From the NCBI GenBank assembly GCA_947469485.1, contig CANIPU010000002.1, forward strand, positions 1-64,000: a stretch of 64,000 bases of DNA. The letters run 5' to 3'. The notes under the pieces are model-generated. The model saw only the letters and a list, made by a program, of their open reading frames with translations, searched no databases and was not told where the DNA came from. Below are positions 1-64,000 of the stretch, one piece after another; the stretch's first letter is position 1, and every line of letters starts with the position of its first letter. Source of the stretch: Chitinophagaceae bacterium. Lineage in GTDB: Bacteria > Bacteroidota > Bacteroidia > Chitinophagales > UBA10324. The translations under genes and the position numbers were made by a program.

Positions 1-1182
1 CACAATGCCCGAAATGCGCAGCGCTTTATCGCTGAACAAATTCTGAATCATAAGGTCAACGGGCGTGAGCATCGCAAATGCCTTGCGCACATTCAGGTCC
101 GAAAAAAAATCGGTGCGCTTGCTTTCCTGTGGCTTCAGGTTGAAACCGATGTACGAGAAATCGTAACTCGCCGTGTAACACGAATTATAATTTTTGGTGA
201 ACGACGAATCTTTCTGCAATTCCAGCAACACCTTCGATGGCAGCCAGAAGCTCGCATCAAATTCCTGGTTGCGCGCCGCCAGCAGAATCGCGTTTTCGTC
301 CGTGATAATTTTAAAAGTGATTTGCTTCGGATAAAACTGATTTAAAATTTCGGCAGACAATTTTTCTGTCCAGTGATTTTTTTTCTTTTCTAATGTCAGT
401 GTTTGTCCGCGTTCCCAGCTTTTCACTTTGTATGCACCAAGCCCGTTAATCAGCGCCGGGTCATTGCCGTACTTGCCATTATTAAACGCAGCCGCCCATG
501 CAGTCGGAAAAGTTTTATTCATGCCGGGCTGGTCTTCCACATTCACCCAATTCACAGGGTAATTTTTCAGCGCATCATCCGCATCATAAAATTTCTTTTC
601 CAGTATCGGAAAGTCGGTGAGTATAAACAGGTTTTGCGCCAGCACCTTCTTCATCGTCACCGTAAACGCGCGCGCATTCGAATTATCTTTTACAATATTC
701 AGCAAATTATTCAGCGCGCTTCTGCCCGACACATTCACCAGCGGACAGGTATATGCCTTGAAAGAAAAAATCACATCGTCCACAGTCAGTTGCGCGCCAT
801 CATCAAAAGCGGGTTCGTCCTTCAGTTCAAAACGATAAGTGAGTCCGTCGCGCGAGGTCGGAATTTCTTTCACTAGGTCAGCTTTCAGTTTGCGTGTCAT
901 CGGGTCAATCGAAAGCAGCGAGCGGTGTATCAGTGTAAAAACAATGGCGCGCGAAAGTGTGCGACCGTTACACGCATGCAGGTTGTCGGGTTCCTGCATC
1001 CACTGCACCGTCAGGTTATTTTCTTTCTTCCAGTCGCTTAAATAGTTCGGCGCATCAGGTAACTGAATGTAATCGCCATCGGTGAGCACGCGGTTATCCG
1101 GAACAGCCGTTTGGGTAATGTTTTCATTTTGACATGAAAAAAGAAATGATATGGATAGAATAAAAACGAAGCGCGAAAACAT
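1..1182 (-). CDS. Peptide ABC transporter substrate-binding lipoprotein (family 5), C-terminus cut by window edge
   Basis: My reading of the minus strand gives 394 codons without a stop, from an ATG at 1182 to the window edge. The N-terminus has a short hydrophobic stretch ending in FLFSC, a lipoprotein signal with the lipidated Cys near residue 17. The following sequence has the usual plan of family 5 (DppA/OppA-like) binding proteins: an early segment on roles of reaching a first domain (TVQWMQEPDNLHA), then LKADLVKEIPTSRDG, TYRFELKD and DDVIFSFKAY, and later YIGFNLK followed by VRKAFAML. The family usually has 500-600 residues, so about a third is outside the window. It would bind peptides or similar solutes at the inner membrane; substrate is unknown. 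No permease or ATPase gene lies beside it here. Codon use is richer in GC than in many neighbours. Confidence 0.85.
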   Translation of the reverse strand, partial: MFSRFVFILSISFLFSCQNENITQTAVPDNRVLTDGDYIQLPDAPNYLSDWKKENNLTVQWMQEPDNLHACNGRTLSRAIVFTLIHRSLLSIDPMTRKLKADLVKEIPTSRDGLTYRFELKDEPAFDDGAQLTVDDVIFSFKAYTCPLVNVSGRSALNNLLNIVKDNSNARAFTVTMKKVLAQNLFILTDFPILEKKFYDADDALKNYPVNWVNVEDQPGMNKTFPTAWAAAFNNGKYGNDPALINGLGAYKVKSWERGQTLTLEKKKNHWTEKLSAEILNQFYPKQITFKIITDENAILLAARNQEFDASFWLPSKVLLELQKDSSFTKNYNSCYTASYDFSYIGFNLKPQESKRTDFFSDLNVRKAFAMLTPVDLMIQNLFSDKALRISGIV

Positions 1183-1300
1183 TTTGATGATTGAACGAAA
1201 CAAATATAGAAAGCCGTATTAATCCTGATTGAATTTAGAAAATTGTTCTTACTGGTTGAGGGAAAAATGAGTAAGGAATAAAATGTTAAACGCTTATTTC

Positions 1301-1308
1301 TACTTTTG
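1301..1308 (+). promoter_or_regulatory. Bacteroidota -7 box TAnnTTTG for the LUD-domain gene
   Basis: The box reads TACTTTTG and lies 17 bases before the ATG at 1326. It matches the TAnnTTTG consensus of Bacteroidota primary-sigma promoters. It also argues against the in-frame GTG at 1308, which overlaps the box itself. Confidence 0.6.
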
Positions 1309-1325
1309 TGCAACTAACAAAAACT

Positions 1326-1970
1326 ATGGAGCCAACCAGTAAAGAGCGCGTGCTGAAAAAAATTCGGAAGGCGCTCATTCATTCCACCAACATTCCTTTT
1401 CCGAATATTGACCAAACGGCTTCGGTTTATCTGGCGCCGACTGATACACTGGATGTGGTTTTTGCAGAGCAGTTCACAAAAATTCAGGGCAATTTTATTT
1501 ACTGCGAAAACATTGCTGAGTTCATACAATCCATATCATCGGTGGCTAGCGAAAAGGGCTGGAATCATTTGTACTGCTGGGAAAAACCGCTGCAGGATTT
1601 ATTTCAGCGATTCGATTTTAATAAATGCCGTGTGGGAAAAACAATAGACAAAGCCGATGCCGGAATTACTTTGTGTGAGTGCTTAGTCGCTCGCACGGGT
1701 AGTATTATTCTCACGAGTAAGCAGCAGAGCGGTCGCAGTTTGCCCATCTATCCGCCCATTCATATTGTGGTTGCATATACTTCGCAACTGGTTTTTGATA
1801 TTAAAGATGCCATGCAACTGGTGTTACAGAAATATGAAGGCAATATGCCGAGTATGATTTCGATTGCAACGGGTCCGAGCCGCACGGCGGATATTGAAAA
1901 AACTTTAGTGCTCGGTGCGCATGGTCCGAAAGAAGTTTATGTTTTTTTGATTGATGATCCGGTTCGCTGA
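1326..1970 (+). CDS. LUD-domain protein (LutC/YkgG-like)
   Basis: A 214-residue cytoplasmic protein of the LUD (lactate utilization) domain family, to which LutC and YkgG belong. Visible family features are the segment ADAGITLCECLVARTGSI, then PPIHIVVA and the C-terminal ATGPSRTADIE and VLGAHGPKEVYVFLID blocks, which are well conserved in LutC-like proteins. LutC works with the iron-sulfur proteins LutA and LutB in L-lactate oxidation, but neither is in this window, so the role here is open. I chose the ATG at 1326 because an upstream in-frame GTG at 1308 falls inside a promoter box. The TGA stop overlaps the ATG of lpxH by one base, so the two genes, and the next one, are probably one operon. 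Confidence 0.8.
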   Translation: MEPTSKERVLKKIRKALIHSTNIPFPNIDQTASVYLAPTDTLDVVFAEQFTKIQGNFIYCENIAEFIQSISSVASEKGWNHLYCWEKPLQDLFQRFDFNKCRVGKTIDKADAGITLCECLVARTGSIILTSKQQSGRSLPIYPPIHIVVAYTSQLVFDIKDAMQLVLQKYEGNMPSMISIATGPSRTADIEKTLVLGAHGPKEVYVFLIDDPVR

Positions 1971-2740
1971 TGCAGTTTCCAACAGCCGTTCAAAGCGGAA
2001 AAAAAATTTATTTTGCTTCTGACCTTCATTTCGGTGTGCCCACGCGCGAGAAAAGTTTGCAGCGCGAGAAATTATTTATTCAGTGGCTCGACGAAATTTC
2101 GAAAGACGCACAATGCATTTTTATTCTTGGCGATTTATTTGATTTCTGGTTTGAATACAAGCAGGTGGTGCCGAAGGGTTTTGTTCGCGTACTTGGAAAA
2201 CTGGCAGAGCTGCGCGATAAAAATATTCCCATTTATTTTTTTCAGGGCAATCACGATCAATGGATGAAAAATTATTTTACCGAGGAAATGGATATTCCCA
2301 TCTTCAATAAAGAAATTCAGTTTGATTGTAACGGTAAAAAGTTTCTGATTGGTCATGGCGATGGATTGGGTCCCGGCGATTACAAATACAAAGTGATTAA
2401 GAAAATTTTTCATGCACAGGTTTTCCGCTGGTTGTTTGCGCGTGTGCATCCGAACTTCGGAGTGTGGATCGGAAAAAAATGGAGTTACAACAATCGCTTT
2501 CTGAATGGTGAGGTGAAAGAAGATTTTCTGGGTGAAGAAAAAGAATGGCTGGTTGGATATGCACGCGAAATGTTGAAGCACGAACAGATTGATTATTTCA
2601 TTTTTGGTCATCGCCATCTGGCAATGGATTATCAGCTGAACGAAAAAAGCCGTTACATCAATCTCGGCGACTGGTTGCGGTTTTACAGTTATGCAACTTT
2701 TGATGGAGAGAAGCTGGAGTTAAAATATTATCAGAAATAA
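1970..2740 (+). CDS. lpxH: UDP-2,3-diacylglucosamine diphosphatase LpxH
   Basis: A 256-residue metallophosphoesterase matching LpxH, which hydrolyses UDP-2,3-diacylglucosamine to lipid X and UMP in the fourth step of lipid A synthesis at the cytoplasmic face of the inner membrane. The metal-binding motifs are all present: SDLHFG (D18, H20), GDLFDFW (D55), GNHDQW (N94, H95), IGHGDG (H129) and FGHRH (H214, H216). Length agrees with the family (about 240-260). It overlaps both neighbours by one base, showing translational coupling with the LUD gene upstream and the secreted unknown downstream. A second lipid A gene, lpxA, is coded at 33.6-34.4 kb. Confidence 0.88.
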   Translation: MQFPTAVQSGKKIYFASDLHFGVPTREKSLQREKLFIQWLDEISKDAQCIFILGDLFDFWFEYKQVVPKGFVRVLGKLAELRDKNIPIYFFQGNHDQWMKNYFTEEMDIPIFNKEIQFDCNGKKFLIGHGDGLGPGDYKYKVIKKIFHAQVFRWLFARVHPNFGVWIGKKWSYNNRFLNGEVKEDFLGEEKEWLVGYAREMLKHEQIDYFIFGHRHLAMDYQLNEKSRYINLGDWLRFYSYATFDGEKLELKYYQK

Positions 2741-3474
2741 TGGAACCGCTCTGGCATCTGTTCTTCATTATAAAAGTTAGTGCGCTGTTTTTCTCTACTG
2801 ATAACCTGCAGAATATTTATGCCGTCACAACTGATTACAAAGTAGTGAAGTATGATTCTTCCGGCCAACCGTTACACACTTACACTAACAAATCGCTCGG
2901 GCAACCAACAAGTCTTGATGTTTCGAATCCGATGAAGTTGCTTTTGTACTACAAAGATTTCAGCACCATAATATGGCTCGACAATACCCTTTCTGAAATA
3001 GCAGAAACACAGCTTGCACCAATCGGAATTATTCAATCGCCGGTTGTGTGCTTATCGCAGGATGGAAATTTCTGGGTGTATGATGAAGCCGATCAGCGAT
3101 TGAAGAAGATCAATTCGCAATTAGAGGTTATTTATGAAGGGCCTAATGTTCAAGCCATTTCAAATAGAACAATTGAACCATTTTTAATGGTTGAAGAAAA
3201 TCAGCAACTGTTTGTTTCTGATTCATCGCAGGGTGTTTTTGTATTTGACGAATACGGGAATTTTAAAAGTAAAATTCCAACGAAGGGAATCACCAATTTT
3301 CAGGTGGAAAATAATCAGCTCTTATATAAAAGAAACAACCTGGCGAACATTTATCAATTGAAAACGATGGAAGAACATTCCATTAAACTACCGGATACTG
3401 CTATTCAAGTACAGATTGAATCACATCGTATTTTTCTCTTGCAAAAAGAGCAGATTGCCGTTTATCCATACTGA
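2740..3474 (+). CDS. Secreted protein of unknown function with beta-propeller-like repeats
   Basis: A 244-residue protein I do not recognise by name. It starts with a hydrophobic segment (FFIIKVSALFFS) that can be a signal peptide or anchor, then shows recurring blocks such as VTTDYKVVKYDSSGQPLHTY, WVYDEADQRLKKINSQ and VFVFDEYGNFKSKI. Such repeats, with a motif of the type x-x-V-x-x-Y/F-D-x-x-G, are typical of beta-propeller blades (WD40-like or SMP-30/NHL-like). It is translationally coupled to lpxH (one-base overlap) and ends 36 bases before prfA, which has its own promoter. A structural or binding role in the envelope is a guess from fold and signal only. Confidence 0.65.
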   Translation: MEPLWHLFFIIKVSALFFSTDNLQNIYAVTTDYKVVKYDSSGQPLHTYTNKSLGQPTSLDVSNPMKLLLYYKDFSTIIWLDNTLSEIAETQLAPIGIIQSPVVCLSQDGNFWVYDEADQRLKKINSQLEVIYEGPNVQAISNRTIEPFLMVEENQQLFVSDSSQGVFVFDEYGNFKSKIPTKGITNFQVENNQLLYKRNNLANIYQLKTMEEHSIKLPDTAIQVQIESHRIFLLQKEQIAVYPY

Positions 3475-3495
3475 TTAGCCTTTCCCAGAACTTCT

Positions 3496-3503
3496 TATTT
3501 TTG
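3496..3503 (+). promoter_or_regulatory. Bacteroidota -7 box TAnnTTTG for prfA
   Basis: TATTTTTG, seven bases before the prfA ATG, matching the TAnnTTTG consensus. The distance implies a very short leader, which is common in this phylum. Confidence 0.55.
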
Positions 3504-3510
3504 CGCCACA

Positions 3511-4596
3511 ATGAACGAATTAGTTAATCGCCTTCAGTCAATAAAAGAGAAATGGCAGGATTTAGAATTGCAGTTGAACGACCCGCGAAAAATTGCTGAT
3601 CAGCGATTGTATGTGCAATTGAATAAGTCGTACAAAGAATTGCAGAAAGTGGTTGAGGCATTTGAAAAATACAAAGTCATCTTAGGCAACATTGAAAACA
3701 ACCGGCATATAATTGAAACCGAAAAGGATGATGAGTTCAAACAAATGGCAAAAAGTGAACTCGATGGTTTGGAAGATGAAAAATTAAAATCGGAAGAAGT
3801 CATTCGGTTATTGTTGCTGCCAAAAGATCCGACTGACGAAAAAAATGCAATCATTGAAATCCGCGCCGGCACAGGTGGTGATGAAGCCAGTTTGTTTGCC
3901 GGGGAGTTGTATCGCATGTACATACGCTACTGCGAAAACAAAAAATGGAAATTAGAATTAGTGAGCGACAGTCCAGGTACAATGGGCGGATATAAAGAAG
4001 TGATATTTGAAGTGACCGGCGAAAATGTTTACGGCACTTTGAAATTTGAATCGGGTGTGCATCGCGTGCAGCGTGTTCCTGCAACAGAAGCGCAGGGTCG
4101 CGTACACACAAGCGCCGCAACAGTTGCCGTAATGCCTGAAGCTGAAGAAGTGGATGTAGAAGTTCGAGATGCAGATGTGAAAATGGAAACCGCACGAAGC
4201 GGAGGTGCAGGCGGGCAGAATGTAAACAAGGTGGAAACGAAAGTTATTCTCACACACATTGCTACCGGAGTTGTGGTGATGTGTCAGACCGAGCGTTCGC
4301 AATTAGGGAATCGTGAAAAGGCGATGAAGATGTTGCGCACCAGATTGTATGAAGCAGCAGTGCGAAAACACGAAGGAGAAATTGCAGCAAAAAGAAAATC
4401 AATGGTGAGCAGTGGTGATCGCTCTGCAAAAATCCGCACTTATAATTATCCGCAAGGTCGTGTAACAGATCACCGCATCGGAATGACTGTTTATACTTTA
4501 CCCGATTTCATCAATGGAAATATTCAGGAAATGCTTGATGCTTTGCAGATGGCAGAGAATGCCGAGTTGATGAAGGAGAGTACTGTTGGGGTGTAA
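3511..4596 (+). CDS. prfA: Peptide chain release factor 1
   Basis: A 361-residue class I release factor that reads UAA and UAG stop codons and triggers peptide release on the ribosome. The GGQ catalytic motif sits at residues 234-236 in the block [15 protein letters not shown], and the RF1-type stop-codon tripeptide PAT is at 190-192 ([14 protein letters not shown]), which separates it from RF2 (SPF). Length matches the family (about 360). The N-terminal third is a charged helical domain as expected. The gene has its own promoter box just upstream and converges with murF, whose stop is 3 bases past the prfA stop. Confidence 0.97.
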
Positions 4597-4598
4597 TT

Positions 4599-5894
4599 TT
4601 ATTCAAGCATTTTCTCTAATTTATTTACCCGAGATCCTTTTAACAAAAAGTAATATCCTTTGATTTTCTGTTGCTGATAATATTTTTTTAATGCGTCAAC
4701 ATTTTCAAATGTTCTGATGTTTTCATTTTTGTATTTGAAACTTGCTTTAAAAAATTTATTTCCGACTAACCATATTTCTTTTAATGAAAGGGTCTTAATT
4801 TGTTTTAAGATTAAATCATGTTCTGAATCAGAATATTCTCCTAATTCAGCCATATCACCTAAAACCACAATTTTATTTGCAACTGGAAATTCTGCAAAAT
4901 TTTCTAATGCCAGTTTCATGCTGCTTGGATTTGCATTATAAGCATCCAGAATAAATGAATTTCCATCTTTTAGTTGTTGTTGTGAGCGGTTATTTGCCGG
5001 TTTATAATTTTCAATGGCATTTTTAATTTTTTCTTTCGAAACTTTAAAATGAAATCCAATAGCAGCCGCAGCCAGAATGTTTTCAATATTATATTTTCCA
5101 ACCAATTGAGTTTGGGCTTCAAAAGTTTCACCATCAGAAAATAAAAATTTTGCTTTCAGATACGGAAAAGAATTCATGGCCTCAGATTTCACAATTGAAC
5201 TCTCATGATTTCCATAAATTATCCGTTCCATTCCTTCGGAATATAAAATCAAATCTTCCTGATAAGCTGATACAAATGCAATTGACCCACAAGCTTTCAA
5301 ATATTCATACACTTCGCCATTTCCTTTTCTGACACCTTCAATGCTTCCATAACCTTCTAAATGATCTTTTCCGTTATTGGTAATAATTCCATAATCAGGT
5401 TCGGCTATTTCACAAAGTATTTTGTTTTCATTTAAATGATTTGCGCCTAATTCAATTACCACCTTTTCTGCAGATGTTGGAATTGATAGAAGTGTAAGAG
5501 GAACTCCAATATGATTATTCAGGTTTCCCTGAGTACAATATGTTTTAAAAGTTGATGACAGAACCGAATAGGTCAGTTCCTTGGTAGTGGTTTTTCCATT
5601 ACTACCAGTAATTGCAATCACAGTAGATTTTAATTGATTTCGGTGGTAGTTTGCTAATTCCTGTAAGGTTGTAAGAACACTGTCAACTAATATCGTTTTC
5701 CCTTCAATTGAAAATTCTATTTCATCAATGACAGCTGCACGAGCCCCTTGCTCTATTGCTTGCTTGGCAAATAAATTTGCATTGAAATTCGGACCCTTCA
5801 AAGCGAAGAATAAGCTTCCATTTTGAATTTTTCTTGTGTCGGTAGATATACCTTTTGAAGAAGTAAATAATTGATAAAGTTCGCTAATATTCAT
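4599..5894 (-). CDS. murF: UDP-N-acetylmuramoyl-tripeptide--D-alanyl-D-alanine ligase MurF
   Basis: A 431-residue Mur ligase that adds D-Ala-D-Ala to the UDP-MurNAc-tripeptide in cytoplasmic peptidoglycan synthesis. The ATP-binding loop GSNGKTTTKE is at residues 97-106; upstream is the MurF-type N-terminal domain with the STDTRKIQNGSLFFALKG block, and downstream are NNHIGVPLTLL, ELGANHLNE and the C-terminal domain motif DAYNANPSSM. Length is normal for MurF in this phylum. It lies 77 bases downstream of gldJ on the same strand but a hairpin between them (5918-5951) suggests separate or partly separate transcription. Confidence 0.96.
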   Translation of the reverse strand: MNISELYQLFTSSKGISTDTRKIQNGSLFFALKGPNFNANLFAKQAIEQGARAAVIDEIEFSIEGKTILVDSVLTTLQELANYHRNQLKSTVIAITGSNGKTTTKELTYSVLSSTFKTYCTQGNLNNHIGVPLTLLSIPTSAEKVVIELGANHLNENKILCEIAEPDYGIITNNGKDHLEGYGSIEGVRKGNGEVYEYLKACGSIAFVSAYQEDLILYSEGMERIIYGNHESSIVKSEAMNSFPYLKAKFLFSDGETFEAQTQLVGKYNIENILAAAAIGFHFKVSKEKIKNAIENYKPANNRSQQQLKDGNSFILDAYNANPSSMKLALENFAEFPVANKIVVLGDMAELGEYSDSEHDLILKQIKTLSLKEIWLVGNKFFKASFKYKNENIRTFENVDALKKYYQQQKIKGYYFLLKGSRVNKLEKMLE

Positions 5895-5917
5895 TAAACA
5901 TATTTGGCCTAAAATTA

Positions 5918-5951
5918 AAAGCCCCGACCAGCAAATGCTGACCGGGACTTT
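5918..5951 (-). terminator. Hairpin terminator after gldJ
   Basis: A long hairpin with a two-base loop: about 16 paired positions with three mismatches, with AAAG at one end and CTTT at the other. Read on the minus strand it begins 20 bases after the gldJ stop and is followed by TTTTAATTTT, a moderate U-rich tail. Confidence 0.6.
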
Positions 5952-5970
5952 AATATTTTTCTACACTCAA

Positions 5971-7479
5971 TTATTTATTCGCTTTCTTATATCCTCTGCT
6001 ATCTAATTTTTTGTTGCTTTTTACTTTAAAATAATTTCCGGCTTTTGTTTCGTTGCCCATCGGACTACCTAAACGAGCCATTGCACAACGGAAACCTAAA
6101 GTTGCCAAATCCTGATTTTCATCAAGGTAGCGACGAGTTCCTGGGGACATCCAATAAGCACGGTCAGACCAAGAAGCTCCTTTATAAACTCTTGCTTTGT
6201 TATTAATTAATGAAGAAACCCCGTATTGATATTCGTTCCAAGATGAACTATCACCATCAAGGTAATCTATCACATTTGATTTCTTGTAATTTAAACGATT
6301 GATATTTTCTTGTTCAGTTACAGGAATTTTAACTACTCGACCAAGACTGTCCTTATCAACATGAGCAAAATCTTCATCTAAACTATCTTTGTCAAAAACA
6401 TTTCCACGGAAAGAGTTAAAATCTACATCATCGTAAAAAGTATATGGACGATAAATATCCATAACCCACTCACTTACATTACCAGCCATATTATATAAGC
6501 CAAAATCATTTGGCATGTATGAATAAATTGGCGCTGTAATATCAGCAGCATCATTCAATCCACCTGCAATACCCATATTATCCCCACGGTCACGCTTGTA
6601 GTTGGCTAAAAAATCTCCCTGCCATGAACCATGTTTTGAATCACGAAGGACATCATTATTCCAAGGATAGATTTTTCTGTCCGTAATGGTTTCTTCACCT
6701 TCGTATGGATTATTTCCAATTAAAGAAAGAGAAGCATATTCCCATTCAGCTTCAGTAGGCAAACGATATTCCGGCAACAGAATTCCATCTTCAATTCTTA
6801 CCTTTCTTCTTCCTGTACCATTTGGACTTAAATCTTTCAGGTTTTTATTAACCATTCCTTCATATTGACCAACAATATAAGCTCCCGTGTTAAAGTTATC
6901 CTGTCCAATCTGGTTGTTGTTTTTCTCCAACACACCCTGGTCAACCATAATTCCTTCATTTACGCGGTCAGTTCTCCATTTGCAATATTCATTAGCTTGT
7001 ACCCAGGTAACGCCAATTACAGGATAAAAATCATAAGCAGGGTATCTGAAATAATACTCAACATAGGGTTCATTATATGCCAATTCTCTGCGCCACGAAA
7101 GGCTATCAGGTAAAGCATTTCTATAAACTTCAGGAAAATCTGCTCCAAATACACGATTCACCCAGTACAAATATTCACGATAATGAACATTTGCTACTTC
7201 CGTTTCATCCATATAGAATGACGGAACCGAAACTGTTCTTGGAATATTGTCATTACTATAAAGAACATTTTGTTCAGTAGAACCCATAGTAAATCTACCT
7301 CCTTGAATCAATACAAGGTTAGGTCCTGTTTGTTGTCCGCGGAATTTAAGGGATACCTGAAAACCACCCCATTTGGAGTCATTATAATTCCAACCGGTTG
7401 TTGCTGATTTGTCTTTCTTGCATGAAGATAAAAACAAGGCACTGACTGCAACGAGTACTAAAGGAATTCTTTTAAGCAT
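5971..7479 (-). CDS. gldJ: Gliding motility / T9SS lipoprotein GldJ
   Basis: A 502-residue lipoprotein matching GldJ, an outer-membrane-associated component needed for type IX secretion and gliding. The start at 7479 gives a clean lipoprotein signal with lipobox LSSC (Cys20); an in-frame TTG at 7518 is rejected because it overlaps the promoter box. Past the signal is TGWNYND, close to the GldJ N-terminus, then an FGE-sulfatase (SUMF1-like) fold: GGRFTMGS, SFYMDETEVAN, YRLPTEAEWEYA, GLYNMAGNVSEWV, VYKGASWSDRAYW and LGFRCAM near the end. The FGE catalytic cysteine pair is not evident, as expected for Gld proteins. Neighbours are murF and T9SS genes. A motile phenotype cannot be inferred, since GldJ homologues occur in non-gliding secreters too. 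Confidence 0.9.
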   Translation of the reverse strand: MLKRIPLVLVAVSALFLSSCKKDKSATTGWNYNDSKWGGFQVSLKFRGQQTGPNLVLIQGGRFTMGSTEQNVLYSNDNIPRTVSVPSFYMDETEVANVHYREYLYWVNRVFGADFPEVYRNALPDSLSWRRELAYNEPYVEYYFRYPAYDFYPVIGVTWVQANEYCKWRTDRVNEGIMVDQGVLEKNNNQIGQDNFNTGAYIVGQYEGMVNKNLKDLSPNGTGRRKVRIEDGILLPEYRLPTEAEWEYASLSLIGNNPYEGEETITDRKIYPWNNDVLRDSKHGSWQGDFLANYKRDRGDNMGIAGGLNDAADITAPIYSYMPNDFGLYNMAGNVSEWVMDIYRPYTFYDDVDFNSFRGNVFDKDSLDEDFAHVDKDSLGRVVKIPVTEQENINRLNYKKSNVIDYLDGDSSSWNEYQYGVSSLINNKARVYKGASWSDRAYWMSPGTRRYLDENQDLATLGFRCAMARLGSPMGNETKAGNYFKVKSNKKLDSRGYKKANK

Positions 7480-7515
7480 CTTATTGAATTTGGATGGATT
7501 AAAATTGGTTAAACG

Positions 7516-7545
7516 CAAATGTAGTTAAAGTATTGTTTCATCAAA
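7516..7545 (-). promoter_or_regulatory. gldJ promoter (TTTG and TAnnTTTG boxes)
   Basis: On the minus strand, TACATTTG (7516-7523) is the -7 box and TTTG (7542-7545) lies 18 bases further upstream as the -33 element. Both fit the Bacteroidota promoter. The -33 part overlaps the last codons of the upstream porP/sprF-like gene, so gldJ can be transcribed on its own. Confidence 0.6.
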
Positions 7546-8530
7546 GAATATCAGGACATTCAGTGTATCTCTTAAGTCTTCTCTTTTTTTCAGCACTTTT
7601 TTGATCTCCAAGATTTACAGCAATCGAAATTTCGTGAGTACCCCCGCTCTTAGCGCGCAATCCCGATGTAGTAATATCATAACTGTAGGCAGTTTTAAAA
7701 ACACCTTTTTTCACCCCAAGAATAAAAGAAAAAGCATCGCTGTTCTTTATTGTATATCTGTAATTAAGCCCTGCAACCATTACACCGCTACCGGTCATTA
7801 CACCTGCATTTATTTGCCTGAATCTACCTTGCTGAACTAAAAGAATGTTAGGAGCAAAAAATGATTTTGATCGTTTATTCTTTTTGAATTCATATCCGAA
7901 ATGCAGTGCAATTCTTGCTGGAAGGGTTGATTTTCCTTCGGAATAAAACGAAATATTCGGCTGAGACAGATGTTTTATTCCCACACCGAAAAAGAGTTTC
8001 TTACTAAATATTAAAAAACCAGCCCCAAAATCGGCATACCCCTTTGTTTGAAAGGACGGAGTATTTTCTCCGGTAGAATTTGAAACAGTAACAGAATTAG
8101 GGTCAATCATATCAGTAAAGATAAAATTAGCATAATCAATCTTAAGTTGAGAATAAGATGCGCTAAAACCAGCCTTCAGAGCATAGTTTTTATTCATTTT
8201 GAATTGATATGAGTAAAAACCACTAAACTGTAAATTTGAATAAATACCATTTCCTTGTTGATCAGAAAATGCTGATAATCCAATTCCACCATTTAATTTT
8301 TCAATATCCTGATCATATGAAACCGAATAAGATGTATATGCTTTTCCTAAAGCCGGCCATTCGTTTCTGTAATTTGCAATAAATCGTGGCCCGATTCCAA
8401 CTCCGGCAAATGCAGGGTTTAAATACAGAGGATTATTCAGAAATTGACTGAACTCTGCATCCTGTGCTTTTGTTATTTCACAAAATGTTAGGATGATTGA
8501 CAAAATTATAAAGTGTTTTATGTGGCCCAA
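7541..8530 (-). CDS. PorP/SprF family type IX secretion membrane protein
   Basis: A 329-residue outer-membrane protein of the PorP/SprF family, which in T9SS forms complexes with adhesin-like partners and the PorK/GldK ring. The signal peptide ends at ITKAQ; the mature N-terminus AEFSQFLNNPLYLNPAFAG is the hallmark of the family, and the rest alternates short amphipathic strands as in a beta-barrel. No ATG is available in frame: the only plausible start is TTG at 8530 (another TTG follows at codon 10, inside the signal). It is divergent from porU, with about 115 bases between the likely starts, and is followed by gldJ. Many Bacteroidota carry numerous paralogues, so I do not assign porP or sprF itself. 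Confidence 0.9.
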   Translation of the reverse strand: MGHIKHFIILSIILTFCEITKAQDAEFSQFLNNPLYLNPAFAGVGIGPRFIANYRNEWPALGKAYTSYSVSYDQDIEKLNGGIGLSAFSDQQGNGIYSNLQFSGFYSYQFKMNKNYALKAGFSASYSQLKIDYANFIFTDMIDPNSVTVSNSTGENTPSFQTKGYADFGAGFLIFSKKLFFGVGIKHLSQPNISFYSEGKSTLPARIALHFGYEFKKNKRSKSFFAPNILLVQQGRFRQINAGVMTGSGVMVAGLNYRYTIKNSDAFSFILGVKKGVFKTAYSYDITTSGLRAKSGGTHEISIAVNLGDQKSAEKKRRLKRYTECPDIL

Positions 8531-8646
8531 CCGAACTAAAAATTTATTTTTTGAATCAACGCAATATCACTTGTTTTATTCCGTTGTGCAACAAAAATCT
8601 TCTTTTCGGAAGTCAGTTTATACATTTAAACCTGCATTTTTGTTTC

Positions 8647-11600
8647 ATGAATAAAGGTATTTTTTTATTTATTTCGTTTTTTTTGATAAAAAGTTCATCA
8701 GAATCTTTTGCTCAAACAATTACAAGTCCGGCTATAAGTCTGAGTTGGATTGATTCGACAAAACAAGTTGAATTACCAGATTTAAAGAAACACAATACTT
8801 TTTATTTCAGCGGAGCGCAATATGATTTATCAAGAACCGGGGTAATTCCGCTTTATACCACTTCAATAAAACTCCCGGGTAACTCATATCCTGATATAAA
8901 AGTTATAAATTCTGTTTATGAAAATATCGGAGATATTGACTTTGACGAATTCCCCAAAGATGTAAAAGCAACATACTACACCATCGGGTATGAAAAGGGT
9001 AAGCCAGTTGCCGATATTTATATTCCAACAGTTCGAAAAAATATTTTTAATGGAAATATTGAAAGATTAAAATCTTTTCAATTGGAATACACATTTCTTC
9101 CAAATTTTGAAGAAAAAGGACTAAATAACAAGGCAAAATCGTTCGCATCTAATTCAGTATTAGCAACAGGCAGCTGGTATAAAATCGGAGTAAATAAGGA
9201 TGGCGTTTATAAAATTGATAAATCTTTTCTTACATCACTAGGTGTAAATATCAATCAACTTAACCCCAAGCATCTTAAAATTTATTTTTCAGGGGCAGGA
9301 ATGTTACCGGAAAGTAACAGTGCTTCAAGAACTGATGATTTAAAAGAAATAGCATTAACAGTTGTTGGTGAAAGCGATGGGAAATTTGATGAAGGTGATT
9401 ACATCTTATTTTATGGTCAAAATCCAAATCGCTGGAATTTAGATACTACAACCAACCGATTCTATCATGTTCAACATTTATATTCTGACTACACTTATTA
9501 TTTTTTGACAATTGCTAATACAAATGGCAAAAGAATTTTAAGTGTTCCGAGTGAATCATTAACTCCAAATCAGACATTCAGTTATTTTGATGATTATGAA
9601 TATCATGAGGCGGATACTGCTAACTTGCTTTTAAGTGGTAGAGATTGGTATGGCGAATCTTTTAAATATTTATTATCTCAAAATTTTAATTTCAGTTTCC
9701 CTAACCATTTGATTGAGACACCGGCACAATTAAAAGCAGCGGTTTCTTCACATACAGTCACAGGTCAGGGTTCCCGGGATTTCTCATTCACCCTTAATGG
9801 CAATTCGTTAGGATCAATAACAATCCCGGAAACTTGCGGCGATTATACCTGTCCGGTTGCTGTAAGTAATTCACAGACTTTTTCATTTGTTCCTAATTCA
9901 GACCAACTAAATGTGAACATAACTTATAGCAGCAATGCAGATGATGCAAATGGGTGGTTAAATTATTTGGAGTTAAATGTTAAGCGCTCATTAATAATGA
10001 GTGGAGACCAAATGCCTTTCAGGGTTATTGCATCTGCAAATACAGGAAATATTTCAAAGTTTGATATTACTTCTTCCTCAGCTCTATCTGTTTGGGATGT
10101 TAGCAATCCATGGATTGCTAAATCAATTTCAGTAATTGACAATGGAAGTATAAAATCATTTGTTGCAAAGACTGATGAGTTGCATGAATATGTTGCTTTC
10201 AATGAGAATTCATTTTTGATTCCAACCAATAATGGAAAAATTAAAAATCAAAATCTTCATGCAACCCCAACAACTGATTATATAATAGTTACACCATCTG
10301 AACTGAAATCAAGCGCTGATGAATTGGCAGAATTTCATAGAACTAACAGCACATTAAAGGTTCGGGTTATAACAACGGAGCAGATTTATAATGAGTTTGG
10401 GGGAGGAATTGGCGATGTAAGTTCAATTCGTGATTTTATGAAAATGCTGTACGACCGAGCAAATGGTGATACCACCTTAATGCCAAAATATTTATTGCTT
10501 TTTGGTGATGGTTCCTTCGATTATAAAAATCGAGTGGCCAATAACACCAATCTTGTCCCCACTTTTGAAAGTTATGAGTCCCTAAGTCCAATTAGTTCCT
10601 TTAACTCCGATGATTTTTTTGGATTCCTTGATGATTCAGAAGGAGGAAACTTGTTGGCATCAAATATTAAAATGGATATTGCTGTTGGCCGTATTCCTGC
10701 GAAAAACGAATCAGAAGCAGCAGATGTAGTTAATAAAATAAAAGTCTACAAATCTCCTGGATCCCTTGGTCCATGGCAAAATGTAGTAACATTTTGTGCT
10801 GATGATGAAGATGGAAACACTCATATTAATGATGCTGATGCAATTGCCAATTATGTTTCATCAAACAATCCCCAATTCAATATTGATAAAATTTATTTAG
10901 ATGCATTTCAGCAAATTTCTACTCCCGGAGGAGCAAGATATCCTGATGTAAACACAGCAATAAATAACAGAATCTATTCTGGGACACTGATTTTTAATTA
11001 TATGGGACATGGAGGATATACCGGATTAGCACACGAAAGAATTTTAAGTAATACAGATTTTGATGGTTGGACAAATTTGTGCAAACTTCCATTATTCATA
11101 ACTGCAACTTGTGATTTCAGCAATTTCGATGATGCAGAAATTGTTTCAGCCGGTGAGCGATTATTATTAAATCCAAATGGCGGAGCAATAGGTTTAGTTA
11201 CAACAGTTCGACTTGTTTATTCTTATGCGAATTATGATTTGAATCTGAATTTTATGAAACAGATTTTTCGGGTAATTGATAATAAACCAATTTCTGTTGG
11301 CGAAGCATTGCGTATTGGTAAGAATAATGTAACCTCCGATGCTGTTAATAATAGAAAATTTACTTTGTTAGGCGACCCGGCTATTTCATTAATTAATTCA
11401 TCGAATCAGGTAATGACATCAACCATAAAATCTCATCCGGTGAATAGTATTCCGGATACTTTGAAAGCGTTGGAAAAAATTACTATAACGGGATTTATTG
11501 CTGATAAAAATGGAACCAAAATTTCTGACTATAACGGTATTGTATATCCAATCGTTTTTGACAAATCAGTTAATTTTCAAACTCTTCATAATGATCCGGG

Positions 11601-12525
11601 AAGTATTGTGAAGCCATTCCTTCTTCAGAAGAATGCTATTTTTAATGGAAAAGCCAGTGTTAAAAATGGGGAATTCAGTTTCACTTTTATTGTTCCAAAA
11701 GATATTTCATATCAGTTTGGCTTTGGAAAGTTAAGCTACTATGCACAAGACGGAACTTCGAGTGCAAATGGATATAAAAACGATGTTGTTGTAGGGGGTT
11801 CAGCAGACACATTTGATCTTGATAATAAAGGACCAAAAATTGATGTTTTCATGAACGACGAAAAGTTTGTTTTTGGTGGAATGACTGATGAAAATCCAAC
11901 ACTGTTTGTAAAACTAAAAGACGAAAGCGGTATTAATACTGTTGGAAATGGTATAGGCCATGATATTACAGGTGTAAAAGATGAGGATTCAAAAAACACT
12001 TTTCTTTTAAACGAGTTTTATGAAGCCAACCTCGACGATTATCAATCAGGAACAATTCAATATGCATTAAAGAATCTTTCTGAAGGACGACATAATATAA
12101 CGGTTAAAGCATGGGATGTTTATAATAATTCAAATGAAAGTTACACGGAATTTATCGTTGCATCATCAGCGCAAGCAGCACTTTCTCATGTGTTGAACTA
12201 TCCGAATCCTTTTACTACTCAAACAGAATTTATGTTTGAACACAACATGTCATCCGGAATTTTACAGGTTAAAATTGAAATATATTCTGTGAGTGGAAAA
12301 TTGGTGAAAACAATTTCTCAATCTATTGAAAATGGCAGCCGGGATGGCGATGCATGCTTAGGAGAAACAAATGCTGGTTCCTATCGTGTAAACGGAATAA
12401 TGTGGGATGGAACAGATGATTTTGGCGACCTAATTGGAAAAGGTGTTTATGTTTACCGCGTTAGCATAAAAAATGATGCTGGCTTAAAAGCCAATACCTT
12501 TGAAAAATTAGTGCTTTTAAAATAA
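8647..12525 (+). CDS. porU: Type IX secretion system sortase PorU
   Basis: A 1292-residue gingipain-like (peptidase C25) protein that matches PorU, the cell-surface sortase that removes T9SS C-terminal domains and links cargo to lipopolysaccharide. The ATG at 8647 starts a signal peptide (IFLFISFFLIKSSSESFAQ); an upstream in-frame TTG at 8551 has no signal and is rejected. The C25 domain holds the likely catalytic His788 in NYMGHGGYTG and Cys822 in ITATCDFS, a 34-residue spacing like that of gingipains. The C-terminus is an Ig-like/FlgD-like fold starting at LNYPNPF and ending in KGVYVYRVSIKN...FEKLVLLK. porV follows after 25 bases, which fits the known PorU-PorV attachment complex. Confidence 0.94.
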   Translation: MNKGIFLFISFFLIKSSSESFAQTITSPAISLSWIDSTKQVELPDLKKHNTFYFSGAQYDLSRTGVIPLYTTSIKLPGNSYPDIKVINSVYENIGDIDFDEFPKDVKATYYTIGYEKGKPVADIYIPTVRKNIFNGNIERLKSFQLEYTFLPNFEEKGLNNKAKSFASNSVLATGSWYKIGVNKDGVYKIDKSFLTSLGVNINQLNPKHLKIYFSGAGMLPESNSASRTDDLKEIALTVVGESDGKFDEGDYILFYGQNPNRWNLDTTTNRFYHVQHLYSDYTYYFLTIANTNGKRILSVPSESLTPNQTFSYFDDYEYHEADTANLLLSGRDWYGESFKYLLSQNFNFSFPNHLIETPAQLKAAVSSHTVTGQGSRDFSFTLNGNSLGSITIPETCGDYTCPVAVSNSQTFSFVPNSDQLNVNITYSSNADDANGWLNYLELNVKRSLIMSGDQMPFRVIASANTGNISKFDITSSSALSVWDVSNPWIAKSISVIDNGSIKSFVAKTDELHEYVAFNENSFLIPTNNGKIKNQNLHATPTTDYIIVTPSELKSSADELAEFHRTNSTLKVRVITTEQIYNEFGGGIGDVSSIRDFMKMLYDRANGDTTLMPKYLLLFGDGSFDYKNRVANNTNLVPTFESYESLSPISSFNSDDFFGFLDDSEGGNLLASNIKMDIAVGRIPAKNESEAADVVNKIKVYKSPGSLGPWQNVVTFCADDEDGNTHINDADAIANYVSSNNPQFNIDKIYLDAFQQISTPGGARYPDVNTAINNRIYSGTLIFNYMGHGGYTGLAHERILSNTDFDGWTNLCKLPLFITATCDFSNFDDAEIVSAGERLLLNPNGGAIGLVTTVRLVYSYANYDLNLNFMKQIFRVIDNKPISVGEALRIGKNNVTSDAVNNRKFTLLGDPAISLINSSNQVMTSTIKSHPVNSIPDTLKALEKITITGFIADKNGTKISDYNGIVYPIVFDKSVNFQTLHNDPGSIVKPFLLQKNAIFNGKASVKNGEFSFTFIVPKDISYQFGFGKLSYYAQDGTSSANGYKNDVVVGGSADTFDLDNKGPKIDVFMNDEKFVFGGMTDENPTLFVKLKDESGINTVGNGIGHDITGVKDEDSKNTFLLNEFYEANLDDYQSGTIQYALKNLSEGRHNITVKAWDVYNNSNESYTEFIVASSAQAALSHVLNYPNPFTTQTEFMFEHNMSSGILQVKIEIYSVSGKLVKTISQSIENGSRDGDACLGETNAGSYRVNGIMWDGTDDFGDLIGKGVYVYRVSIKNDAGLKANTFEKLVLLK

Positions 12526-12550
12526 CTTTGAACCCTTGGAAAACACCAAT

Positions 12551-13729
12551 ATGAATTTAAAATCATTAAAAAATTTGTTATTCGTTTCAATATGTGTGGC
12601 AAATTCAATTCCAGCTCTCGGACAGATATCAACTAATGAGCTTGATGGAAGAATAAATACAATTAATACTGCAGTACCGTTTCTTAGAATTGACCCCGAT
12701 GCAAGATCTGGAGCAATGGGCGATATTGGAATTGCAATTTCAGGCGATGCAAATGCAATTTATTGGAACACTGCAAAAATTCCTTTTTCAGAAAAGAACA
12801 CAGCCCTTTCCGTTACATATACTCCATGGTTAAAAGAATTAGTGAATGATATTTTCCTTGCTGATATATCGGCCTACAAAAAGCTTGACGAAAATCAAGG
12901 TATTACTACCTCGTTAAGGTATTTTTCTTTAGGGAGTATAACTTTTACAAATATTCAAGGACAGGTAATAGGTAATTTTAATCCAAGAGAATTTGCTTTT
13001 ACCGGGGGATATGCCAGAAAAATTGCTGAAAATTTTTCAACTGGTGTAAACTTATCTTATATCTATTCTAATTTGGCTGCAGGTCAAAGTGTAAGTGGTG
13101 TGCCAATTAAAGCCGGAACTGCCGCCGCCGCTGATATTTCGTTTTTTTATCACAAAGATGCCAAGTTTGGAAAGACTAAGGGCGATTACAACATTGGCTT
13201 AACTATTTCAAATATTGGAAATAAAATTACCTATACCCAGTCAGCTGAGAATAAGGATTTCATTCCTACAAACATGGGATTAGGTGCCGGAGTAAATTTT
13301 AAATTCGATGATTATAATTCGTTGATGTTTGCTGGAGAGGTAAATAAACTTTTGGTTCCAACTCCTGACAGTGCAGGTTTATTCAGAACCAAAAGTGTTC
13401 CATCAGGATTGCTTGGTTCTTTTTCTGATGCTCCAGGTGGAGGTAAAGAAGAATTTCATGAATTAATGTTTTCTGTTGGAAGTGAATATTGGTATAAAAA
13501 TCAATTTGCAGTTCGCGCTGGATATTTTAACGAGCATTCTACAAAAGGAAACAGAAAATATTTAACTGCAGGTGTAGGAATAAAATACAATGTATTTGGT
13601 TTGAATTTTTCTTATCTCATTCCAACCAGCAGTCAGAAAAATCCACTTGATAACACTCTTCGTTTCAGCCTGATGTTTGAATTTGATAAAACCAAAGCAC
13701 CTAAAACAGCCCCAACTACCACTGAATAA
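12551..13729 (+). CDS. porV: Type IX secretion system outer-membrane protein PorV (LptO)
   Basis: A 392-residue FadL-like barrel that shuttles cargo from the SprA/Sov translocon to PorU. After the signal peptide (SICVANSIPALGQ) comes the PorV signature VPFLRIDPDARSGAMGD followed by DANAIYWNTAKIPF, and later blocks ISNIGNKI and FAVRAGYFNEHS. A TTG at 12536 is also in frame, but ATG at 12551 gives a better signal peptide. It follows porU closely and is followed without any gap by ispF (TAA then ATG), so porU-porV-ispF are probably one transcript. Confidence 0.94.
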   Translation: MNLKSLKNLLFVSICVANSIPALGQISTNELDGRINTINTAVPFLRIDPDARSGAMGDIGIAISGDANAIYWNTAKIPFSEKNTALSVTYTPWLKELVNDIFLADISAYKKLDENQGITTSLRYFSLGSITFTNIQGQVIGNFNPREFAFTGGYARKIAENFSTGVNLSYIYSNLAAGQSVSGVPIKAGTAAAADISFFYHKDAKFGKTKGDYNIGLTISNIGNKITYTQSAENKDFIPTNMGLGAGVNFKFDDYNSLMFAGEVNKLLVPTPDSAGLFRTKSVPSGLLGSFSDAPGGGKEEFHELMFSVGSEYWYKNQFAVRAGYFNEHSTKGNRKYLTAGVGIKYNVFGLNFSYLIPTSSQKNPLDNTLRFSLMFEFDKTKAPKTAPTTTE

Positions 13730-14209
13730 ATGAATATCAGAGTTGGATATGGTTTTGATGTTCATCAATTAAAAAAAGGCCGGCCCTGTATTCTCGGGGG
13801 CGTTTTAATTCCAAGTAATACTGGTCCTGATGGTCATTCTGATGCAGATGTATTAATACATGCAATATGCGATGCTCTGTTGGGTGCAGCAAACCTTCGC
13901 GATATTGGTTTTCATTTCCCAAATACAGATGCCCGATTTAAAAATATTGATAGTAAAAAATTATTAGCTGAAGTTGTTAAACTATTAACAACAAAAAATT
14001 ACAGAATAGGAAATGTTGATGCTACTGTAGTTTTAGAAAGCCCGAAATTAAATCCACATATTCCAGCAATGCAAAAAGTGCTTTCTTCTGTTTTAAATAT
14101 TGAGGAAGATGCGGTTTCCATAAAAGCAACTACCAATGAACTGCTTGGCTATGTTGGTCGTGAAGAAGGTGTGAATGCTTCTGCAGTTGTGCTGATTTTC
14201 AAAGATTGA
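13730..14209 (+). CDS. ispF: 2-C-methyl-D-erythritol 2,4-cyclodiphosphate synthase IspF
   Basis: A 159-residue enzyme that closes CDP-methylerythritol 2-phosphate to the cyclodiphosphate with loss of CMP, in the MEP isoprenoid pathway. Zinc ligands D8 and H10 (GYGFDVHQL) and H42 in the DGHSDADVLIHAICDALLG block are visible, as is the C-terminal TTNELLGYVGREEGVNA. Length is typical. The start codon follows the porV stop directly, so it is likely cotranscribed with the T9SS genes although unrelated in function. Confidence 0.97.
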   Translation: MNIRVGYGFDVHQLKKGRPCILGGVLIPSNTGPDGHSDADVLIHAICDALLGAANLRDIGFHFPNTDARFKNIDSKKLLAEVVKLLTTKNYRIGNVDATVVLESPKLNPHIPAMQKVLSSVLNIEEDAVSIKATTNELLGYVGREEGVNASAVVLIFKD

Positions 14210-14263
14210 TTTTCATTAATTGTTGAAAATAATTCCTTGACTTTTCGATTCAGTCAATGCTGT

Positions 14264-14271
14264 TATTTTTG
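14264..14271 (+). promoter_or_regulatory. Bacteroidota -7 box TAnnTTTG for purE
   Basis: TATTTTTG located 20 bases before the purE ATG. A TTG at 14237-14239 could be the upstream element, though 24 bases apart is longer than the usual 18-20. Confidence 0.55.
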
Positions 14272-14291
14272 CCTTTCAAATAATTTATTTT

Positions 14292-14810
14292 ATGTCGAAT
14301 TTGAAAGTGGGAATTGTTATGGGTTCTGATTCAGACCTTGAGGTGATGAAGGAAGCCGCAGTGATTTTTGAATCATTTGGAGTTCCATATACAATTACAG
14401 TTATGTCAGCACACCGCACACCTGAGCGCGCTGCAGATTTTGCAGGCAATGCACATAAAAATGGCTATGGAATAATAATAGCCGGTGCAGGTGCAGCAGC
14501 CCATTTAGCCGGAGTAATGGCATCATTGACTCATTTGCCGGTTATCGGAGTACCTGTTTTATCAAAAAGTTTAGCCGGAATGGATTCGTTGTATTCAACT
14601 GTGCAAATGCCTCCTGGCATTCCAGTTGCAACTGTAGCAATCAATGGAGCTCAGAATGCAGGGTTACTTGCTGTTCAGATTTTGGCACTGAGTGATGTTA
14701 AACTTTCTGAAAAAATGATTGCTTACAAAAAAAAGTTGGGTGATACTGTAAATGCAAAAGCAGAGAAGCTGGAAAAAATCGGGTATAAAAAATATTTAGA
14801 AGAGAAATAG
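14292..14810 (+). CDS. purE: N5-carboxyaminoimidazole ribonucleotide mutase PurE
   Basis: A 172-residue class I PurE that moves the carboxyl group in N5-CAIR to give CAIR in purine synthesis. Conserved blocks are MGSDSDLEVM near residues 10-19, SAHRTPER near 40-47, the glycine-rich AGAGAAAHLAGV segment and the PPGIPVATVAIN segment. The length fits bacterial PurE. It has its own promoter box and ends four bases before the convergent phospholipase D family gene. PurK, its usual partner, is not in the window. Confidence 0.97.
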   Translation: MSNLKVGIVMGSDSDLEVMKEAAVIFESFGVPYTITVMSAHRTPERAADFAGNAHKNGYGIIIAGAGAAAHLAGVMASLTHLPVIGVPVLSKSLAGMDSLYSTVQMPPGIPVATVAINGAQNAGLLAVQILALSDVKLSEKMIAYKKKLGDTVNAKAEKLEKIGYKKYLEEK

Positions 14811-14813
14811 TTT

Positions 14814-15989
14814 CTAATCAATTCTGTTTTGTTTGCTTTTACTTTGAAAGAAAAATAAAAGCGAAAAATTTATTCGGACAAACTGATAGCTGAACCAAGT
14901 GCTCAGTAAATGCAGATAACTTTTATTTGAGTATTCACTCAAAGTAATTTCACGACAATCGTTTCGAATAATCTCATCCATTTCATTTTGAAATTTTTCT
15001 GCAAGTTCATTTGACTTCAAATCAATATTCATTTCAATACTGCTATAGTTGCTGAGGTTATTAATATTATAAGAACCTATCGTTAACCATTCTCCATCCA
15101 CTGCCATCACCTTTGCGTGAACCACTGAAGGATTGTATTCAAACAATCTGATTTTATTCCGAAGCATCCATCCGTATAAATATTCGGTAGCACCTTTTGC
15201 AAATGGAACATCGGCTTTTTCGCTTAGCACAATTTTAATTTCCACTCCGCGTTTGGTTGCTGATTTTATAACTTTTCTTAAGATAATTCCGGGCATGAAG
15301 TATGCTGCTGCCAAAACAATATTTTTCTGAGAAGATTTTATTGCTCTTGTGTAAGAATACCTGATTTGGTTTTTACCTCTTACCCAATCATTTTGCCGTA
15401 CGCTGGCTAAAACCTTAATTAAATTTTGCTCATGCGGAAATATATTTTCAGCGGAGTTAATTTTCAGCGGAAGAAATTTTTTCAACTCGAGTTTTTTACA
15501 AACTGAGGTAAGTTGCTTGCTTATAGTTCCGGTTAACAGAACTGCATAATCAAGCCAGGCAATTTCATTTTTTGAACCTCTGTACCGATTGGAAATATTA
15601 ATTCCGCCAACTAAAGAATGTTGCTCATCTATTACAATAACTTTATGATGCAATCTTCTACCAATCTGCAATTTAAATCCTTTTAAAAGTGGTTCGAATC
15701 TTCGGATATAAATTCCATCGACTTTTAATTCTTCAATGGTTTGCTTGTTTATTCCACCTGAACCATATGCATCAACTAAAATCGAAACAAAGACACCCCG
15801 CTTTGCTGCTTTTTTTAAATGATCAAGAATTTCCTGCCCTGTTTCATCCAAATCAAAAATGTAAACATGTATCAGAATTTCGTGTTGTGCTTTTTCAATC
15901 AGATTAATTAAGAAAGAAAAATATTCTTCACCACCATGTATTATCTGTGCATGGGACTGAATTGATTTTCTGGAAGCACGGTTTTTCAC
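14814..15989 (-). CDS. Phospholipase D family protein, cardiolipin synthase-like
   Basis: A 391-residue protein with two HxKxxxxD motifs: HHKVIVIDEQHSLVGG in the first half and HAKVMAVDGEWLTIGS in the second, each followed by the usual G-S/G-x-N-I/L. Two HKD domains in one chain without N-terminal membrane helices resemble ClsB-type cardiolipin synthases, which transfer a phosphatidyl group between phospholipids. The C-terminal 30 residues are basic and aromatic and may touch the membrane. A different phosphotransfer substrate is possible. The start is ATG at 15989, nine bases after the stop of the exonuclease gene, so the two are likely cotranscribed. Confidence 0.85.
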   Translation of the reverse strand: MKNRASRKSIQSHAQIIHGGEEYFSFLINLIEKAQHEILIHVYIFDLDETGQEILDHLKKAAKRGVFVSILVDAYGSGGINKQTIEELKVDGIYIRRFEPLLKGFKLQIGRRLHHKVIVIDEQHSLVGGINISNRYRGSKNEIAWLDYAVLLTGTISKQLTSVCKKLELKKFLPLKINSAENIFPHEQNLIKVLASVRQNDWVRGKNQIRYSYTRAIKSSQKNIVLAAAYFMPGIILRKVIKSATKRGVEIKIVLSEKADVPFAKGATEYLYGWMLRNKIRLFEYNPSVVHAKVMAVDGEWLTIGSYNINNLSNYSSIEMNIDLKSNELAEKFQNEMDEIIRNDCREITLSEYSNKSYLHLLSTWFSYQFVRINFSLLFFFQSKSKQNRID

Positions 15990-15998
15990 AATAAATTA

Positions 15999-16727
15999 TC
16001 AATCTGCAAAAGTGATTTCATTTTCAGAAAGCAATGGAAGATTCTTAAATCGTAGAATCATTTGAGCAACAGTAATAACATCTTTCCTGTTGTATTCAAT
16101 AATTCTGTTAAGTCCGTTTTCTTTCCAGTAAACCCTGCCAACATCTTTTCCGTCCATATCAGTTTTTGGGGAAGGTAATCCAAGCACTGCTGCCAGTAAT
16201 CTAAGAGATGTAAAATGTTTATAATCACCAAATCGCCAGAGTTGCATAGTATCAATCCAATTTACCTCATAAGGTTTTTTACCTCCTATATCCATTAGTG
16301 ATGGAATTTCGATTTGTAATGCCAGCATTCTTCTGCATAAATATGGAATATCAAATTCGCGAACATTGTGCCCGCAGAATAAATACTTATCTGATGAATA
16401 ATGTTTTTTTAACAATGCAGCAAATTCTTCAAGAATTATTCGTTCATCATCACCCGAAAAAGTTTTCAGCCGGAATTTCCAATTGCTTTTTTTATCCTTC
16501 CTGAAAAATATTCCTATGGTTATGCAAATAACTTTTCCAAACTCGGCATAAATAGCTGCGTGATTAAAATAGTGTTCGTCCGGAGTTTCTTTTTCATCCC
16601 TCAGTCTTGCAGATTTTATCTCCCATAAATCTTTCCATTCAGCATTTAATTTTTTAACAGAAGGAAATGCCGGAGCAGTTTCAATATCAATGCATAGCAG
16701 ATTTGATAGAAAAATATTATTAAGCAT
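15999..16727 (-). CDS. Predicted PolB-like 3'-5' exonuclease (DEDDy)
   Basis: A 242-residue stand-alone proofreading-type exonuclease of the DNA_pol_B_exo2 group. The four catalytic acidic positions are visible: LCIDIETAP near the N-terminus (D and E), GHNVREFDIPYLCRRML in the middle (D), and the C-terminal YNRKDVITVAQ with Tyr four residues before Asp, which defines the DEDDy subclass. It would degrade single-stranded 3' ends; the real substrate is unknown. It is followed after 9 bases by the phospholipase D family gene. Start is the ATG at 16727. Confidence 0.85.
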   Translation of the reverse strand: MLNNIFLSNLLCIDIETAPAFPSVKKLNAEWKDLWEIKSARLRDEKETPDEHYFNHAAIYAEFGKVICITIGIFFRKDKKSNWKFRLKTFSGDDERIILEEFAALLKKHYSSDKYLFCGHNVREFDIPYLCRRMLALQIEIPSLMDIGGKKPYEVNWIDTMQLWRFGDYKHFTSLRLLAAVLGLPSPKTDMDGKDVGRVYWKENGLNRIIEYNRKDVITVAQMILRFKNLPLLSENEITFAD

Positions 16728-16834
16728 TAATTCAATTCAGTTAATTGAATAAAAATAACAGAGAATTATTACCGAATGCTAAAATCGGATTGAAAAAGCA
16801 AAATTGTAAAATAACAGATTCTTTAAAAAAAGTT

Positions 16835-16996
16835 TTAGATGATATTCATAAAGCGAACACCAAAAGTGAATACAAATGGAAGGGCAGTCCAGAATAATGA
16901 AGGCATAAACATTAATAATGCAGCTGTTGCGGCAATTGATAATAAAAATCCTACTCCGTAAATAGCCTTTGATTTTTTATTTTCTGCTTCTCCCAT
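16835..16996 (-). CDS. Small membrane protein of 53 residues
   Basis: A short reading frame from ATG at 16996 to TAA at 16835 that I translated by hand. The product begins with a charged stretch (MGEAENKKSKA) followed by a hydrophobic region with two probable membrane segments, VGFLLSIAATAALLMFM and FWTALPFVFTFGV, joined by a short turn with Pro. The bias of codons and the N-in charge pattern look like a genuine protein rather than chance. A box with one mismatch to TAnnTTTG (TATGTTAG) lies upstream. I do not recognise a family. It stands alone between the exonuclease gene and the divergent VWA gene. Confidence 0.55.
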   Translation of the reverse strand: MGEAENKKSKAIYGVGFLLSIAATAALLMFMPSLFWTALPFVFTFGVRFMNII

Positions 16997-17134
16997 TGTT
17001 TTAATTTTTTTGCGAGCGCTAACATAAATCCAAACAAGGAGTTATGCAAATATTCAGGCTTTTGATGAATAATACGCTTGAAAATGAACTATGCATTGAC
17101 TTGGATGTTAAGTTAGCAATCCGTTGAATCACCA

Positions 17135-18229
17135 ATGAACATCCGCTTCACAAAATTTCTGAAAAACGAAAACGGAGGAACTCCTTTTGAGCGCCTGCTG
17201 AATTTGTTTTTACAAATGCTCACCTACACAAAAGGCGATGCATCGGAAGCGTTGGATTGGCTGAACGAACTCGACCGCGAACACGGAATCACCAACGAAG
17301 AATACGGCATGGGCGATTTCATCGAAGACCTGAAAAGGAAAGGTTACCTGAAAGAAAATCCGGTGAACGGCAATTTTGATATCACCGGAAAAAGCACACA
17401 AGTCATTCGCAAAAAAGCACTCGAAGAAATTTTCGGCAAGCTGCGCAAGGCAGGAGCCGGTCAGCACAAAACTTTTCACAGCGGCACGGGCGACGAACTC
17501 ACTTCCGATTCAAGAGCTTATCAATTCGGCGATTCAATTGATACAATCAATCTCACTTCTTCCATTCACAATGCTCAAGTCAATCATGGCATTGATGAAT
17601 TCAATTTAACAGAAGATGATTTGGTAATAACCGAGCGCGAACACAAAACACAAACGAGCACCGTGCTCATGATTGATATTTCGCACAGCATGATTTTATA
17701 TGGCGAAGACCGAATTACTCCAGCAAAAAAAGTGGCGATGGCTTTCAGCGAATTAATCATGACCCGCTATCCGAAAGACACATTGGATGTTTTGGTTTTT
17801 GGTGATGATGCCTATCCCATTGAAGTAAAAGATTTACCATTCTTACAAGTCGGTCCGTTTCATACAAATACTGTTGCAGGTTTAGAACTTGCAATGGAAA
17901 TGCTGCGCAAACGCAAAGCCATCAACAAACAGATTTTTATGATAACCGATGGAAAACCATCGTGCTTAAAACAAGGCGACCGCTATTACAAAAACAGTTT
18001 CGGGTTAGACCGCATCATTGTGAACAAGTGTTACAATCTCTCAGCGCAGTGCAAGCGATTGAAAATACCCATCACCACATTCATGATTGCGAGTGATAAT
18101 TATTTACAGGAATTCGTTCGCGAGTTCACCGAAATAAATAATGGTCGTGCTTTCTATTGCGCGCCTGATGACTTGGGAGAAATAATGTTTGTTGATTACG
18201 AAAAAAACAGAAAGAAGAACATACGATAG
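17135..18229 (+). CDS. VWA-domain protein paired with the downstream AAA+ ATPase
   Basis: A 364-residue cytoplasmic protein with a C-terminal von Willebrand factor A domain. The metal-site motif DxSxS is intact (MIDISHSM) and later MITDGKPSC supplies the second acidic part. The N-terminal 150 residues are helical and charged (for example RLLNLFLQML and MGDFIEDLKRKG). One base separates it from the ATPase gene at 18231, so the pair is translated together. VWA proteins joined to MoxR/chelatase-type AAA+ proteins generally act as substrate adaptors for chaperone-like remodelling, often metal insertion or complex assembly; the target here is unknown. GC-rich codons set the pair apart from the AT-rich flanks. 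Confidence 0.85.
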   Translation: MNIRFTKFLKNENGGTPFERLLNLFLQMLTYTKGDASEALDWLNELDREHGITNEEYGMGDFIEDLKRKGYLKENPVNGNFDITGKSTQVIRKKALEEIFGKLRKAGAGQHKTFHSGTGDELTSDSRAYQFGDSIDTINLTSSIHNAQVNHGIDEFNLTEDDLVITEREHKTQTSTVLMIDISHSMILYGEDRITPAKKVAMAFSELIMTRYPKDTLDVLVFGDDAYPIEVKDLPFLQVGPFHTNTVAGLELAMEMLRKRKAINKQIFMITDGKPSCLKQGDRYYKNSFGLDRIIVNKCYNLSAQCKRLKIPITTFMIASDNYLQEFVREFTEINNGRAFYCAPDDLGEIMFVDYEKNRKKNIR

Positions 18230-18230
18230 C

Positions 18231-19712
18231 ATGAACATAGAAAAAATTAAGACGCTCGGCGATTTGAAAAAATCAGGATACAAACCGAAAACAGTTAAAG
18301 AAGAATTGCGCGACAACCTCATCATTGCCATAAAGGAGAAAAAAAATTATTTCGAAGAAATAAAAGGATACGACGAAACCGTGTTGCCGCAATTGCATCA
18401 CGCCATTCTTTCAAAACACAATATCATTTTACTCGGTTTGCGCGGACAGGCGAAAACAAGAGTTGCGCGATTGATGGTGAACCTGCTCGACGAATTTATT
18501 CCTGTAGTGGATGGAAGCGAATTGAACGACGATCCGTTGCATCCCATTTCTCGGCAGGCAAAAGATATCATTACCGAAATGAAGGATGCCACTCCCGTTC
18601 GATGGATGATTCGCGATGAGCGCTACACCGAAAAACTCGCTACACCTGATGTGTCTGTAGCTGATTTAATCGGCGATGTTGATCCCATAAAAGCAGCAAC
18701 ATTAAAACTTGCATATGCCGATGAGCGAGTGATACACTACGGATTAATTCCGCGCTCGCACCGCTGCATTTTTGTAATAAATGAATTGCCCGATTTGCAG
18801 GCGCGCATACAGGTTGCGCTTTTCAATATTTTGCAGGAAGGCGATGTGCAGGTGCGGGGTTACAAAATGCGCCTCCCGCTCGACATTCAGTTTGTGTTCA
18901 CTGCAAACCCCGAAGATTACACCAACCGCGGCTCCATTGTTACACCGCTCAAAGACCGCATCGGCTCACAGATTCTCACGCACTATCCCAAGAGTGTCGA
19001 AATATCCGAAGCCATTACGCAGCAGGAAGCAAAAATTGCCGAGGCGCAAAAACAAAATATTCTTATTCCGCAATTGCTGCGCGAACTCATTGAACAGATT
19101 GCCATTGAAGCGCGTGACAGCGATTGGATTGACAAAAAAAGCGGTGTGTCAGCGCGGCTCACCATTTCCGCTTTAGAAAATTTATACAGCGTGGTCGAGC
19201 GTCGGCTTTTACTCACCGGCGAAACAAAAGGCAGTGCGCGCGTCAGTGATATTTACGGAATCATTTCCAGCATCACCGGAAAAGTGGAACTGGTGTACGA
19301 AGGCGAACTCGAAGGTATGTCGAGCGTAGCGCAGCAACTCATTGGAAAAGCCATGCGCACACTGTTTCTAAAATATTTTCCCAATCCTGAGAAAACAAAA
19401 AAATCCAAACAGGTCGCCAACCCGTTTGCCGCCATAATCAATTGGTTTAACGAAGCAAACACGGTGGATATACTTTCTGTTTCCAGCACACCTGCGTTTG
19501 AAAAAGAAATTGTTCGGGTGAGCGGATTAAACGATCTGGTAAAAAATCTTTTTCCGAAAGCTAAACGCGAAGAGCAAATGGTGTTGATGGAATTCTGCCT
19601 CCACGGACTAGCTGAATATTCACAACTCAGCAAGCACCGCCTCGAAAACAATTTTCAATTCAAAGATTTACTTGGAAACATGTTTAGTTTTTCGCAGGAA
19701 GAAAAGAATTAA
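18231..19712 (+). CDS. AAA+ ATPase of the magnesium chelatase / MoxR type
   Basis: A 493-residue AAA+ protein. The Walker A loop is GLRGQAKTR near residue 78, and the Walker B strand reads CIFVINELPDL, with Asn before the catalytic Glu in place of Asp. Next comes VALFNILQEGDVQVRGYKMRL and FVFTANPEDYTNRG, a chelatase-like insert and sensor 1 (Asn), then TPLKDRIGSQI. I believe this NE variant is usual in this Bacteroidota/Actinobacteria subgroup. The C-terminal 150 residues form a lid and an extra helical domain. I chose ATG 18231, one base after the VWA stop, over an in-frame upstream codon at 18189 that overlaps the VWA gene. It would work with the VWA protein. Confidence 0.87.
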   Translation: MNIEKIKTLGDLKKSGYKPKTVKEELRDNLIIAIKEKKNYFEEIKGYDETVLPQLHHAILSKHNIILLGLRGQAKTRVARLMVNLLDEFIPVVDGSELNDDPLHPISRQAKDIITEMKDATPVRWMIRDERYTEKLATPDVSVADLIGDVDPIKAATLKLAYADERVIHYGLIPRSHRCIFVINELPDLQARIQVALFNILQEGDVQVRGYKMRLPLDIQFVFTANPEDYTNRGSIVTPLKDRIGSQILTHYPKSVEISEAITQQEAKIAEAQKQNILIPQLLRELIEQIAIEARDSDWIDKKSGVSARLTISALENLYSVVERRLLLTGETKGSARVSDIYGIISSITGKVELVYEGELEGMSSVAQQLIGKAMRTLFLKYFPNPEKTKKSKQVANPFAAIINWFNEANTVDILSVSSTPAFEKEIVRVSGLNDLVKNLFPKAKREEQMVLMEFCLHGLAEYSQLSKHRLENNFQFKDLLGNMFSFSQEEKN

Positions 19713-19714
19713 AG

Positions 19715-20587
19715 TCACTTCCTCTTCACAATCAATAAAGTTCTGAATCCAACAAGCGGAGATGCCTGTGTGTAATTCATAATGCTTTCATTTCTTACAT
19801 CGTAACCCGTAGAATTCCAGCTACCGCCGACAGCCATTCCTTTCTCGCTTACCATTTCAGCAACATTGCCATTCATATTATAAAAACCCAGAAGATTCGG
19901 AAAATAAGATTCAACCGGAGCTGTAACATCAGCGCCATCTAAACCTGCAGTGTAAATTACAGAAGCATTAAGTGTTACGGTGTCATTAGAAATTTTTTCG
20001 TCACCAACACATTTATAATTACAAAGTTCGCATCCACGACTATTTCGTAAAAACGGTCCACCCCATGTGTAAGGAGTTTTTCTCATTGCACTTTCAGCAG
20101 CATACAACCATTCAATCCGTGAAGGCAAGCGAACTTCATAAGTAAATTCATGACTATACAACTGATTGAATTTTTCTGATAACCACTTGCAATACAACTG
20201 TGCTCCTTCATAACTCACATTTACTACGGGAAATTGGTTGTACGCTGGATGACTGAAATAATGTGTAACATAAGCTTCGCAATATGCCATTTCGGTTCTC
20301 CATATTGTTGAATCAACATTTGCAATTAAATAATCATTCTGCTTTCCATTCTTCTTTAAGTCACCAAGAAATTCGCGGTACGATAAATTATCAACTTCCG
20401 TCTTCATAAGATAGAAATGTGTAAGCGCCATACTATCGCCACCAACAGAAACCATTCCAGCCGGCACAAGTGCATAGTTGCTTCTTACTGTTTTTGGCAA
20501 TTCATTCATTTCCTTTTTATCGCTTACCGAACTTGAAAGTGTAACAGTTGCTATTAGACAACCAATCACGAAAAAAAATCTTGACAT
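19715..20587 (-). CDS. Exported FGE-sulfatase (SUMF1-like) domain protein
   Basis: A 290-residue protein with an N-terminal hydrophobic signal (FFFVIGCLIATVTLSSS) and one FGE-sulfatase fold: ALVPAGMVSVGGD, HFYLMKTEVDNLSYREFL, YEVRLPSRIEWLYAAE, FYNMNGNVAEMV, GGSWNSTGY and VGFRTL. The order is the same as in GldJ/GldK and in formylglycine-generating enzymes, but the catalytic cysteine site of true FGE near the end is not visible. A Cys-rich loop (GCELCNYKC) in the middle is unusual and could bind a metal or form disulfides. The start ATG at 20587 is preferred over the TTG at 20617, which overlaps a promoter box. It is probably a T9SS/gliding-related paralogue, but that is inference. Confidence 0.75.
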   Translation of the reverse strand: MSRFFFVIGCLIATVTLSSSVSDKKEMNELPKTVRSNYALVPAGMVSVGGDSMALTHFYLMKTEVDNLSYREFLGDLKKNGKQNDYLIANVDSTIWRTEMAYCEAYVTHYFSHPAYNQFPVVNVSYEGAQLYCKWLSEKFNQLYSHEFTYEVRLPSRIEWLYAAESAMRKTPYTWGGPFLRNSRGCELCNYKCVGDEKISNDTVTLNASVIYTAGLDGADVTAPVESYFPNLLGFYNMNGNVAEMVSEKGMAVGGSWNSTGYDVRNESIMNYTQASPLVGFRTLLIVKRK

Positions 20588-20614
20588 GATGATGAGGGTT
20601 TTAAAAAAGTGATT

Positions 20615-20622
20615 CAAAATTA
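20615..20622 (-). promoter_or_regulatory. Bacteroidota -7 box for the FGE-domain gene
   Basis: On the minus strand this reads TAATTTTG, matching TAnnTTTG, 27 bases before the ATG at 20587. No clear -33 TTG was seen. Confidence 0.45.
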
Positions 20623-20685
20623 ATTTATTGAACGAAGGAATGGGAAATTTATTTCCCTGGCTATCTTATAACATTAATTCAAAAA

Positions 20686-20714
20686 AAAGCCCTGAAGAAA
20701 TTTTTCAGGGCTTT
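20686..20714 (-). terminator. Rho-independent terminator after korB
   Basis: A perfect 11-bp stem (AAAGCCCTGAA with TTCAGGGCTTT) and a 7-base loop. On the minus strand it lies 26 bases after the korB stop and runs into eight T residues (20681-20688), so it ends the korA-korB transcript. Confidence 0.85.
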
Positions 20715-20739
20715 AAACTTTTTACTAAAAAGATTGAAA

Positions 20740-21780
20740 TTATTCTATCACCCAGGTTTCGCTGCCTGCAAGCAACTTATCCAGTTTTCCTTCGCCTTTT
20801 GCAGAAATTACCTGCGCAATTTGTTGGCTCATCATATCTTCATAAGTTGGTCGGGTTGTTTGATAGAACACTCCAAATGGTCTTGGAAGGTGACCTTCCA
20901 CATCCACATGGTCGAAGAAACGAGAAATAATATTTGCCTTTACCATATCATGTTCATCGTGAATCCACAAATCATCCTTCGATGCGCCTTCTTCCAGATT
21001 TACAATCACAGGTTTGAAACCATCGAGCTTGATTCCTTTTTCATTATTCGCTCCAAACACCAATGGCTGCCCCTGCACCATAAACAATGCTTCATCTTTC
21101 TTAGTAGACTTTTCGGTGTAAGATTCGAAAGCCATGTCGTTAAAGATGTTACAGTTCTGATAAATTTCCAGGAACGAAGAACCATGATGTTTGTATGAAC
21201 GCAACAACATATTCTGCAAGTGAGCAGGGTCGCGATCCATACTGCGTGCAACAAATGTTGCATCGGCTCCCAATGCCAAAGCAATCGGATTAAACGGATG
21301 ATCAATGGAACCGAATGGAGTTGACTTAGCTACTTTATTTTCAGGAGAAGTTGGAGAATATTGTCCCTTTGTTAAACCATAAATTTCATTGTTGAACAAA
21401 AGAACATTCATATCAAAGTTGCGGCGCAACAAATGAATGGTGTGATTTCCTCCAATGGAAAGTCCATCACCGTCACCTGTTACAATCCAAACGCTGAGTT
21501 CAGGACGCGCAGCTTTCAATCCCGAAGCAACCGCAGTTGCCCGACCATGAATACTGTGCATACCGAAAGTTTCGGTGTAGTATGGAAAGCGCGATGAACA
21601 TCCGATTCCGGAAATGAAAACAATGTCTTCCTGTTTCAATCCCAATTGCGGAAGAATAGTATGCACTTGTTTAAGAATAGAATAATCACCACAACCGGGG
21701 CACCAGCGAATTTCCTGGTCGGTTGCAAAATCTTTTGCGGTAAGTACTTCTCCGTTTGTTGCTGTTATTGTTTCAGCCAT
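20740..21780 (-). CDS. korB: 2-oxoglutarate:ferredoxin oxidoreductase, beta subunit
   Basis: A 346-residue thiamine-diphosphate-binding subunit. It shows WCPGCGDYSIL near residue 28 (iron-sulfur/TPP contact cysteines) and the TPP motif GDGDGLSIGGNH near residue 103 followed by NNEIYGLTKGQYSPTSP. With the alpha subunit coded upstream it would make succinyl-CoA from 2-oxoglutarate, reducing ferredoxin, or run in reverse. It lies 24 bases after korA on the same strand and ends at a strong terminator. Related pyruvate or 2-oxoacid substrates cannot be excluded from sequence alone. Confidence 0.93.
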   Translation of the reverse strand: MAETITATNGEVLTAKDFATDQEIRWCPGCGDYSILKQVHTILPQLGLKQEDIVFISGIGCSSRFPYYTETFGMHSIHGRATAVASGLKAARPELSVWIVTGDGDGLSIGGNHTIHLLRRNFDMNVLLFNNEIYGLTKGQYSPTSPENKVAKSTPFGSIDHPFNPIALALGADATFVARSMDRDPAHLQNMLLRSYKHHGSSFLEIYQNCNIFNDMAFESYTEKSTKKDEALFMVQGQPLVFGANNEKGIKLDGFKPVIVNLEEGASKDDLWIHDEHDMVKANIISRFFDHVDVEGHLPRPFGVFYQTTRPTYEDMMSQQIAQVISAKGEGKLDKLLAGSETWVIE

Positions 21781-21804
21781 TTCTTTATGTGTAAGTTGAA
21801 TTAA

Positions 21805-23649
21805 TTATTTAAGAGTCTCTCTGATTTTATCCATCAATTCAGATTTGAAAAATGGAAGTCCCTGAATTTTATTGTAAGCCATGGCATCAATAAAATATTT
21901 ATCTCGAATGATTTTCACCAACTGACCATTGTTGATTTCAGGAATCAAAACTTTATCGTAGTTGTTTAAAATCTCGCCGAGGTTTTTCGGGAATGGCCGC
22001 ATGTGACGCAAGTGCGCGTGTGCAATAGCAAATCCTTCTTCATTCAATTCACGAACAGCAGCTTTCAATGCGCCGTAAGTTCCACCCCAACCGAGCACCA
22101 ATAATTTTCCTTTCGACGGACCACTATCAATTTTCTGTTCAGGAATGTAATTGGCAATGCGTTCCACTTTTTCTTCACGAAGTTTCACCATGAATTCATG
22201 ATTCTCCGGTTCGTAAGAAATATTTCCGGTGATGTTTTGTTTTTCCAATCCACCAATGCGATGCTCCAAACCTTTTGTTCCGGGAATTGCCCACGGGCGA
22301 GAGAGTTTTTCATCACGAGCATAAGGCATAAATTTTTCGCCTTCCGCCATTGGCTTTGCAAATTCAATTTTAATTTCCTCCAGTTCTGATTCTTTTGGAA
22401 AGCGCCATGGCTCAGCACCATTTGCAATGTATCCGTCTGTTAAAAGAATTACAGGAATCATGTGTTGAACAGAAATGCGACAAGCTTCATACACTGCATT
22501 GAAACAATCAGAAGGAGATTGCGCCGCCACAATAGGAATCGGACACTCACCGTTTCTTCCATAGTATGCCTGGAACAAATCTGCCTGTTCAGTTTTTGTT
22601 GGAAGACCGGTGGATGGTCCGCCACGCTGAACATTTATAATGACTAATGGAATTTCTAAAACTGTTGCTAATCCAAGTGCTTCTGTTTTCAAAGCCATAC
22701 CAGGACCTGATGTAGTAGTCACTGCTAAACTTCCACCGAACGATGCACCAATTGCTGATGTGATTGCAGCGATTTCGTCTTCTGCCTGAAAAGTTTTTAC
22801 ACCGAAACTTTTGTATTTCGCTAAGTCATGCAAAATATCTGAAGCAGGTGTAATAGGATACGAACCAAGAAATAATGGCAAGCCCGATTTTTTTGAAGCC
22901 GCAACCAAACCTAATGCAGTCGCTTGGTTTCCCATGATGCTGCGGTAAGTTCCTGCAGGCATCACAGCTTTTTCTACTTTATATCTTGTATTAAAAGTTT
23001 CGGTAGTATCACCATAAGAATATCCGGCTTTCAAAACACGAAGATTTGCTTCTAACACCTCTGGTTTCTTTCCGAATTTATCGTTTAAGAATTTAATGGT
23101 GTTATCCATTTCGCGGTTAAACATCCAGTACAGAAAACCGAGCACGAACATGTTTTTGCAGCGGTCTTTTTCTTTCATTCCCAGTTGAATATCAGTGAGC
23201 GCTTCGCGGGTCATGCGCGTCACATCAATTTTTATAACTGTATAATTAGTGAGTGAATCATCTTCTAATGCATTGCTCGTCATGTTTGCGAGCTTCAGAT
23301 TTTTAGCATCAAAACCTGCAGTGTTAGCAATGATGATACCTCCCTTCTTAATGTTTCTGATATTGGATTTCAATGCGGCGCTGTTCATTACAACGAGCAC
23401 ATCGCAAATATCTCCGGGTGTAAAAATCTCTTTACTGCCAAAGTGTAATTGAAAACCAGATACTCCTGCAACAGTTCCTATTGGAGCGCGAATCTCAGCA
23501 GGGAAATCAGGAAAGGTTCCTAAATCGTTTCCGAATAATGCAGAGTTGGTTGTGAACTGAGTTCCTGTTAATTGCATTCCATCGCCTGAATCTCCAGCGA
23601 ATTTTATGACTGCTTCTTCTAAATCGTGAGTGGTTGTTTCTAAAGCCAT
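21805..23649 (-). CDS. korA: 2-oxoglutarate:ferredoxin oxidoreductase, alpha subunit (gamma-alpha fusion)
   Basis: A 614-residue protein that joins the gamma domain (about residues 1-190; VIKFAGDSGDGMQLTGTQF) with the pyrimidine-binding alpha domain (from about 215; GNQATALGLVAASKKSG, FQAEDEIAAITSAIGASFGG, TTTSGPGMALKTEALGLA). This fusion and size are typical of two-subunit KorAB enzymes. The C-terminal region carries the domain II part (LLVLGWGGTYGALKAAVREL). It is the first gene of a two-gene operon with korB and has a promoter box at 23693-23700. The enzyme is cytoplasmic and links the TCA cycle with ferredoxin. Confidence 0.93.
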   Translation of the reverse strand: MALETTTHDLEEAVIKFAGDSGDGMQLTGTQFTTNSALFGNDLGTFPDFPAEIRAPIGTVAGVSGFQLHFGSKEIFTPGDICDVLVVMNSAALKSNIRNIKKGGIIIANTAGFDAKNLKLANMTSNALEDDSLTNYTVIKIDVTRMTREALTDIQLGMKEKDRCKNMFVLGFLYWMFNREMDNTIKFLNDKFGKKPEVLEANLRVLKAGYSYGDTTETFNTRYKVEKAVMPAGTYRSIMGNQATALGLVAASKKSGLPLFLGSYPITPASDILHDLAKYKSFGVKTFQAEDEIAAITSAIGASFGGSLAVTTTSGPGMALKTEALGLATVLEIPLVIINVQRGGPSTGLPTKTEQADLFQAYYGRNGECPIPIVAAQSPSDCFNAVYEACRISVQHMIPVILLTDGYIANGAEPWRFPKESELEEIKIEFAKPMAEGEKFMPYARDEKLSRPWAIPGTKGLEHRIGGLEKQNITGNISYEPENHEFMVKLREEKVERIANYIPEQKIDSGPSKGKLLVLGWGGTYGALKAAVRELNEEGFAIAHAHLRHMRPFPKNLGEILNNYDKVLIPEINNGQLVKIIRDKYFIDAMAYNKIQGLPFFKSELMDKIRETLK

Positions 23650-23692
23650 TCTTATTTTTTATTAATTGCGGGTTAAAGTAAATTCATTTTTG

Positions 23693-23700
23693 CAAAAGTA
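23693..23700 (-). promoter_or_regulatory. Bacteroidota -7 box for korA-korB
   Basis: TACTTTTG on the minus strand, 43 bases upstream of the korA ATG. It matches TAnnTTTG exactly. Confidence 0.6.
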
Positions 23701-23716
23701 ATTCGCAGCAGCGAAG

Positions 23717-24733
23717 CTACAATCTGATATTTATCAAGACGGGACAATGATCGCTATATCCTCCTGAGTAATCAGTTCCTTCAAAAGTGCGCCAAGGTGC
23801 ATTTTCCTTGTATTTATTCACTTTAAAAAGCCATTCAGGCTTGTAAATAGTGGTATTCGATATTAATTTTTCCTTACCTCCATTTTTTTCAACCAGTCGG
23901 TCTGATATAATTATTTGGTCAAACAAATCCTGAGCGCCCTTATAATAAAGAGATCCGATATGATAACGGCTATAAAGAATGAGCATTGGATTAAACAAAT
24001 CGTTATTTGAGCCATTTGCAACAGAATCTGCCTTCAGAATTGCTTGAAGGCTTTTGTTATTCGGATTATCATTTAAGTCCCCCATACAAATAACATTATT
24101 AGTTGGGTGTTTCATTGTGTATTGATTTACGGCAGTTCTTAAGGCAGATGAAGCAGCCAGTCTTTTTCCTTCTGATTGTTCGGTTCCTCCTCTGCGTGAA
24201 GGCCAGTGATTAATGAAAAAGCAAACTGAATCTGAGTTGGATAAAACTCCCTCCACCTGCAAAATATCTCTTGTGCGAAATGCAGTATCGTCAGTTGAAA
24301 CATGAATGATGTGATAACCTGTAACAGTCATTTTCTTTTTCTGATATAGAAATGCCACATCAATTCCACGAACATCAGGTGAATTGACATGAACAATCCC
24401 ATAACTGAGCCCAATCATTTGTGAATTATTTATCAGGTCGTTTAATACTCCGGCATTTTCAATTTCGGCAAGCCCGATAAAATCAGGAGCAATGGATGAA
24501 ATTACTTTTGCTGTGTGTTCAACCTTTGTGGTATATCTCGAACTTGACCATTGATTTTTTCCAGCTGGTGTAAATTCTTCATCCTGAACATCCAGATCAT
24601 TAATGGTATCATATAAATTTTCAAGATTATAAAATGCAACTCTGAAAGTCGGTATTTTTTTATAGCTATAATTTTTCCACGAAGCAAAAACAAACACAAC
24701 GAGAAGGCACGAAATAATTTTTATGGATTTCAT
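23717..24733 (-). CDS. Secreted endonuclease/exonuclease/phosphatase-fold protein
   Basis: A 338-residue protein with an N-terminal hydrophobic segment (IIKIISCLLVVFVFASW type) and the endonuclease/exonuclease/phosphatase fold. Motifs in order: AFYNLENLYD, GLAEIENAGVL, FINHWPSRRGG, CMGDLNDNP and GYSDHCPVLI at the C-terminus, giving the catalytic Asn, Glu, His and Asp set. It could hydrolyse nucleic acid or phosphoesters in the periplasm; the substrate is not evident. Its ATG overlaps the stop of queD by one base, so both are on one transcript. Confidence 0.88.
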   Translation of the reverse strand: MKSIKIISCLLVVFVFASWKNYSYKKIPTFRVAFYNLENLYDTINDLDVQDEEFTPAGKNQWSSSRYTTKVEHTAKVISSIAPDFIGLAEIENAGVLNDLINNSQMIGLSYGIVHVNSPDVRGIDVAFLYQKKKMTVTGYHIIHVSTDDTAFRTRDILQVEGVLSNSDSVCFFINHWPSRRGGTEQSEGKRLAASSALRTAVNQYTMKHPTNNVICMGDLNDNPNNKSLQAILKADSVANGSNNDLFNPMLILYSRYHIGSLYYKGAQDLFDQIIISDRLVEKNGGKEKLISNTTIYKPEWLFKVNKYKENAPWRTFEGTDYSGGYSDHCPVLINIRL

Positions 24734-25140
24734 TAAGCGGGGAATTGAACAATGTTTCTTTCAGTTTCGGCAAGCAAAATCTGCAGGTCAAATTTTTTAT
24801 CGAGATGCGGGCGTAACAAATCATAAATCACACCTGCAATATTTTCTGCTGTCGGATTTAAGTTGCTGAATTCTTTGGTGTCGAGATTCAGATTCTGATG
24901 GTCAAATTTTTCGAGCACTTCATTATTCACCAGATTACTCAACCAACCCAAATCAATTACATAACCGGTTTCATCATCAATTTCTCCGGTCACTTTCACA
25001 GTCAGTTTATAATTGTGCCCGTGATAATTCGGATTGGCGCACAAGCCAAAAATCTGTTGGTTTTTCTCATCAGTCCAATCTTTTCGATAAAGACGATGGG
25101 CAGCATTAAATCTTTCCACGCGCATTACTGATGTCTTCAT
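24733..25140 (-). CDS. queD: 6-carboxytetrahydropterin synthase QueD
   Basis: A 135-residue enzyme that converts dihydroneopterin triphosphate to 6-carboxy-tetrahydropterin, the first committed step towards queuosine. Zinc ligands H15 (NAAHRL), H40 and H42 (PNYHGHNY) and the catalytic Cys34 (FGLCANP) are present, as are VIDLGWL, FDHQNLN, NPTAENIA and the terminal LAETERNIVQF. ATG at 25140 is taken rather than the TTG just before it. It is coupled by a one-base overlap to the nuclease-fold gene. Sepiapterin/PTPS-type activity is the alternative in this family. Confidence 0.93.
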   Translation of the reverse strand: MKTSVMRVERFNAAHRLYRKDWTDEKNQQIFGLCANPNYHGHNYKLTVKVTGEIDDETGYVIDLGWLSNLVNNEVLEKFDHQNLNLDTKEFSNLNPTAENIAGVIYDLLRPHLDKKFDLQILLAETERNIVQFPA

Positions 25141-25237
25141 CAACCTGGTTTTTACTTTAGAGGTGCAAAGTTGAAAATCAATAGTTGGTATCCAAACAAT
25201 TTATTACTTAGTATTGTTAATAGTAATAAATACATAA

Positions 25238-25765
25238 ATGAAAACACTTTTGATTGCAACAATAATTATGATGACCTCACTTCAAACAAGTAAAAAAATC
25301 TATGATTTTAAAGTAACAGGCTTAAATGAAGGAGTAATTGATTTTGCCCAGTACAAGGGAAAGAAAATTCTTATTGTGAATGTAGCATCACAGTGTGGAT
25401 ACACTTATCAGTATGAAGACCTTGAAAAACTGTATGAAAAATACAAGGATAAACTGGTGATTATAGGCTTTCCATGCAACCAGTTCGGATTTCAGGAACC
25501 AGGTTCTCCTGAAGAGATTAAAACATTTTGCTCGAGTAAGTATGGAGTAACATTTCAGTTAGCTTCAAAAATTGATGTGAAAGGAAAAGACCAGGCACCT
25601 ATTTATGAGTGGCTGACTAAAAAAGAACTTAACGGATTAGAAACCACTGAAGTAAGCTGGAACTTCAATAAATATTTAATTGACGAACAAGGAAATTACA
25701 TTGCTCACTATGGCTCGAAAGTGAAACCTTTTGATGCTGTTTTGGTGGCGGCGATTGAGAAATAA
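25238..25765 (+). CDS. Glutathione peroxidase family protein
   Basis: A 175-residue thiol peroxidase. The peroxidatic Cys53 is in NVASQCGYT, followed by the conserved FPCNQFG segment and the C-terminal WNFNKYLID, which give the Cys-Gln-Trp-Asn site. It uses Cys rather than selenocysteine, so thioredoxin is the more likely reductant. The first 18 residues are hydrophobic (TLLIATIIMMTSLQTS) and suggest export or a membrane anchor. It is divergent from queD, with 97 bases between them, and converges with thiL. Confidence 0.93.
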   Translation: MKTLLIATIIMMTSLQTSKKIYDFKVTGLNEGVIDFAQYKGKKILIVNVASQCGYTYQYEDLEKLYEKYKDKLVIIGFPCNQFGFQEPGSPEEIKTFCSSKYGVTFQLASKIDVKGKDQAPIYEWLTKKELNGLETTEVSWNFNKYLIDEQGNYIAHYGSKVKPFDAVLVAAIEK

Positions 25766-25774
25766 ACCATCTGC

Positions 25775-26815
25775 TTATTTCTTAAAAGCATTCCACCCCT
25801 GCGCAGTCAGTTCGTGAATGTTGTTGGCCTTGGTAATCAGTTTTTTTCCAAGCGAATCATCAGTAATGTGACCGATAACTGAAATATCCGGGTGGTCTTT
25901 TACTTTTTCAAAATCAGATTGCTTAATGGTGAACAGTAATTCATAATCTTCCCCACCATTCAATGCGCAGGTAACCGGGTCAAGATTAAATTTAATTGCC
26001 TGCTGATATGCTTCTTCAGATATTGGAATTTTTTCTTCATACACAGTACAACCCACTTTCGACTGATCACAAATATGCAGCAGGTCAGAAGATAATCCAT
26101 CTGAAATATCAATCATAGATGTTGGAACCACTTTTATTTTTTCCAGTAATTCAACCACATCTTTTCGGGCTTCAGGTTTTAATTGCCTGCCAATAATGTA
26201 TTGCTGGTCTTCAAGGTTGGGTTGAATATTCGGGTTTTCTAAAAAAAGTCTTTTCTCTCTTTCTAAAATTTGTAAACCGAGATAAGCGCCTCCTAAATCG
26301 CCACTCACACAAATCAAATCGTTTTCTTTAGCTGTGCTTCTGAGGGTAGTTTTATCCTCATCAACCAATCCTATTGCAGTAACAGAAATCACTAAGCCGG
26401 AAAGGCTGCTGCTTGTATCACCACCAACCAAATCAACTTTGTAATGTTCACAGGCATGAAGAATTCCTTCATACAGTTCATGTAATGCCTCCACTGAAAA
26501 TCGATTACTGATGCCAATTGAAACTGTAACCTGTTGCGGATCTGCATTCATGGCATATACATCAGATAAATTCACAACAATTGCTTTATAACCTAAGTGT
26601 TTTAACGGAACATATGAAAGGTCAAAATGAATTCCTTCCATTAATAAATCGGTCGTAACAACTGTTTGTTTGCCGGCAAGATCAAGCACAGCAGCGTCAT
26701 CTCCAACACCGGTTTTGCTGGTAATATTCTGTAGTTCAAAATTCTTTGTTAGGTATTTTATTAAACCAAACTCGCCAAGTTCGCTTATTTCAGTTCTGCC
26801 TTGTGTTTCTTCCAT
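25775..26815 (-). CDS. thiL: Thiamine-monophosphate kinase ThiL
   Basis: A 346-residue enzyme that phosphorylates thiamine monophosphate to the diphosphate cofactor. Motifs are GEFGLIKYL at the N-terminus, GVGDDAAVLD, TDLLMEGIHFDL, VNLSDVYAMNADP, LVGGDTSSS, MIDISDGLSSDL and LNGGEDYELLF, all normal for ThiL. I start it at ATG 26815; a GTG at 26836 is in frame but would add residues without family likeness. The TPP-dependent KorAB and other TPP enzymes coded nearby need this product, though the gene is not in their operon. Confidence 0.95.
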   Translation of the reverse strand: MEETQGRTEISELGEFGLIKYLTKNFELQNITSKTGVGDDAAVLDLAGKQTVVTTDLLMEGIHFDLSYVPLKHLGYKAIVVNLSDVYAMNADPQQVTVSIGISNRFSVEALHELYEGILHACEHYKVDLVGGDTSSSLSGLVISVTAIGLVDEDKTTLRSTAKENDLICVSGDLGGAYLGLQILEREKRLFLENPNIQPNLEDQQYIIGRQLKPEARKDVVELLEKIKVVPTSMIDISDGLSSDLLHICDQSKVGCTVYEEKIPISEEAYQQAIKFNLDPVTCALNGGEDYELLFTIKQSDFEKVKDHPDISVIGHITDDSLGKKLITKANNIHELTAQGWNAFKK

Positions 26816-26904
26816 GGCGCGAAAATAGGAGAACACAATTTGAAATTAATTACAATCAGTAATTAACCCATTCCATAAACCAACAGGATTTAAATTCTTC
26901 AAAT

Positions 26905-26912
26905 TACTTTTG
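26905..26912 (+). promoter_or_regulatory. Bacteroidota -7 box for the YcxB-like gene
   Basis: TACTTTTG, four bases before the ATG at 26917, so the message is leaderless or nearly so if the box is used. Confidence 0.5.
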
Positions 26913-26916
26913 CCGC

Positions 26917-27429
26917 ATGTCTTTACCCATTAATATTCAATTTACTTACTCTGCCGAAAATCTGCAGGCGGCTAACAAACTTCATTACAAAAAAAATTAT
27001 CCGTTCCGTGGTCGCATTTTATTGTGGTTCGGAATATTACTGATATGGACCGGCGTTCTTTTTATGATGATGAAAGGAATTGAAGGGCACGAGCTTATGA
27101 TTTACACTTTTGTGGCCTACGGAGTTCTGGTTATTGGAATACATTTTTACATAATGAACACCTTAGGGAAAAGACTTTTTAAAAAACACAAGAATCATGT
27201 TTTACCCATTGAAATTGAAGTATCAGAAAATGCTATTCGCTTAACAGCCGATGACAAAACTGCGAATGTTAAATGGAATGAAATATTAAAAGCAACTATG
27301 AATGAAAACATTGTTTTGCTGTACATCAGCAAAATGTCATTCTATATTTTTCCTAAAGAGAATTTTAAAACAAATGAATTTGAAATTTTCTCAGCATTAG
27401 TGAAGGAAAAGGTTTCAGAAACGAATTAG
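26917..27429 (+). CDS. YcxB-like membrane protein
   Basis: A 170-residue protein with two adjacent membrane helices (FRGRILLWFGILLIWTGVLF and LMIYTFVAYGVLVIGIHFYI, residues about 28-85) and a C-terminal beta-rich domain with IEVSENAIRLTADDKTANV, WNEILKA and FYIFPKENF. This is the plan of YcxB-like proteins, whose function is unknown. The start ATG lies just after a good promoter box. It is transcribed alone, convergent with the SDR gene. Confidence 0.75.
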   Translation: MSLPINIQFTYSAENLQAANKLHYKKNYPFRGRILLWFGILLIWTGVLFMMMKGIEGHELMIYTFVAYGVLVIGIHFYIMNTLGKRLFKKHKNHVLPIEIEVSENAIRLTADDKTANVKWNEILKATMNENIVLLYISKMSFYIFPKENFKTNEFEIFSALVKEKVSETN

Positions 27430-27454
27430 CAGCTGATATTGCCTTGGTTTAATT

Positions 27455-28468
27455 TCAGGAGTTATTCTGAAATTTTGAATGATGATTCAATAATTCGCCA
27501 CTCACCCACTTTATAGTATCATTAAAATCTCTGTATTTAAAGTTCAATGCCTGAGAAACTTTAGCGCCATCATAAAAAAAAGTATTGCTCGATGTTCGTG
27601 CTGATTCAACAGTTACCAATGGTTCTTTTCCAAATAATGAAAGCAGAGATAATACTCTTGCTCCGATAATTGCTGTTGATGGATTCAGTTTAATTGTAGG
27701 TCGTGGTTTGCCTAAAGCATCGGCAACTTCAAAGAAAAAATCTTTGTAAGTCCAGTTCGTTCCACAAACAACAAACCGTTCGTTCACTATTTCACTTTGC
27801 ATTAATTGAAAAGCAATGTCGCATACATCTCGCACATCAGACATTCCATTACCACCAACAGGATAAAATTTTAAACCTTTAAAAACAGTTTGAAAAAGTT
27901 TACTGGTATTCTCATTCCAGTCGCCCGGCCCGAAAATCATAGTGGGATAAATAACAACCGCATTTAAACCTTCAGCTACGCCACGCCATACTTCCATTTC
28001 TGCTTTGTGCTTGCTTACAGCATATCGTGTGTTGAGTTTGTTATCTTCCCACTTGTGTTTTTCCGAAATTAATTTAGAAGTCTCAGTTCTTCCGAGAGAA
28101 GCAACTGAACTCACATGTAACAGTTTCTTCACTCCTGCAGTCAAACACTCATTCACCACATTGGCAGTTCCTTCCACATTTGTTTTCATCATTCGTGCTT
28201 CATCCTTTTTCGAGAATGAAACAACGGCAGCGCAGTGATACACTTCTTCACAATCCTTCATTGCGTCTTCCAATGAAAAAATATCGAGCACATCGCCTTT
28301 TATCCATTCAAGCCCATCACCTAACCTCTTCCCAAGGGGAAGAGGAATAGCCGCAATTTTTTTTTCATCGCGATACAAAGCGCGAACAGAAATATTTTCC
28401 TGCAATAATCTTTTAATTAAATGCTGACCTAAAAAACCGGTTGCTCCGGTGACTAATACTTTTTTCAT
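27455..28468 (-). CDS. NAD-dependent epimerase/dehydratase (extended SDR)
   Basis: A 337-residue extended short-chain dehydrogenase. It opens with the nucleotide-binding GATGFLGQHL loop, then the DxxE-type EWIKGDVLD stretch and the active site YAVSKHKAE (Tyr and Lys three residues apart). The closest well-known relatives are dihydroflavonol reductase-like and NAD(P)-binding sterol/steroid-type SDRs; the substrate cannot be told. Its ATG overlaps the 3' end of the upstream T9SS cargo gene by four bases, so both are on one transcript. Confidence 0.87.
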   Translation of the reverse strand: MKKVLVTGATGFLGQHLIKRLLQENISVRALYRDEKKIAAIPLPLGKRLGDGLEWIKGDVLDIFSLEDAMKDCEEVYHCAAVVSFSKKDEARMMKTNVEGTANVVNECLTAGVKKLLHVSSVASLGRTETSKLISEKHKWEDNKLNTRYAVSKHKAEMEVWRGVAEGLNAVVIYPTMIFGPGDWNENTSKLFQTVFKGLKFYPVGGNGMSDVRDVCDIAFQLMQSEIVNERFVVCGTNWTYKDFFFEVADALGKPRPTIKLNPSTAIIGARVLSLLSLFGKEPLVTVESARTSSNTFFYDGAKVSQALNFKYRDFNDTIKWVSGELLNHHSKFQNNS

Positions 28469-30129
28469 TGCTTGATAATTTTTCCTTTCTTGATTACTCC
28501 ATTCATTGTTCGCAATTCATAAATATAAATTCCATTAGCAAGTTGTTCTGTGTTTAATGTTGTTGAGTTTGTAAATGTTTGTTGCAAAAGTTTTCGTGAA
28601 AGAATATCGTAAAGAATTATTTGAGATTGTTCATTCTCATTCACTGTAACATTTAGGTTATCACTAAACGGGTTCGGAAAAATTGTTTCACTAATATTTT
28701 GATTTATTTCATTTACTCTTGTTGTGGAATCGGGGCAAAGATTGCGCCCCAACTTTGCAACAAAAAGAACTTCAGAAGCTGTGCGAATTAAAGTATCGCA
28801 ACCAAGAATAAAAGGATTGACATTATAAAAATCACCGCCAACATAAATACTTCCATTCAATCCAAGTGCAATAGAGTTTTGGTCATCACCTCCGCTTGCT
28901 ATTGCCTTGCCCCAGAGAGTATTTCCTGATGAATCATATTTGACAATAAACATTGGGTCAAAACCATTCGCAGGAAATTGTAAAACAATCGTATCAAATG
29001 TTAAAGTTGGAGAATAGAATCCTCCAGCTAAATAACTATTGCCAATAGAATCAACAACAATGCTAGAACCAAAATCATTTCCTGAACCAACAGAGCTCTT
29101 TGCCCAAAGAATATTTCCTGCCGAATTAAATTTTGTAAAAAAACAATCATACATTCCTGTATTGTGCAAAGTGTCAGAGGCAAAAACAAGAATAGGAGAA
29201 ATAAATCTTCCCGTTAAATAAGAATTACCAAAAGCATCAGCAGTTACAAAAAAAGTTTCATTATTACCAATGCTGTTAAAACTCTTTGCCCAAATTGCAT
29301 TGCCAAAAGAATCAAGTTTTGCAAGGAACATAGCACTTGAACCCACATTAGAAACTGAAATAGTGTCAAAGGAAAGTGTAGGAGAAGAAAAAGAACCCGT
29401 AATATAAATGTCGCCTGAATTATTGGCGACAATACAGCTACTAAATTCAGCAAGAGTGTCTCCAATATTTTTTGTCCAAAGAATATTACCAGTTGGATTA
29501 TATTTTACGATGAACGCATCAGTAAACCCCGCCCCAGTTTTTGTTAAAGTATCTGCATCAAAAATTAGTATTGGAGAATTATAATATCCTGTGATGTAAG
29601 AATTCCCCCAAGAATCTACCGTTACACTTTTTGAAAGATTTGTTCCTGTTCCTTTTCCGCTTTTTGCCCAAACAACTGTCCCAGATGAATCATATTTTGC
29701 AATAAAAATGTTTGTTCCAACTCCTGAATTTGTTAAAGAATAAGTGCCAAACGAAATAGTGGCAGAATTAAATTCACCTGTTACATAAATATTTTCTGAG
29801 TCATCAACAGTAATACTATTGCATTCATCAACTCCTATTCCTCCTACACTTGTTGCCCAAATAACATTTCCAGAAGAATCATATTTCGCAATTAAAATGT
29901 CATTGTTTCCAACACTTGAGAAAGTATAAGAACCAATTATCAGAGAAGTATCATTGAAGAATCCTGAGAGATAAACATTACCTGAATGGTCAGAAGCTAT
30001 ACTGTAACTTTCTTCCCAACCACTTCCAACACCACCTCCAGTTGGACATCTTGCCCATTCCCAAGCCGGTATCTGCGATTTTACTTGTATGAAAGTCAGA
30101 AGAAAAAGAATTGTCAAAAGTTTTTTCAT
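28465..30129 (-). CDS. T9SS cargo protein with SBBP-type beta-propeller repeats
   Basis: A 554-residue secreted protein. A signal peptide (LLTILFLLTFIQVKSQ) is followed by about nine similar segments of some 45-55 residues built on the pattern of WAKS-G-N, DSxGNxYLTGxF and F-x-K-Y-DSSGN, typical of SBBP-like repeats that fold as beta-propeller blades. The last about 80 residues are a T9SS type A sorting domain starting at IFPNPFSDNLNVTV and ending in YELRTMNGVIKKGKIIKQ. Such proteins are exported through the T9SS and may be fixed on the surface by PorU. It shares a transcript with the SDR that overlaps its 3' end; a binding or adhesion role is inferred only. Confidence 0.9.
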   Translation of the reverse strand: MKKLLTILFLLTFIQVKSQIPAWEWARCPTGGGVGSGWEESYSIASDHSGNVYLSGFFNDTSLIIGSYTFSSVGNNDILIAKYDSSGNVIWATSVGGIGVDECNSITVDDSENIYVTGEFNSATISFGTYSLTNSGVGTNIFIAKYDSSGTVVWAKSGKGTGTNLSKSVTVDSWGNSYITGYYNSPILIFDADTLTKTGAGFTDAFIVKYNPTGNILWTKNIGDTLAEFSSCIVANNSGDIYITGSFSSPTLSFDTISVSNVGSSAMFLAKLDSFGNAIWAKSFNSIGNNETFFVTADAFGNSYLTGRFISPILVFASDTLHNTGMYDCFFTKFNSAGNILWAKSSVGSGNDFGSSIVVDSIGNSYLAGGFYSPTLTFDTIVLQFPANGFDPMFIVKYDSSGNTLWGKAIASGGDDQNSIALGLNGSIYVGGDFYNVNPFILGCDTLIRTASEVLFVAKLGRNLCPDSTTRVNEINQNISETIFPNPFSDNLNVTVNENEQSQIILYDILSRKLLQQTFTNSTTLNTEQLANGIYIYELRTMNGVIKKGKIIKQ

Positions 30130-30247
30130 CGCTCACAAAGAAAACAATCTCATCCCAACTTATTTTTTTCAAAATCAATTCGCAATAAATTTTTCTTTCC
30201 ACTTCAATTTTCTAACAACTAACCAATAACAACTAACAACCAGAACT

Positions 30248-30255
30248 TACATTTG
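30248..30255 (+). promoter_or_regulatory. Bacteroidota -7 box for the amidophosphoribosyltransferase gene
   Basis: TACATTTG, 20 bases before the ATG at 30276, an exact match to TAnnTTTG. Confidence 0.6.
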
Positions 30256-30275
30256 CTGCTCAACTTTTCTATTGA

Positions 30276-32165
30276 ATGAGCGATGCCATTAAGCACGAGT
30301 GCGGAGTAGCACTGATACGATTACTGAAACCGCTTGATTTTTATAAGGAGAAATACGGTACACCACTTTACGGGCTGAACAAATTATACCTGCTGATGGA
30401 AAAGCAGCACAACCGCGGACAAGATGGCGCAGGCGTGGGAGTGGTGAAATTAGGTTTGAGTACACGCGCACATTTTATGAATCGGCAGCGCTCGAATTCG
30501 CCACAGGCCATTTCAGAAATATTTCAGCAGATAGGTTCCAAAATTTCAGAGCTGAAAAAACTGAATCCCGAATTATTTGATAACACCGAATGGCTGAAAA
30601 AAAATGCGCAATTTGTTGGTGAATTGTTGATGGGGCATTTGCGTTACGGCACACACGGAAAAAACGAACTGGATAGTTGTCATCCGTTTATCATCAACGA
30701 CCAATCTGCTTTGCGCAGTTTGCAGATGTGCGGCAATTTCAATCTCACCAATATTGATGAACTTGGTTATTACGATGAAGAAAACAGTGAGCGACCTGAT
30801 ACTGCAGTTGTATTGGAGCGAATAAGCGCTCATCTCGAAAAAGAAATAGACCGCGTGTTTGCCGATTTAAAAAACACCGACGGCACACGCAACGAACTGA
30901 ATCAGAAAATCGGCGAGCGTGTAAACTTCCACAACATTTTAAAAAATGCAACTGCCGAATTTGATGGTGGTTACAACATGGTAGGCATGAGCGGAACCGG
31001 TGTGGCGTTTGTGTTGCGCGATGCGCGCGGCATTCGTCCTTCGTTTTATTATGTGAACGACGAAGTGGTGGTGGCTGCATCCGAGCGCACCGCCATTCAA
31101 ACAACTTTTAATGTTCCGGTGGGCGATATAAAAGAACTCACTCCCGGTTGCGCACTCATCATTGACCAGAATGGAAATGTGGGTGAGCATGAATGTCAGC
31201 CACAGCAGAAAAAAACTTCGTGCAGCTTCGAGCGCATTTATTTCAGTCGCGGAAGTGATACAGATATTTACAACGAAAGAAAAAATCTCGGCAACTACCT
31301 CACTTCGCAGGTGGTGGAAGCCATCAATCACGATTTTAAGAATACCGTTTTCTCCTTCATCCCCAATACAGCCGAAGTTGCTTTCTACGGATTGATAAAA
31401 GGCGGCGAAGATGTTTTGAATGAATGGAAGATGAAAGCCATTCGCGAACCCGAAGCCATGTCGAGCGACGAGCGTGTGCAGGAAATTTTGCGCCGCCGTT
31501 TGCGCATCGAAAAAATTGCCATCAAAGATGTGAAGATGCGCACCTTCATCACGCAGGACAGCGAGCGAAACGAAATGGTGGAACATGTATACGACATCAC
31601 TTATGGAAGCATCCGCCCCAACATTGATTCCATTGTGGTCATTGACGACAGCATTGTTCGCGGCACCACACTCAAGCGCAGCATTATTAAAATGCTCGAC
31701 CGTTTGCAGCCCAAAAAAATTGTGATTGTTTCATCGGCTCCGCAAATCCGTTACCCCGACTGTTACGGTATTGATATGAGCAAGATGGGCGAGTTCATTG
31801 CCTTTCGCGCAGCAGTTGCCTTGCTCAAAGAACGCGGAATGGAAAATAAATTAGATGAAGTGTATGATTTGTGTAAACTAGAAAACGAAAAGCCGGTGGA
31901 ACAAATCACCAACAAAGTGAAACTGATTTACGAACCATTCACCGCCGAAGAAGTAGCAGCTAAAATTGCCGAGTTGGTAAAAGATGAAAGTGTGAATGCC
32001 GAAGTGGAAGTGATATTTCAGAAAATAGAAAACCTGCATCGCGCCTGCCCCAACCACACCGGCTCGTGGTACTTCAATGGAAATTATCCGACACACGGCG
32101 GCAACAGAGTGGTCAATCGTTCCTTCATAAATTATATGGAAGGGAAGAGTGTGAGGGCTTATTGA
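30276..32165 (+). CDS. purF: Amidophosphoribosyltransferase, long Bacteroidota form
   Basis: A 629-residue glutamine phosphoribosylpyrophosphate amidotransferase, which makes phosphoribosylamine in the first step of purine synthesis. The likely nucleophile Cys9 is in KHECGVALI, so an eight-residue propeptide must be removed. N-terminal Ntn motifs HNRGQDGAG and HLRYGTHG and the PRPP-binding site VVIDDSIVRGTT near residue 450 are clear. The C-terminus ends in GNYPTHGGNRVVNRSFI. The chain is longer than E. coli PurF (about 505) by insertions between the domains, as in other Bacteroidota, which often have a shorter PurF as well. Codon use is GC-rich. A second paralogue elsewhere cannot be excluded. 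Confidence 0.88.
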   Translation: MSDAIKHECGVALIRLLKPLDFYKEKYGTPLYGLNKLYLLMEKQHNRGQDGAGVGVVKLGLSTRAHFMNRQRSNSPQAISEIFQQIGSKISELKKLNPELFDNTEWLKKNAQFVGELLMGHLRYGTHGKNELDSCHPFIINDQSALRSLQMCGNFNLTNIDELGYYDEENSERPDTAVVLERISAHLEKEIDRVFADLKNTDGTRNELNQKIGERVNFHNILKNATAEFDGGYNMVGMSGTGVAFVLRDARGIRPSFYYVNDEVVVAASERTAIQTTFNVPVGDIKELTPGCALIIDQNGNVGEHECQPQQKKTSCSFERIYFSRGSDTDIYNERKNLGNYLTSQVVEAINHDFKNTVFSFIPNTAEVAFYGLIKGGEDVLNEWKMKAIREPEAMSSDERVQEILRRRLRIEKIAIKDVKMRTFITQDSERNEMVEHVYDITYGSIRPNIDSIVVIDDSIVRGTTLKRSIIKMLDRLQPKKIVIVSSAPQIRYPDCYGIDMSKMGEFIAFRAAVALLKERGMENKLDEVYDLCKLENEKPVEQITNKVKLIYEPFTAEEVAAKIAELVKDESVNAEVEVIFQKIENLHRACPNHTGSWYFNGNYPTHGGNRVVNRSFINYMEGKSVRAY

Positions 32166-32187
32166 TTTTAGATTTTTCTGAAATAAA

Positions 32188-32209
32188 AAAAGTCGGATTG
32201 TTCCGGCTT
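32188..32209. terminator. Short hairpin downstream of purF, probably bidirectional
   Basis: An 8-bp stem with one G-T pair (AAAGTCGG with CCGGCTTT) and a 6-base loop, 23 bases after the purF stop. A run of seven A precedes it, so on the minus strand the hairpin is followed by T residues; it may end the minus-strand VWA gene as well. Confidence 0.5.
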
Positions 32210-32402
32210 TAGTTTATCATTTTTCACTCTTAGGTTTTCACTTCTTTTCAAAAAACAATCGCGCATGGTCCATTATTTCGCGTTTGAAAGTTAGGTAGAA
32301 GATTCTCAATTCAAAATGATCTTTAAAAAAAATTCGAACAGCGGATTTCATATAATCTACAATGAGAAAATCGGAAAAGGTTACATAGGAAATAATAAAA
32401 AC

Positions 32403-33551
32403 TTACAATTTCGATTGCCTTTTGACTTCTTCCAGTAACGCATTTTGTTGTGCAGTATTTTTAATTTTCACATACCCTGCATTGAGTTTTAAAGAAAGTT
32501 TCTGCAAAGTTTTTTGCGATTCATTATCCTTTCCTATACCTACAATAGTGAAATTCTTTTGGCGGGTATCTTCAGTTAATTTATCCAAAGATTTTTCAGG
32601 CATATCGAAACCTCCGTCGGTGAGAATAAAAATCTGGTTATTACCAGAAGAAATATAATTCTGCAAAAGTGTTTCAACCCCCAAATCAAATCCTGCTGAA
32701 ATGTTGGTTGTGCCTCTTGCCTGCAGTGATCGAATAATGCTATCCATCTTTGCATGATTATTTCCATTATTAGGCGGGAGAATTAACTCAGCCCCATTGC
32801 TGAATGAAACGATGGAAACTATATCAATGCCGCGCATTTGCCTTAATAATTTCTCCAATGATTTTTTCAGCAATTCAATTTTATCATCCTTTTGCATAGA
32901 TGAAGAAACATCCACTACAAACACAATGTTATTCGCAGCAAATTCTGAAACCGGGAATTCGGGAGTGGAAACTGAATCAGTAGGTATTGGATTGGTTGTT
33001 ACAATCGGCGGAATTATAATTTCCGGTTCAGGCACAACAGTATTTATAATTATGGAATCTGTTTTTTCAGGTGGGCGGATAACAATTAAATCTTCAATCG
33101 GGGGATTTGGATTTTTAGTTTCTTCTTTCGAAGTGAAAGTGATGAGCGGGGCCGTTGGCTGGTAGCTGTTCAGTTCATGAAATGTTGCGCAGTGCAACAT
33201 TGCATTGTCAATGTGCTTGATGTTGCCCGTCATTTTTAACTCAACAGGTTTATTGCTGTCACTCAAAAAAACTTTTATACTCTGAGAAAAATTTCCGGCA
33301 TCAACTGGTTCATAAGTTACACTCAATATTCCAGTATCACCTGGTTGAATGCCGGTTGGTTTTTGATACAACATATTTTCACCAACATTCACTAATAAAA
33401 CAAAAACAGGTTTGCTTCCATAATTAACAAAACGAAAATCGGATTGAAGATTACTTACTGATGTAAGTATTCCATAATTGTGAGTAGAAACTATTGGCAA
33501 TGTTTGCGCCTCAACTTGTATTGAAATAAATAACAGTAACAGAATTCGCAT
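32403..33551 (-). CDS. Secreted protein with DUF1573-like and VWA domains
   Basis: A 382-residue exported protein. A signal peptide (ILLLLFISIQVEAQ) leads into an N-terminal Ig-like region resembling DUF1573 (FVNYGSKPVFVLLVNVG, GDTGILSVTYEPVDAG), then a Pro/Thr-rich linker and a C-terminal VWA domain with an intact DxSxS site (VFVVDVSSSM) and a second site LTDGGFDMP. The last motif positions match a Batf/BatA-like VWA. It is monocistronic, about 240 bases from the purF stop. It could bind proteins or metal ions at the surface; a link to T9SS or stress response is not shown. Confidence 0.72.
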   Translation of the reverse strand: MRILLLLFISIQVEAQTLPIVSTHNYGILTSVSNLQSDFRFVNYGSKPVFVLLVNVGENMLYQKPTGIQPGDTGILSVTYEPVDAGNFSQSIKVFLSDSNKPVELKMTGNIKHIDNAMLHCATFHELNSYQPTAPLITFTSKEETKNPNPPIEDLIVIRPPEKTDSIIINTVVPEPEIIIPPIVTTNPIPTDSVSTPEFPVSEFAANNIVFVVDVSSSMQKDDKIELLKKSLEKLLRQMRGIDIVSIVSFSNGAELILPPNNGNNHAKMDSIIRSLQARGTTNISAGFDLGVETLLQNYISSGNNQIFILTDGGFDMPEKSLDKLTEDTRQKNFTIVGIGKDNESQKTLQKLSLKLNAGYVKIKNTAQQNALLEEVKRQSKL

Positions 33552-33592
33552 TAAACCGAAGATATTACCTCAATAACGAAAATCAATTCTAT

Positions 33593-34354
33593 TTATTCTT
33601 TGAATTTATTCAAATGCTTTTCATGTGTTGTTATAAATGCAACAACTTTTTCTTCCAGTTCATTATGAGACTTTGTATCGCCTTCAAGAAGTGCCATATA
33701 CCTTAAGTTGAGCTGATTCACATCGTGATCAGTATATCCTCTTCTAGTTAAGCCAACTTTATTTACTCCTAAAATTCTGCAAGGTGACCCTGCAACAATT
33801 ACAAAAGGAGGAACATGTTTATTAACTGCGGCATTCATACCAACCATTACATTTTCACCCACATCAGTCCACTGATGTACGGCAGCACCCATTCCGAAAT
33901 TTGCATTGTCGCCGGCTGTTACACCTCCACCAAATTTTGTGAGGGCACTCATCATAACTCCATCACCAATCTGGCAATCATGAGCGATGTATACTTTGTT
34001 CATGATGTAACATTTGTTGCCAATGCGTGTGTCCTTTCTCTTTACAGGAGAATGCACATTTACATATTCGCGAAAAGTATTTCCATCACCTATAATTATT
34101 TTCCCGTCTTCTAAAAACACATCTCCTTTCGCTCCCATTTCTCCGAGTGCACCAATTGCCCCAAATGCTTCGAACCGGTTGTATTGACCAATTTCAATAT
34201 TATTCTGAAGAAAGCAATGCGGACCTATGTAGTTATTATCTCCGATTTTTACATTGCCCTTAATTACTGTATAAGCACCAATGGTGTTGCCTTCACCGAT
34301 TTCAAAGTTTCCATCAATAATTGCGGTAGGGTGAATGTTATTTCCTTCCATCAT
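33593..34354 (-). CDS. lpxA: Acyl-ACP--UDP-N-acetylglucosamine O-acyltransferase (LpxA-like)
   Basis: A 253-residue left-handed beta-helix acyltransferase with hexapeptide repeats through residues about 5-190. The catalytic His is in the block KVYIAHDCQIGDG, as in LpxA, and the C-terminal helical part keeps the LpxA pattern KVGLTRRGYTDHDVNQL. LpxA transfers 3-hydroxyacyl chains to UDP-GlcNAc in the first lipid A step. The start is ATG 34354 or the adjacent ATG. It overlaps the upstream oxidoreductase gene by four bases. LpxA with a Gfo/Idh neighbour is noteworthy because in some bacteria GnnA supplies amino-sugar substrates for LpxA; alternatively this could be a hexapeptide transferase for other sugars. 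Confidence 0.75.
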   Translation of the reverse strand: MMEGNNIHPTAIIDGNFEIGEGNTIGAYTVIKGNVKIGDNNYIGPHCFLQNNIEIGQYNRFEAFGAIGALGEMGAKGDVFLEDGKIIIGDGNTFREYVNVHSPVKRKDTRIGNKCYIMNKVYIAHDCQIGDGVMMSALTKFGGGVTAGDNANFGMGAAVHQWTDVGENVMVGMNAAVNKHVPPFVIVAGSPCRILGVNKVGLTRRGYTDHDVNQLNLRYMALLEGDTKSHNELEEKVVAFITTHEKHLNKFKE

Positions 34355-35370
34355 GAAATAACTTTAGCAACATTGTACATACGCTCAATTATTTCAACCA
34401 CTTTCATTCCTTCTACTGCATTGGTCATAATCTGCCCTTTTCCTAAAAGTGCATCTACAACATTGGATATAATTTTATCGTGATTACTCATGCTTCCCTG
34501 ATAAAATCCATAATCATTAGCCGGCTTCGATTCAGGTAAATCAAAATTATCAAACCCGTTTGTTTTCTGATATTCTAAAGTGTTCAGATACTGACCACCA
34601 ATTTTTATGGTCGCATTTTCGGCGAACACAGTTATGGAACCTTCCATATTTTGCTTAAAACTTGCAGTTGTATAATTCAAACTACCTAGTGCTCCTCCTT
34701 TGAATTTGAAAGTAAAAGCTCCGGTATCTTCAAACTCAATTAAGTCGCCATGACAAACATTTTTCATTACGCCACTAATCGTTTCGAGTTCTATATCACC
34801 AAACAAATAGTAAGCAATATCAACGAAGTGTGAGAATTGTGTAAACAATGTTCCGCCATCTTCAAGTCGCTTACCTTTCCAATCACTCTTGATGTAATAT
34901 TCATTGTTTCTATTCCAATAACAATTCACCACAATAAAATAAATTTTTCCTAACCGACCATCTTCCATCAGCGACTTCACATGTTGCACTGGAGGATTGA
35001 AACGATTTTGCTTTACAACAAAAATCTGCTTATTGTTTTTCAACCCGCTATAGATCAACTTCTCAGCTTCATCTTTATGCAAAGTCATTGGCTTTTCAAT
35101 CAGCACATTTTTTCCGGCTTCCAAAGTAGCGAGTGCAGATGGAAAATGATTTCCATTGGGCGTGCAAATACTGATTACATCTAAGTTATCGTGCTTCAAT
35201 AAATCTTCGAGCGACTCTGTTAGAGGTAGATTGTAGTTTTTCTGAAAAACATTTCGGCTTTCCGGTTTAACATCATATGCTGCTACTAACTGCGCCTCTG
35301 GATTTTCAGTAATATGTTTTGCATGACGGTTGCCAATGTATCCGCAACCAATTATGCCAAATCGAATCAT
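34351..35370 (-). CDS. Gfo/Idh/MocA family oxidoreductase (WbpB/GnnA-like)
   Basis: A 339-residue NAD(P)-dependent sugar oxidoreductase with an N-terminal Rossmann domain (IRFGIIGCGYIGNRHAKHI), the EKPMTLHKDEA segment and a C-terminal catalytic domain. The pattern SDWKGKRLEDGGTLFTQFSHFVDIAYYLFG is typical of UDP-GlcNAc/glucuronate 3-dehydrogenases such as WbpB and WlbA. It is the first gene of a two-gene operon with the LpxA-like gene (four-base overlap) and has a good promoter box upstream. Likely substrates are nucleotide-activated GlcNAc derivatives; exact product unknown. The usual GnnB-type aminotransferase partner is absent here. Confidence 0.78.
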   Translation of the reverse strand: MIRFGIIGCGYIGNRHAKHITENPEAQLVAAYDVKPESRNVFQKNYNLPLTESLEDLLKHDNLDVISICTPNGNHFPSALATLEAGKNVLIEKPMTLHKDEAEKLIYSGLKNNKQIFVVKQNRFNPPVQHVKSLMEDGRLGKIYFIVVNCYWNRNNEYYIKSDWKGKRLEDGGTLFTQFSHFVDIAYYLFGDIELETISGVMKNVCHGDLIEFEDTGAFTFKFKGGALGSLNYTTASFKQNMEGSITVFAENATIKIGGQYLNTLEYQKTNGFDNFDLPESKPANDYGFYQGSMSNHDKIISNVVDALLGKGQIMTNAVEGMKVVEIIERMYNVAKVIS

Positions 35371-35401
35371 AGAAATTTATTGAGCGGCTAAAATAATTCT
35401 G

Positions 35402-35409
35402 CAAACTTA
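35402..35409 (-). promoter_or_regulatory. Bacteroidota -7 box for the oxidoreductase-lpxA operon
   Basis: TAAGTTTG on the minus strand, 31 bases before the ATG at 35370, matching TAnnTTTG. Confidence 0.55.
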
Positions 35410-35479
35410 TTATTCTTATATAAATCTTTTGTTTAGTTCTTACTCAAAATGGTCTTTTAAAACCACTAACATTGTTGCT

Positions 35480-36295
35480 GTGAATCGCACTTCAGAAAAT
35501 TTATATCTTAATTATGACTCTCATTTGATTCATTACCTCTTATTTGGAAGTGGTGAAAAATTACTTTTTTGTTTTCATGGTTTTGGTGAAACTGCTTTTA
35601 ACTTTTCTGTTCTGGAATCAGGACTTGGAAAATTTTACACCATTGTTTCCATCGATTTGCCTCTACATGGAATGACACAATGGAACAATCAATTTTTTTT
35701 GAAGAACGATTTGAAAAATATTATTTCACTTTTTCTGAAACAGTTTAATAAAGAAAGATTTTCGTTGATGGGTTTTAGTTTGGGAGGGAAAATGGTAATT
35801 GGTGCTTTGAAGGAATTACCTAAACAGATTAACGAAATTTTTCTAATAGCCCCTGACGGATTAAGAAAGAACATTTGGTACAACTTATCCATCTATCCTG
35901 CTTGGGGCCGAAAGTTATTTTTGCATTTAGTGAGGCATCCGGAAAAATATTTTGCAGCAGTTAAATTTCTTGCGTGGTTGCGAATTATTCCTTCCTCTTT
36001 AAAAAAATTTATTGAATCGCAATTGGCAACAGAAGAGAAACGACAATTTTCGTTTGATGTGTGGTACTGCATAAAAGATTTTGATACAGATGTAAAAACA
36101 GCACGACAATTATTGAATGAAAATAAAATTCGCTCCTTTCTGTTTTTCGGGGAATTTGATAAAGTGATAAAACCTGTATTTGGTAAACGGTTTGTAAAAG
36201 GATTGAATAACACGCAACTCATTATTCTTCCAAAGGGTCATCACCTTGTTAAAGAATATCTGAACGATGAACTTTTAAAAGCGCTGAACAAATGA
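35480..36295 (+). CDS. Alpha/beta hydrolase fold protein
   Basis: A protein of about 271 residues with the alpha/beta hydrolase order: FCFHGFGETAFN (oxyanion loop) early, SIDLPLHGMT, then the nucleophile elbow GFSLGGK (Ser) near residue 113, LFFGEFDK (Asp region) and KGHHLVKEYL (His) at the end. No ATG is in frame; GTG at 35480 or TTG at 35429 can serve as start, and I prefer GTG because the family homology begins near there, though the choice is not decided. The stop overlaps the glycosyltransferase start by four bases. The substrate is unknown; MenH-like or esterase roles are possible. Confidence 0.75.
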   Translation: MNRTSENLYLNYDSHLIHYLLFGSGEKLLFCFHGFGETAFNFSVLESGLGKFYTIVSIDLPLHGMTQWNNQFFLKNDLKNIISLFLKQFNKERFSLMGFSLGGKMVIGALKELPKQINEIFLIAPDGLRKNIWYNLSIYPAWGRKLFLHLVRHPEKYFAAVKFLAWLRIIPSSLKKFIESQLATEEKRQFSFDVWYCIKDFDTDVKTARQLLNENKIRSFLFFGEFDKVIKPVFGKRFVKGLNNTQLIILPKGHHLVKEYLNDELLKALNK

Positions 36296-37428
36296 CCGCA
36301 TTTCTTTTTATCTGCGCATTATTTTTTTGCTTGTATCTCGTGTTGATGCTTTTGTATTTCAGTGGATGGATTGCGACAAACAATTTTTCAATCCCAAAAT
36401 CATTTCAGCCAAAAACTAAAGTTGCAGTTGTAGTTGCTGCGCGAAATGAAGAAAGAAACATTATCCGTTGTGTAAATGATATTTTAAAACAGAATTATCC
36501 TGCTGAATTAATGGAGTTGATTGTTGTGGATGATTTTTCTTCTGATAAAACTTTTGAAACTTTAAAATCTGTTTCTGATTCAAGATTGACAATTTTACAG
36601 ATGAACAAATTCGTTTCAGAACAAAATTTTTCTTCGAAAAAAAAATCCATTGAAACTGCAATAGCAAAAACCGGTGCACCATTGATTGTTACAACCGATG
36701 CAGATTGCTGTATTAGTGAAAACTGGATAGTGAATATTGTTGCTGAACACGAATTAAATAACAAACAATTTATACTCGGTCCGGTTGCATATCACGAAGA
36801 GAAAAATGTATTTGAACAAATGCAGTCGCTAGATTTTTTTGGTTTCACCGGAATTGCCTGCGGAAGTCTATATTGGAAAATGCCTGCACTTTGCAATGGC
36901 GCAAACCTCGCCTACACCCGCGAACTCTTTTATCAGCTTGGCGGATTTACCGACAACGAAAAAATTCCAAGTGGCGACGATATGTTTTTAATGATGAAAG
37001 CATTCAAACAAAATCCGAATACAGTTTCATATTTAAAATCAACTAATGCAACAGTCAGAACTTTTGCTTCTCCATCGTGGAAAGAATTTTTACAACAACG
37101 AATCCGCTGGGGTTCCAAGTCAAAACATTATTCCGATTTCAGGATTACTGCTTCGCTGGCAATTATATTTCTTTTTTATTGTTGTTTGGTTGCTTGTGGT
37201 GTCATGGTTTTCTTCGAACCAATATTTCTTTTTGTTTTTCTGTTCATGGTTATCACCAAGAGCTTAATTGATGCAGCCTTCCTTTTTAATGTTGCCAACT
37301 TTTTCGGTAGAAAAAAACTGCTCCTGATATTTTTACCCGCACAAATTTTTCACATCACTTATGTTTTAATTGCCGGAGTTTTAAGTCAGGTAAAAACTTA
37401 CAACTGGAAAGGCAGAACAAACAAATAA
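36292..37428 (+). CDS. Family 2 glycosyltransferase, membrane-bound
   Basis: A 378-residue processive-type glycosyltransferase. After an N-terminal membrane helix come VAARNEERNIIRC and VVDDFSSDKTFE (GT-A nucleotide-binding), VTTDADCC with the D-x-D metal motif, DDMFLM with the second acid, and QQRIRWGSK, the QxxRW motif of processive GT2 enzymes. Two or more C-terminal helices (for example LAIIFLFYCCLVACGVMVF) follow. It overlaps the hydrolase gene and precedes an 86-residue gene, in one operon. The sugar donor and acceptor are unknown; a lipid or polysaccharide product at the envelope is likely. Confidence 0.88.
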   Translation: MTAFLFICALFFCLYLVLMLLYFSGWIATNNFSIPKSFQPKTKVAVVVAARNEERNIIRCVNDILKQNYPAELMELIVVDDFSSDKTFETLKSVSDSRLTILQMNKFVSEQNFSSKKKSIETAIAKTGAPLIVTTDADCCISENWIVNIVAEHELNNKQFILGPVAYHEEKNVFEQMQSLDFFGFTGIACGSLYWKMPALCNGANLAYTRELFYQLGGFTDNEKIPSGDDMFLMMKAFKQNPNTVSYLKSTNATVRTFASPSWKEFLQQRIRWGSKSKHYSDFRITASLAIIFLFYCCLVACGVMVFFEPIFLFVFLFMVITKSLIDAAFLFNVANFFGRKKLLLIFLPAQIFHITYVLIAGVLSQVKTYNWKGRTNK

Positions 37429-37433
37429 CTGCA

Positions 37434-37694
37434 ATGAACGAACTCGAGTTTCAGATAATGGATGAAGTGTACTTCCTCTGCTCTTTTCAGCAGTTGCTTC
37501 AGGTCATTGGTTGCGATGACGAGAAATTGAGTGATTCATTGATTGAATTATTGAAGAAAGATTTTATTCAGCAATTGGTATTTGACGATGATGAAAAAGA
37601 TTATCTGAAATTAGAATCCCCTGATTTCTCGCGCATAAAAACTGCGAGTTATGTTGCTACAAAAAAAGGATTGCTTGAACACAACAGCCGATGA
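37434..37694 (+). CDS. Small protein of 86 residues, possible winged-helix fold
   Basis: A small acidic protein that I do not recognise. The pattern of helix (MDEVYFLCSFQQLLQVIG), loop, helix (SDSLIELLKKDFIQQLV), then a strand-like stretch (KDYLKLESPDF) and TASYVATKKGLLEH looks like a winged-helix shape, but there is no specific motif. It sits between the glycosyltransferase (5-base gap) and the permease (four-base overlap), so it is part of the operon and is almost surely expressed. Confidence 0.6.
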   Translation: MNELEFQIMDEVYFLCSFQQLLQVIGCDDEKLSDSLIELLKKDFIQQLVFDDDEKDYLKLESPDFSRIKTASYVATKKGLLEHNSR

Positions 37695-38911
37695 CAGAAA
37701 AAAAGAAATCGCCTGAAACTCCTGCCGCACTTGCCTGGCGCAGATTGAAGAAAAGCACTCCGGCAATGGTTGGTTTATTTCTGATTGCACTCGCCATTTT
37801 TATTTCTGCATTCGCTTATATTTTTTCTACTGATAATTCTACGAATGCAAACGAAATGATTCCTGAGCTCGCTTTGCAGCATCCCGGATTTTCGATTGAG
37901 TTTTTAAAAGTGAAAAAAGATAAGGATGAAATTTCAGAATCATTTATCGGAAAGTATTTTACCGGAACTGAAAACTCCTATCGGATGATTCCGATTCTGG
38001 AAAAGCACTTCGAAGGAAAATATATAACAGTAAAATCTTTTCAGGGCGAAGGGCTTGACCCAGAACCGCTGACTTTCAATCTGGCTGATGTTGCTTATGC
38101 AAATTCATTGAGTGATACTTCTGCTCAAATTGAAACCGGACAAATCATTTTTAAAAATTTCAAAAACGAACAACAAAAAATTTCACTCGCTGAATTGCAA
38201 CAGCAGGTAGAAAAAGAAAATTTCATTCGTCGCACCTACTGGCTCGGTACTGATACTTATGGTCGCGATATTCTCAGTCGCTTGTTAATAGGAACAAGAG
38301 TTTCGCTGAGTGTCGGAGGCATTGCTGTTTTTATTTCGTTGTTTATTGGAATTTTTCTTGGCTCTGTTGCCGGATATTTCAGAGGTGTAACAGATGAAAT
38401 TATTTCGTGGCTCATTAATGTGATTTGGGCGATACCAACTTTGTTGCTTGTGTTCGCAATTACCATTGCTTTAGGAAAAGGTTTCTGGCAAATATTTTTT
38501 GCAGTGGGGTTAACCATGTGGGTTGGAACAGCACGAGTGATTCGCGGACAGGTAATGAGCTTGCGTGAACTCGATTACATTGAAGCCGCCCGCAGCATGG
38601 GATACAGTCATGTGCGGATTATTCTCCGTCACATTATTCCGAATGTAATCGGACCTGTGATGGTGATGGCTGCATCTAATTTCGCAACAGCAATTCTGGT
38701 GGAAGCTGGATTAAGTTTTCTCGGAATTGGAGTACAAGCTCCCACTCCAAGTTGGGGCAGCATGATTCGCGATAATTATGGATTCATTGTTTCAGGTAAT
38801 CCTTCAATGGCAATTATTCCGGGAGTTGCCATTATGATTCTGGTGCTTGCGTTTAATCTTTTAGGAAATGGATTACGCGATGCATTGGATGTGCGAACAC
38901 AGATGAAATAA
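37691..38911 (+). CDS. Peptide-type ABC transporter permease (DppC/OppC-like)
   Basis: A 406-residue inner-membrane permease. The N-terminal OppC_N segment (LAWRRLKKSTPAMVGLFLIALA) gives the first helix. The binding-protein-dependent permease core starts near residue 190 (SRLLIGTRVSLSVGG) and holds the ATPase-contact EAA loop EAARSMGYSHVRIILRHIIPN, and the C-terminus has GLSFLGIGVQAPTPSWG. Between helix 1 and the core there is an extra region of about 130 residues, probably periplasmic, longer than in DppC or OppC. No partner permease (DppB) or ATPase gene is next to it; a family 5 binding protein is coded at the left edge. Confidence 0.88.
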   Translation: MTEKKKSPETPAALAWRRLKKSTPAMVGLFLIALAIFISAFAYIFSTDNSTNANEMIPELALQHPGFSIEFLKVKKDKDEISESFIGKYFTGTENSYRMIPILEKHFEGKYITVKSFQGEGLDPEPLTFNLADVAYANSLSDTSAQIETGQIIFKNFKNEQQKISLAELQQQVEKENFIRRTYWLGTDTYGRDILSRLLIGTRVSLSVGGIAVFISLFIGIFLGSVAGYFRGVTDEIISWLINVIWAIPTLLLVFAITIALGKGFWQIFFAVGLTMWVGTARVIRGQVMSLRELDYIEAARSMGYSHVRIILRHIIPNVIGPVMVMAASNFATAILVEAGLSFLGIGVQAPTPSWGSMIRDNYGFIVSGNPSMAIIPGVAIMILVLAFNLLGNGLRDALDVRTQMK

Positions 38912-38967
38912 ATTCTTTCATCATCATTTTCACTTTTTAAGATTCTGAAATTGTATTATTGCCCCCT

Positions 38968-41900
38968 ATGAATTTGCAGGCAGTTCAGGATGCCTACAAC
39001 TTACACCCGAAGGTTCAGCACATTGCTGAAAAACTAAAACCGCAAACGCAAACAACGGTGCACTTGCAGGGATTGGTGGGCTCATCTCATGCCTTTATTG
39101 CCGCGGGAGTTTTCAAACAACTGAATAAACCAGCTATTTTCATTTTCAACGACAAGGAAGAAGCAGCTTACTTTCAAAACGATTTGCAGAATCTGATTGC
39201 GAAAAAAGAAATTTTATTTTTCCCTGATTCATTCAAGAAACCTGCGCGATTGCAGGAACTCAACTCACACAACATTCAACTACGCACCGAAGTATTGAAC
39301 CGCGTACTGAACAGTCCGACAAAAAATGAAATCATCGTCACCTATCCTGAAGCCCTGTTCGAAAAAGTAGTGAATACAAGTGCACTGAAAAAAAGCACGC
39401 TGCTCATTCGCATCAACGAGAAACTCGATATTGATTTTGTAACTGATGTGCTGGTGAATTATGGTTTCGACCGCGTTGACTTTGTGTACGAGCCGGGGCA
39501 GTTCAGCATTCGTGGTGGAATTGTGGATGTGTTTTCGTTCGGAAATGATTTGCCATATCGTTTCGAATTATTCGGCAGTGATGTCGAGAGCATTCGTTTG
39601 TTCGACCCTGTTACACAACTGTCGCAACGAAAAATTTCACAAGTCACTATTGTTCCGAATATTCAAACACAATTCGGGTTGGAAGAAAAAACTTCGCTAT
39701 TCGATTTTATTTCTGCTGATACTATTGTGTGGGCAAAAGATGTGCGGTTCATTTCCGATAAGCTGAAAGAGTGTTGGGAGTTTGCAACGGATTTGTTAGA
39801 GCAATTACAAAAACTCGGATTGAATAAGGATGAAGAAAATACTTACCTGAAAAATCCACCCGAAGCAAGTTTCGAAAACTCCGAAGCATTTCTATCTGAC
39901 CTGAAAAAATTTTCGATCATTGAGTTCGGTAAACAATTTTATTTCCGAACAGAATATGAAATCAAATTCGATTTCGCGCCGCAACCTTCCTTCAATAAAA
40001 ATTTCAACCTGCTCATTTCAACCTGGAAAAAAGAGCACGAAGAAAAATATCAGCTGCTTCTTTTCTCCGACAATCAAAAACAAGTCGAGCGCTTCGAACA
40101 CATCTTTCAGGATTTGAAAGCTGATGTTCCATTCGTTCCGATTTACATTTCTATTCACGAAGGATTCATTGACCGCGAATTAAAACTCGCCTGTTACACC
40201 GACCACCAGATTTTCGAGCGCTATCATCGTTACCAACTCAAGCAGGGATTTTCTTCCAGCAAAGCAATTTCACTTAAACTGCTGCGCGAATTAAAACCCG
40301 GCGATTTCGTCACGCACATTGACCACGGAGTGGGCACTTACAGCGGTCTCGAAAAAATTGATGTGAACGGACAAGTGCAGGAAGCGGTACGCATTATTTA
40401 TCGCGACAACGATTTGTTGTATGTGAGCATAAACTCGCTGCACAAAATTTCGAAGTTCGTTGGCAAGGAAGGAACTCCGCCACGAATCAACAAACTCGGC
40501 AGCGATGCGTGGGAAGCGCTGAAGCGAAAAACAAAAACCAAAGTAAAAGACATTGCAAAAGATCTGATTCAGTTGTATGCAAAACGAAAAGCGAGTAAGG
40601 GCTTTGCATACAGTGCAGATAATTATATGCAGAATGAACTCGAAGCAAGTTTCATTTACGAAGACACACCCGACCAGCTAAAAGCCATTAACGATGTAAA
40701 GCGCGACATGCAAAACCTAACACCAATGGACCGCCTCGTGTGCGGCGATGTTGGATTCGGAAAAACCGAAGTCGCGATTCGTGCTGCATTCAAAGCGGTG
40801 ATTGACGGAAAACAAGTTGGTGTGCTGGTGCCCACAACCATTCTCGCTTTGCAGCATTACAAAACTTTCAGCGAGCGCCTGAAAGAATTTCCTGTAACAG
40901 TTGATTACATCAACCGGTTTAAATCGGCGAAAGAGCAGAAAGAAACTTTACAAAAATTAGCAGAAGGAAAAATTGATATCCTCATTGGCACACACGCCAT
41001 CACGAGCAGCAAAGTAAAATTCAAAGACCTCGGTTTGCTCATTGTGGACGAAGAACAAAAATTCGGAGTCACCACCAAAGAAAAACTGCGGCAGTTCCGC
41101 GCCAATGTTGATACGCTCACACTCACTGCCACACCCATTCCGCGCACCATGCAGTTCTCGCTCATGGGCGCGCGCGATTTAAGCATCATCAACACGCCAC
41201 CGCCTAATCGTCAGCCCATCGAAACCGAACTCATGCCGTTCGACCCCGAACAACTGAAAGAAATTATTGAGTACGAAGTGTATCGCGGCGGACAGGTTTT
41301 TTTCGTACACAACCGCGTGAAGGACATTGCCGAACTCACACTCAAGATAAAAGAAATTTGTCCCGATGTGGATGTGGGCATGGCGCACGGGCAAATGGAA
41401 GGTCATCAACTCGAAGAAGTGATGCTCGGTTTTATCGAGCGCCGTTACGATGTGCTCATGAGCACCAACATTGTGGAGTCGGGTCTCGATATTCCGAATG
41501 CCAACACCATCATCATTCACGATGCGCAGAATTTCGGTCTTAGCGATTTGCACCAGTTGCGCGGGCGCGTGGGTCGCAGCAACCGCAAAGCATTTTGTTA
41601 TCTCATCACACCCCCGCTCAGCACACTCACGCAGGAAGCGCGCAAGCGGCTCACCACCATTGAAGAGTTCAGCGAACTCGGCGGCGGTTTTCAGGTGGCA
41701 ATGCGCGACATGGACATTCGCGGTGCCGGCGATATTCTCGGCGGCGAGCAGAGCGGATTTATTTCCGAAATCGGTTACGATACTTATCACAAAATTCTCG
41801 ACGAAGCCATCCGCGAACTGAAAGAAACCGATTTCAAAGATTTGTTCAAAGACGAAATCACGCGCGAAGAAAATTTTGTGCGCGACTGCACCATTGACAC

Positions 41901-42351
41901 CGATGTGGAAATGCACATACCCGACGAATATGTGAGCAGCGTGGCAGAGCGCCTCATTCTCTACCGCGAGCTCGATGAACTCGGCGACGAAGCAGCCATC
42001 GAAAAATACCGTCAGCGCCTCACCGACCGCTTTGGTCCCGTGCCCGTGCAGGTCGAAGAATTATTTGATGGCATCCGGTTGCGCAAACTGGCGAAGCAAC
42101 TCGGCTTCGAAAAAATTGTGCAGCGCCGCGGCATCGTAAAATGTTTCTTCCTCGAAAACCAGGACTCCGCATTTTACCAGACCGAAACATTCACGCGCAT
42201 CATCGGCTACATACAGCACCACCCGAACAAATGCGCGCTCAAGCAAACCGAAAAAAATTTAATACTCACCCTGCAATCCGTGCGCTCGCTAAGCGAAGCC
42301 ATACAACTACTCGAACGGATTATTGCATTTGAGAGTGTTACACCGGAGTAA
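38968..42351 (+). CDS. mfd: Transcription-repair coupling factor Mfd
   Basis: A 1127-residue ATP-driven DNA translocase that removes stalled RNA polymerase and recruits UvrA. Seen are the UvrB-like N-terminal module (GSSHAFIAAGVFKQLNK, FDRVDFVYEPGQFSIRGGIVDVF), the RNA polymerase-binding CarD-like part (LKPGDFVTHIDHGVGTYSG), then RecG-like helicase motifs DVGFGKTEVAIRAAF (Walker A), VDEEQKFGV (II), TATPIPRTMQFSLMG (III), STNIVESGLDIPNANT and QLRGRVGRS (VI), and a C-terminal TRCF domain. Start is ATG 38968, not the TTG just upstream. The 3' half is richer in GC than the 5' half. A repeat element follows the stop after four bases. Confidence 0.96.
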   Translation: MNLQAVQDAYNLHPKVQHIAEKLKPQTQTTVHLQGLVGSSHAFIAAGVFKQLNKPAIFIFNDKEEAAYFQNDLQNLIAKKEILFFPDSFKKPARLQELNSHNIQLRTEVLNRVLNSPTKNEIIVTYPEALFEKVVNTSALKKSTLLIRINEKLDIDFVTDVLVNYGFDRVDFVYEPGQFSIRGGIVDVFSFGNDLPYRFELFGSDVESIRLFDPVTQLSQRKISQVTIVPNIQTQFGLEEKTSLFDFISADTIVWAKDVRFISDKLKECWEFATDLLEQLQKLGLNKDEENTYLKNPPEASFENSEAFLSDLKKFSIIEFGKQFYFRTEYEIKFDFAPQPSFNKNFNLLISTWKKEHEEKYQLLLFSDNQKQVERFEHIFQDLKADVPFVPIYISIHEGFIDRELKLACYTDHQIFERYHRYQLKQGFSSSKAISLKLLRELKPGDFVTHIDHGVGTYSGLEKIDVNGQVQEAVRIIYRDNDLLYVSINSLHKISKFVGKEGTPPRINKLGSDAWEALKRKTKTKVKDIAKDLIQLYAKRKASKGFAYSADNYMQNELEASFIYEDTPDQLKAINDVKRDMQNLTPMDRLVCGDVGFGKTEVAIRAAFKAVIDGKQVGVLVPTTILALQHYKTFSERLKEFPVTVDYINRFKSAKEQKETLQKLAEGKIDILIGTHAITSSKVKFKDLGLLIVDEEQKFGVTTKEKLRQFRANVDTLTLTATPIPRTMQFSLMGARDLSIINTPPPNRQPIETELMPFDPEQLKEIIEYEVYRGGQVFFVHNRVKDIAELTLKIKEICPDVDVGMAHGQMEGHQLEEVMLGFIERRYDVLMSTNIVESGLDIPNANTIIIHDAQNFGLSDLHQLRGRVGRSNRKAFCYLITPPLSTLTQEARKRLTTIEEFSELGGGFQVAMRDMDIRGAGDILGGEQSGFISEIGYDTYHKILDEAIRELKETDFKDLFKDEITREENFVRDCTIDTDVEMHIPDEYVSSVAERLILYRELDELGDEAAIEKYRQRLTDRFGPVPVQVEELFDGIRLRKLAKQLGFEKIVQRRGIVKCFFLENQDSAFYQTETFTRIIGYIQHHPNKCALKQTEKNLILTLQSVRSLSEAIQLLERIIAFESVTPE

Positions 42352-42355
42352 ATTA

Positions 42356-42470
42356 TTTGGGCGTGCCACCATTTTTTGAATACAAAAAATGCTGTCGTGC
42401 TTTTCACTGCAATATTTTTTTTGATTACAAAAAAAATGATTTCCGTTTCAATCACTCACGCGGCTGACGC
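42356..42470. repeat. Extragenic two-hairpin repeat element after mfd
   Basis: This stretch has a conserved frame around two perfect A/T hairpins. Parts in order: GGGCGTGCCACC, a hairpin at 42371-42390 (8-bp stem, 4-base loop), GTCGTGCTTTTCACTGC, a second hairpin at 42414-42437 (10-bp stem, 4-base loop), then TTCCGTTTCAATCACTCACGCGGC. The frame matches from memory the extragenic palindromic elements seen in many Bacteroidota genomes, where the hairpin parts vary. It starts 4 bases past the mfd stop and may also end transcription from both sides. Confidence 0.6.
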
Positions 42471-42518
42471 ACTCATTTGCTACTATCGAAATGCTGCGAT
42501 TTAGAAATAACAAATAAT

Positions 42519-43229
42519 TTATTCCAAAGTTTTTTTTGGAGGAGAATTATAAAGTTCTTTAAAAAAATATTTTACCGAGATACTAAATTCATGATTCAAA
42601 TACATAGCAGATGCAGGGCTGATACAAACAGTATATATGGTTGATGCCGGGGAATGGAAAATCCCCTCAATAGGTCCGCCGATGTGCAAAGCTGTTCCGA
42701 CTTGAAAATGTTTTGAAGTTGAAATAGAAAAACCAACTATTCCCTGACCTCTCCATCTTGATTCATTATTGAATTCAGATTCGGTTGCGTTTGAAAAATA
42801 TCTCTCTGAGTTAATTTTCCCGGAGAGCATACAGTTCATCTCCGCACCAAATAAAATTGTTGGATGCAATCGTTTTCCAAATTGAATTCCGGCAGTTAAA
42901 GGAAAACTTATTTTAGAATAATGTTCTTTCTTATGATAGTCCGTTATATATCCGCCATACTCAGAATGAACATGAAAATCATTATTCATTTTTCTATACT
43001 GAGTTCCTAAAGAAAAAACAAAATGATTTCCAATAAAAGTATTCATTGAATAACCTAAAACAAGACCGGGAAATGAAGATTCACTAAGCTTCTCATTTGA
43101 ATCTTTATAAAATGTATGAGGTAGGGCTGTGAGATTAATTCCGGTTTCTACACTACTATTAAACTTTATCTGTGCTTCAACAGAAACACTAAAGAACAGA
43201 ATCAAAACAATAAGACTTGCTTTTTTCAT
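42519..43229 (-). CDS. Outer-membrane beta-barrel protein (OmpW/outer membrane family-like)
   Basis: A 236-residue exported protein with signal peptide (SLIVLILFFSVSVEAQ) and a barrel-like pattern of alternating residues. Segments such as PLTAGIQFGKRLHPTILFGAEMNCML and GQGIVGFSISTSKHFQVGTALHIGGP match the porin-type OMP_b-brl group of Bacteroidota. It is monocistronic. The function is not known; such small barrels serve as unknown porins or partner proteins. The C-terminus (FSISVKYFFKELYN) is strand-like with terminal aromatic residues. Confidence 0.68.
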   Translation of the reverse strand: MKKASLIVLILFFSVSVEAQIKFNSSVETGINLTALPHTFYKDSNEKLSESSFPGLVLGYSMNTFIGNHFVFSLGTQYRKMNNDFHVHSEYGGYITDYHKKEHYSKISFPLTAGIQFGKRLHPTILFGAEMNCMLSGKINSERYFSNATESEFNNESRWRGQGIVGFSISTSKHFQVGTALHIGGPIEGIFHSPASTIYTVCISPASAMYLNHEFSISVKYFFKELYNSPPKKTLE

Positions 43230-43253
43230 TTTGTGAAAGTAAGTTATTATAGC

Positions 43254-43727
43254 TTGTTGCTATTTCATTTTCTCTCAAACAAATATAACTAACCGATGCC
43301 CCTGCCTGTTGCAAAAAAACTCTCTCACCCACAACAAACATTCAGACTGGTTTCGCATCCACTCTCTCTTTAGCAAGTGAGAGAGTTTGATAAACAAGAA
43401 AGTTTTCTCTTCGCCTTTGCGCCTCTGCGGTTAAGTTGCTTTTGTTGCTATTCCATTTTCCCTCAAACAAATATAACCACCAGTTGTCCCTAATTGTCTG
43501 AACTGTGATTCTTGTGATTAAATGATTGGTGTGATTTTTTTTCTGAAAATATTTAAACTCCTATAACTCCTTTTGTATTACTCCTAGAACTCTTAGTAAG
43601 ATGTATTTGTATTTCCCTTTTCACTCGCCCCTCGCTCTCGTCCCTTTTCTATTTTGTTGCTATTCCATTTTCTCTCAAACAAATATAACCACCCGCTGCC
43701 CCTGCCTGTGTGTTTTCACCAGCAGGT
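43254..43727. repeat. Three direct repeats of about 36 bp in a gene-poor stretch
   Basis: Copies at 43254-43289, 43442-43477 and 43654-43689 share TTGTTGCTATT(C)CATTTT(C) followed by CTCAAACAAATATAAC, with few changes. The first and third copies are also followed by CCCCTGCCTGT. Another repeated unit, TGTGTTTTCACCAGCAGG, occurs at 43709-43727 and again at 44221-44238. Between copies are phrases such as GCCTTTGCGCCTCTGCGG, which recur widely in environmental genomes. A palindrome ATCCCGA/TCGGGAT lies near 43760, and a degraded terminator-like hairpin near 43819-43846. No coding sequence was found in 43230-44287. Confidence 0.6.
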
Positions 43728-43971
43728 TTTTTCTCTGCGCCTTTGCGTCGGCGTTTATCCCGATGTATTCGTCGGGATGGTTATGTATTCATTCGCTCAT
43801 AAAATAATTAAAAACAAAAAGCCCCGAAGAAAATTTCAGAGCTTTCAGCTTGTATGACTTGCACTTACTCAGCACTTCCCCACCATTTTACGCATTATGT
43901 AATTCTGGCAGCACAATAATGCCAAATTGCACTAAAACATCATTTTTGAGCTAATTATGCACTTTCAAAAA

Positions 43972-44139
43972 TTCATATTTCATTCTCCGGTGCTCATATT
44001 TCATTTCCCGGCGCTCATATTTCATTCTCCGGTACTCATATTTTACATCTCTCCGCTCATATTTTGCATCCCTCTACTTATATACTGCATCTCTGCGTTC
44101 ATAAGTTCCATCTCTTCGCTCCAACACCACATTTCCCCG
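43972..44139. repeat. Tandem repeat of eight 21-bp units
   Basis: The unit of 21 bp is on the plus strand CTCATATTTCATTCTCCGGTG in its clearest copies (43993-44034) and degrades to the right; all eight units keep exactly 21 bp. Since 21 is a multiple of three, both strands keep an open frame over several units: a plus frame at 43957-44169 repeats a hydrophobic heptad, and the minus strand has a 33-codon run with a repeated M-S/N-x-E-M pattern. I consider it a non-coding or decayed repeat rather than a gene. Confidence 0.6.
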
Positions 44140-44287
44140 TTCATACGATACAAAGAAGTCCTTATTTAACTAAAAATATTTTTTAGTGTGTTGGTGTTTC
44201 TCCCCTCCCGCCCCCGCCTTTGTGTTTTCACCAGCAGGGTTTTATCGCACACAAAATAATTTAATTCTCAAACAAAAATTATTATCC

Positions 44288-45460
44288 CTATTCTGCAATA
44301 ATGAACTTATGCATTGAAGCCAATTTTTCTTTTTGTGAAAGTGTTATGAAATAGAAACCATCACACAAATCAGATATATCAAATTTCATCTCATAACCGG
44401 AAATATTTTTTAGCACTTTAACTTTTTTACCGGCAGCATCATAAATAAATAACTCAGCATCTGACAAAAACTGCTTTGAAAAAACGGTTGCTATTCCCTC
44501 AACCGGATTTGGAAAAATTGAAAAAGAGGTTAAACCAATTTTTTCTTCAACACCGGTGCAAATCAGTGAGCAGTTTTGTGCTGATGTAATTCCGTTTCCT
44601 GCCGAAATCAAATTCTGAAACTCATCACCACTTGCACAATCATTTTTTAAATAAAAATTCAGCCAGGGCAAAAGCAAACTAAAAGTTGTTGCCTGTTGTG
44701 CCTGCGCAGTAATGGTTGGTTGAGGACTACAAGTAGCTTCTCCAAACTGACATAAAAAATCATTATCAGCAAACTGACAATGACTTCCGCCTGTTACACT
44801 TACAAAAGATTTACAAGTTGAAATAAGTGCATCGTACATTAATTGCTGATGCTGTGCAGGAGGTGCCACGCAATCGTTTTCTGCTGCAATAACAATACTT
44901 GGTTTGGTAATGCCTGCAGCTGCTGTAACAGATGACGGATTGGTTACTGCAGCAGCTAAAGTTGCTAACGCTGTAATAGATGAATCATATTGCATTGCCA
45001 GAAAAGCGGAACCCCCTCCCATTGAATGCCCCATTACAGCAGAAGTTGGTGCCACTGCTCCAAAAAAATCAGATGACGAAGTGTTGCCTTCTGTTTTCAT
45101 TGCCCCAATCAGAAATGCAATGTCTTTTCCAAAATCAGTATGAGAGGGCGATAAGGATGTTTCAGTTGTTGGAAAAACCATGATATAACCTTGTGGCACT
45201 AAGGCATTCCAAACCACATCATAAGAGCTCCATACCATTACAAAGCCGTGACCAAAAACAAGAACCGGAAATTGCCCATTGGCAATTGGCACATTATCAC
45301 CGGCTGTATTTGCGGGATAATAAATTTCAGTTGTAATATTTCTGTTTGCACGGGAAGGATCAACAAATGTTTGTTGAAGATGCCCAACCTGGTATGTTTG
45401 AGCAGATACATTAAGCAGGAAACAAAAATGTAAAAGCAAAAGACTAATTCGTTTGATCAT
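44288..45460 (-). CDS. T9SS-exported alpha/beta hydrolase, polyesterase/cutinase-like
   Basis: A 390-residue secreted hydrolase. A signal peptide (LLLLHFCFLLNVSAQ) is followed by the hydrolase (about 25-300): FGHGFVMVW (oxyanion loop), nucleophile elbow GHSMGGGS with Ser146, Asp196 in IAAENDCVAP and His227 in TGGSHCQF, which together form the triad. GHSMGGG and the shape of the Asp and His loops are those of the polyesterase-lipase-cutinase group (dienelactone-hydrolase-like fold) that includes PETase-type enzymes. Six or more cysteines suggest disulfides. The C-terminus from SFSIFPNPVEGIATV is a T9SS type A sorting domain. It is monocistronic, and its natural substrate is unknown; a plain esterase/lipase is equally possible. 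Confidence 0.82.
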   Translation of the reverse strand: MIKRISLLLLHFCFLLNVSAQTYQVGHLQQTFVDPSRANRNITTEIYYPANTAGDNVPIANGQFPVLVFGHGFVMVWSSYDVVWNALVPQGYIMVFPTTETSLSPSHTDFGKDIAFLIGAMKTEGNTSSSDFFGAVAPTSAVMGHSMGGGSAFLAMQYDSSITALATLAAAVTNPSSVTAAAGITKPSIVIAAENDCVAPPAQHQQLMYDALISTCKSFVSVTGGSHCQFADNDFLCQFGEATCSPQPTITAQAQQATTFSLLLPWLNFYLKNDCASGDEFQNLISAGNGITSAQNCSLICTGVEEKIGLTSFSIFPNPVEGIATVFSKQFLSDAELFIYDAAGKKVKVLKNISGYEMKFDISDLCDGFYFITLSQKEKLASMHKFIIAE

Positions 45461-45535
45461 AAAATGAGTAGAGTTTTAAATATTATTTAAAGGAATTGAA
45501 TTTTAAGATTTACTCGATTACTTACCTTAAATTAA

Positions 45536-46366
45536 TTATTGCTGCGGATAAAATTCAAACTCGCGGTCAGTAATTTGAATTGATTTTCCATCGACATCGT
45601 ACTTGGTTTCCTTTATCCATAAACCAGGTCCAACAAACGGGCCGCATTGAAAAGTAAATTTTTTAATCAGTTTCCCGTTTTCATCAAAATCATCTTCTTC
45701 TGTTTTGTTGCCTGCATAATCAAATAAAACTGAGTGACGCGAAGACACTGTACCGTCAGCCTTAAAGGTTTTTGTTTCATATAATTTTCCAGCAAAATTG
45801 AACTTGATGCTCAGGTAAAGTTTTGACTCTGAATTGAAAAGGTCATTCTGTATCAGCGAACCGGTTGCATCATACTTGTAAACTTTTCGGTAAATACTTT
45901 TCCCGCTTGTATCAATGCATTTCTCTTCTCTGAGTTTACCGGTTTCGGTGTAAGTGAAAGCACTTTGTTTGAGCAGGTTGCCTAAAGTATCCTGCCATTT
46001 TATTCCGATCAGTTTTCCTTTTACATCATACGAGTAAAATGCTTTTGAAATAATATTCTCTCCGTCGGTGCTGTCTGCCTCAGCTGTTTCACCCTTTTCA
46101 TTAAAACTGAAAACAATTTTCGATTGCCTTCTTCCATCAGCAATATACTCGTATTGTTCAGTCAGATTTCCTTTATCATCATAACGATAGACACGAATAG
46201 ACTGAACAGTATCTTTCACTTCTTCTCCCGGAATATGCTTAGTACTGTAAGCAATTTCGCGTTGCGATTTTATTTTACTCTCCAGAGCTTGTTGCTTGGT
46301 TAAACATTGAGCTTGTGAATTCTGAAGAGCGATCATTAAAACAAAAGAGAAAATTATTTTTTTCAT
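45536..46366 (-). CDS. Exported protein with YD/MORN-like repeats
   Basis: A 276-residue protein with a signal peptide (IIFSFVLMIALQNSQAQ) and a run of short repeats of the type DxxGxxxxxxxYxYD (for example YRYDDKGNLTEQYEYI, FSFNEKGETAEADST, YSYDVKGKLIGIKW, YKYDATGSLIQNDLF, VLFDYAGNKTEEDDF). This is the pattern of RHS/YD or MORN-like beta repeats. Start ATG 46366 is favoured over the upstream GTG. A promoter box at 46397-46404 serves it. The function is unknown; such proteins are exported to the periplasm or outer membrane. Confidence 0.65.
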   Translation of the reverse strand: MKKIIFSFVLMIALQNSQAQCLTKQQALESKIKSQREIAYSTKHIPGEEVKDTVQSIRVYRYDDKGNLTEQYEYIADGRRQSKIVFSFNEKGETAEADSTDGENIISKAFYSYDVKGKLIGIKWQDTLGNLLKQSAFTYTETGKLREEKCIDTSGKSIYRKVYKYDATGSLIQNDLFNSESKLYLSIKFNFAGKLYETKTFKADGTVSSRHSVLFDYAGNKTEEDDFDENGKLIKKFTFQCGPFVGPGLWIKETKYDVDGKSIQITDREFEFYPQQ

Positions 46367-46396
46367 TAACACTAAAATTGAAATTCGTTACAAAAA

Positions 46397-46404
46397 CAAA
46401 AATA
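46397..46404 (-). promoter_or_regulatory. Bacteroidota -7 box for the YD-repeat gene
   Basis: TATTTTTG on the minus strand, 30 bases before the ATG at 46366; it fits TAnnTTTG. It lies in the divergent gap shared with the SGNH hydrolase gene. Confidence 0.5.
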
Positions 46405-46421
46405 GTTTTTTGCTTTACAAA

Positions 46422-47105
46422 ATGAATCTGCTTCACGAACTGCAATTGCTTTGTTCAATTACCATTCTATTTTCACCTCACAATGAAACAGTGAAAATGA
46501 AAACCTACCGAATGCTCAACCTCGGCGATTCTTACACCATTGGCGAAGCAGTTCTATCAGCTGAAAATTTCCCGCATCAATTACAATTGCAATTAAATAA
46601 TTCAGGGATAGAAATTTCTTCTCCTGAAATTATTGCAACAACAGGGTGGACTACTGATGAACTGATGAAAGGAATAAATGAAAATCCTCCACCACCACCT
46701 TATGATTTAGTTACATTATTGATTGGTGTGAACAATCAATACCGCGGAAAATCAATTGACGAATACAGGAAAGAATTTTGTGAGTTGCTCGATCTTTCTA
46801 TTAAATATGCGAACAATAACTCCGCTCATGTAATTGTAATTTCTATTCCTGATTGGGGAGTAATGCCTATCGCAGAAGGAAGAGACCGGAAAAAAATTGC
46901 GGAAGAGATTGATGCATTCAACAAAGTGAACGAAGAAGAAGCAATAAAATCAGGTTGCCCATACTGTAACATCACAGCCATAAGCAGAATTGCAACAACT
47001 GATATATCACTTGCCGCTTCCGATGGTTTGCATCCATCAGCAAAGCAATATGAATTGTGGGTGGAGAAAATATTTCCACTCGCAAAAAAAATTTTATCTG
47101 AATAA
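46422..47105 (+). CDS. SGNH/GDSL-family hydrolase
   Basis: A protein of about 227 residues with the SGNH esterase blocks: block I LGDSYTIGE (Ser), the Gly in ATTGWTTDEL, LIGVNNQYRG (Asn) as block III, and SDGLHPS (Asp and His) near the C-terminus. The N-terminal 25 residues may be a signal or a mis-set start: ATG 46422 is taken, but ATG 46497 also gives a complete domain. These enzymes hydrolyse ester bonds in lipids or acetylated sugars. It is divergent from the YD-repeat gene and precedes an SDR gene with its own weak box. Confidence 0.8.
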   Translation: MNLLHELQLLCSITILFSPHNETVKMKTYRMLNLGDSYTIGEAVLSAENFPHQLQLQLNNSGIEISSPEIIATTGWTTDELMKGINENPPPPPYDLVTLLIGVNNQYRGKSIDEYRKEFCELLDLSIKYANNNSAHVIVISIPDWGVMPIAEGRDRKKIAEEIDAFNKVNEEEAIKSGCPYCNITAISRIATTDISLAASDGLHPSAKQYELWVEKIFPLAKKILSE

Positions 47106-47158
47106 TTATTTCAGTTTCACACGCATTCACAGATTATTTTTCGCCAACAATTAATTTC

Positions 47159-47914
47159 ATGGACACAGCAGTTATCACAGGCGCTACTTCTGGTTTCGGA
47201 GAAGCAATCGCAAAACGATTTGCCTCAGAAGGACACAGAGTAATTATTACCGGAAGAAGAAAAGAAAAATTAGAAACAGTCAGCAAGAGCATTCAACAAG
47301 AATTCAAAACCGAAGTGCTGACTTTGTGTTTTGATGTGCGAAAAAAAACTGAAGTAAAAAATGCGATTGATTCTTTAGCCGGTGATTGGAAAAATATTGA
47401 TGTGCTCGTGAACAATGCAGGCGGCGCTCATGGGTTCGGAACAATTGAAGACGGCGAACTCGAAGACTGGGACACCATGATTGACACCAATGTGAAAGGA
47501 TTGCTTTATGTCACAAAAGCAGTTTTGCCATTGATGAAGCAAAGCGCCAATCCATATATTTTTAACATCGGGTCCACTGCCGGAAAATATGTTTACGAAA
47601 AAGGAAATGTTTATTGCGCCACCAAGTTTGCTGTAGATGCACTTACACAAGCCATGCGGATTGATTTACTGAAAAAGAAAATCCGTGTCACCGCTATTCA
47701 TCCCGGTGCTGCTGAAACAGAATTTTCTGAAGTGCGCTTTAAAGGTGATAAGGAGAAAGCGAAAAGTGTTTACAAAGGATATGTTCCGCTGAATGCAAAT
47801 GATATTGCTGATGTAATCAGTTATTGTTTCAATACTCCCAGGCATGTAAACATTAACGAACTGGTGATTGTGCCAACTGCACAGGCAAGTCCGTTTTATT
47901 TTAACAAGGAATGA
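47159..47914 (+). CDS. Short-chain dehydrogenase/reductase (YdfG-like)
   Basis: A 251-residue classical SDR. It has the cofactor motif TGATSGFGEAIA, the NNAGGAHG stretch, and the active site YCATKFAVDA with a Ser in FNIGSTAGKY upstream. The arrangement is close to YdfG-type 3-hydroxy acid or serine dehydrogenases, using NADP(H) because the first loop ends in GRRKEKL. The stop overlaps the next start by four bases, so it is coupled to the secreted T9SS protein. The substrate is unknown. Confidence 0.9.
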   Translation: MDTAVITGATSGFGEAIAKRFASEGHRVIITGRRKEKLETVSKSIQQEFKTEVLTLCFDVRKKTEVKNAIDSLAGDWKNIDVLVNNAGGAHGFGTIEDGELEDWDTMIDTNVKGLLYVTKAVLPLMKQSANPYIFNIGSTAGKYVYEKGNVYCATKFAVDALTQAMRIDLLKKKIRVTAIHPGAAETEFSEVRFKGDKEKAKSVYKGYVPLNANDIADVISYCFNTPRHVNINELVIVPTAQASPFYFNKE

Positions 47915-49032
47915 AAAAAAGACTGTTACACTTCGCTCTTGTTTTTTCTTTCGCCTCAGAAATTATTTCTGCGCAGACCATTTCGTTGCAAACAATCGGT
48001 TCGTTGCAACCGAATTGCAATGAAACTTCAGGATTAGAACAAACAGATACAACTACCATCTGGTCACACAACGACAGCGGAGGCAAACCAATGCTCTATC
48101 ATTATTTGTTAAACGGACAGGTGATTGACTCCGTTGTAATAGCAGGTGCAACCAATATTGATTGGGAAGATTTAGCCAATGACCACGCCGGCACTTTATT
48201 CATTGGTGATTTCGGAAATAATACTTGTGATAGAACCAACCTGAGAATTTATCGCGTGTCAACTTATGCGCTCGCTTCAGGTATTGATACAGTGTTTGCA
48301 GACACCATTTCATTTTCCTATCCCGACCAGAATGCTTTTCCACCGTCTGGTGCAAATCTGAATTTTGATTGCGAAGCCATGATTCACTCAGGTGATTCAC
48401 TTTATCTGTTTTCAAAAAATATTTCTTCATCAGCCAATACAGGTTTTACTAAGTGTTACAGATTGCCCGATGCTCCTGGAAATTATGTAGCTGAATTGAT
48501 TGATAGTTTTTACACAAATCAGCAAGTGACCTCAGCAGATATTTCGGATAATGATTCCGTTTTTGTTTTACTCACTTATCAATCTGTTTTCATTTTCAAA
48601 AATTTTGCTCAGCATCATTTCTTTTCTGTTACACCTGAACATTATTTGTTTTCGACGCTCACCCAAAAAGAAGCGGTCCTTTATAAAAATAATCATCAGT
48701 TGTATATAAGCGACGAGCGATTTTTCGGAACAGGCGGCAATTTTTATCTCGCCGATTTAATTTCAGGTATAGAAAACCCGAAAGGTTTAAAAAAAAATTT
48801 CAGCATTTATCCCAATCCGTGTGCAACTCAGTTTTCAATTGCGGCTACCAACTTTATCAAAGAAAAATTATGCATAAGCATCTTCAGCGAATCAGGAAAA
48901 GAAGTATGGGCAGGAAATAATTTGAAACTGCCAATTGATATTTCAACTGAAAAATTTTGCGATGGAATTTATTTTGTACGAATCATATCTGACAATGGAA
49001 ATGACTGGATAAAGTTTGTGGTGAGTAAATAA
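47911..49032 (+). CDS. T9SS type A sorting-domain protein
   Basis: A 373-residue secreted protein: signal peptide (FALVFSFASEIISAQ), a body with propeller-like blocks (ETSGLEQTDTTTIWSHNDSGG, TNIDWEDLANDHAGTLFIGDFGNN) and, in the last 80 residues, a T9SS type A domain starting at FSIYPNPCATQFSIA and ending in GIYFVRIISDNGN. The blocks are similar to SdiA-regulated/Esterase-like phytase families found in propeller enzymes, but I cannot name its function. It overlaps the SDR gene by four bases and is likely cotranscribed with it. Confidence 0.8.
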   Translation: MKKRLLHFALVFSFASEIISAQTISLQTIGSLQPNCNETSGLEQTDTTTIWSHNDSGGKPMLYHYLLNGQVIDSVVIAGATNIDWEDLANDHAGTLFIGDFGNNTCDRTNLRIYRVSTYALASGIDTVFADTISFSYPDQNAFPPSGANLNFDCEAMIHSGDSLYLFSKNISSSANTGFTKCYRLPDAPGNYVAELIDSFYTNQQVTSADISDNDSVFVLLTYQSVFIFKNFAQHHFFSVTPEHYLFSTLTQKEAVLYKNNHQLYISDERFFGTGGNFYLADLISGIENPKGLKKNFSIYPNPCATQFSIAATNFIKEKLCISIFSESGKEVWAGNNLKLPIDISTEKFCDGIYFVRIISDNGNDWIKFVVSK

Positions 49033-49144
49033 TGCAATCAAGTAACCACTAACATAGATCACCAGGCTTCCAGCTATAAGCAACTGGTGTAACATTTCTT
49101 ACCCACAACCTTTCAACACCCCTTTCATTCGCGGCATTCTCTAT

Positions 49145-49152
49145 TACATTTG
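49145..49152 (+). promoter_or_regulatory. Bacteroidota -7 box for carB
   Basis: TACATTTG with the carB ATG 114 bases downstream, a longer leader than for other genes here. It could hold a control element, but I saw no attenuator or known riboswitch structure in it. Confidence 0.45.
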
Positions 49153-49265
49153 TCGCCTGAGATGAAAGGAAAAATTAATTATAGCTCAGACCCAAAATTT
49201 TATCACTCCTTTCTTTTTTTCATTTTTAGTTTTTCATTCTTAATTATTCAATTTCTCCATTTGAA

Positions 49266-52085
49266 ATGCCTAAAGACAACAGCATAAAATCAGTCCTAAT
49301 CATTGGCAGCGGGCCCATCATTATCGGCCAGGCTTGCGAGTTCGATTACTCCGGAACACAGGCATCACGCTCGTTGCGCGAAGAAGGAATTGAAGTGTCG
49401 CTCATCAATTCGAATCCGGCAACAATTATGACAGACCATGTGACCGCAGACCATATTTATCTGTTGCCACTCACTCCCGAAAGCATTATTCAGATTCTCG
49501 AAGAACGGAAAATTGATGCAGTGCTCCCGACAATGGGTGGACAAACTGCTCTCAATCTTTGCAAGGAAGCAGATGAAATGGGCATCTGGAAAAAGTATAA
49601 TGTGCGGTTGATTGGAGTGGACATTGAAGGAATTGAGCGTGCAGAAAACCGTGAAGTGTTCCGTCGCCTCATGGGAGAAATCGGTGTGCCGGTTGCTCCA
49701 TCAAGAGTTGCGAATTCGATGTTGGAAGGGAAAGAGATTGCACAAGAGATTGGTTTTCCATTGGTGATTCGTCCTTCATATACACTTGGTGGAAGTGGTG
49801 GTGGCTTCGTGCACAAGCGCGAAGATTTTGATGCAGCACTTGAACGCGGATTGAAAGCTTCACCCACTCACGAAGTATTGGTTGAGAAAGCAGTTCTCGG
49901 CTGGAAGGAGTTTGAACTCGAACTATTGCGCGACAGCGCAGACAATGTGTGCATTATTTGTACAGTAGAAAATTTCGACCCGATGGGTGTGCATACCGGG
50001 GACTCTATTACTTGCGCTCCAGCAATGACATTAAGTGATACAGCATATCAGCGCATGCGCGATATGTCCATTAAAATGATGCGCAGCATGGGAAATTTCG
50101 CCGGCGGTTGCAATGTGCAATTCGCCCTCGACCCTGAAACCGAAGCTTTGTTAGCAGTGGAAATTAATCCGCGTGTGTCGCGTTCATCAGCTCTTGCATC
50201 GAAAGCTACAGGTTATCCGATTGCGAAGATTGCAGCGAAGCTTGCGATTGGTTATCACCTCGATGAACTGCAAAATCAAATTACAAAAACTACTTCTGCT
50301 TACTTCGAACCTGCATTGGATTATGTGGTAGTTAAAATTCCGAGATGGAATTTCGATAAGTTTCCAGGCGCTGATGAAACACTCGGACTGCAAATGAAAT
50401 CGGTTGGTGAAGTGATGAGCATAGGAAGAACTTTTATTGAAGCTTTGCAAAAAGCTTGTCAGAGTCTGGAGAATGATTCAATTGGTTTAGGTGCTGATGG
50501 AAAATTATACAGCAAAAAATCAGAAGAAGTTTTAGACCGAATACAACATCCGAGTTGGGACCGGTTATTCAGAATAAAAGATGCGCTCACACTTGGTGTA
50601 TCAGTAAAAACAATTCAGAAACTCACGCTCATTGACCCTTGGTTTCTCGACCAGATAAATCAGTTGGTGAAAACAGAAACTGAATTACGCAAGTACAATT
50701 TGCAGAATGTTCCAAAAGATATTTTGCTAGAAGCAAAGCAAATGGGTTACTCTGATTCGCAACTCGCATATCTGTTTACTAATTGCACTGACGATGATGT
50801 GTATGCAAAAAGAAAAGAGCTCGACATCCGCCGCACTTACAAGTTAGTTGATACATGTGCAGCAGAATTTGAAGCACGCACTCCGTATTACTATTCATGT
50901 TTTGAAAGTGAAAATGAAAGTGTAGTCAGCACCAAGAAAAAAATTATTGTGCTCGGTTCAGGACCCAATCGAATCGGGCAGGGAATTGAATTTGATTATT
51001 GTTGCGTGCACGGATTGATTGCCATTCGAGAAAGTGGATACGAAGCCATCATGGTCAATTGTAACCCCGAAACTGTTTCAACTGATTTCGACATTGCTGA
51101 TAAATTATATTTCGAACCTGTTTACTGGGAACACCTGATTGAAATTATTGAGTTGGAAAAACCCGAAGGTGTGATTGTGCAACTCGGCGGACAAACCGCA
51201 TTAAAACTAGCGAAGCGATTAAATGCAAACGGGATAAAAATTATCGGAACAAGTTTCGAGAACATGGATATTGCTGAAGACCGCGGCGCTTTTTCTGATT
51301 TACTGAAAGAATTAGGAATTCCTTATCCGGAATACGGAGTGGCAATGTCAGTGGATGAAGCAGTGGAAGTTGCGCATCGTGTGGGTTATCCCGTACTCGT
51401 GCGCCCGAGTTATGTGCTCGGTGGTCAGCGCATGCGCATTGTAATTAATGATGAAGAGTTGGAAACTGCAGTGCTGAAATTAATGAAGCATATGCCGGGA
51501 AATAAAATTCTGATTGACCATTTTCTCGACCGTGCTGAAGAAGCAGAGATAGACGCCATCAGCGATGGCGATGAAGTGCATATCATGGGTGTGATGGAAC
51601 ACATTGAACCAGCAGGCATTCATAGTGGCGACAGTAGTGCAGTTCTTCCGTCATTCGATTTGCCATTTGAAGTAGTGAATAGCATGGTGGAGTATGCAGG
51701 AAAAATTGCGCGCGCCATAAAAATTATCGGACTCATCAATATTCAGTTCGCAATAAAAAATGGAAAAGTATATGTGATTGAAGCGAATCCTCGCTCATCG
51801 CGTACCACTCCCTTCATTGCGAAAGCATACCAGATTCCTTACCTGAACATTGCCACCAAAGTGATGATTGGTGCGAAAAAAATAAAAGACTTTAAATACG
51901 ACCGCAAACTCACCGGCTACGCAATAAAGGAACCTGTTTTCTCATTCGATAAATTCCCGAATGTGAATAAAGAACTCGGCCCCGAAATGAAATCAACAGG
52001 TGAATCAATCCGCTTCATCAAGGATTTATACGACCCGATATTCCGACAGCTTTATAAGGAGAAGAGTATGTACCTAAGCCGATAA
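49266..52085 (+). CDS. carB: Carbamoyl-phosphate synthase large subunit, without allosteric domain
   Basis: A 939-residue CarB that makes carbamoyl phosphate for arginine and pyrimidine synthesis. The two homologous ATP-grasp synthetase units are clear: IGSGPIIIGQACEFDYSG (first) and LGSGPNRIGQGIEFDYCC (second, about residue 560), with matching PSYTLGGSGGGF and PSYVLGGQRMR loops. The chain stops after the second unit (KSTGESIRFIKDLY), where E. coli CarB continues with a 130-residue domain that binds UMP and ornithine. This short form also occurs in other Bacteroidota. CarA is not in the window. A methyltransferase gene follows after eight bases. Confidence 0.96.
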   Translation: MPKDNSIKSVLIIGSGPIIIGQACEFDYSGTQASRSLREEGIEVSLINSNPATIMTDHVTADHIYLLPLTPESIIQILEERKIDAVLPTMGGQTALNLCKEADEMGIWKKYNVRLIGVDIEGIERAENREVFRRLMGEIGVPVAPSRVANSMLEGKEIAQEIGFPLVIRPSYTLGGSGGGFVHKREDFDAALERGLKASPTHEVLVEKAVLGWKEFELELLRDSADNVCIICTVENFDPMGVHTGDSITCAPAMTLSDTAYQRMRDMSIKMMRSMGNFAGGCNVQFALDPETEALLAVEINPRVSRSSALASKATGYPIAKIAAKLAIGYHLDELQNQITKTTSAYFEPALDYVVVKIPRWNFDKFPGADETLGLQMKSVGEVMSIGRTFIEALQKACQSLENDSIGLGADGKLYSKKSEEVLDRIQHPSWDRLFRIKDALTLGVSVKTIQKLTLIDPWFLDQINQLVKTETELRKYNLQNVPKDILLEAKQMGYSDSQLAYLFTNCTDDDVYAKRKELDIRRTYKLVDTCAAEFEARTPYYYSCFESENESVVSTKKKIIVLGSGPNRIGQGIEFDYCCVHGLIAIRESGYEAIMVNCNPETVSTDFDIADKLYFEPVYWEHLIEIIELEKPEGVIVQLGGQTALKLAKRLNANGIKIIGTSFENMDIAEDRGAFSDLLKELGIPYPEYGVAMSVDEAVEVAHRVGYPVLVRPSYVLGGQRMRIVINDEELETAVLKLMKHMPGNKILIDHFLDRAEEAEIDAISDGDEVHIMGVMEHIEPAGIHSGDSSAVLPSFDLPFEVVNSMVEYAGKIARAIKIIGLINIQFAIKNGKVYVIEANPRSSRTTPFIAKAYQIPYLNIATKVMIGAKKIKDFKYDRKLTGYAIKEPVFSFDKFPNVNKELGPEMKSTGESIRFIKDLYDPIFRQLYKEKSMYLSR

Positions 52086-52093
52086 AAATAACT

Positions 52094-52867
52094 ATGTCCG
52101 AAAATCCCCAACCTTCAATTGAAAAAGTACTTAAGCTATATAAGTCTCGCGCCGAATTTCATGGTGATGAGAACGCAGTTTTGGATGGTTCAATTTTACA
52201 TGACCTAAAACACACAAACATCATCATTGATTACTTAACCAGGCGAGCGTTACTTGATTATTTAAAGCCCAAAAAAGATGATGTGATCATTGATTTTGGT
52301 TGTGGAGTCGGTCGATTAACTTTTGTGGTCGCGCCAAAGGTTTCTAAAATATATGGATTGGACATATCGCCTGAATTATTAATGATTGCAAGAAAGAAAA
52401 ATCAAGAAGTGAAAATGAACAATATTGAGTTCCTGCAAATTGACATTGAAAAATTTGACTTACCGGAAATCCAATTTGATAAAATATTTTTTGTTGGAAC
52501 ATTGGTTCACATCAGCGACCATGTGTTGGAAATTTTATTGCCTAAAATTAAAGCCAGATTAAAGTCCAATGGAAAAATAATATTAATTGAATACCTAAAA
52601 GCAGATAAAAGCCTTTCTCAAAACAATGAGGTAATTATGCGATCACATGAACACCTAAAGAATATTTTTGAAAAAAACAAATTTAAAATTGCTTTGTTAA
52701 AACCTGCTATTCGAATGCCTTCCTATGCAATTACAATTTGGAAAAAAATCAACGCTTCTTTTTCTTTTTTATTGCCGTTTTTATACTTAGTAGAAAAGGC
52801 AACACTGAAAAGAAAATCAAAATTTGTTGACTATTATTATTATGCAGTTGAAATTATAATGGACTAA
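52094..52867 (+). CDS. Class I SAM-dependent methyltransferase
   Basis: A 257-residue protein with the class I fold. Motif I is DVIIDFGCGVGRLTF near residue 63, then YGLDISPELLMIA (motif II) and FDKIFFVGTLVHI (IV). The N-terminal 35 residues are a helical extension; the C-terminus is basic and aromatic, ending in YYYYAVEII, and may touch membrane. It follows carB by eight bases, so it may be on the carB transcript or have its own start. The AT-rich composition is unlike carB's. The substrate is not indicated; a sugar or lipid is possible given nearby FkbM-type genes. Confidence 0.85.
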   Translation: MSENPQPSIEKVLKLYKSRAEFHGDENAVLDGSILHDLKHTNIIIDYLTRRALLDYLKPKKDDVIIDFGCGVGRLTFVVAPKVSKIYGLDISPELLMIARKKNQEVKMNNIEFLQIDIEKFDLPEIQFDKIFFVGTLVHISDHVLEILLPKIKARLKSNGKIILIEYLKADKSLSQNNEVIMRSHEHLKNIFEKNKFKIALLKPAIRMPSYAITIWKKINASFSFLLPFLYLVEKATLKRKSKFVDYYYYAVEIIMD

Positions 52868-53006
52868 ATAGTTTTCACATAAGAATGAAGTATTCTGCGA
52901 ATCTTTTGCAAATTATTTTGATAAGAAGCTGTTGATGGTTTTTAGAAAAAAAGCGGTAAACTCTTATGAATCATAAAAAAACAGTTGAGAATAGAACCAA
53001 AAATAA

Positions 53007-53909
53007 TTATTTGTCTGAGAAAATTCGTTTAGCTGTTTCTTCATTACAAAAAAGGAAATTATATCCATCAAAAATTTCAAATCGATTAATTCTTCTTGCC
53101 CCTTTCAAATCATCAATGTAAAAAATTTGATAATTTAAATCTTTAATAATATCCTGAAGATGATTCCACATATCTTCATTAAAAATTTCAATTAATAAAC
53201 TTGGTTGGAATTGCACCAAATATTTACCCATGCCTCTCAATACTTGTGGTTCATGTAATTCTACATCAATTTTCATTAAATCAATATTTAAAATATGGTT
53301 TTCTTCAATGAATAAATCCAGTCTTTTCGTTTCAATTTTTTTTTCAACCCGTGCTGAACTTTCACTATGCCAACAGCTGTTCAAGGTTGCATTTAATGGA
53401 ATATCTTCTACAAAATCATATAATATAGCGAAGTCATTTTTATCTGAAAGTGCAATCTTTTCTGCATGAATAGTTGAAAATTTATTTATTAAAATATTTT
53501 TTTGAAATTTATCATATATTCTATCAACCGGCTCAAAAGAATATATAGTTGCGGTGGGTGCAATAGCCGCAGAAATCAATGAATAGATTCCGGTGTTGGC
53601 TCCAATATCTAAAATAATTTTGCTTTCACTGCTTAGTTTTACCCAAAGATTAATGCTTTCAGGTTCCCACCCTTTTCGTCCAAACCAAAACACATCATTT
53701 TCAAGCGTAAACTTATCAAAATTGTAATTCATTAATTGAAAAGAAGATTTTCCGATAACCACTTTAAAAACACCAGTAAATTTTAACTCTCTTCGTATTT
53801 TTTTTGGGGGGATTCCAAATAATTTTATTCCGGAAAACAGACTTTTTTTAAAAGGCGTAAGCCGAATTGCTTTTTTAATAATTTTATAAATGACAGTTGT
53901 TAGTTTCAT
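53007..53909 (-). CDS. FkbM family methyltransferase
   Basis: A 300-residue methyltransferase of the FkbM group. Motif I is KIILDIGANTGIYSLIS near residue 102, then IYSFEPVDRIYDKFQKN and the DLMKIDVELHEPQVLRGM block that defines the family. The N-terminal about 70 residues are basic. FkbM proteins methylate hydroxyl groups in sugars and natural products, commonly in surface polysaccharide loci. It is convergent with the upstream methyltransferase and next to a stretch of decayed DNA; very low GC fits possible horizontal origin. Confidence 0.85.
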   Translation of the reverse strand: MKLTTVIYKIIKKAIRLTPFKKSLFSGIKLFGIPPKKIRRELKFTGVFKVVIGKSSFQLMNYNFDKFTLENDVFWFGRKGWEPESINLWVKLSSESKIILDIGANTGIYSLISAAIAPTATIYSFEPVDRIYDKFQKNILINKFSTIHAEKIALSDKNDFAILYDFVEDIPLNATLNSCWHSESSARVEKKIETKRLDLFIEENHILNIDLMKIDVELHEPQVLRGMGKYLVQFQPSLLIEIFNEDMWNHLQDIIKDLNYQIFYIDDLKGARRINRFEIFDGYNFLFCNEETAKRIFSDK

Positions 53910-55219
53910 GATTTTAAAAATATAAAAATAACGACATAATATTGTATTTGATTTTGTATTGTATAACTAAAATATAGGTTTGGTTTTCTTAATTCATTTC
54001 TAAATTGGATTTACCGCCAACAATTTAGTTTGCCTGTATTTATTATAATGTCGTAAATTTTTGTTTCAAAGCAATACCCGAACAGTAAATTTTTATGGAA
54101 TGAACTTGTTTTACTCAATTCTATTTTTTCAAAAGATCATATATGATTAGATTAAATCTTTATTTAGAAACAATGGTGTTTGTTTTGAATTAGGCGAAAC
54201 TGAAAACAAATTGCCGAGGAATAAGTTTAATAATGGAAAACATTAAACAGTTACTATTTTAAAATCGGTTTTAAAGTATATTTTTCAATTTGGCGAAATA
54301 ACAAATTTCCATTTAAATATTTACAATATATAAATTGAAATTTTACAACTCCATACAACCGTTCACCAATTTATTAAATAAAATCAAATTGTTACGACAC
54401 TGATTTGTGGTGTTTATATCAACCTTGTATTGCCTTTTGAAATTAATTAAAAGGGGATATATGATTATAATTCAGCCTATGTGGAGTTATGTAAAATAAA
54501 AGGAGAGCAATTTCAGTATAAATTTATACCGAAATACAAAACTAAATTTAAAGAAAGTACTTGATATTCAGTTAGGATTTTCAGAGTTGTATGATTCAGA
54601 TTAATTTCATCAGAAACTTAAAAATATTTAGCCAACAAGTTCATGCTCCTCCCCCAAAAATGATTCGGTTTTTGAATTTGTTTGTGGATTAGGACGGGGG
54701 CTTTTTTTAGAACCACAGGCAAGAAAATATTTCTTAATTTGATGTTTCAATAAACTGGCTGAAAATTGCGAATAATGAAACACTAAATTCACCAATATTT
54801 CTTTTCTCAGTTAAGGTGGAGATTAATTCCAAATGAAGATTATTGTGTCAATTAAATTTTTTCACAACGGGTTTTGCAACGCATCTCAAATGAAATGCTG
54901 GTTTTGTATTTTAGAGAATTTTATCGAAGGCTTAGAAAGATGGAAGCATTTTTCGTTTTGAATAAATATTGCGAACAACACAATCGAATGAAAACATATA
55001 TATAGAACCAAAGCAAATTACATTTAATTAAATAAATCGTTCGCAGGATTTAAGAATTTGGATAAGCCGTTTTTCAGTGTCCGTCGTGAGAAATGAGTAT
55101 GTGGAATAGAAATTTTATTTTTGGAAAAAATTTGTTGCCATTTTTTATCTTATTGACTATTTAATTATCTCAAGTTGCTAGTTGAATAAACAAAAAAAAG
55201 AGCCACTGAAGAGATAAGT
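53910..55219. other. AT-rich stretch without an intact gene
   Basis: About 1.3 kb of strongly AT-rich DNA. No long open frame exists in it on either strand. Pieces of reading frame that look coding are found from 54472 onward and are listed separately as a methyltransferase relic. The left part (53910-54470) shows nothing I can name. Confidence 0.6.
54472..55005 (+). pseudogene. Decayed class I methyltransferase, possibly sugar O-methyltransferase
   Basis: Several coding-like pieces lie in more than one frame. The first (from 54472) reads DYNSAYVELCKIKGEQF and on to a stop near 54570. The next (from 54662) reads DSVFEFVCGLGRGLFLEP, close to a methyltransferase motif I with Val for Gly. After a frame change near 54738 comes FDVSINWLKIANNE, a good motif II region, and from about 54891 MLVLYFREFYRRLRK then FFVLNKYCEQ. 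The order agrees with a class I methyltransferase of the sugar O-methyltransferase type, with stops and frameshifts. It cannot be proven without alignment. Confidence 0.35.
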
Positions 55220-55994
55220 TTGAGTTGCAACAAAAAACCAACTCAACAAAAAGCTCTCATAGACAAAACTATTTCAATCTATTGGTTCGTAGATGATTTA
55301 CTTAAGCATCGTGGACATCATGAGGATTGCAGAAGAGAGTTGTTCGATATTGAAGTCATCATCGTAGCCATTATCTCAGCAATATTCTTCGGAGGCAATT
55401 TAAGTAAAGGCAATGGTTATTTGTAATGTTAGGGTATGATGCCACAGATGCTTGACAAAAGCCTGTTCAAATGAAGAGTAACTACGGCAAGCATTCTCAT
55501 TTATCAATTGTTCTTAGAGGTCGGTCGCTACTTCAAAGATTTCTGTTGTGAGATGCAATATATACTCGATTCATTTCCTGTTCGCATCGTGCGATAACAT
55601 TCATATCTTTCGAACTAAGTTTTCAAAGGGCGAGCATTGGCGAGGCTACTGTGCGAGCATACTTAAGGGTTTTTACGGAGTGAAGGTTCAGTTAATCACA
55701 ACAGCATGAGGCATCCCTATAAATGTTTATTTTATGCCAAAACAGGGACACAATTTAAAATTATTACATAGCATGGACTATGATTTCAGTCCTGAAAGCA
55801 CACTCTATAACGATGCTGCTTATACCAATTAGGAAACCGAACATTTGCTCAACAAAGAAGAAATGATTCAACTCGAAGTATCCAGAAAGTCAAACTACAA
55901 AACCCCAAAATCACAATATGCAGAATACATCATAAAACATTATCGAAAGGGAATTGAAACAACCGTCATCAATATCAAAAATTTATTTCCTTAA
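55220..55994 (+). pseudogene. IS982-family transposase relic
   Basis: The first piece starts at 55220 and reads SIYWFVDDLLKHRGHH then FDIEVIIVAIISAIFFGGNL before a stop. The later pieces are in other frames: ILDSFPVRI near 55570, CDNIHIFRTKFSKGEHWRGY near 55590, GFYGVKVQLITT, then GIPINVYFMPKQGHNL, STLYNDAAYTN with an internal stop, EEMIQLEVSRKSN and YRKGIETTVINIKNLFP ending at 55994. DSFPV, the GY-x-G-K/V block and the terminal IETT block are those of the IS982 DDE transposase. At least two frameshifts and one stop prevent function. Inverted repeats were not found. Confidence 0.78.
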
Positions 55995-56195
55995 ACTACC
56001 CACACAATCACCCAAAAAGGACTTCTACTTAAAATCATGCTCTTTATATTCACCCATCAACTTAATTAAATTTATATGTAGAAACTTGAATTAAAAAAGA
56101 ATTATAAAAGACAAAATGTAAAATATTATACAAATGTATTTATATATGAAAAGTAAATCTTAAGGATTTTAAATATATTTAAGAATTAATTTTTA

Positions 56196-57074
56196 TCAAT
56201 TTCGACTATCAATTCCCCACTTTAATTTATTAGAAAGTGTATTAAGAAAATTGTGGTCGGGTAACCGAACCAAATCAATACTGAACGAACATTTTTTTAC
56301 AGCAATGTGAAATGAATTGTCAATGGTTTCGTAGCGAGAATCCAATGTGCAGAGATAATTATCACCGCGACCCTCTATCTCGAATGAAATAACCGAATCA
56401 TCAGGCACTACTATGGGTCGAACATTTAAATTGTGCGGCGCAATTGGTGTAACAACAAAACTCGCTGACTGCGGAGTAAGAATAGGACCACCACAACTCA
56501 AACTATAACCCGTGGAACCGGTAGGAGTACTCACAATTAATCCATCTGCCCAGTACGAATTCAAAAATTCGCCATTGATATAAGCATGAATGGTAATCAT
56601 GGCGGAAGTATCTTTTTTGTGAATCGCAAATTCATTGAGCGCATAATTCACATTTCCAAAAAGCGGTTTATTGCTATCGAGTTCAATGAGAGAACGGCGG
56701 TCGTGCACATAACTTCCTTTCTGCAATGCCTCGAGTGCTGTGTCAATTTCTTCCTTGCCAATGTTTGCTAAAAACCCAAGACGACCTATGTTGATACCAA
56801 GCACTGGGATTTTATAATCGCGCACGAAGCTGAGTGTGTCAAGCAAGGTACCATCGCCACCCAAAGAAAACATACATTCAATATTATGATGCAAATCCTT
56901 GTGGTTACTGAAAGTTCGGAATGAATCCGGAACCTCAAGATGCTCACGCAACTGCTGGTAATAAGGAGCATGTACGAGCGTTTGAAATCCCCGGTTGTGC
57001 AAAGTGTGTAATAACTTCTGAATAAAAACAGCATGTCGCACATTCAATTGCCTGCTGTAGAGCGCTACTGTCAA
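56196..57074 (-). CDS. nadK: NAD kinase
   Basis: A 292-residue NAD kinase that makes NADP from NAD in the cytoplasm. Motifs are GGDGTLLD at 72-79 (ATP/NAD site), NIGRLGFLAN near 95 and the region TGSTGYSLSCGGPI near 189 with conserved Gly-rich and Ser residues. No ATG is in frame at the N-terminus; TTG at 57074 starts TVALYSRQ, which aligns well with the usual start of the family, so a TTG start is very likely. It is the last gene of an operon that runs through a BamA-like barrel, a CBS protein and an alpha/beta hydrolase. Confidence 0.95.
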   Translation of the reverse strand: MTVALYSRQLNVRHAVFIQKLLHTLHNRGFQTLVHAPYYQQLREHLEVPDSFRTFSNHKDLHHNIECMFSLGGDGTLLDTLSFVRDYKIPVLGINIGRLGFLANIGKEEIDTALEALQKGSYVHDRRSLIELDSNKPLFGNVNYALNEFAIHKKDTSAMITIHAYINGEFLNSYWADGLIVSTPTGSTGYSLSCGGPILTPQSASFVVTPIAPHNLNVRPIVVPDDSVISFEIEGRGDNYLCTLDSRYETIDNSFHIAVKKCSFSIDLVRLPDHNFLNTLSNKLKWGIDSRN

Positions 57075-57089
57075 AGTTTTTTTATTTAG

Positions 57090-58571
57090 TTAGAAAAACG
57101 AACTGAAGTGTAAAAATAAGCCATTTTCTCCCCGAAGGTTGAAAGAGTACTGCAACTGAAAAGCAACATCGTAAAACATCACCACATCAATCCCCGGCCC
57201 GCCACCAACCAGCAATGAATTACTGAGCGGATTTCCTTTGAAGTAGTAATCATCCTTAACATAACCAGCATCAAATTGACCGACCAGAAAAACATTGAAA
57301 GGAAATTTGCTTGCCTTAACTACATTATTTTGAAAGTTATTTGGCAGATTGAATTTCAAAATGCGATAACGCGAAACCAGCTTGCCAAGCCAGAAACTTT
57401 GCCCATCCACCACATAATATTCGTAACCGCTTACATAATCGAGTTTGTAGCCAAATCCTTTTTGTGTGTAGTAAGGTTGTTTTACAGGAGAAGAAAATTT
57501 CAGTTTGTTGCGAATGGCGAAGTATAAATTTTTTCCGACTTCAAAATATTTTGCGTGATTGATTTGTAATGAATAAAGATGAGTGTTATCACTTGGTAAA
57601 ATTCCAAATGCTGCAACCCCAATGTCAAAATAACTTCCATGCAAAGGAAAGCCAACAATATCGCGCCGGTCGTGAATGAATGTGTAACCAATAGCAAAAT
57701 ATTCCTGTAATACTTTTCCATTCAGATAAAAGTCAGGATTTTGATGAGTAATTGTGTCATCAATTTCTGAATGCAAAAATCCAGCTGAAAAAATATGTTT
57801 ATCCTGATACCCGGGTTTAAGGGTGAAATCGAATTGTGTTAAAAATGTTCTTCGAACAAAATTGTCAGGTGCAAAATAATATTGTTCGTGATTGTCATTT
57901 GTTTCAATTGCTGCAAATTTGCTTCGTGTGTATGATGATTTGAATTGCAATCCGACTTTCTGTTTTTGATTGATATACGGAACTGTGTACGACAATTCAA
58001 ATTTTTGGGCAAACCCAAACATTGCGTTGATGCGCAAACTTTCGTTTCGGCCACGCATATTCATTTGCAGAAACCGAATACCATACTGCAATCTTTTTCC
58101 ATCATGATTGTGCTCAACATACCAGGCATTAAAATTTCTGTCGAAAATATCTACTGTTGGAATCGGGTAAGTGTAAAGCCGTTCTTCCAGTGAAATAAGT
58201 ATATCCATGTTACTGCCTTCCCAGTTGCGGATATTGAGTGTTACATTATAAAACAAACCCGTGTTGATGATGTACTGCTTACTTTCATTCAATACAGATT
58301 GTAATTGGGAAAATGAAATCGAGTCGCCTTTTTTAAATGTGAGCTGACGGAAAATAATCTGCTCCTTCGTTTTTTTATTTCCTTCCATCACAATATCGTG
58401 AATGAATACTTTAAAATCTTTCTTGTAAATCGAATCGATTAAAACCTGAGCCTCTGTTTTTTGAAAAGAAGAAATCAGAATAAGGAGAAAGAATATATTT
58501 CTCAAAACACACGACTTGTTAACTGCACGATATATTAAAGAAATAAGCCTATTCAAAAAAAAATTATACAT
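57090..58571 (-). CDS. BamA/TamA-like outer-membrane barrel protein with a POTRA domain
   Basis: A protein of about 493 residues. A long signal (FFLLILISSFQKTEAQ, ending near residue 42) is followed by one POTRA-like domain (FIHDIVMEGNKKTKEQIIFRQLTFKKGDSI and NTGLFYNVTLNI) and a C-terminal barrel (from about residue 140 to the end) with Asp/Gly-rich loops. The last residues are aromatic (FLHFSSFF), as in BamA family barrels. ATG 58571 is used; it overlaps the CBS gene by eight bases. A role in insertion of outer-membrane proteins or in a T9SS or secretion pathway is inferred from family likeness only. Confidence 0.72.
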   Translation of the reverse strand: MYNFFLNRLISLIYRAVNKSCVLRNIFFLLILISSFQKTEAQVLIDSIYKKDFKVFIHDIVMEGNKKTKEQIIFRQLTFKKGDSISFSQLQSVLNESKQYIINTGLFYNVTLNIRNWEGSNMDILISLEERLYTYPIPTVDIFDRNFNAWYVEHNHDGKRLQYGIRFLQMNMRGRNESLRINAMFGFAQKFELSYTVPYINQKQKVGLQFKSSYTRSKFAAIETNDNHEQYYFAPDNFVRRTFLTQFDFTLKPGYQDKHIFSAGFLHSEIDDTITHQNPDFYLNGKVLQEYFAIGYTFIHDRRDIVGFPLHGSYFDIGVAAFGILPSDNTHLYSLQINHAKYFEVGKNLYFAIRNKLKFSSPVKQPYYTQKGFGYKLDYVSGYEYYVVDGQSFWLGKLVSRYRILKFNLPNNFQNNVVKASKFPFNVFLVGQFDAGYVKDDYYFKGNPLSNSLLVGGGPGIDVVMFYDVAFQLQYSFNLRGENGLFLHFSSFF

Positions 58572-59226
58572 CCAGATAATCCATGAGTGAATCATAGCGG
58601 TCTTTCAGGTCTTCAAAATATTCAGGTTCCTGGTATGAATCTTTTATAATATAACTGTGACGCTGCAATGATTGAATAATTCCCTGAATGTCTGATACAT
58701 TTAGTTTTAAGGTCAGTTCAATTTTAGTTTTCTCTAAATCAGTACCAGCGAATACGCATAAAATTTTAGCGCTTTCCTGTTCAATGATTCGTGCAATATC
58801 AGCGAGCGAATAATCACCAACTGCAATTTCTAAAACCACTATTGCTCCGGGCTCAAGAATATCAGTATCACGGGCAAAATAATTCATCAGGTTATCCAAT
58901 GTTATGGCTCCGAGGTAGTTTTCATCTTTATCAACTACAGGAATAACTTTCAGTTTCAGTTCGCTCGAAACTTTAAGTACTTCAAAAATATGCTCATAGT
59001 CGTGAATATATGGTTTGAGCAATTTCAGTTTCATCTCCTGCAACTTATCATCGTTATTGTGATGATTCAGTATATCCTCTTCCCGTACCAGTCCGAGTAA
59101 TTTTCCATTCTGCACAATAGGTAATTGTGAAAGATGATGATCGGCCATGGTTTGTATTGCAAATGCACCTGTATCGGTCTTTTTTAAAAGGGGCACCGAG
59201 TGGGTAATTAAATCAGAAGCTCTCAT
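58564..59226 (-). CDS. CBS-domain pair protein
   Basis: A 220-residue protein with two CBS domains in its first 125 residues: RASDLITHSVPLLKKTD, HLSQLPIVQNGKLLGLVREEDIL and KVIPVVDKDENYLGAITLDNLM mark them. The remaining region (about 130-220) has an ACT-like pattern (GAIVVLEIAVGDYSLADIARI). CBS pairs bind adenosine nucleotides and regulate the partner. It lies between the alpha/beta hydrolase (9-base gap) and the barrel gene, all on one transcript with nadK; it may sense energy charge, but no target is shown. Confidence 0.85.
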   Translation of the reverse strand: MRASDLITHSVPLLKKTDTGAFAIQTMADHHLSQLPIVQNGKLLGLVREEDILNHHNNDDKLQEMKLKLLKPYIHDYEHIFEVLKVSSELKLKVIPVVDKDENYLGAITLDNLMNYFARDTDILEPGAIVVLEIAVGDYSLADIARIIEQESAKILCVFAGTDLEKTKIELTLKLNVSDIQGIIQSLQRHSYIIKDSYQEPEYFEDLKDRYDSLMDYLDV

Positions 59227-59234
59227 GTATGTAT

Positions 59235-60002
59235 TTAGGCAGAAACGGAAATTTTGTCAAGAAATTTATGGAGCAGAGCGTTAAACTCTTCTGGTTTTTC
59301 CATCATTGGGGCATGACCGCATTTGTCCATCCAGAATAAATCGGCATGCGGAATTAAATGTTTAAATTCTTCAGCCACAAAAGGAGGAGTAATTGTATCA
59401 TTCATACCCCATATCAAACAAACAGGGCATTTTATGTTATGTAAATCAGCCGCCAGATTTTCACGCATGGCTGATTTTGCAACAGAAATAATTCTGAATG
59501 CTTTACTTCTGTTATTCACCATTTCAAACACTTCATCCACTAATTCTTTGGTAGCAGTTTTAGGGTCATAAAAAGTATATTCTGTTCGTTGCTTCATGTA
59601 TTCGTAATCACCGCGCTTAGGGAAAGTACTGCCCATCGAGCTTTCAAACAAACCACTTGCCCCCGTTAAAATCATAGCTTTTACTTTTTCAGGATGGGCT
59701 AAACAATACAATTGTGCAATGTGACCACCAAGAGAATTACCCAGCAGAGTAAATGTATCGTACTTGCGTACCTGAACAAATTGATGAACATAACGCTCCA
59801 ACCCTTTTACTGTTGCACTGAAAATATCAATCTCAGTGATTGGAATAATAGGAATTACAACCTTGTATTTCCCTTTGAATTCGTCTATTATATATTGAAA
59901 ATTACTAAGCGCGCCAAACAACCCATGCAGCAGCATAAGTGTTTCGCCCTGGCCTTCTTCAATATATTTAAAATCGCCTTCTTCCTTTATCTGGTATTCC
60001 AT
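59235..60002 (-). CDS. Alpha/beta hydrolase
   Basis: A 255-residue hydrolase with LLHGLFGALSNF (oxyanion loop), the nucleophile elbow GNSLGGH (Ser), IWGMNDTITPP (Asp) and DKCGHAPMME (His). The set is complete. It resembles esterases and meta-cleavage compound hydrolases of the MhpC/BphD type. It is the first gene of the operon that leads to nadK. No further specificity can be inferred. Start is the ATG at 60002. Confidence 0.9.
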   Translation of the reverse strand: MEYQIKEEGDFKYIEEGQGETLMLLHGLFGALSNFQYIIDEFKGKYKVVIPIIPITEIDIFSATVKGLERYVHQFVQVRKYDTFTLLGNSLGGHIAQLYCLAHPEKVKAMILTGASGLFESSMGSTFPKRGDYEYMKQRTEYTFYDPKTATKELVDEVFEMVNNRSKAFRIISVAKSAMRENLAADLHNIKCPVCLIWGMNDTITPPFVAEEFKHLIPHADLFWMDKCGHAPMMEKPEEFNALLHKFLDKISVSA

Positions 60003-60098
60003 AATTGAAAACTTAGAGGTGCTAAAATATATTTTTTAAGGAAGTATCAAGTATTTACTAATTGGCTTTTATTTATTAAAAAGCAGGTTAAACTTAAA

Positions 60099-60665
60099 TT
60101 ATTTCTTTTTCGCCCTGATTCTGCTCAAAGTTTCGGGGGTCATGCCTAGATACGATGCAATGTATTGTAGTGGAATAAATTGAAAATAGTCGGCGTGTTT
60201 TTCCATTAAAGAATTGTAACGCTCTTCGGTAGTTTGGCGCACAAACGAAATCAATCTTTCCTCTTTCAATAAAATATGATGCTGCATAATTAATCTTCCA
60301 AGCCGCTCGAGCTTCGGATGATGCGAATAAAGGTTTTCAACTGACTGATATGGAATCACCAGCAACTCGCAATCAGTAACTGCTTGCAGATTTTCATGCG
60401 AAGGTTGTTGGGAAAAAAAACTGTAAAAAGGAATGATGAATTCACCCGGCGGCGAAAGGTGAATAGTTTCTTCACCTTCGGATGCGTTAATATACTTGCG
60501 CATATAATCGCTTTGTATGAACGCAAGTTGTCGACCAACCTTGCCCTCCTTCACCAAATACTCGCCGTGTTTTAAATTAATCGGAGAAAAAATTTTAGAA
60601 ACTTCTTCAAACTCAGCTGGAGCGAGGGTTACGAATTGTGAAATAAATTTTTTCAGTTTTTCCAT
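60099..60665 (-). CDS. Crp/Fnr family transcription regulator
   Basis: A 188-residue regulator with an N-terminal cyclic-nucleotide-binding fold (FSPINLKHGEYLVKEGKVG, RQLAFIQSDYMRKYI) and a C-terminal HTH (FIPLQYIASYLGMTPETLSRIRAKKK). The effector-binding region lacks the Arg and Ser that define cAMP binding in Crp, so the signal is open; no cysteine cluster of Fnr type is present. ATG 60665 is chosen over the TTG at 60671. It is monocistronic between the hydrolase operon and the pabA operon. Confidence 0.88.
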   Translation of the reverse strand: MEKLKKFISQFVTLAPAEFEEVSKIFSPINLKHGEYLVKEGKVGRQLAFIQSDYMRKYINASEGEETIHLSPPGEFIIPFYSFFSQQPSHENLQAVTDCELLVIPYQSVENLYSHHPKLERLGRLIMQHHILLKEERLISFVRQTTEERYNSLMEKHADYFQFIPLQYIASYLGMTPETLSRIRAKKK

Positions 60666-60740
60666 CGGCAAATAAAATTACTGATAATAATTCAGGTTGT
60701 TACTTTACAATAAACGCGATATGGCACTATTTTTATAAAA

Positions 60741-61313
60741 TTATTTTTTTTCTAACCATTCCCACCAATTACGCAGCATTGTCATTCCATCAGGTGTTAA
60801 AATACTTTCAGGATGAAATTGCAGTCCGATGATTTTATAATCAGGATGTTCAATTGCCATAATTTCCTGCTCTTTGGTTGTCGCAATAATTTTTAATCGA
60901 GTGTTCTCCACTTCTTTCAGCAATAATGAATGATAGCGCATTACCATCAGGGGAGATGAAATTTTCTGAAACAGAAAATGATTTTTGAAAATAAGCTCCG
61001 ATGTTTTTCCATGCATCGGTTTATCGGCATGTAAAAGTTTCGCTCCAAAAAATTCTCCGATTGCCTGATGACCAAGACAAATTCCAAGAAAAGGAATGGT
61101 TTCATAAAAGTGTTTTATCACCTGATTCATTGTTCCCGAATCACCAGGCCTTCCAGGCCCCGGAGACAGAACAATTGCTTTTGGATTTAATTTTCTGATT
61201 TCTTCAATTGAAATTTCGTCGTTTCGTTTCACAATACATTGTTCATTCAACTGCAACAAATAATGCCACAAATTGTAAGTGAACGAATCGTAATTATCTA
61301 AAAGAAGAATCAC
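60741..61313 (-). CDS. pabA: Anthranilate/aminodeoxychorismate synthase glutamine amidotransferase
   Basis: A 190-residue class I glutamine amidotransferase. The catalytic Cys is in GICLGHQAI near residue 79, with SPGPGRPGDSG before it and the His-Glu pair in LQFHPESIL near 170. This domain joins with PabB or TrpE to release ammonia for p-aminobenzoate or anthranilate; PabA-type is likely as no trp gene is nearby. It starts at GTG 61313, three bases after the cvpA stop; no ATG fits. It lies in the yqeY-cvpA-pabA operon. Confidence 0.9.
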   Translation of the reverse strand: MILLLDNYDSFTYNLWHYLLQLNEQCIVKRNDEISIEEIRKLNPKAIVLSPGPGRPGDSGTMNQVIKHFYETIPFLGICLGHQAIGEFFGAKLLHADKPMHGKTSELIFKNHFLFQKISSPLMVMRYHSLLLKEVENTRLKIIATTKEQEIMAIEHPDYKIIGLQFHPESILTPDGMTMLRNWWEWLEKK

Positions 61314-61316
61314 CTT

Positions 61317-61859
61317 TTAACGGAATATGTCAGGGAAGCGAATCTGATCGTAATATCTGTTAATGTCCTGAAGCAAACCTTGCATTGCCGGAACATTTCG
61401 ACCAAGCCAATCGAAAACAGCAGGTGCAACGGGATTGATAAAATCAAATAATTTACTTTGCGCTTTTGCTTCTGGGCTTATTGTTCCGGACTTATTAAAT
61501 AACCATATTATCACACAGTACATCAAAAAATAAATAGAAGCTTTTAACAATCCGCCAAGTGTTTTATTCAGCCATCCCATTTGAACTACCTGAATCATTT
61601 TTTCTAAAATTTTTCCCATAAAATAGATAATTAGAGAAATTACAATCATGATTAAAACGAAACTGATTATAGGATTATAATCTGATTTAATTCCCATGTT
61701 GTCGCGAAGAAAAAAAGCGCCCCATGAGGAAAATTTTAAAGCACCTAACAGCCCAATGGTCCATGCAAAAAAACTAAAAATGGCTATAATAATCCCGCGG
61801 GTAAAACCTCTCCAGAAGCCGAAAGCAATGAATAAAAGAAATCCGATGTCGATTAGCAC
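61317..61859 (-). CDS. CvpA family membrane protein
   Basis: A 180-residue inner-membrane protein of the CvpA family with four likely membrane segments: IGFLLFIAFGFWRGFTRG, IIIAIFSFFAWTIGLLGAL, IISFVLIMIVISLIIYFMG and SIYFLMYCVIIWLF. The N-terminal I-D-x-x-x-L-I-x-x-x-G-x-x-R-G pattern is typical. It starts with GTG at 61859, since no ATG is in frame at the N-terminus. In E. coli CvpA is needed for colicin V production and biofilm traits; the function here is unknown. It is coupled to pabA downstream and follows yqeY. Confidence 0.88.
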   Translation of the reverse strand: MLIDIGFLLFIAFGFWRGFTRGIIIAIFSFFAWTIGLLGALKFSSWGAFFLRDNMGIKSDYNPIISFVLIMIVISLIIYFMGKILEKMIQVVQMGWLNKTLGGLLKASIYFLMYCVIIWLFNKSGTISPEAKAQSKLFDFINPVAPAVFDWLGRNVPAMQGLLQDINRYYDQIRFPDIFR

Positions 61860-61889
61860 AATACTGATTTGAGAATTTAAATAATAAAA

Positions 61890-62345
61890 TTATGAGCCGG
61901 ATAAAAGATGTTTTACCATTTCGCTAATGGATTTTCCATCTGATTTTCCTGCAAGCTGCTTGCTTGCAACACCCATTACTTTTCCCATGTCTTGCGGAGT
62001 TGAAGCACCTACCTGAGCAATAATAGTTTTAATAATTTCTTTCAATTCGTCAGTGCTCATTTGCTCAGGAAGGAATTTTTCTATCACAGCTAATTCTTCC
62101 ATTTCTTTTTTTACGAGGTCGTCACGATTTTCTTTCTGAAAAATTTCTATTGACTCCTTGCGCTGTTTGGCGAGCTTCTGTAAAATTTTTATTTCAGTTT
62201 CAGATGTAACAGTTCCATCACTGCCTTTTTCAGTTTTAGCTAAAATAATAGCGCCTTTAATTGCACGCAAACCGCGTAATGCGCCTTCGTTTTTTGCAAT
62301 CATTGCAGGTTTCATTTCACTCATTATTTTTTCTTCGAGCGTCAT
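61890..62345 (-). CDS. GatB/YqeY domain protein
   Basis: A 151-residue protein of the YqeY family, a stand-alone relative of the C-terminal tRNA-binding domain of GatB. It has the N-terminal TLEEKIMSEMKPAMIAKNEGALRGLRAIKGAI helix pair and the conserved EFLPEQMSTDELKEII, DMGKVMGVASKQLAGKSDG and terminal VKHLLSGS blocks. Length matches. It may act on tRNA-related amidation, but its exact role is unknown. It is the first gene of a three-gene operon with its own promoter box. Confidence 0.93.
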   Translation of the reverse strand: MTLEEKIMSEMKPAMIAKNEGALRGLRAIKGAIILAKTEKGSDGTVTSETEIKILQKLAKQRKESIEIFQKENRDDLVKKEMEELAVIEKFLPEQMSTDELKEIIKTIIAQVGASTPQDMGKVMGVASKQLAGKSDGKSISEMVKHLLSGS

Positions 62346-62360
62346 AAGAAATATTTTTCA

Positions 62361-62368
62361 CAAATGTA
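62361..62368 (-). promoter_or_regulatory. Bacteroidota -7 box for the yqeY-cvpA-pabA operon
   Basis: TACATTTG on the minus strand, 15 bases before the yqeY ATG, matching TAnnTTTG exactly. Confidence 0.6.
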
Positions 62369-62551
62369 ATGATGCACTCAACCCATGAAAGCACTTTGCT
62401 ATATATATACTCACGCAATTATTAACAGCAATAAAATTAAGCTGATTGCATAAAAGTTTCTAATAAGACTATTAAATACAATTATTTCAATACTTGTGTA
62501 ACAAAACAACAATTATTACGAAAAAGCGATAGAATTTAAAACACCAATTCA

Positions 62552-63808
62552 ATGATCAATTTGTTTTCATCAGGAAATAATAATCCTGCACCAAGGACAG
62601 AAACGCCAGTTCCACCATTAACAGCGGAAAGCAATATCACTAAAATATTTGTAGTGGAGGACAATGATTTGTATTCGCAATTGATACAAAATGAGCTATC
62701 GGTAAACGATACTTATGAAATAACTATTTATCCAACAGCGGATGCATTGTTAAAAGACCTTTATAAAAATCCTAATATCGTAACTATTGATTACAACTTG
62801 CCTGATAGAAACGGCATTGAGGTAATGAAAGAAATTCAGAGCTACAATAAGGAAATTGAATGTGTTATACTTTCAGGACAGGAAAAAGTTGAAGTAGTTG
62901 TTGAGTGTTATAAAGCAGGTGCAGCATCATATATAATTAAGAATAATAGCGCATTTGAAGAATTAGGTCAGGCGGTTAACAAAGTGGCTTTTAAAATCAA
63001 GGAGCGGAATCAGGTTTCAAAACTACAGGAACAAATCATAGATCGTCATCGATACGATAAAATAATCGGCGAAAGCGCACCCATTTTAAGAGTACTTCGA
63101 CTAATTCAAAAAGTTGAAAAAACAAGTATGCTTGCATTAATTACAGGTGAAAGTGGCACGGGGAAAGAGGTTGTAGCCGGAGCAATTCATTTTAACAGTA
63201 ATCGTGCACGCAAACCTTATGTGCCTGTTAACATGGCTGCGATTCCAGCAGACTTAATGGAAAGTGAGTTGTTTGGACATGAAAAGGGCGCTTTTACAGG
63301 AGCAGATTCAAAAAGAATCGGAAAATTTGAAGAAGCGAACGAAGGAACTATTTTCTTAGATGAAATAGGCGAAATGGATATGAATCTTCAAACAAAACTA
63401 TTAAGGGTTTTACAGGAAAATAAAATAACACGATTAGGCGCAAATAAGGAAACACAATTAAATGTTCGAATTATAGCCGCCACAAACAAAAACCTTTCGC
63501 AAAGAGTACGAGAAGGAAAAATGCGTGAGGATTTATATTATCGTTTACAGGGATTTTTAATTCACCTTCCACCGCTTAAAGAAAGGGGAGATGATATTCT
63601 TCTTTTGACAAAATTTTTCCTTAAAGGATTTTGTGAACGGAACGGAATGCAATTAAAAACATTCTCCGCCGATGCATATAAAGCCATTCAAAATCATCCT
63701 TGGCCTGGTAATGTTCGTGAGTTAAAAGCACTTGTTGAACGCGCTGCAATCATCAGCGACACAAATGTTATTGAAACGGAAGATATGATTTTCTCTCAGG
63801 AGATTTAA
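62552..63808 (+). CDS. Sigma-54 response regulator without an HTH domain
   Basis: A 418-residue response regulator with an N-terminal receiver domain (about 30-150; acidic pair E36-D37, phosphoacceptor D80, S108, K130) and a sigma-54 activator AAA+ domain (about 170-405). The AAA+ core has Walker A GESGTGKE at 199-206, the sigma-54-contact GAFTGA at 246-251, Walker B IFLDEIGEM and the LYYRLQGFLIHLPPLKER sensor region. The C-terminus ends at ETEDMIFSQEI with no Fis-type helix-turn-helix and a terminator follows directly. Thus it acts without its own DNA binding domain or together with a partner. A separate sensor kinase gene is not in the window. Confidence 0.87.
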   Translation: MINLFSSGNNNPAPRTETPVPPLTAESNITKIFVVEDNDLYSQLIQNELSVNDTYEITIYPTADALLKDLYKNPNIVTIDYNLPDRNGIEVMKEIQSYNKEIECVILSGQEKVEVVVECYKAGAASYIIKNNSAFEELGQAVNKVAFKIKERNQVSKLQEQIIDRHRYDKIIGESAPILRVLRLIQKVEKTSMLALITGESGTGKEVVAGAIHFNSNRARKPYVPVNMAAIPADLMESELFGHEKGAFTGADSKRIGKFEEANEGTIFLDEIGEMDMNLQTKLLRVLQENKITRLGANKETQLNVRIIAATNKNLSQRVREGKMREDLYYRLQGFLIHLPPLKERGDDILLLTKFFLKGFCERNGMQLKTFSADAYKAIQNHPWPGNVRELKALVERAAIISDTNVIETEDMIFSQEI

Positions 63809-63831
63809 TTTCAAGAAAACAATAAAAAATT

Positions 63832-63865
63832 AAAGCCGCTTCGTAATAACTGAAGCGGCTTTTTT
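63832..63865. terminator. Rho-independent terminator, shared by convergent genes
   Basis: A perfect 11-bp stem (AAAGCCGCTTC with GAAGCGGCTTT), a 9-base loop and a T-run up to 63865. It lies 24 bases after the regulator stop on the plus strand and 20 bases past the aminotransferase stop on the minus strand, with an A/T-rich tail on both sides. Confidence 0.9.
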
Positions 63866-63884
63866 GTTTTTAAGTCTGAATTCA

Positions 63885-64000
63885 TTATTTGAAATCTGAT
63901 ATAATATTTACCACTTTATCAACTTCGTCTTTTTCTATTCCAGGATATATTGGTAAACTCAAACAGGTTTCTGCAATTTTTTCTGCAATTGGAAAATCTC
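63885..64000 (-). CDS. DegT/DnrJ/EryC1 family aminotransferase, C-terminal end only
   Basis: The last 38 codons of a minus-strand gene reading in from the right edge and ending with TAA at 63885-63887. The sequence FPIAEKIAETCLSLPIYPGI, followed by EVDKVVNIISDFK, matches the C-terminus of DegT/DnrJ/EryC1-type PLP-dependent sugar aminotransferases, which make amino sugars for surface polysaccharides. Most of the gene is outside the window, so neither substrate nor completeness can be judged. Confidence 0.72.
   Translation of the reverse strand, partial: DFPIAEKIAETCLSLPIYPGIEKDEVDKVVNIISDFK

Follow-up and report, generated by a model that had tools for sequence, protein, structure and literature searches.

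Does a gene that joins a PETase-like catalytic domain to a C-terminal tail of the type IX secretion system (T9SS) encode an enzyme that degrades plastic? This question is raised by a single gene in a stretch of 64,000 nucleotides of Chitinophagaceae DNA (contig CANIPU010000002.1, hereafter the window), in which the original prediction had recognized an exported hydrolase of the polyesterase-lipase-cutinase type with the architecture of the known PET-degrading esterases of Bacteroidota. The reading preferred here, which we consider probable, is that of a T9SS-exported serine ester hydrolase of family PF12740 that resembles PET38, with other extracellular esters as its likely substrates and without the expectation of efficient PET hydrolysis. 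The features on which the argument draws are as follows; the IsPETase positions in the alignments are given in the numbering of the literature.

44288..45460, minus strand: gene of the alpha/beta-hydrolase, putatively T9SS-exported; 390 aa plus stop, ATG start
45401..45460, minus strand: likely Sec signal peptide, residues 1-20, read from the sequence
44561..45400, minus strand: predicted PETase-fold catalytic domain, about residues 21-300 (PF12740 at residues 44-230; residues 20-300 of the model superpose on PETases with Z of about 29-30)
45242..45244, minus strand: Phe73, the retained oxyanion/clamp aromatic, aligned with IsPETase Tyr87; 47 of the 48 rows have F here and one has Y
45023..45025, minus strand: Ser146, nucleophile in GHSMGGG, 48 of 48 rows
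45020..45022, minus strand: Met147, equivalent to IsPETase Met161 (oxyanion hole), 48 of 48 rows
44948..44950, minus strand: Ala171, where IsPETase has Trp185, with four inserted residues after it; alanine throughout, both in the 48 family rows and in the 27 further ones
44873..44875, minus strand: Asp196, catalytic acid, 48 of 48 rows
44780..44782, minus strand: His227, catalytic base, 48 of 48 rows
44297..44518, minus strand: C-terminal T9SS sorting domain (residues 315-388), recognized by PF18962 and by TIGR04183, both scores exceeding the cut-off

Both targeting signals that had been predicted were recovered. The N-terminus, MIKRISLLLLHFCFLLNVSAQ, can be read by eye as a Sec signal peptide, and the AlphaFold2 model places a low-confidence helix at residues 2-15. 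The C-terminal tail scored 45.2 bits with PF18962 (Pfam cut-off 27) and 36 bits with TIGR04183 (NCBIfam cut-off 23), and SprA, the T9SS translocon, is encoded in the same genome (2582.9 bits against a cut-off of 200); by its sorting domain and the presence of SprA, the esterase counts as a T9SS type A cargo. The triad loops GHSMGGG (Ser146), AENDCVAP (Asp196) and TGGSHC (His227) are present letter for letter as originally described, and the three catalytic residues are identical in all 48 aligned family rows, query included. These rows are the BLAST matches of the query with E <= 1e-20 that cover more than 250 query residues, after removal of repeat copies of the same DNA; the 47-row set used below is the same set minus one fragment. 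A search of its own genome with the esterase gave no catalytic-domain paralogue at E <= 0.001, and 20 further places matched it from residue 282 onward only, i.e., in the tail region.

The assignment to the polyesterase-lipase-cutinase superfamily was borne out by family score and by fold. The best Pfam family of the esterase is PF12740, “PETase” (63.6 bits against a cut-off of 28, E = 2.4e-17, residues 44-230), with the generic alpha/beta-hydrolase families scoring lower. The best sequence match in the PDB is the PBS(A) depolymerase 8c65 (E 2.1e-15), many IsPETase entries are found from E 8.1e-15 upwards, and a profile of 34 relatives, query included, lifts the PETase matches in the PDB to E 3.5e-25. 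The AlphaFold2 model, built from 34 sequences, has a mean pLDDT of 89.5, and Foldseek gave IsPETase 6eqf as its top match (E 2.6e-17), with PET30 (7pzj), also among the PDB sequence matches, at rank 19. VIA-align was used for a second look at the Foldseek matches and aligned the model with GlacPETase 8x6v (Z 30.2, 242 residues, rmsd 2.1, 19% identity) and with IsPETase 5xjh (chain of 263; Z 29.5, 241 residues, rmsd 2.3 Å, 22% identity). Since rows within 1 Z count as tied, no single nearest PETase can be named. The structural matches listed for the model are PETases and cutinases, so that the predicted structure has the polyesterase fold.

Part of the family evidence also speaks for a chlorophyllase-like or lipid-directed esterase, acting on algal pigments or lipids in the water and resembling PETases by shared ancestry only, which we regard as unlikely. 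The Pfam Chlorophyllase family PF07224 scored 42.2 bits over residues 57-189, above its cut-off of 26, and each of the 34 sequences in alignment A1 has a match to it with E <= 0.01, just as each has one to PF12740 at that threshold; on the matter of substrate class, this counts against the reading preferred here. The oxyanion loop of the esterase is of the HGF...Y type, which we take to be a chlorophyllase likeness, and several relatives carry titles that refer to ponds or lakes. However, the PETase model scores higher than the chlorophyllase model, the structural matches listed are those named above, and the nucleophile motif is GHSMGG instead of the GHSRGG of chlorophyllases.

Within the PETase-like fold, the substrate subsite differs from that of IsPETase. 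In both sequence and profile alignments, Tyr87, Met161 and Trp185 of IsPETase align with Phe73, Met147 and Ala171; the segment from Ser146 to Ala171 is ungapped against IsPETase, and a four-residue insertion of the TNPS type follows. The conserved aromatic clamp that was to support the original prediction is therefore retained in one of its two positions (Phe73 for Tyr87), and its second position is alanine in every one of the 48 family rows (query among them). The same holds for all 27 rows added from the Fluviicola family, a set that excludes matches under 230 residues and fifteen locus ids that were more distant or had been used before. The complete triplet is Phe-Met-Ala in 46 of the 47 rows and Tyr-Met-Ala in the remaining one, and it is Phe-Met-Ala in all 27 further rows. 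Alanine was likewise found in every ORF left out of the 48-row count that reaches the position and is readable there. Among distant PF12740 matches beyond the counted rows, L054, L056 and L058 carry Phe-Met-Ala; L062 (E 3.1e-37, without the NPS motif) carries Tyr-Met-Ala. By sequence alignment, the aromatic clamp of type I/II PET hydrolases is thus incomplete in the esterase, with Phe73 kept and Trp185 replaced by Ala171. The motifs of the Type III enzymes are absent as well: GHSMG, Phe73 and Ala171 are found in the esterase, and the Type III PETases have GHSQG and Thr and Tyr at the clamp positions, according to PMC13396203.

IsPETase (5xjh, 6eqe) shares with the esterase the fold over 241 residues, the triad, Met161 and the Asp loop ENDxxAP, but wild-type IsPETase has Trp159 where the esterase has His145. 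In AdCut (8c65), the PBS(A) depolymerase, the alignment shows a Trp at the clamp position, unlike the Ala of the esterase, and the chain of 271 aa is too short for a T9SS tail. Close parallels in layout are PET27 (Aequorivita sp.) and PET30 (Kaistella jeonii, 7pzj), which combine a signal peptide, the PETase fold and a T9SS tail as the esterase does. Both hydrolyze PET and have retained Trp or Tyr in the position of Trp185 (PMC8767016, Table 3), whereas the esterase has Ala there and a different set of cysteines. Of the architecture attributed to the gene by analogy with the Bacteroidota PET-degrading esterases, the domain layout therefore stands, but the substrate site, being Phe-Met-Ala, does not. 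PET93 and PET94, PET-active Bacteroidota enzymes described in PMC13188925, have Tyr-Met-Trp and no PorC tail and are not of the Phe-Met-Ala type.

The shared layout and fold, together with the retained oxyanion aromatic and methionine, are what would be expected of an enzyme that, like PET27 and PET30, truly degrades PET, with low but real activity on amorphous PET and some other residue in the role of Trp185. PET30 itself has Tyr for Trp (PMC8767016, as tabulated), and the Type III enzymes are described in PMC13396203 as hydrolyzing PET without the classical stacking pair, so that a missing clamp alone is no proof against PET activity. At the same time, the invariant alanine in the 48 and 27 rows speaks against such an enzyme, and the same replacement cripples IsPETase: W185A is listed with 5% hydrolytic activity in a review table that cites Joo et al. 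2018 (PMC8669999), and in PMC8540959 the activity of the Trp185-to-Ala variant is given as highly diminished to totally lost. In addition, the model of the BHET hydrolase BdeA (NF051441, NCBIfam) reached 49.6 bits on the esterase, far under its cut-off of 520, and no activity was seen for PET38, which shares the triplet, although its expression was poor (PMC8767016, as tabulated). By analogy with the W185A precedent in IsPETase, PET hydrolysis by the esterase is unlikely, and a PET27/PET30-like activity is a reading that we hold to be quite improbable.

The PET38-like ester hydrolase preferred here owes its name to a protein of Fluviicola taffensis (WP_083800582.1), for which the tabulated data of PMC8767016 give 447 aa, the Phe-Met-Ala triplet, a PorC tail, S7 as first and I279 as last aligned residue, and a C-terminal length of 168. 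The protein of locus L129 (genome G512) is 459 aa long when read from its first ATG; read from Met13, its length is exactly 447 aa, with Ser at position 7, Ile at 279 and 168 residues beyond that Ile. From this fingerprint match to the published numbers we infer that the L129 protein is PET38. It is 44.6% identical to the esterase over 285 catalytic-domain alignment positions. PET38 has the triad, the Phe-Met-Ala triplet and the PorC/T9SS tail in common with the esterase (PMC8767016, as tabulated), but the L129 protein lacks the C197/C244 pair, with A and S in these places, and has a longer segment ahead of the C-terminal tail (459 vs 390 aa). In the same tables, PET38 is recorded with low expression and as negative or not determined on the substrates; weakly expressed candidates were not characterized further (PMC8767016), and in PMC9772341 PET38 is counted with the homologues reported to be inactive on PET. 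A construct starting at Met13 would have had a truncated signal peptide, and its cysteine bridges may not have formed, although T7 Shuffle cells were also used (PMC8767016); the negative result is therefore weak evidence. The esterase is an ordinary member of the PET38-like, Phe-Met-Ala subfamily, a grouping defined in this analysis, since it has the triplet, the T9SS tail and the C228/C237 pair found in 45 of 47 rows. A search of the literature, with most subscription journals beyond its reach, found no subfamily member with demonstrated activity or substrate.

Residues 197 to 301 of the esterase include eight cysteines, in agreement with the earlier remark on cysteines atypical of the group, and these extra cysteines are features of the subfamily. 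C228 and C237 are both present in 45 of 47 rows and both absent in the other two. For C197 and C244 the 47 rows divide into 29 with both, 13 with neither, five with C197 alone and none with C244 alone; in the five C197-alone rows (L040, L017, L016, L061, L015), a cysteine is shifted one or two columns onward. Twenty-five of the 27 further rows are without both, and L134 and L135 have C197 and a shifted cysteine. C216 and C297 occur together in 34 rows, C216 alone in 4, C297 alone in none and neither in 9, and three of the four C216-alone rows have a gap at 297. C275 and C301 occur together in ten rows, with C275 lacking C301 in 26, so that their pairing may be considered but is uncertain. Note that the Fisher p values for the cysteines are inflated by related rows (with near-duplicates L053/L028 and L037/L039 in the set) and are descriptive only. 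This pattern of co-occurrence suggests disulfides, most probably between C197 and C244 and between C228 and C237. As C197 comes directly after the catalytic Asp and C228 after the catalytic His, these two bridges would brace the loops of both catalytic residues.

These putative bridges are not those of IsPETase. The C203-C239 active-site disulfide, for which we take IIb to be the label among IsPETase-like enzymes, cannot form in the esterase, since Cys203 is replaced by Ala193; the place of Cys239 is occupied by Gln229 or Cys228, depending on the alignment. Cys228, which follows the catalytic His, corresponds to IsPETase Ser238 in the ungapped alignment and to Cys239 in the other, so that its place is ambiguous. 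The putative C197-C244 bridge would lie near the same loops as C203-C239 but is made of other residues. As for the type II C-terminal disulfide (C273-C289 in IsPETase, C262-C285 in PET30), C275, C297 and C301 are present in this region, and co-occurrence in the sequences couples 216 with 297. A C275-C297 bridge, with a spacing near that of PET30, was considered as its counterpart; C275 and C297 showed no co-occurrence (p = 1), and this reading was dropped because C297 goes with C216 and not with C275.

On a bolder reading, the Phe-Met-Ala subfamily would form a separate, functional kind of polyesterase found in aquatic Bacteroidota, and the negative result for PET38 would stem from misfolding without its disulfides. 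In the absence of the clamp Trp, the family-specific TNPS loop and the cysteine bridges around the loops of Asp and His would then form a different subsite I, and natural aliphatic or aromatic polyesters would be bound, with side activity on synthetic ones; this, too, we judge quite improbable. That the gene encodes an acetylxylan or feruloyl esterase of general type, with no more than a superficial resemblance to polyesterases, is the outcome that would have spoken against the original prediction; it is very improbable and was set aside, as nothing specific favors it beyond weak matches to generic alpha/beta-hydrolase families, PF12740 is the best Pfam family, and no such esterase is named among the best 60 of 187 PDB sequence matches or among the 50 structural matches listed.

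In the mechanism that we infer for the PET38-like ester hydrolase with respect to actual export, catalysis, disulfides and substrate class, the pre-protein would cross the inner membrane by means of its signal peptide, and the type IX system would carry it over the outer membrane, after which it would be released or bound to the surface. His227 and Asp196 would activate Ser146 for attack on the ester carbonyl, with the backbone amides of Phe73 and Met147 as the oxyanion hole, and the active-site loops would be held in place by disulfides between subfamily cysteines, most likely C197 with C244 and C228 with C237. Where PET hydrolases stack a Trp on the terephthalate ring, the esterase has an alanine and the inserted TNPS-type loop. 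Polyesterase-type ester hydrolysis is likely, and the most likely substrates would be extracellular aliphatic or lipid-type esters and oligomers of natural polyesters.

The gene is unevenly distributed. Clear relatives (best E <= 1e-50) were found in 19 of 60 relatives of the source genome, including 3 of the 5 of the same genus, and the catalytic-region profile matched 11 of 395 genomes of the phylum at E <= 1e-20, own genome included. The best 11 PF12740 matches listed for the 395 genomes, own gene included, all have the alanine, nine as Phe-Met-Ala and two as Tyr-Met-Ala. Of the genomes searched in the genus of the Fluviicola MAG (L046 genome), 2 out of 10 contain strong matches (best E <= 1e-50), and in its family 31 of 80 genomes match at E <= 1e-20. 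Because of this patchy occurrence in the searched genomes, the esterase gene is probably accessory. All 33 public loci come from MAGs by title (29 Bacteroidota, 2 Kapaibacterium, 1 Ignavibacteria and 1 Sphingomonadales), several with pond or lake names, and from its nearest relatives the source bacterium is probably a freshwater organism.

Several further features of these loci may be recorded here. L020, L021 and L041 belong to close relatives with 94-97% identity, and each of these contigs breaks off within the esterase gene (at query codons 290, 253 and 154, respectively), possibly through strain variation or an assembly problem. Paired paralogues of the esterase family in the same direction are found in L037 (1234-3839), L039 (4784-9171) and L046 (4542-7290), and one L039 paralogue is part of a protein of about 1,080 aa. 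Extra modules lie between hydrolase and T9SS tail in L026 and L027 (PKD_6) and in L034 (P_proprotein and Ig_7).

Gene context gives no hint of the substrate, since no neighbor is conserved: when the ORFs of at least 110 aa from 34 stretches (window 38-52 kb and L020-L052) were clustered, no cluster besides the family itself occurred in more than 4 loci. By sequence reading, the neighbors in the window are a Mfd-like helicase, a beta-barrel-like protein, an SGNH-like hydrolase, a short-chain dehydrogenase, a T9SS protein and CarB, which suggest no pathway. The ORF of the putative SGNH-type (GDSL-like) hydrolase lies at 46410-47105 of the window on the plus strand, with one gene between it and the esterase. 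A tandem array of units of about 21 bp, similar to TCATATTTCATTCTCCGGTGC, occupies positions 43973-44121, about 170 bases downstream of the esterase stop.

For the family as a whole, these results mean that PF12740 matches in Bacteroidota, also those with a T9SS tail, are easily read as PETases, and that flagging alanine at the Trp185 place would prevent false PETase annotations. The cysteine pattern tells how enzymes of the subfamily should be expressed for a fair test. From the PETase fold and the T9SS tail of the esterase, plastic degradation is not to be assumed.
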